From NCBI GenBank assembly GCA_029288535.1, contig JARIGY010000057.1:1-12703 (forward strand): 12,703 nt of DNA, in the 5' to 3' direction. This stretch comes from Candidatus Tayloriibacteriota bacterium (lineage in GTDB: Bacteria > Patescibacteriota > Minisyncoccia > Phycocordibacterales > JAKAEA01). The notes beneath the pieces were generated by a model that worked only from the letters and a program-made list of their open reading frames with translations, did no database searches and had not been told where the DNA came from. Positions 1-12,703 of the stretch are shown here, in pieces. Within the stretch, counting starts at the first letter, position 1, and each line of letters starts with the position of its first letter. Made by a program: the position numbers and the translations under genes.

Positions 1-1
1 G

Positions 2-289
2 GCTAGAGTCCCGGTCAGTATAGAATACGAAAATATCACCCCGGCCGCTGCTGCGTCCACCCCTCTTAAATTAAGAGGGGTCGTCGTCCCAACGACGGGG
101 GTGATATCGACTTCCACTCCTCCTAAAAAAACCGGCACATACGTAGCATCCCGCGGCGGCAAAGTGTTTTATCTGCCGAGCTGCAAAAGCGCCAAACGGC
201 TTTCCGGGAAGAATAAGATCTGGTTCGATACCAAAGCCGAAGCCGAGAAGTTCGGCTATAAGCCGGCCAAAAACTGCAAAGGAATATGA
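2..289 (+). CDS. C-terminal part of a protein ending in an Ada-like metal-binding domain (5'-truncated)
   Basis: The reading frame is open from the window edge to the TGA at 287-289, so the start lies outside. The last ~50 residues (TGTYVASRGGKVFYLPSC..., ending AEKFGYKPAKNCKGI) match the small Cys-containing domain related to the Ada metal-binding fold. Visible features are Y-x-A-S, one Cys after YLPS, a basic K/R pair, a Trp-Phe pair, and a final Cys in KNCKG. CPR genomes often carry this module at the end of small membrane or secreted proteins. The preceding Ala/Thr/Pro/Ser-rich linker is encoded by a 75-bp cloverleaf palindrome (33-107). A GTG at 101 could be taken as a start, but no ribosome-binding site precedes it and the frame continues upstream, so I treat it as internal. 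Function unknown; possibly DNA or metal binding. Confidence 0.6.
   Translation, partial: ARVPVSIEYENITPAAAASTPLKLRGVVVPTTGVISTSTPPKKTGTYVASRGGKVFYLPSCKSAKRLSGKNKIWFDTKAEAEKFGYKPAKNCKGI
33..107. repeat. Cloverleaf-shaped palindromic element inside a coding frame
   Basis: Four stems meet at one junction. The outer stem is ATATCACCCC (33-42) with GGGGTGATAT (98-107). Arm 1 is GGCCGC-TGCT-GCGTCC (43-58, one mismatch). Arm 2 is CCCCTCTTAA-A-TTAAGAGGGG (60-80). Arm 3 is CGTCGT-CCCA-ACGACG (82-97). Only single bases (59 and 81) separate the arms. The length is 75 bp, a multiple of three, and the element contains no stop in the gene frame. It therefore looks like an in-frame insertion of a REP-like, possibly transposase-mobilised unit. 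It is not a tRNA, since tRNA consensus bases are absent. Confidence 0.75.
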
Positions 290-295
290 TAGACT

Positions 296-895
296 ATGGA
301 TACTATGATCGTCGTCGATATTGAAACAACCGGCACAAACCCGGGAAAGCACTCTATACTGAGCATTGGCGCAATAGACCTGAGTAGGCCGGAGCTTATT
401 TTTAATGAAGAGTGCAGGATCTGGGAAGGAGCGCATGTCGAGCCTGAAGCTCTGAAAGTAAACGGCTATACCGAAGAGCAGATTACAGACCCTGCCAAGC
501 AGACCGAAGAAGCGCTTATCAAAAAATTCTTGGCTTGGATGGAAGAAAGGGAAGATCGGACGGTGGCCGGCCAGAACCCGAGCTTCGATACTGGCTTTAT
601 CAGGTCGGCTTCGGCCCGATGTTCGGTAAATATGCCGCTTGCATACCGAACCATCGATCTTCATTCCATCGTTTACTATCACATGGTCCGCAGAGGCGAG
701 ACTCCGCCCACGATTCACCATCATAGTGCTATCAATTCCGACCTAATAATGGCGTATGTCGGTATTCCAGCCGAGCCAAAACCGCATATTGCCATAAACG
801 GCGCGACATGGGAGGCCGAAGCGCTTCACAGACTGCTCTACGACAAGCCTCTTTTGACCAGATTCGAAGCATTTCCCATACCCTGGCTGAGCTAG
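296..895 (+). CDS. DnaQ/RNase T-like 3'-5' exonuclease family protein (DEDDh fold)
   Basis: A 199-residue protein of the RNase T / DNA polymerase III epsilon superfamily, which removes 3' nucleotides from DNA or RNA with two metal ions. Exo I is MIVVDIETTG (D8, E10). Exo II is AGQNPSFDTGFI (D98). The Exo III region is PHIAINGATWEAEAL (H164). The canonical DEDDh Asp five residues after the His is Gly169 here, with E173 close by, so the fourth metal ligand is either replaced or lost. The ATG at 296 is preceded by AGGA at 280-283. A second ATG at 305 would begin exactly at the conserved core and is a reasonable alternative. Only six bases separate this gene from the preceding stop, so the two may be cotranscribed. 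Substrate unknown. Confidence 0.85.
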   Translation: MDTMIVVDIETTGTNPGKHSILSIGAIDLSRPELIFNEECRIWEGAHVEPEALKVNGYTEEQITDPAKQTEEALIKKFLAWMEEREDRTVAGQNPSFDTGFIRSASARCSVNMPLAYRTIDLHSIVYYHMVRRGETPPTIHHHSAINSDLIMAYVGIPAEPKPHIAINGATWEAEALHRLLYDKPLLTRFEAFPIPWLS

Positions 896-1027
896 CCGTC
901 TCGAGCTTAAATATAAAGACATACCTTTACATATAGTCAATGGTCTGGCAGAGTAATTTTGCCTTTTTAAAGGCTAATTAGAGCCATTTTATAACTCTTG
1001 GCAAATGCCTAAAAGCGTGTTCTTCTA

Positions 1028-1056
1028 TTGACAAAACATTCCAAACTTGCTATACT
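1028..1056 (+). promoter_or_regulatory. Strong sigma70-type promoter upstream of the lysozyme-like gene
   Basis: A perfect -35 TTGACA (1028-1033), a 17-nt spacer and -10 TATACT (1051-1056) predict a start near 1063. This is the closest match to the bacterial consensus in the window. Confidence 0.85.
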
Positions 1057-1067
1057 AATTTGGTAAA

Positions 1068-1092
1068 TCAGAGCGTATGTCTCTGGTTTTTT
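1068..1092 (+). terminator. Leader hairpin with T-run, possible attenuator
   Basis: TCAGAG (1068-1073) can pair with CTCTGG (1081-1086) around a 7-nt loop, followed by six T (1087-1092). It lies 5-30 nt after the predicted transcription start and before the coding region. It could be a weak terminator/attenuator or a 5' stabilising hairpin. The rest of the 896-1142 gap holds only a GCCTTT/AAAGGC palindrome at 961-974 without a T-run. Confidence 0.4.
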
Positions 1093-1142
1093 GTTTATAA
1101 GCTAGAACCAAACCCATTTTTACTTTAACTACCAGTCTTGCG

Positions 1143-1583
1143 TTGTTCCTCTCTGCTGCGACTTTTCAGAATAGCACCACCGCTGCCTCTGCCGCTGTAG
1201 TTAATGCACCGGTGATTGAAGCGACTTCTACCACAAATCTTGTGGTTCCTGAACAAGAAACCAGCGCAGTGCCTGCCGAACAGATCATTTCCGTTCAGCA
1301 ATACGTCAACAACTACTATTCGAAAACCCCGATCCTTGCGAAGGTCGCAAAGTGCGAATCACAGTATCGTCAGTTTACTACCAATGGCGATGTCTTGCGC
1401 GGCCGCGAAGTCCGGGAAGATGTCGGTCTCATGCAGATCAACGAAACCTACCACAAAGCCGATTCCATCAAATTGGGCTACAATATCTACTCGATGGAAG
1501 GCAACCTGGCATATGGCCAATACCTGTACGACCATCAGGGCCTTGCGCCATGGTCCGCCTCCGCTCCATGTTGGAATAAGTAA
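1143..1583 (+). CDS. Exported lysozyme-like / transglycosylase-like protein
   Basis: Cell-wall lytic protein of the lysozyme-like superfamily, in a small form common in CPR bacteria. The catalytic region is ILAKVAKCESQYRQF, where E72 is the expected acid. It is followed by DVGLMQINETYH, LGYNIYSMEGNLAYGQYLY and the closing PWSASAPCW; C71 and C143 may form a disulphide. The start is unresolved. TTG at 1143 is the first conventional start codon, but the frame is open back to 1101 and those codons (ARTKPIFTLTTSLALFLSAA) read like the N-region and hydrophobic core of a signal peptide. Translation may therefore start at a rare codon such as ATT 1116, or the true start codon may be mutated or mis-sequenced. 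The promoter at 1028-1056 drives it. Peptidoglycan hydrolysis is inferred from the family. Confidence 0.8.
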   Translation: MFLSAATFQNSTTAASAAVVNAPVIEATSTTNLVVPEQETSAVPAEQIISVQQYVNNYYSKTPILAKVAKCESQYRQFTTNGDVLRGREVREDVGLMQINETYHKADSIKLGYNIYSMEGNLAYGQYLYDHQGLAPWSASAPCWNK

Positions 1584-1592
1584 CCTGTGCCG

Positions 1593-1601
1593 TGGTATAC
1601 T
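1593..1601 (+). promoter_or_regulatory. Extended -10 promoter giving a probable leaderless mRNA
   Basis: TG-G-TATACT (1593-1601) is an extended -10. Its expected start, about seven bases downstream, falls at the GTG at 1608, the preferred start of the CAP-domain gene. No Shine-Dalgarno is present. Confidence 0.55.
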
Positions 1602-1607
1602 TTTAAG

Positions 1608-2651
1608 GTGAGAAAAGTTCTCAAAAAGTATGTCATTCCGCACGAAGGCAACAATCATACGCCCCATCTTCTTCGGAAGTCCGGGGCGTTTTGCCTGCTT
1701 GCCGTTATCGTCGGCCTGTTCGGTTTGAGCGCGGCCCAGGTTGCGATCATCAAGCACACCAATTTTGCCGCAGTGCTCACGCCGGTTCTGGTCGATCTGA
1801 CCAATGCCGACCGCGAGACTCAGAATGTGTCTGTCCTTAAAGTAAGCCCGCTTCTCGCGCAGGCTGCGCAAATGAAAGCCGATGACATGGCGACCAAGGG
1901 CTATTTTGCCCATGTCAGCCCCGAAGGACTTTCGCCATGGCATTGGTTTGATGCTGTAGGCTACAACTTTACCTATGCCGGAGAAAACCTGGCGATCAAC
2001 TTCACCGAATCGAAAGATGTCGAGACCGCCTGGATGAATTCTCCCGGCCACCGCAGCAATATTTTGAACGATAAATTTACCGAGATCGGCATCGCTACCC
2101 AGAATGGTACCTATCAAGGCCAGGCAACTATTTTCGTCGCTCAGATGTTCGGTAGGCCTGCGCCAGCATCGGTCCGTGCTTCAGTGGTGAAGCCTGTCGC
2201 TCAAGCCATCAATAAACCTCAAAAAATAGCAGTTGAAACTCCTGTCGGCAGCGTAAAATCCGCCGCTACTACCACCATTACAGATGCGGCTCCGCAGCTT
2301 CGTACAGTCGCTTCACAAGACATGTTTCTTGCGGTGGAAAATGTAGGAACCGATACGCAGCCCGTTGCTCCGGCTGCCATCGTCAATGCTACGGGAGCGA
2401 CCGCCGGCACTACCGACTCTTCTTTACTAGCCCACACCTTGGAAAAAATATTTTTTGCGCCGCGCAAAGTGCTCGAATTTGCCTACAGCGCCATCGCCGC
2501 GCTCATCCTTCTCGTGATGGGGCTTATCATTCTTGGAGAGTACCGCCGCCATCATGTCCACAATGTGAGTTACGCCGCGGGTCTTTTAGCTACTATGGCT
2601 GTGTTCATGTACCTTCTCACGACGCTTATTCCGCACGTTATTGTCGTTTAA
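1608..2651 (+). CDS. Membrane-anchored CAP (SCP/PR1, YkwD-like) domain protein
   Basis: 347 residues from GTG 1608. A GTG at 1587 is also in frame, but MRKVLKKYVIPHEGNNHTPHLL is the N-terminus typical of this CPR family. One transmembrane segment lies at about 26-46. The extracytoplasmic CAP domain spans about 58-183, with H102 (FAHVSPEG), E126 (GENLA) and H148 (SPGHRSNIL) as the cleft residues of the family. A Thr/Ala/Pro-rich stalk (about 185-285) and two more transmembrane segments (about 291-310 and 321-345) follow. CAP proteins of the YkwD type are exported and found at the cell surface; the exact activity is unknown. The gene lies 24 bases after the lysozyme-like gene, suggesting a surface-remodelling pair. 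The EVE gene begins five bases after its stop. Confidence 0.9.
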   Translation: MRKVLKKYVIPHEGNNHTPHLLRKSGAFCLLAVIVGLFGLSAAQVAIIKHTNFAAVLTPVLVDLTNADRETQNVSVLKVSPLLAQAAQMKADDMATKGYFAHVSPEGLSPWHWFDAVGYNFTYAGENLAINFTESKDVETAWMNSPGHRSNILNDKFTEIGIATQNGTYQGQATIFVAQMFGRPAPASVRASVVKPVAQAINKPQKIAVETPVGSVKSAATTTITDAAPQLRTVASQDMFLAVENVGTDTQPVAPAAIVNATGATAGTTDSSLLAHTLEKIFFAPRKVLEFAYSAIAALILLVMGLIILGEYRRHHVHNVSYAAGLLATMAVFMYLLTTLIPHVIVV

Positions 2652-2656
2652 AAGCA

Positions 2657-3121
2657 ATGGCCCAATACTGGATCTTAAAAAGTGAAGAGAGCTGCTATTC
2701 GATAGATGACATGCGGAAAGATGCGAAAAGCCTCTGGACCGGCATCCGCAATTATCAGGCCCGCAATTTTTTGCGCGAGATGAAAGCCGGAGATCAGGCG
2801 CTCTTTTACCATTCGAGTTCCGAACCGACTGGAGTCGCCGGTATCGTGAAAATAACAAAAATCGCCCAGGCCGACCCGACTGCTTTAGATAAAAAGGACG
2901 ATCATTTTGACCCCAAAGCAACCAAGGAAAACCCGATCTGGCTTGCGCCCGAAGTAGCCTTTTCCAAGAAATTCAAACGGGTGGTTTCGCTTACCGAAAT
3001 AAAGCGCCGACCCGAACTCGCCGGCATCGGTGTCGCGCAGCAGGGAAGCAGGCTTTCGGTTTTGCCGGTTTCCAAGGAGCATTTTGATATCATCACAAAA
3101 CTCAGCGATATTGTTTTGTAA
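2657..3121 (+). CDS. EVE domain protein (PUA superfamily)
   Basis: A 154-residue protein that begins MAQYWILKSEE, the hallmark of EVE domains. The internal WTGIRNYQARNFLREMKAGDQALFYHS and TGVAGIVKITK strands, then DPxATKENPIW and the FKRVVSLTEIK segment, cover the whole domain, so the protein is essentially one EVE fold of normal length (compare human THYN1). EVE domains bind modified cytosine or other modified bases in DNA or RNA and are often found near defence genes. It follows the CAP gene by five bases and is probably cotranscribed with it. It sits directly before the RNA locus that starts at about 3147, but a functional link is not shown. Confidence 0.9.
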   Translation: MAQYWILKSEESCYSIDDMRKDAKSLWTGIRNYQARNFLREMKAGDQALFYHSSSEPTGVAGIVKITKIAQADPTALDKKDDHFDPKATKENPIWLAPEVAFSKKFKRVVSLTEIKRRPELAGIGVAQQGSRLSVLPVSKEHFDIITKLSDIVL

Positions 3122-3146
3122 GGCCTGACCTCTACATGTTGTTTCA

Positions 3147-3174
3147 TTTACTTTTCGCAAAATCATGTTATTAT
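3147..3174 (+). promoter_or_regulatory. Promoter of RNA unit U1
   Basis: TTTACT (3147-3152), 16 nt, TATTAT (3169-3174). The -10 and the following CAAAA-TTTGCGGT stretch align base for base with the promoters of U2 and U4, which have the better -35 TTGACT. The predicted start is about 3180, at the first hairpin. Confidence 0.65.
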
Positions 3175-3177
3175 CAA

Positions 3178-3642
3178 AATTTGCGGTGTGAGGCTATATC
3201 TTTGTTCGATGTAGTACCGCATCTCTGCCGTTTGGTAATTCTCGCGGCAGGGACTGAGGTGAGCGCTTGCGTTTTTGGTTGGAGAATTACCTCACGTCTG
3301 TCCTCGACAGAAGATGCCGAGCAGACGCCTGCAGAGAGGAGCAAAGTTTTAGAAAATTGGAGTTCTGCACGTTTGCAGTGGTGAATAGCTATTGCAAACG
3401 CTTTGGGAGACAGTTGTTTTTTTTGTGAATCGTCATTCCCAACAGCATCCGTGCTGAATAAGTGCGGATGCTGATTACGGTGTATTTGGCTTTTTATGAA
3501 GAGGGGACTACCGTACACCAGCCAGCATTTAAACGTGTCGGCAGGTGATGAAGTTTTTTCTTGAAATGGGTAACCAGGTGCTTTTTTGAGTTTGGCTTTA
3601 CCCATGACCGCTTGTTTTCTCACGAAGACAGGCGGTTTTTTT
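3178..3642 (+). ncRNA. Structured RNA unit U1: six 28-nt hypervariable loops separated by constant hairpins
   Basis: Six hairpins each have a perfect 6-bp stem closing a 28-nt loop. They are TGCGGT/ACCGCA (loop 3188-3215), TGAGGT/ACCTCA (3261-3288), TGCAGA/TCTGCA (3336-3363), TTGGGA/TCCCAA (3409-3436), TACGGT/ACCGTA (3482-3509) and ATGGGT/ACCCAT (3572-3599). Between them lie constant hairpins: CTGCCG/CGGCAG (3225-3250), CGTCTG/CAGACG (3295-3327), CGTTTGCA/TGCAAACG (3370-3400), CAGCATCCG/CGGATGCTG (3443-3473) and CACC-GCC/GGC-GGTG (3516-3547). An 18-nt linker (3548-3565) precedes the last loop. The unit ends in a rho-independent terminator. No plausible open reading frame runs through it. A 28-nt loop in every stem, with sequence free to vary, suggests interchangeable recognition segments; the function is inferred only. 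Confidence 0.85.
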
Positions 3643-3643
3643 A
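3606..3643 (+). terminator. Terminator of U1
   Basis: The ACCGC...GTTTTC / GAA-GAC...GGCGGT hairpin is followed by seven T (3636-3642). It is the same terminator family as at the ends of U2, U3 and U4. Confidence 0.85.
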
Positions 3644-3659
3644 TTTGCGTTTTAAGAAT

Positions 3660-3693
3660 AAAGGCCGTCCCACATAGTTGGGACGGCCTTTTT
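3660..3693. terminator. Bidirectional terminator between U1 and the minus-strand gene
   Basis: A perfect 12-13-bp stem AAGGCCGTCCCA (3661-3672) / TGGGACGGCCTT (3679-3690), with a 6-nt loop. T-runs lie on the plus strand (3689-3693) and A residues (3658-3662) serve the minus strand. The minus-strand gene stops five bases before it. Confidence 0.9.
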
Positions 3694-3697
3694 GATT

Positions 3698-4042
3698 CTA
3701 CCGAGCATCTTGAACGGATTTGCCAAACGAAATTGCATACCCGTGGGTGGCTGCAAATTGAGCAAGGTGTGTCCGCGTTGCCTGGATATTGTCGGTAAAA
3801 ACTCGAATATCCTGCACATACAAATTCCCCCGAATTTGCAGCAAGATTGCACCGTTGATATCGGTGAATTTTACTCGATACTTTCCCCGTGCACCGCGGG
3901 CAGTTCGTTCTATTTTTCCGAGGGTGATGCGAGTCGCATACGGATCCCTGAGAGCTCCTTGGCACACTATGACTTCCGCCACTTCGATCATGGTGGTGTG
4001 GGTGTTGGTGATAACGGCTTTATGTCCGTTGGTTCGCTGCAT
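3698..4042 (-). CDS. Conserved-looking hypothetical protein within the RNA locus
   Basis: A 114-residue protein I do not recognise. The ATG at 4042-4040 has the best ribosome-binding site in the window (AAAGGAG, 4 nt before the ATG, minus strand). The gene ends with TAG five bases before a bidirectional terminator, and it has a promoter on the minus strand within 4081-4109. These signals make it a real gene rather than a shadow. The sequence is rich in alternating hydrophobic/polar beta-strand stretches (KAVITNT, MIEVAEVIVCQ, TRITLGKIERTA, KYRVKFTD, AILLQIRGNLYVQDIRVF), then a helix-like QATRTHLAQFAATHG, with many Arg/Lys. There is no signal peptide or membrane segment. It is transcribed divergently from U2 and shares a palindrome with U2's promoter, so it could be a regulator or an RNA-binding partner of the RNA units. 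That role is inference from position only. Confidence 0.75.
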   Translation of the reverse strand: MQRTNGHKAVITNTHTTMIEVAEVIVCQGALRDPYATRITLGKIERTARGARGKYRVKFTDINGAILLQIRGNLYVQDIRVFTDNIQATRTHLAQFAATHGYAISFGKSVQDAR

Positions 4043-4080
4043 GAGGCTCCTTTCGGTTGAATGAAATTAAATCTTTTTGC

Positions 4081-4109
4081 AATATATAATAATAAACGTG
4101 ATAAGTCAA
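4081..4109 (-). promoter_or_regulatory. Promoter of the minus-strand 114-residue gene
   Basis: On the minus strand, TTGACT (4109-4104), a 17-nt spacer and TATATT (4086-4081) lie about 40 bases before the start codon. The -35 is inside the left arm of the 4100-4129 inverted repeat. Confidence 0.55.
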
Positions 4110-4129
4110 ATTCAAGCATTTGACTTATC
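4100..4129. promoter_or_regulatory. 11-bp inverted repeat shared by two divergent promoters
   Basis: GATAAGTCAAA (4100-4110) and TTTGACTTATC (4119-4129) are perfect 11-bp arms around an 8-nt spacer. The right arm contains the -35 of U2 (TTGACT 4120-4125). The left arm contains the -35 of the minus-strand gene. It could be an operator, or simply two mirror-image -35 regions. Confidence 0.7.
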
Positions 4130-4147
4130 TCAATGCCCTGTTATTAT
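4120..4147 (+). promoter_or_regulatory. Promoter of RNA unit U2
   Basis: TTGACT (4120-4125), 16 nt, TATTAT (4142-4147), with a start expected near 4154, exactly before the first TGCGGT stem. Spacing and -10 are identical to the promoter of U4. Confidence 0.75.
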
Positions 4148-4150
4148 CCA

Positions 4151-4695
4151 AACCTGCGGTGTGCACAACGGTTCTTGAGGATGTCGTTACCGCATCTCTG
4201 CTGCTAGATAACTCTCGCGGCAGGGACTGAGGTGTGAGCCGAAGTTTTTGTTGAGACCGTGACCTCACGTTTGCAATGGTGAATAACTGTTGCAAACGCT
4301 TTGGAAGATTGTGCGACTATGAGATTTTTGAAGAAGACATTTACCGTACACCGGCCAGCATTTAAACGTGTCGGCAGGTGATGAGATGATGCGTTTCGTT
4401 ATTGTAAGTGCCGGCACCTCACACTTGCCAGGCAGAAATGTATGGGCAAGTGCTTGCAGAGTATTGAGTCGTCCGTGATGAAAGGAGTTCTGCACGTTTG
4501 CAGTGGTGAATAGCTATTGCAAACGCTTTGGGAGACAGTTGTTTTTTTGTGAATCGTCATTCCCAACAGCATCCGTGCTGAATAGGTTCGGATGTTGTTT
4601 GAAGTTCTTTCTTGGAATGGGTGAGAAGGTGGTTTTTTGAGATTGTTGCTACCCATGACCGTTTTGTTTTCTTAGGGGAAACAGAGCGGTTTTTT
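4151..4695 (+). ncRNA. Structured RNA unit U2: seven loop modules, chimeric order
   Basis: The loops are TGCGGT/ACCGCA (4161-4188), TGAGGT/ACCTCA (4234-4261), a degenerate left stem with ACCGTA (4315-4342), TGAGAT/ACCTCA (4388-4415, one stem mismatch), TGCAGA/TCTGCA (4461-4488), TTGGGA/TCCCAA (4534-4560, 27 nt) and ATGGGT/ACCCAT (4623-4650). The constant hairpins are the CTGCTG/CGGCAG type (4198-4223), CGTTTGCA/TGCAAACG twice (4268-4298 and 4495-4525), the CACC...GGTG type (4349-4380), a new CACTTGCC/GGCAAGTG (4422-4452) and CAGCATCCG/CGGATGTTG (4567-4597). Compared with U1, the second loop is followed by the third-type constant hairpin. The third loop has lost its left stem (TTGTGC at 4309-4314 where TACGGT is expected), which looks like a module-deletion scar. 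The 4528-4566 loop is identical to U1's except for one T. Confidence 0.82.
4657..4695 (+). terminator. Terminator of U2
   Basis: The ACCGTTTTGTTTTC...GGGAAACAGAGCGGT hairpin is followed by a T-run (4690-4695). It ends just before the upstream region of the IS110-like gene, so that gene needs its own promoter. Confidence 0.85.
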
Positions 4696-4720
4696 ATTGC
4701 TCAAGCATAATCCACAATTG

Positions 4721-4748
4721 TTGACTTATGTAAATATTAATGTTAATT
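4721..4748 (+). promoter_or_regulatory. Possible promoter of the IS110-like gene
   Basis: TTGACT (4721-4726), 16 nt, TTAATT (4743-4748). The -35 and spacing match those of the RNA units, but the -10 is weak. The leader would be about 60 nt and includes the 4790-4804 hairpin. Confidence 0.4.
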
Positions 4749-4789
4749 TAGCGCGAGTTGCTCGTTGTAATAAATTCGAAATTTACTGT

Positions 4790-4804
4790 TCCGCCTCAGG
4801 CGGA
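4790..4804 (+). promoter_or_regulatory. Hairpin abutting the ribosome-binding site of the IS110-like gene
   Basis: TCCGCC-TCA-GGCGGA forms a 6-bp stem whose right arm runs into the purine-rich GGAGAAAGGGG Shine-Dalgarno region before ATG 4817. It could limit translation of the protein. Confidence 0.45.
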
Positions 4805-4816
4805 GAAAGGGGCTTT

Positions 4817-6202
4817 ATGCCTCGCATCATTGGAATCCGTCATCAGGAAAAGGGGACCGTCGCCGGCGAAATGCGCCCGACCCAGTTCTTCATCCTCGAA
4901 GATGACGGCGCAAGCTCGACGCTCGAGTTTGAAGACGTGCTCGGTGAGCTCAACTGGCTGGTCGGCAAATACGCTCTCGGTTTCCGAGAGGTGACCGATC
5001 GGACGGAAGATCTCTCGATGCATGCCGGCAGCATCAAATTCGGCCCATGCGCCGAGGGTGAAAACCTCAGCGGTTTTCACCCTTCCCAACTCTTGAAGGA
5101 GAAGGGGAAAGTCAAAGTTGCGCGCAAGGTACCATCCTTGTACGACGGCGTCCGTCCCGACGACATCTATGTCGCCATGATGGGCGGCTCCGGGCATCAG
5201 CTCGTGGCAGGCCTGTCGGCGCGACTGGAGAAACTCGGCGGTTCAGGCGCGGCGTATCACGTTCCGCCAAACCGCATCGCCGACCGTTACGGCAAGGACC
5301 GCGACAAGGACAATGACGCGTTCCTCGTGATCGGCTTTTTCAAGTCCAATCCGGAACTTTTCTACAAGGTTCTGGTCCAGGACAGGCTCATCGCCAATGT
5401 GAAGTCATGCTGGGCCAACCGCAAGGCGGCCCAGTTTGCCCGCATTGCCCACGGTCTTCGGCTCAGGAAGGTTGCGCTTCTCAAAGCGTATGCCGAACCG
5501 GAAGCGTATGCCGGCGCCGGACTCGAAGTGGAAACCTTGAAGTTCATCGCCGGCGACATCGACACGAAGGATCTCGAGTCGGACGAAAGCGCTGCGACCA
5601 CCGCATTGAAAAATGCCGTCGAAGCGACTGAAGTCTGGACGAAGATTTTCGATCCGCTCGAAGGCGTCGGTCCTGCTATCGCTGGCGGCATCATTGCCGC
5701 TATCGGTGACATCCGCCGTTTCAAAACACCGTGGCAGCTCGCAAAGTTCTGCGGCGTGGCCTGTGTCACCAAGGACGTGAAAGGCAGTCCGCTTGCCCGG
5801 GCGACGATCCAGCGTCGACGTTCCGGCGAGTTCTCGGGTTGGAATAACGACGCCCGCAAATGTCTTTGGAATTTCGCCGATCAATGCAACCGCCGACCCA
5901 GTTCGGTCTGGGGTCAGCATCTCTTGGCGATCAAGGCCAAGACGCTCGAGCTTCATCCCGAGCCGGTCGAGGAAACTAGTTCGACTGGTAAAAAGATCAA
6001 GCGGTACACCAAAGGGCACATCCACAAGATGGCGATCTGGCGCTTGCAGACCGATTTCATTTGCGTCATCTGGCGCCAGTGGAAGCGCGTCTTCAAGTAC
6101 CCGGGTGACTTGTACTACACGAAGAACAAGAATGACCTTCGTCCTCCGGGCAGCCGGAACACGGACATCATCACCGAAGATCTGAAGGAAGATGCGGCGT
6201 AG
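4817..6202 (+). CDS. IS110-family transposase-like protein with an altered DEDD catalytic domain
   Basis: 461 residues from ATG 4817, which has a strong purine Shine-Dalgarno (GGAGAAAGGGG). The frame is open to a TTG at 4697 but nothing supports that start. The C-terminal half contains the IS116/IS110/IS902 transposase domain: LEGVGPAIAGGIIAAIGDIRRFKTPWQLAKFCGV at 281-314, then SGEFSGWNNDARKCLWNF with a Ser (336) near the position of the IS110 nucleophile. The N-terminal half resembles the RuvC-like DEDD domain by strand pattern: IIGIR at 4-8, FFILEDDG at 24-31, IYVAMMGGSG at 117-126, and YGKDRDKDNDAF at 158-169. In IS110 proteins the first strand ends in GID (Asp), the third carries E in the ExTG motif and the last is DxxDA. 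Here I see GIR, MGGSG and KDNDA, so at least two of four acidic residues appear missing. It is longer than typical family members (about 320-400). No terminal repeats were found. It lies between U2 and U3. Confidence 0.8.
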   Translation: MPRIIGIRHQEKGTVAGEMRPTQFFILEDDGASSTLEFEDVLGELNWLVGKYALGFREVTDRTEDLSMHAGSIKFGPCAEGENLSGFHPSQLLKEKGKVKVARKVPSLYDGVRPDDIYVAMMGGSGHQLVAGLSARLEKLGGSGAAYHVPPNRIADRYGKDRDKDNDAFLVIGFFKSNPELFYKVLVQDRLIANVKSCWANRKAAQFARIAHGLRLRKVALLKAYAEPEAYAGAGLEVETLKFIAGDIDTKDLESDESAATTALKNAVEATEVWTKIFDPLEGVGPAIAGGIIAAIGDIRRFKTPWQLAKFCGVACVTKDVKGSPLARATIQRRRSGEFSGWNNDARKCLWNFADQCNRRPSSVWGQHLLAIKAKTLELHPEPVEETSSTGKKIKRYTKGHIHKMAIWRLQTDFICVIWRQWKRVFKYPGDLYYTKNKNDLRPPGSRNTDIITEDLKEDAA

Positions 6203-6227
6203 TCTTCTGTCCTGCTTGCAATTACGC

Positions 6228-6507
6228 ATTCTTCAGGCTTTAGAAATGGAGCTTGAAGAATTGAGGTGACAGTACGGTTTTGTGTAATGCAAAATACCTC
6301 ACGTCTGACTTCCAAGCAGAAAGAGCTTGGCAGACGCTTACGGTGATCATGATCTTTTTTGAATGGAAGTATACCGTACATCTGTCAAGATTGAATAAGT
6401 TTTGGCAGGTGATGAAGTTCTTTCGTGAAATGGGTGAGCTTAGTGATTTTTGAGGGAGGCCATACCCATGACCGCTTTGTTTTCTTCGGGAAACAGAGCG
6501 GTTTTTT
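6228..6507 (+). ncRNA. Structured RNA unit U3: three 28-nt loops, lying in the 3' region of the IS110-like gene
   Basis: It starts 25 bases after the IS110-like stop with a hairpin found nowhere else, ATTCTTCA (6228-6235) / TGAAGAAT (6254-6261). Loops TGAGGT/ACCTCA (6268-6295), TACGGT/ACCGTA (6345-6372) and ATGGGT/ACCCAT (6436-6463) follow. The constant hairpins are CGTCTG/CAGACG (6302-6336), with a fully paired inner stem CCAAGC/GCTTGG, and CATCTGTCAA/TTGGCAGGTG (6379-6411). Unlike U1, U2 and U4 it lacks the first TGCGGT module and any clear promoter. It is probably transcribed with the protein gene as its 3' untranslated region, possibly then processed. Its 5' end is therefore uncertain. 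Confidence 0.78.
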
Positions 6508-6508
6508 A
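6470..6508 (+). terminator. Terminator of U3 and of the IS110-like transcript
   Basis: The ACCGCTTTGTTTTC-TTCG-GGAAACAGAGCGGT hairpin has six T (6502-6507). A second small hairpin CCGAGA/TCTCGG (6513-6534) follows. Confidence 0.88.
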
Positions 6509-6569
6509 TTGCCCGAGAATGATGTCTATCTCGGATTTTACAGAGGTCACAGCTACGTAAAACATTTAT

Positions 6570-6597
6570 TTGACTTTCTATAAAATCCTGTTATTAT
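6570..6597 (+). promoter_or_regulatory. Promoter of RNA unit U4
   Basis: TTGACT (6570-6575), 16 nt, TATTAT (6592-6597). The start is expected near 6604, just before TGCGGT. Confidence 0.75.
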
Positions 6598-6603
6598 ACA
6601 AAC

Positions 6604-6920
6604 TTGCGGTGTATGTGCCAGTTTCTGAAGAAAGGAGTACCGCATCTCTGTCGTTTGGTAACTCTGGCGGCAGGGACTGAGGTGACAACATAGCTTCTTG
6701 TAGAAAGGCTTACCCCACGTCTGTCCTCGGCAGAAGATGCCCAGCAGACGCTTACGGTGGCGTGTGAATTTCATGAATGCCACTTTACCGTACATCTGCC
6801 GGCATTTAAACGTGTTGGCACGTGCTGATGTTCTTTCGTGAAATGGGTGAGCTTAGTGATTTTTGATGGAGGCCATACCCATGACCGCTTCGTTTTCTTC
6901 GGGAAACAGAGCGGTTTTTT
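6604..6920 (+). ncRNA. Structured RNA unit U4: four 28-nt loops, the simplest complete unit
   Basis: The loops are TGCGGT/ACCGCA (6611-6638), TGAGGT/ACCCCA (6684-6711, one stem mismatch), TACGGT/ACCGTA (6759-6786) and ATGGGT/ACCCAT (6849-6876). The constant hairpins are CTGTCG/CGGCAG (6648-6673), CGTCTG/CAGACG (6718-6750) and the CATCTGCC...GGCACGTG type (6793-6824), then an 18-nt linker (6825-6842) shared with U1 and U3. The last loop differs from U3's by one base, so U3 and U4 share a recent duplication of this module. The predicted RNA is about 315 nt, a good reference architecture for searching for relatives. Confidence 0.85.
6883..6920 (+). terminator. Terminator of U4
   Basis: The ACCGCTTCGTTTTC-TTCG-GGAAACAGAGCGGT hairpin and T-run (6915-6920) are almost identical to the U3 terminator. 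Confidence 0.88.
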
Positions 6921-6935
6921 ATTGTCGAAAAATAC

Positions 6936-6963
6936 TTGCAATATAATATATTTGTTGTATAAT
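6936..6963 (+). promoter_or_regulatory. Promoter of the small gene at 7014
   Basis: TTGCAA (6936-6941), 16 nt, perfect -10 TATAAT (6958-6963). It starts about 16 bases after the U4 terminator. Confidence 0.75.
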
Positions 6964-7013
6964 AAAGTCCGGTAAAAAGTGCGTCGCGAACCCTGGTTTT
7001 TTGAGGCGGCATT

Positions 7014-7205
7014 ATGAAAAAGTTTGCAATGGCCGGTTGCTGCGTTTCAACTACGCGGAATATGCTGTTGTGGCTGCGGCACCCCCTGAAGAATTTCGCG
7101 CTCTGGTGGGACAAGAAATACGAAGAAGAGGAAAAAATGCCTTTTCAAAGGCCGAGGAGAAGGACACAGGAGTTTCTCGATGCTGATGATCAGGAGAAGG
7201 AATAA
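7014..7205 (+). CDS. Small hypothetical protein
   Basis: A 63-residue protein (MKKFAMAGCCVSTTRNMLLWLRHPLKNFALWW...) with a moderately hydrophobic amphipathic first half and a charged second half (KKYEEEEK, RPRRRTQEF, DADDQEKE). The ATG has GAGG seven bases upstream, a perfect TATAAT promoter lies before it, and a strong terminator follows 14 bases after the stop. This makes it a stand-alone gene. I do not recognise the family. It could be membrane-associated through the LLWLRHPLKNFALWW segment. It directly follows the RNA locus but has independent signals. Confidence 0.6.
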   Translation: MKKFAMAGCCVSTTRNMLLWLRHPLKNFALWWDKKYEEEEKMPFQRPRRRTQEFLDADDQEKE

Positions 7206-7219
7206 ATTGAAGGATACGC

Positions 7220-7253
7220 AGCCGCTTTCTTAGCAATAAGAAGGCGGCTTTTT
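7220..7253 (+). terminator. Rho-independent terminator after the small gene
   Basis: AGCCGCTTTCTTA (7220-7232) pairs with TAAGAAGGCGGCT (7237-7249), with one G-T wobble, a GCAA tetraloop and a T-run to 7253. Confidence 0.9.
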
Positions 7254-7305
7254 GTAATTTCCAATGGATTAGTGCGTCATGTGGAATGTGTTATCATAAC
7301 AGGCA

Positions 7306-7866
7306 ATGGCTATGAAAAAATACGGATTTACCTGCAGCGCATTCGATCTCTGTCATGCCGGCCACATGCTGCTTTTCAAGGAGGCAAAAGAGCATTGCGA
7401 ATATCTGATCGTCGGACTTCAGGATGACCCGTCGGCGGACAATCATATCAATATGCAGTATCGCGGAAAGCTCAAGAATAAACCGATCATGTCCCTTGCC
7501 GAGCGCAAGACTGTCTTGGAAAGTATCAGGCATATCGATGAGATTTTCATCTATCGCAACGAAACGGATCTTTACGAAAACTTGCAGCGCCTGATCCATG
7601 AAGGCCGGTTTGAGATGCGGTTCATCGGTGATGATTACAAAGGCAAGCACTATACCGGCGACGATCTGCCGCACGAGATCTACTATGTCGGCCGCGATCA
7701 TGGCTACTCGACATCGGAGCTTCGCCAGCGGGTCTATGAAGCCGAGCGCGAGCGTCTGGAAGAATCAGGCCGGGAAAAGCCTGAAAAAAAGCAGCCTAAT
7801 TTCGGCAGGCGTTTTGCCGACAATATCAGGAACAAGGACACGGGACATTCTACCCAGCCTGCATAA
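7306..7866 (+). CDS. Cytidylyltransferase-like nucleotidyltransferase (TagD/HIGH family)
   Basis: 186 residues. The HxGH signature (CHAGH, H17-H20) follows the first strand. AERKTVLESIRHIDEIF at 65-81, FIGDDYKGK at 107-114 and the closing GYSTSELRQRV (S135-S137) are the other nucleotide-binding motifs of the glycerol-3-phosphate / ethanolamine-phosphate cytidylyltransferase superfamily. These transfer a CMP or AMP moiety to a phosphorylated alcohol or sugar, often for envelope polymers; the substrate here cannot be decided. The last ~35 residues are a charged tail. ATG at 7306 or 7312 is possible. TATCAT (7292-7297) ends eight bases before 7306, so the mRNA may be nearly leaderless. Its 3' end overlaps the convergent sugar-phosphate mutase by 17 bases. 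Confidence 0.85.
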   Translation: MAMKKYGFTCSAFDLCHAGHMLLFKEAKEHCEYLIVGLQDDPSADNHINMQYRGKLKNKPIMSLAERKTVLESIRHIDEIFIYRNETDLYENLQRLIHEGRFEMRFIGDDYKGKHYTGDDLPHEIYYVGRDHGYSTSELRQRVYEAERERLEESGREKPEKKQPNFGRRFADNIRNKDTGHSTQPA

Positions 7867-8746
7867 CGAGCGCCTGTATTTTTTCAACGAGCATGTCGCT
7901 CTCGGACTCCGTTCCGGTTCCGGCATAGATCCGCAATATCGGTTCGGTATTCGAAGGGCGGATATTGACCCAGCCGGCCGGCAGCTGCAGCGTAATGCCT
8001 TCGCGGCGTTCGATGTGCGCATCCTCTGACGCATAGGTACCGATAATTCTCTTCTGAATGGCTTCCCAATTTTTGCCTGCTATTTTCAGGTCGATATTTT
8101 TTACCGAATGCTGGGGCAAAGTTGCGACAAATTCGGAAAGGGCCTGTGGCATGGAGGAAAGAATGGAAAGCACGCGGATCATAGCAAAAATGCCCGAATC
8201 GGCGCCGAAGAAATCTTTGAAGTAAAAATGGCCAGAAAACTCGGCACCGGTCGTAGCCTGGACCTGCTTCATGACTTGCTTGATGAAGAATACGCCGACT
8301 CGGGAAGGGTGGAGCTCGCCGTGCTTGAAGAGCTTCATGTGATGAAGCGCCTGGTACACGAGTTCGTCTGCCACGAATGGCGCTTCGGAATGCCGGAAGA
8401 GCAACGCGGCAATCGCAATGGAAGTCAGGACATTGCCTTTCTCATCGATAAAAAATGCCCGGTCGCCGTCGGCATCGAATGCAACGCCGAAGTCCGCCTT
8501 TTTTTCTACTACAGTTTTACAGAGTCCGTCCAGAACGCCTGGTAGCATCGGGTTCGGGCCGTGAGCGGGGAACTCAGGGTCGGGATTCTCGTTGAGAAGC
8601 GTATAATTATTTAAGCCGAGCTCAGGCAGGAGCTTCTTCAGGATCTCGCCGGTCGCGCCATTGGAGCAGTCGCAGACGATGGAAAGCGGGCGTTCGAGCT
8701 TTGTGTGCTTTTTTATAAAATTGGTGTAGAGGGAAACGTAATCCAT
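7850..8746 (-). CDS. Phosphomannomutase/phosphoglucomutase, domains II-IV (downstream part of split gene)
   Basis: 298 residues carrying the metal-binding loop DADGDR (91-96), the sugar-binding GAEFSGHFYFKD loop of domain III and the phosphate-binding RPSNTEPILRIYAGT of domain IV. Domain I, with the phosphoserine, is encoded just upstream at 8756-9169. The two frames are the same, with a TAA and nine bases between them. The ATG at 8746 has no Shine-Dalgarno, so its translation would depend on reinitiation or readthrough. The enzyme interconverts hexose-1- and hexose-6-phosphates for envelope glycans. All motifs are intact, which argues for a functional two-piece enzyme, a very recent nonsense mutation, or a sequence error. 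Confidence 0.82.
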   Translation of the reverse strand: MDYVSLYTNFIKKHTKLERPLSIVCDCSNGATGEILKKLLPELGLNNYTLLNENPDPEFPAHGPNPMLPGVLDGLCKTVVEKKADFGVAFDADGDRAFFIDEKGNVLTSIAIAALLFRHSEAPFVADELVYQALHHMKLFKHGELHPSRVGVFFIKQVMKQVQATTGAEFSGHFYFKDFFGADSGIFAMIRVLSILSSMPQALSEFVATLPQHSVKNIDLKIAGKNWEAIQKRIIGTYASEDAHIERREGITLQLPAGWVNIRPSNTEPILRIYAGTGTESESDMLVEKIQALVMQAG

Positions 8747-8755
8747 GGTAGGGAA

Positions 8756-9169
8756 TTAAGCGAGCTTATTGTTGGTAATAAATTCCAGGATCTCAACTCC
8801 TGGTACCATTTCGGCGCCGGAGCGCACGACTTTCATGCCGTTATAATTTTTCGGGTTATGCGAAGCGGTGATCATCACGCCGCCGCTTGCTTTGAAGTGG
8901 TTGACCAAAAAATAGAACATCGGCGTGGAAGAGAGGCCGACATTCCTTGCCGATATTTTTTTATTGAGTTTTTCCGCCTCGCTTTCCAGTGTGGTTTGGA
9001 CTTCTAGCGCAAGCTCCGGCGAACCGTGCCTGGCGTCATATGCCACGATGATTTCGCCTTCAGGCATCATGCGCGCCACGGCTTTTGCTACCGTTGCTGC
9101 GACCTGTTCGTTGACATCGGCGGGGTATATGCCCCGGATGTCGTATGCTTTGAAAATGGCTGTGTTCAT
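8756..9169 (-). CDS. Phosphomannomutase/phosphoglucomutase, domain I (upstream part of split gene)
   Basis: 137 residues from ATG 9169 (MNTAIFKAYDIRGIYP, the standard N-terminus; a TTG nine bases earlier is also in frame). It contains the catalytic phosphoserine loop TASHNPKNYNGMK (S103) and ends with ILEFITNNKLA-TAA. In intact homologues this point is followed by a short linker and the DYVS...F helix, which here opens the next frame. Together the two parts give about 438 residues, close to the usual 450-460. A divergent intergenic region (9170-9268) separates it from the next genes. Confidence 0.82.
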   Translation of the reverse strand: MNTAIFKAYDIRGIYPADVNEQVAATVAKAVARMMPEGEIIVAYDARHGSPELALEVQTTLESEAEKLNKKISARNVGLSSTPMFYFLVNHFKASGGVMITASHNPKNYNGMKVVRSGAEMVPGVEILEFITNNKLA

Positions 9170-9210
9170 GCTGATCAATAATTACACAATAATAGACTGT
9201 AAAATACGCA

Positions 9211-9238
9211 TAGACTTTCAGAATGAGTATACTATACT
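9211..9238 (+). promoter_or_regulatory. Likely promoter of the 9269-9737 pair
   Basis: TAGACT (9211-9216), 16 nt, TATACT (9233-9238). A second overlapping TATACT lies at 9228-9233. The AGTATACT core is itself palindromic. Confidence 0.5.
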
Positions 9239-9268
9239 TAGATGAAGAAAAAATAAAAATTATCATTT

Positions 9269-9457
9269 ATGGAATTCAACATGACAGAGACAATGGAAGA
9301 TATCCCGCAGAATGCCGCAGAGGTTCTTAAAAACTATACCGGTGATTTTGAACAGGTTGTTGCCGACTTGCTCGCTACTACTGAAGGTAGAGAAAACTCC
9401 GGCATGGTCCTTAAGGCGGCAAATGCGCTGCGCTTGAATAATCAGCTAGAACAATAA
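9269..9457 (+). CDS. Small acidic hypothetical protein
   Basis: 62 residues, acidic and helix-prone (EDIPQNAAEVLKNYTGDFEQVVADLLATTEGRENSGMVLKAANALRLNNQLEQ). No signal peptide, membrane segment or recognised domain. ATG 9269 is used; ATG 9281 is an in-frame alternative. It is followed after four bases by another small gene, making a two-gene operon. Confidence 0.65.
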   Translation: MEFNMTETMEDIPQNAAEVLKNYTGDFEQVVADLLATTEGRENSGMVLKAANALRLNNQLEQ

Positions 9458-9461
9458 TCAC

Positions 9462-9737
9462 ATGACAAACTACGAACGGATCAAGGCGTGCGTGCACGCG
9501 TCGGATGTTTCTGCCGACGATATGAAAACGATGAATGATGTCTTTGCGGAAGTCGACGACCGGAACCTCGGCGATATTGCCGACCTTTTCGAGAAGCACA
9601 AAAGCTGGGTGGGTAAATTCAACGACAACCGCAAGGCAAAACAAAAAGCCATGACTGCCGCCGACCCTGCGCTCTTTGCCGAAATCCTCGAGCAGGAAAA
9701 GAAATATCTCCAGGACCTCACATACGGTCTCGATTAG
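9462..9737 (+). CDS. Small helical hypothetical protein
   Basis: 91 residues, highly charged, predicted all-helical (MTNYERIKACVHASDVSADDMKTMNDVFAEVDDRN...). The family is not recognised. It lies four bases downstream of the preceding small gene, and the terminator at 9772-9801 closes the operon. Confidence 0.7.
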   Translation: MTNYERIKACVHASDVSADDMKTMNDVFAEVDDRNLGDIADLFEKHKSWVGKFNDNRKAKQKAMTAADPALFAEILEQEKKYLQDLTYGLD

Positions 9738-9771
9738 GCTGGCAGCATAAAGTAAGAAAAACACATCAGAG

Positions 9772-9801
9772 TCGTCGATTCATATGCAATCGGCGATTTT
9801 T
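9772..9801 (+). terminator. Rho-independent terminator, ending next to the following start codon
   Basis: TCGTCGATT (9772-9780) pairs with AATCGGCGA (9788-9796), with one G-T wobble, a 7-nt loop and five T (9797-9801). The next ATG is at 9806, so the T-run sits in what would be its ribosome-binding region. Confidence 0.8.
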
Positions 9802-9805
9802 CTTT

Positions 9806-10483
9806 ATGAAACAAAAATACTCTGTATTACTTATTATCGGACTGTTCATGTTTCTGGTAGCAGCTGCAGCAGCAGGTTTTACTTTGCTGCGGCCGCGCAT
9901 GCAGTCGTCGGTAAGCTCCAAAGTCTCGATAGGTGCACTGTATCCAGCTTCTCAGAATGGCTGGTATTACGTCTTTGTACGGCCGGATGCCTATTATAAA
10001 ATCCAGGGCAGCCCGATCCGCTTTAGCGGCACTCATTTTATGCCGGGCGAACGAGTTGCAATTTCAGCGGATGGAATGAATACGCGCACAGTCGTTGCCG
10101 ACAGTTCGGGCAGCTTCACGACAAGCCGGATGATAGTCCCGTATGGAGTCGGCATGCGCACGTATACGTTTACCGGAGCTTCAAGCCGAACGGCTTTCCC
10201 GGTGGAGATCACTGTCGGCAGCGGCAACCCCTGGATCGTGTTGAGTAATTATTATGCGCCAGCCGGAACCGCGATAACCGTTTCGGGCCATCAGTTCGGC
10301 GGCAATGAAAATGTGCGGGTTGCATTTGGCGGGGTCGACAGGGGTTCGGCGATGACCGATCAGGAAGGCAACTTCAGTCTCGTTATTTCCGTACCCTCCG
10401 GCAGTCCGAGCCAATCGACGATCACTGCTACGGGTGAGGTAACGCATATGAGCACAAGCCAGCCATTCAGTGTTGCCAAATAA
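9806..10483 (+). CDS. Exported or membrane-anchored protein with Ig-like (IPT/TIG-type) beta repeats
   Basis: 225 residues. It has an N-terminal transmembrane or signal segment (YSVLLIIGLFMFLVAAAAAGFTLL, about 5-28). The rest is a beta-rich extracytoplasmic part with two similar stretches: IRFSGTHFMPGERVAISADGMNTRTVVADSSGSFTTSRMIVP and ITVSGHQFGGNENVRVAFGGVDRGSAMTDQEGNFSLVISVP. Both show the pattern G-x-x-F-x-x-x-E-x-V-x-V-(6-10)-T-D-x-x-G-x-F, so this is a tandem repeat of an Ig-like module. A surface or adhesion role is plausible but not shown. No Shine-Dalgarno. Confidence 0.75.
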   Translation: MKQKYSVLLIIGLFMFLVAAAAAGFTLLRPRMQSSVSSKVSIGALYPASQNGWYYVFVRPDAYYKIQGSPIRFSGTHFMPGERVAISADGMNTRTVVADSSGSFTTSRMIVPYGVGMRTYTFTGASSRTAFPVEITVGSGNPWIVLSNYYAPAGTAITVSGHQFGGNENVRVAFGGVDRGSAMTDQEGNFSLVISVPSGSPSQSTITATGEVTHMSTSQPFSVAK

Positions 10484-10497
10484 ACCCAAAGGTACGG

Positions 10498-10503
10498 TAT
10501 ACT
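10498..10503 (+). promoter_or_regulatory. -10 box of the sigma factor gene
   Basis: TATACT (10498-10503), preceded by GGTACGG and without a clear TTGACA -35. The missing -35 may mean another sigma factor or autoregulation. The expected start is about 10510. Confidence 0.45.
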
Positions 10504-10508
10504 ATATG

Positions 10509-10557
10509 TTACTTCTATAGGCCGCTAGCCGTAGTACTGGTAGCGCCTATGTAGTAA
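10509..10557 (+). promoter_or_regulatory. Long leader hairpin before the sigma factor start codon
   Basis: TTACT (10509-10513) pairs with AGTAA (10553-10557), ATAGG (10517-10521) with CCTAT (10546-10550), and CGCTA (10523-10527) with TAGCG (10541-10545), with an apical CC/GG pair. The hairpin fills the whole predicted leader and ends five bases before ATG 10563, where no Shine-Dalgarno is present. There is no T-run, so it is not a terminator. It may control translation. Confidence 0.6.
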
Positions 10558-10562
10558 TACAT

Positions 10563-11090
10563 ATGGCATATAACGAGAAAGAGCACATATTGTCCTGTCA
10601 GGATGGAAATACCGAGGCTTTTGGCCTTATTTATGACCATCATATCCGGACTATCTACAACTTCATCTACTATAAGGTCCTCGATAAGGATTCGGCAGAA
10701 GACCTCACCAGCCAGACTTTCCTGAAGGCATTGAGGAATGTCGGTTCGGTAGATCCGGATCGCCCGATCATTTCCTGGCTCTATAAGATCGCCCACAACA
10801 CCGTTGTCGACCATTACAGAAGCAGGAAAAATACCGAAAACATCGACGACCACTGGGATTTGGGCGATGAAAAAGTAGACATAGCCGCAGAGCTCGATGT
10901 GTCGGTGGATATGGACCGCATCGGCAAATACCTGAAGCAGCTTAGCAGTCTGGAAAGGGAAATCATTTTCATGCGCGTGTGGGAAGAGCTTCCGTATCAG
11001 GCTATCGCAGAGGTTCTGGGCAAGACCGAAGGAAACTGCAAGATGATCTATTCCCGGACAATCAAAAAACTTAAATCGATGATCAATTAA
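10563..11090 (+). CDS. RNA polymerase sigma factor, ECF type
   Basis: 175 residues. Region 2: DGNTEAFGLIYDHHIRTIYNFIYYKVLDKDSAEDLTSQTFLKAL, with the conserved AEDLTSQTF, and ISWLYKIAHNTVVDHYRSRK for -10 recognition. Region 4: LSSLEREIIFMRVWEELPYQAIAEVLGKTEGNCKMIYSRTIKKLK, a helix-turn-helix for -35 recognition. There is no region 1.1 or 3, as in ECF factors. The next gene starts after three bases and is probably its membrane-bound partner. Targets may include the neighbouring surface genes, but no common promoter motif was established. Confidence 0.9.
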   Translation: MAYNEKEHILSCQDGNTEAFGLIYDHHIRTIYNFIYYKVLDKDSAEDLTSQTFLKALRNVGSVDPDRPIISWLYKIAHNTVVDHYRSRKNTENIDDHWDLGDEKVDIAAELDVSVDMDRIGKYLKQLSSLEREIIFMRVWEELPYQAIAEVLGKTEGNCKMIYSRTIKKLKSMIN

Positions 11091-11093
11091 TCC

Positions 11094-12437
11094 ATGGACA
11101 AGCGCATATCAGACATCCTAAAAGACCTTTGCCGGATCGATCCGCAATTCAAAGCTCAAGAACATGAGCTTCGCAAGGTCGTGTCTGAACTCATCGTGCT
11201 CAAGCCCGACACGCATTTCGACACTGCGTTTGCAGCCAGTCTCCGGACAGAACTTTTAAATACCACAATCAAGCCGGCATCGCTCAAGTCTCCGTACGGC
11301 TCATTTCTCATGTCGCGCGCATTTTACGGCATTATCGGCAGCGCGCTCACCATACTCATCGCCGTGCCGTTCACTTATTTTGCGACCGAACAGGCCGCGT
11401 CCAACAAATCTCCCGATCTCAATCCATTTTCCACTCAGGTCAAAGACCTCAGTTCAGGCCTGTCGCCAAAGCAGCAGGTAAGCAACAAAGGCATCAATGC
11501 GTTCGGCAAGCTCGCGCTTCTTCCGACAGATGCAACTGCCTCAACTACCGGCACGACCAGCGCCGTAAGCGTAATAGCGGCCTTGCCAACTTCTTTGGCA
11601 TCCTCAACAAAGAATAACAATACGATAACTGTTGAGTATAAAGGCGATGCCGTGACTCTTGGCGATGAGCAGGGAAAAGTATTTGAGCGCACAAAAGGCG
11701 CCGATTCCGGAAAGCAGCTTGCGGACATTGTCAGGCAGAGCTCGTTCAACCTTGCCGAAGACAGGCCGTATGGCTATGCCGTCGGAGTCGATTTTGAAGA
11801 CGGCTCGATTTCGGTGAATCCGAATCCGGCATATTGGACAAAAGCCACTTCCACAATAGCGTCTACGACTCTCGACAATGCGACGCTTCTTAGTATCGCC
11901 GACCAGTTCATCAAAGACCATACTATCGACATCTCCGTGTACGGTGCGCCGATTGTGAGCTTTCACAACCAGGTTGTCTACCCTCTCATCATTGAAAACA
12001 AAGAGGTGTACAAAGCCGACGGCACTCCATACGGCCTCGTGCTGACCATAGATCCGTCCATCCAGAAAGTCGCGAGCGCAGTCAATATGATTTCTCAAAC
12101 CTATGACAGTTCGCTCTACAATCTTGAAACCGATTTCTCAAAAGTGGTCGATGCCGCAACGACAAGTCTCAGTCACTTGCCGGCATTCAAAGGTCGCCCT
12201 GCATTGAAAATCGCTTCCACTACCACAGCCACTCTCGGCACGCCGAAGCTTGTGCTGCTGCGTTACCTGATGAAGGACAAAACAGGCACTACTACCGAAT
12301 TGTTCGTCCCGGCTTATTCTTTTCCTGTTACATATAGCGACCCGGCAGAGCATGGCCCGGCCTCGGTGTTTGTGCCGCTCGTCAAGGATTTCCTGGCAAA
12401 ATTCAGCGCTGCAAACGGACTCGACATTGTCACATAA
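11094..12437 (+). CDS. Membrane protein, putative anti-sigma partner of the ECF factor
   Basis: 447 residues: a short cytoplasmic part (1-75), a single transmembrane helix (AFYGIIGSALTILIAVPFTYFA, about 76-97) and a large Ser/Thr-rich extracytoplasmic domain. This topology and the position three bases after a sigma gene are those of anti-sigma factors. However, no zinc-binding HxxxCxxC motif is seen in the N-terminal part, so the class is atypical. The extracytoplasmic part has repeated ASTT/TTST stretches, then mixed alpha/beta segments. Sensing of envelope state is inferred. Family not identified. Confidence 0.65.
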   Translation: MDKRISDILKDLCRIDPQFKAQEHELRKVVSELIVLKPDTHFDTAFAASLRTELLNTTIKPASLKSPYGSFLMSRAFYGIIGSALTILIAVPFTYFATEQAASNKSPDLNPFSTQVKDLSSGLSPKQQVSNKGINAFGKLALLPTDATASTTGTTSAVSVIAALPTSLASSTKNNNTITVEYKGDAVTLGDEQGKVFERTKGADSGKQLADIVRQSSFNLAEDRPYGYAVGVDFEDGSISVNPNPAYWTKATSTIASTTLDNATLLSIADQFIKDHTIDISVYGAPIVSFHNQVVYPLIIENKEVYKADGTPYGLVLTIDPSIQKVASAVNMISQTYDSSLYNLETDFSKVVDAATTSLSHLPAFKGRPALKIASTTTATLGTPKLVLLRYLMKDKTGTTTELFVPAYSFPVTYSDPAEHGPASVFVPLVKDFLAKFSAANGLDIVT

Positions 12438-12453
12438 GACCACGAACCTATAG

Positions 12454-12483
12454 CTGACACCAATAAGTTGAGTAGGGTATACT
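12454..12483 (+). promoter_or_regulatory. Promoter of the sortase gene
   Basis: CTGACA (12454-12459), 18 nt, TATACT (12478-12483). The predicted start falls within a few bases of ATG 12492, giving an almost leaderless mRNA. Confidence 0.6.
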
Positions 12484-12491
12484 CTTGCCAT

Positions 12492-12703
12492 ATGCGCAAG
12501 AGTATATTTTTCTTTTTTCTTATGCTCATTGTTGTCGGGCTCGGTGGTACTTCTGCCCATGCAGCAACACGACCGGCGCTTCTTACGCTCAACAATAAGC
12601 AGTATCCATATTTGCTTTCGATCCCTGCCTTGAAAATAAAAGCCGGTGTTTTGGGCATGGGCATAGCGGCCAACGGGCGGATGGCGGTGCCCAACAATTA
12701 CAC
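12492..12703 (+). CDS. Sortase family protein (N-terminal part, cut by window end)
   Basis: The first 70 residues are visible. A signal/anchor segment (MRKSIFFFFLMLIVVGLGGTSAHA) is followed by YPYLLSIPALKIKAGVLGMGIAANGRMAVPNNY. This matches the start of the sortase beta-barrel (xIPxLxIxAxVxxxGxxxxGxMxVPxN). The catalytic His, Cys and Arg lie beyond the window. Sortases attach proteins to the cell surface. The neighbouring sigma/anti-sigma pair and CAP protein fit a surface-protein theme. Confidence 0.75.
   Translation, partial: MRKSIFFFFLMLIVVGLGGTSAHAATRPALLTLNNKQYPYLLSIPALKIKAGVLGMGIAANGRMAVPNNY

Follow-up and report, generated by a model that had tools for sequence, protein, structure and literature searches.

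Stem-loop TIGR arrays have been described by Faure et al. 2025 (PMC12045711), and the available text of that paper mentions a clade of TasR proteins from Patescibacteria that have an inactive RuvC domain, large insertions in the Nop domain and arrays of stems. Among the titles and abstract openings of the open-licence literature, this clade appeared only in that paper, whose available text leaves as questions the function of TIGR systems that lack a nuclease, the renewal of their spacers and the nature of their targets. The window analyzed here is a 12,703-nucleotide stretch of contig JARIGY010000057.1 (assembly GCA_029288535.1) from a Candidatus Tayloriibacteriota bacterium, and it contains four units of guide hairpins and a gene for a Tas protein (Table 1). 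The anatomy of the modules, together with the NCBIfam profile and predicted fold match of the protein and the presence of the same plan in relatives, leads us to read the locus, with a probability of about 0.88, as a stem-loop TIGR array with a Tas effector whose RuvC-like domain is predicted to be dead and whose guides are held by the protein. An earlier note on this DNA had found no described RNA family with this plan, a statement that falls with the published description of stem-loop TIGR arrays (PMC12045711, as far as its available text goes); the locus belongs to a known, recent and little-studied kind. Its points of note are a loop repeat of 7 nt that lacks a closing pair, a box C of UGA or UGU, and guides exchanged on scaffolds that are kept.

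With the clade from the candidate phyla radiation (CPR), as worded in the available text of PMC12045711, the window shares its hosts, a RuvC-Nop protein predicted to be inactive, and a hairpin array whose modules hold two spacers flanked by box C and box D (8–12 nt in the paper, 9 nt in the window). The differences lie in the loop, the boxes and the protein. Going by the text of the paper, TasR loop repeats form a closing Watson-Crick pair, which the 7-nt loop repeat of the window cannot do, and box C is CGA in most of the relatives compared here but UGA or UGU in the window. The large Nop insertion given for the clade in the same partial source is not found in the window protein: the related proteins P0011, P0015 and P0020 have a long insertion following residue 302 that ours lacks. 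The locus is therefore filed only in the TIGR-Tas system and its stem-loop subtype, and not in the CPR TasR clade as the paper words it.

Table 1. Positions of the array units, their putative expression signals and the Tas gene in the window
Feature	Position	Strand	Details
Promoter-like site of U1	3147..3174	+	TTTACT-16-TATTAT, TG before second hexamer; consensus match only
Unit U1, six guide hairpins alternating with linkers	3182..3637	+	Loops 3188-3215, 3261-3288, 3336-3363, 3409-3436, 3482-3509, 3572-3599
Terminator-like hairpin of U1	3606..3637	+	Scan
Promoter-like site of U2	4120..4147	+	TTGACT-16-TATTAT, TG before second hexamer; consensus match
Unit U2, seven modules	4155..4691	+	Loops 4161-4188, 4234-4261, 4315-4342 (degenerate), 4388-4415, 4461-4488, 4534-4560 (27 nt), 4623-4650
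Terminator-like hairpin of U2	4657..4691	+	Scan
TIGR-Tas effector, TasR type, 461 aa	4817..6202	+	RuvC-like domain (predicted inactive), coiled coil, Nop domain
Unit U3, three modules, without TATTAT promoter-like site	6262..6503	+	Loops 6268-6295, 6345-6372, 6436-6463
Terminator-like hairpin of U3	6470..6503	+	Scan
Promoter-like site of U4	6570..6597	+	TTGACT-16-TATTAT, TG before second hexamer; consensus match
Unit U4, four modules	6605..6925	+	Loops 6611-6638, 6684-6711, 6759-6786, 6849-6876

The window protein matches the NCBIfam TIGR-Tas effector profile NF052498 with 126.3 bits (cut-off 100), and the best match of its predicted model among solved structures is TasR (9mty). Strand 1 of the RuvC-like domain has no acidic residue in any of 23 aligned proteins, and the domain, judged most closely at this first-strand position, is predicted to lack its catalytic residues and to be dead. 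A Nop and RuvC-like fold and split guides in hairpin loops are also shared with the IS110/IS621 recombinases. One alternative is an IS110-type mobile element whose protein moves DNA and whose hairpins are the target and donor loops of a bridge-like RNA. The NCBIfam transpos_IS110 profile, however, gives 34.7 bits against a cut-off of 140, whereas TIGR_Tas_endo exceeds its own; the bare first strand, the single copy of the tas gene in its genome, the position of three relatives at one syntenic site, and an array of four units of 3–7 modules in place of one bridge RNA of two loops also speak against a recombinase, and we regard this alternative as highly improbable. Of 397 genomes from the order, 18 have a Tas match with E < 1e-24, and of 380 from the phylum, 10 have one with E < 1e-100, the genome of the window being included in both counts; four further genomes from the family have none. 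PADLOC found no system for three proteins, and Rfam gave no match at or above its gathering score, the one below it (mir-3179 at 34-106) lying outside the array.

All 20 loop coordinates in the earlier note proved correct; 19 loops are 28 nt long and one (U2-6) is 27 nt, having lost one T of a T-run as had been claimed. Where dual-repeat arrays have edge repeats, the window has palindromic stems of six types, and stems were counted in 19 modules, U2-3 being left out as degenerate. The 6 bp are perfect Watson-Crick pairs in 17 of these, the exceptions being U2-4 and U4-2 with one A-C mismatch each, so that the described 6-bp stems stand with this amendment. In total 112 of 114 stem cells are paired, compared with a mean of 73.2 and a maximum of 94 in 2000 re-deals of the left and right arms. 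Pair identity differs between stems at all but one of the six positions, and pairing is lost once the arms are re-dealt. Between positions 3100 and 6960 there are 16 perfect 6-bp inverted repeats with a loop of 28 nt (200 dinucleotide shuffles of the same region average 1.06 and reach 4 at most), and every other loop length from 16 to 50 has at most seven, both in the sequence and in any shuffle. The predicted U1 RNA folds better than 100 of 100 shuffles (z = -7.25), its guide hairpins mostly alternating with linker hairpins, one of which opens into a branched fold. U4 also folds better than all 100 of its shuffles (z = -3.75), and its minimum-energy fold does not display the guide hairpins as separate stems.

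The six stem types were likewise recovered, and the claim that each recurs at the same relative place holds only roughly in U2 because that unit carries an inserted stretch. Module U2-3, already noted as degenerate, looks like what is left of a fusion between the left half of a TTGGGA-type module and the right half of a TACGGT-type one. Together with the two mismatched stems and the 27-nt loop, this degenerate module is what could be expected of a decaying TIGR array remnant that is out of use. Set against this are the 17 perfect stems spread over six types, a 461-codon open frame that retains the invariant residues of the family, and similar promoter-like sites before three units and end hairpins after all four, and decay seems to us very unlikely.

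When the 20 loops were stacked, only positions 3–11 and 19–27 were variable, and the loop sequence is thus not free as first proposed: positions 1–2 are mostly G[A/T], 12–18 have the consensus T-Y-Y-N-T-G-[A/T], and 28 is mostly T. The loop is made up of a 2-nt tail of box C, spacer A of 9 nt, a loop repeat of 7 nt, spacer B of 9 nt and 1 nt of box D, and this order matches the TIGR guide plan of box C, spacer A, box D', box C', spacer B and box D. Counting the last stem base, most modules have U|GA or U|GU at the left edge, and the stem types TGCAGA and TTGGGA, whose last base is A, have A|GA or A|GU. The end of the loop block is mostly UGA or UGU; in most modules of the window, edge and loop therefore agree in box C. 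Box D is mostly UA at the edges and UU or UC in the loop, the first U alone being common. The constancy of 28 nt arises because two fixed 9-nt spacers flank a loop repeat of only 7 nt.

Relatives were taken from a genome-contig scan (best 80 of 106), from which 38 loci (L006-L043, E of 1e-31 or better) were used for the array comparison; their records are Patescibacteria groups by name, or MAGs, and the closest relatives (P0002-P0004, 55–63% identity) were left out of this comparison. Hairpins with the 9+9 plan of the window occur in 31 of the 38 loci and number 166, chosen only by a stem of at least 8 and a closing C-G pair over a searched loop range of 28–44 nt. They have the form GA-N9-TG ... 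CGA-N9-T, in which the nine positions on each side carry 0.01–0.10 bits each and the box positions 0.6–1.4 bits. Box C is CGA in most relatives, CAA in L026 and L043 and CTA in L011, and edge and loop agree locus by locus. Within the searched range, 162 of the 166 loops are 31–43 nt long, the drift being that of the loop repeat. The earlier note had named free drift of loop length in homologues as evidence against its view: the whole loop does drift, but the two spacers stay constant at 9 nt. Since drift is confined to the loop repeat, the measured quantity is 9+9 and not 28, and the proposal that the loop is measured as a guide loaded in a protein was right in kind, the best reading being a guide held by the Tas protein of the same locus. 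Loop repeats of 9 nt in three modules of L026 place the 7 nt of the window at the short end of a range. No clear array was seen at L014, L020, L030 and L034 despite a related protein, some of these contigs being partial, and scanning viral contigs for the protein yielded two weak matches.

Two further described systems share parts of this plan. The TIGR-TasA array of a Peromyscus gut contig, as given in the available text of PMC12045711, has 13 stem-loops in three sub-arrays with spacers flanked by boxes C and D as in the window; it is processed in its linkers, to which the window can be likened from its sequence, and TasA lacks a nuclease domain whereas the four units here accompany a RuvC-like domain. 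The dual-repeat TIGR-TasR and TasH systems (9mty, 9w04) have pairs of 9-nt spacers (8 nt in SpTIGR) between edge and loop motifs and a protein core as in the window, but their edge repeat is constant, whereas the edges here are hairpins with varied stems and no active nuclease is predicted.

For a comparison of guides, 18 of the 20 modules were grouped by stem type, which by itself makes the stems alike, and gave 20 pairs. The 20-nt flanks are 71% identical on each side, compared with 33% for spacer A and 37% for spacer B. That recurring stems carry different loop sequences, as the earlier note had stated, is mostly borne out, the exceptions being U1-4, whose guide equals that of U2-6, and U3-3, which differs from U4-4 at one of 18 positions; without these two guide-sharing pairs the identities fall to 42 of 162 (26%) for spacer A and 50 of 162 (31%) for spacer B, chance being about 25%. 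Retention of a guide was also observed in two Uhrbacteria at one syntenic site, whose Tas regions are 75–82% identical in DNA. Their arrays hardly align except for one TIGR module that is 94% identical (L036:4525-4576 and L042:3259-3310), in which both 9-nt spacers are unchanged, giving a guide pair identical at 18 of 18 positions, while the stem has a compensatory exchange of G-C to A-U and the loop repeat a single change. No other pair among the 10 and 22 guides of these loci is within five mismatches. Guides therefore turn over, yet one was kept, and this identical pair hints, at the level of sequence, at selection on some guides. In another relative, L023 (396, 848, 3946, 4496), two guide pairs are duplicated within the locus with one mismatch each.

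Targets were searched as spacer A and, after a gap of 0–2, the reverse complement of spacer B. In 784825 of the 792295 bp of its own genome, the 19 guides had no sites with 0–1 mismatches, 6 with two and 35 with three, a total of 41, which equals the controls: wrong geometries gave 46, 36 and 36 sites, two of these with one mismatch, and six re-dealt spacer pairings, with slightly fewer guides, gave 27 to 37, three of the six including a one-mismatch site. No natural target was established by this search or by those that follow. Among 194 modules searched for targets in their own loci there was one site with at most two mismatches, compared with 5, 1 and 1 in controls. In viral contigs, exact matches to guide U1-4 were present in 18 records compared with 2 for a single wrong-geometry control, and guide U3-3/U4-4 matched none. 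The 18 records represent four contexts, in which 13 share one conserved stretch (L247-L250, L252-L255, L257, L259, L260, L262 and L263, all with a 2-nt gap between the sites), 3 share a second and 2 stand alone. Given four contexts against the two of this one control, we read the matches as chance multiplied by related records, and the main 13-record context may be a target of U1-4. The conserved Uhrbacteria guide has 13 sites with at most three mismatches and gaps of 0–2, compared with 5 for a reversed-pattern control, in the genome that carries it (G759) and that of L035 (G760) together; in G759 alone the numbers are 7 and 4. None of its sites has 0–1 mismatches and one has two, inside an ABC-ATPase-like gene named by eye, which is a mild excess of sites and no target. 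The results for U1-4 in viral contigs and for the Uhrbacteria guide point slightly towards targeting. Since guides have 18 bases and the data are MAGs, the searches speak only weakly against self-targeting and do not argue against mobile DNA as a target. An rRNA target for the conserved guide was also considered and is not borne out by the SSU rRNA of a family member, the best match of spacer A in the pairing sense having two mismatches there.

Box C/D snoRNPs (Nop5, Nop56/58), by the available text of PMC12045711, share with the window a Nop fold, a dead RuvC-like domain and guides anchored by boxes C and D. An RNA-targeting system of this sort would pair its 9-nt spacers with cellular RNA such as rRNA, and its RuvC-like domain would recruit a modifying enzyme, as in Nop5-fibrillarin. 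In the same source, snoRNPs are set apart by RNA targets, a k-turn with L7, and fibrillarin, whereas the window shows no excess of rRNA matches. In either sense, none of its 38 spacers exactly matches the SSU or LSU rRNA of a family member or either of the two pieces of rRNA from its own genome, and the 348 spacers of relatives have 2 and 2 matches to SSU and 6 and 6 to LSU rRNA, compared with 1.98 and 6.00 in shuffles. One cell stands out, the own 23S piece at up to one mismatch (10 compared with 2.5), but in the orientation that does not pair. A candidate partner gene, as a modifying enzyme would be, recurs in no more than 5 of 39 loci. On these rRNA searches and gene neighbourhoods we consider RNA targeting improbable, and prefer the reading of guides held by a Tas protein predicted to be nuclease-dead.

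The two 9-nt spacers likely steer the Tas protein to matching DNA, by analogy with described systems, and binding is predicted rather than cutting. By the published TIGR-Tas work, the array would be transcribed, here as four RNAs, single hairpins would be released by cuts in the linkers, and the guides would be loaded onto the Tas protein by way of box C (UGA/UGU) and box D. Less certain is the outcome, which might be a block to transcription or replication of the target DNA, the system serving as a silencer of foreign elements or as a regulator. Putative expression signals accompany the units: in U1, U2 and U4, 7 bases separate the end of a TG-TATTAT promoter-like site from the first stem, and similar hairpins with T-runs close all four units, three of them in the terminator scan list and the fourth, that of U4, resembling the others in fold and alignment. 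These are consensus matches, and the region holds further ones (in all 14 promoter-like and 8 terminator-like sites, with shuffle means of 3.9 and 5.5). From its position, U3 is probably co-transcribed with the upstream tas gene.

A wider proposal, which we hold tentatively and find rather doubtful, is that a nuclease-dead TIGR system is maintained on the chromosome of Patescibacteria as a switchboard for programmable DNA binding. Both 9-nt spacers of a guide would be exchanged in situ on unchanged stems, linkers and boxes, selection would hold some guides, and in this lineage the RNA would have been pared to a 7-nt loop repeat held by the protein alone. The locus and its relatives offer handles on the questions above, with guides that differ on kept scaffolds and one pair conserved across two species amid turnover. 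Judged from the small guide RNA, a Tas protein may need very little loop repeat, and such brevity would be relevant to the engineering of compact guides.

The neighbourhoods of these loci differ. In the three Uhrbacteria (L035, L036 and L042) the tas locus lies at one site beside nusG-rplK-rplA-like genes, and in other relatives thrS-like, dnaE-like or fusA-like genes are near tas, all named by inspection of sequence. In the window, a phosphomannomutase-like gene named by eye (7850-9178, minus strand) is in two reading frames, a broken gene or an assembly error. A small protein encoded between U1 and U2 (3698-4042, minus strand) is a borderline match to DUF2103, with 22.8 bits against a cut-off of 22.4, and just upstream of U1 an EVE-domain protein is encoded on the plus strand (2657-3121; Pfam E of 2.9e-50).
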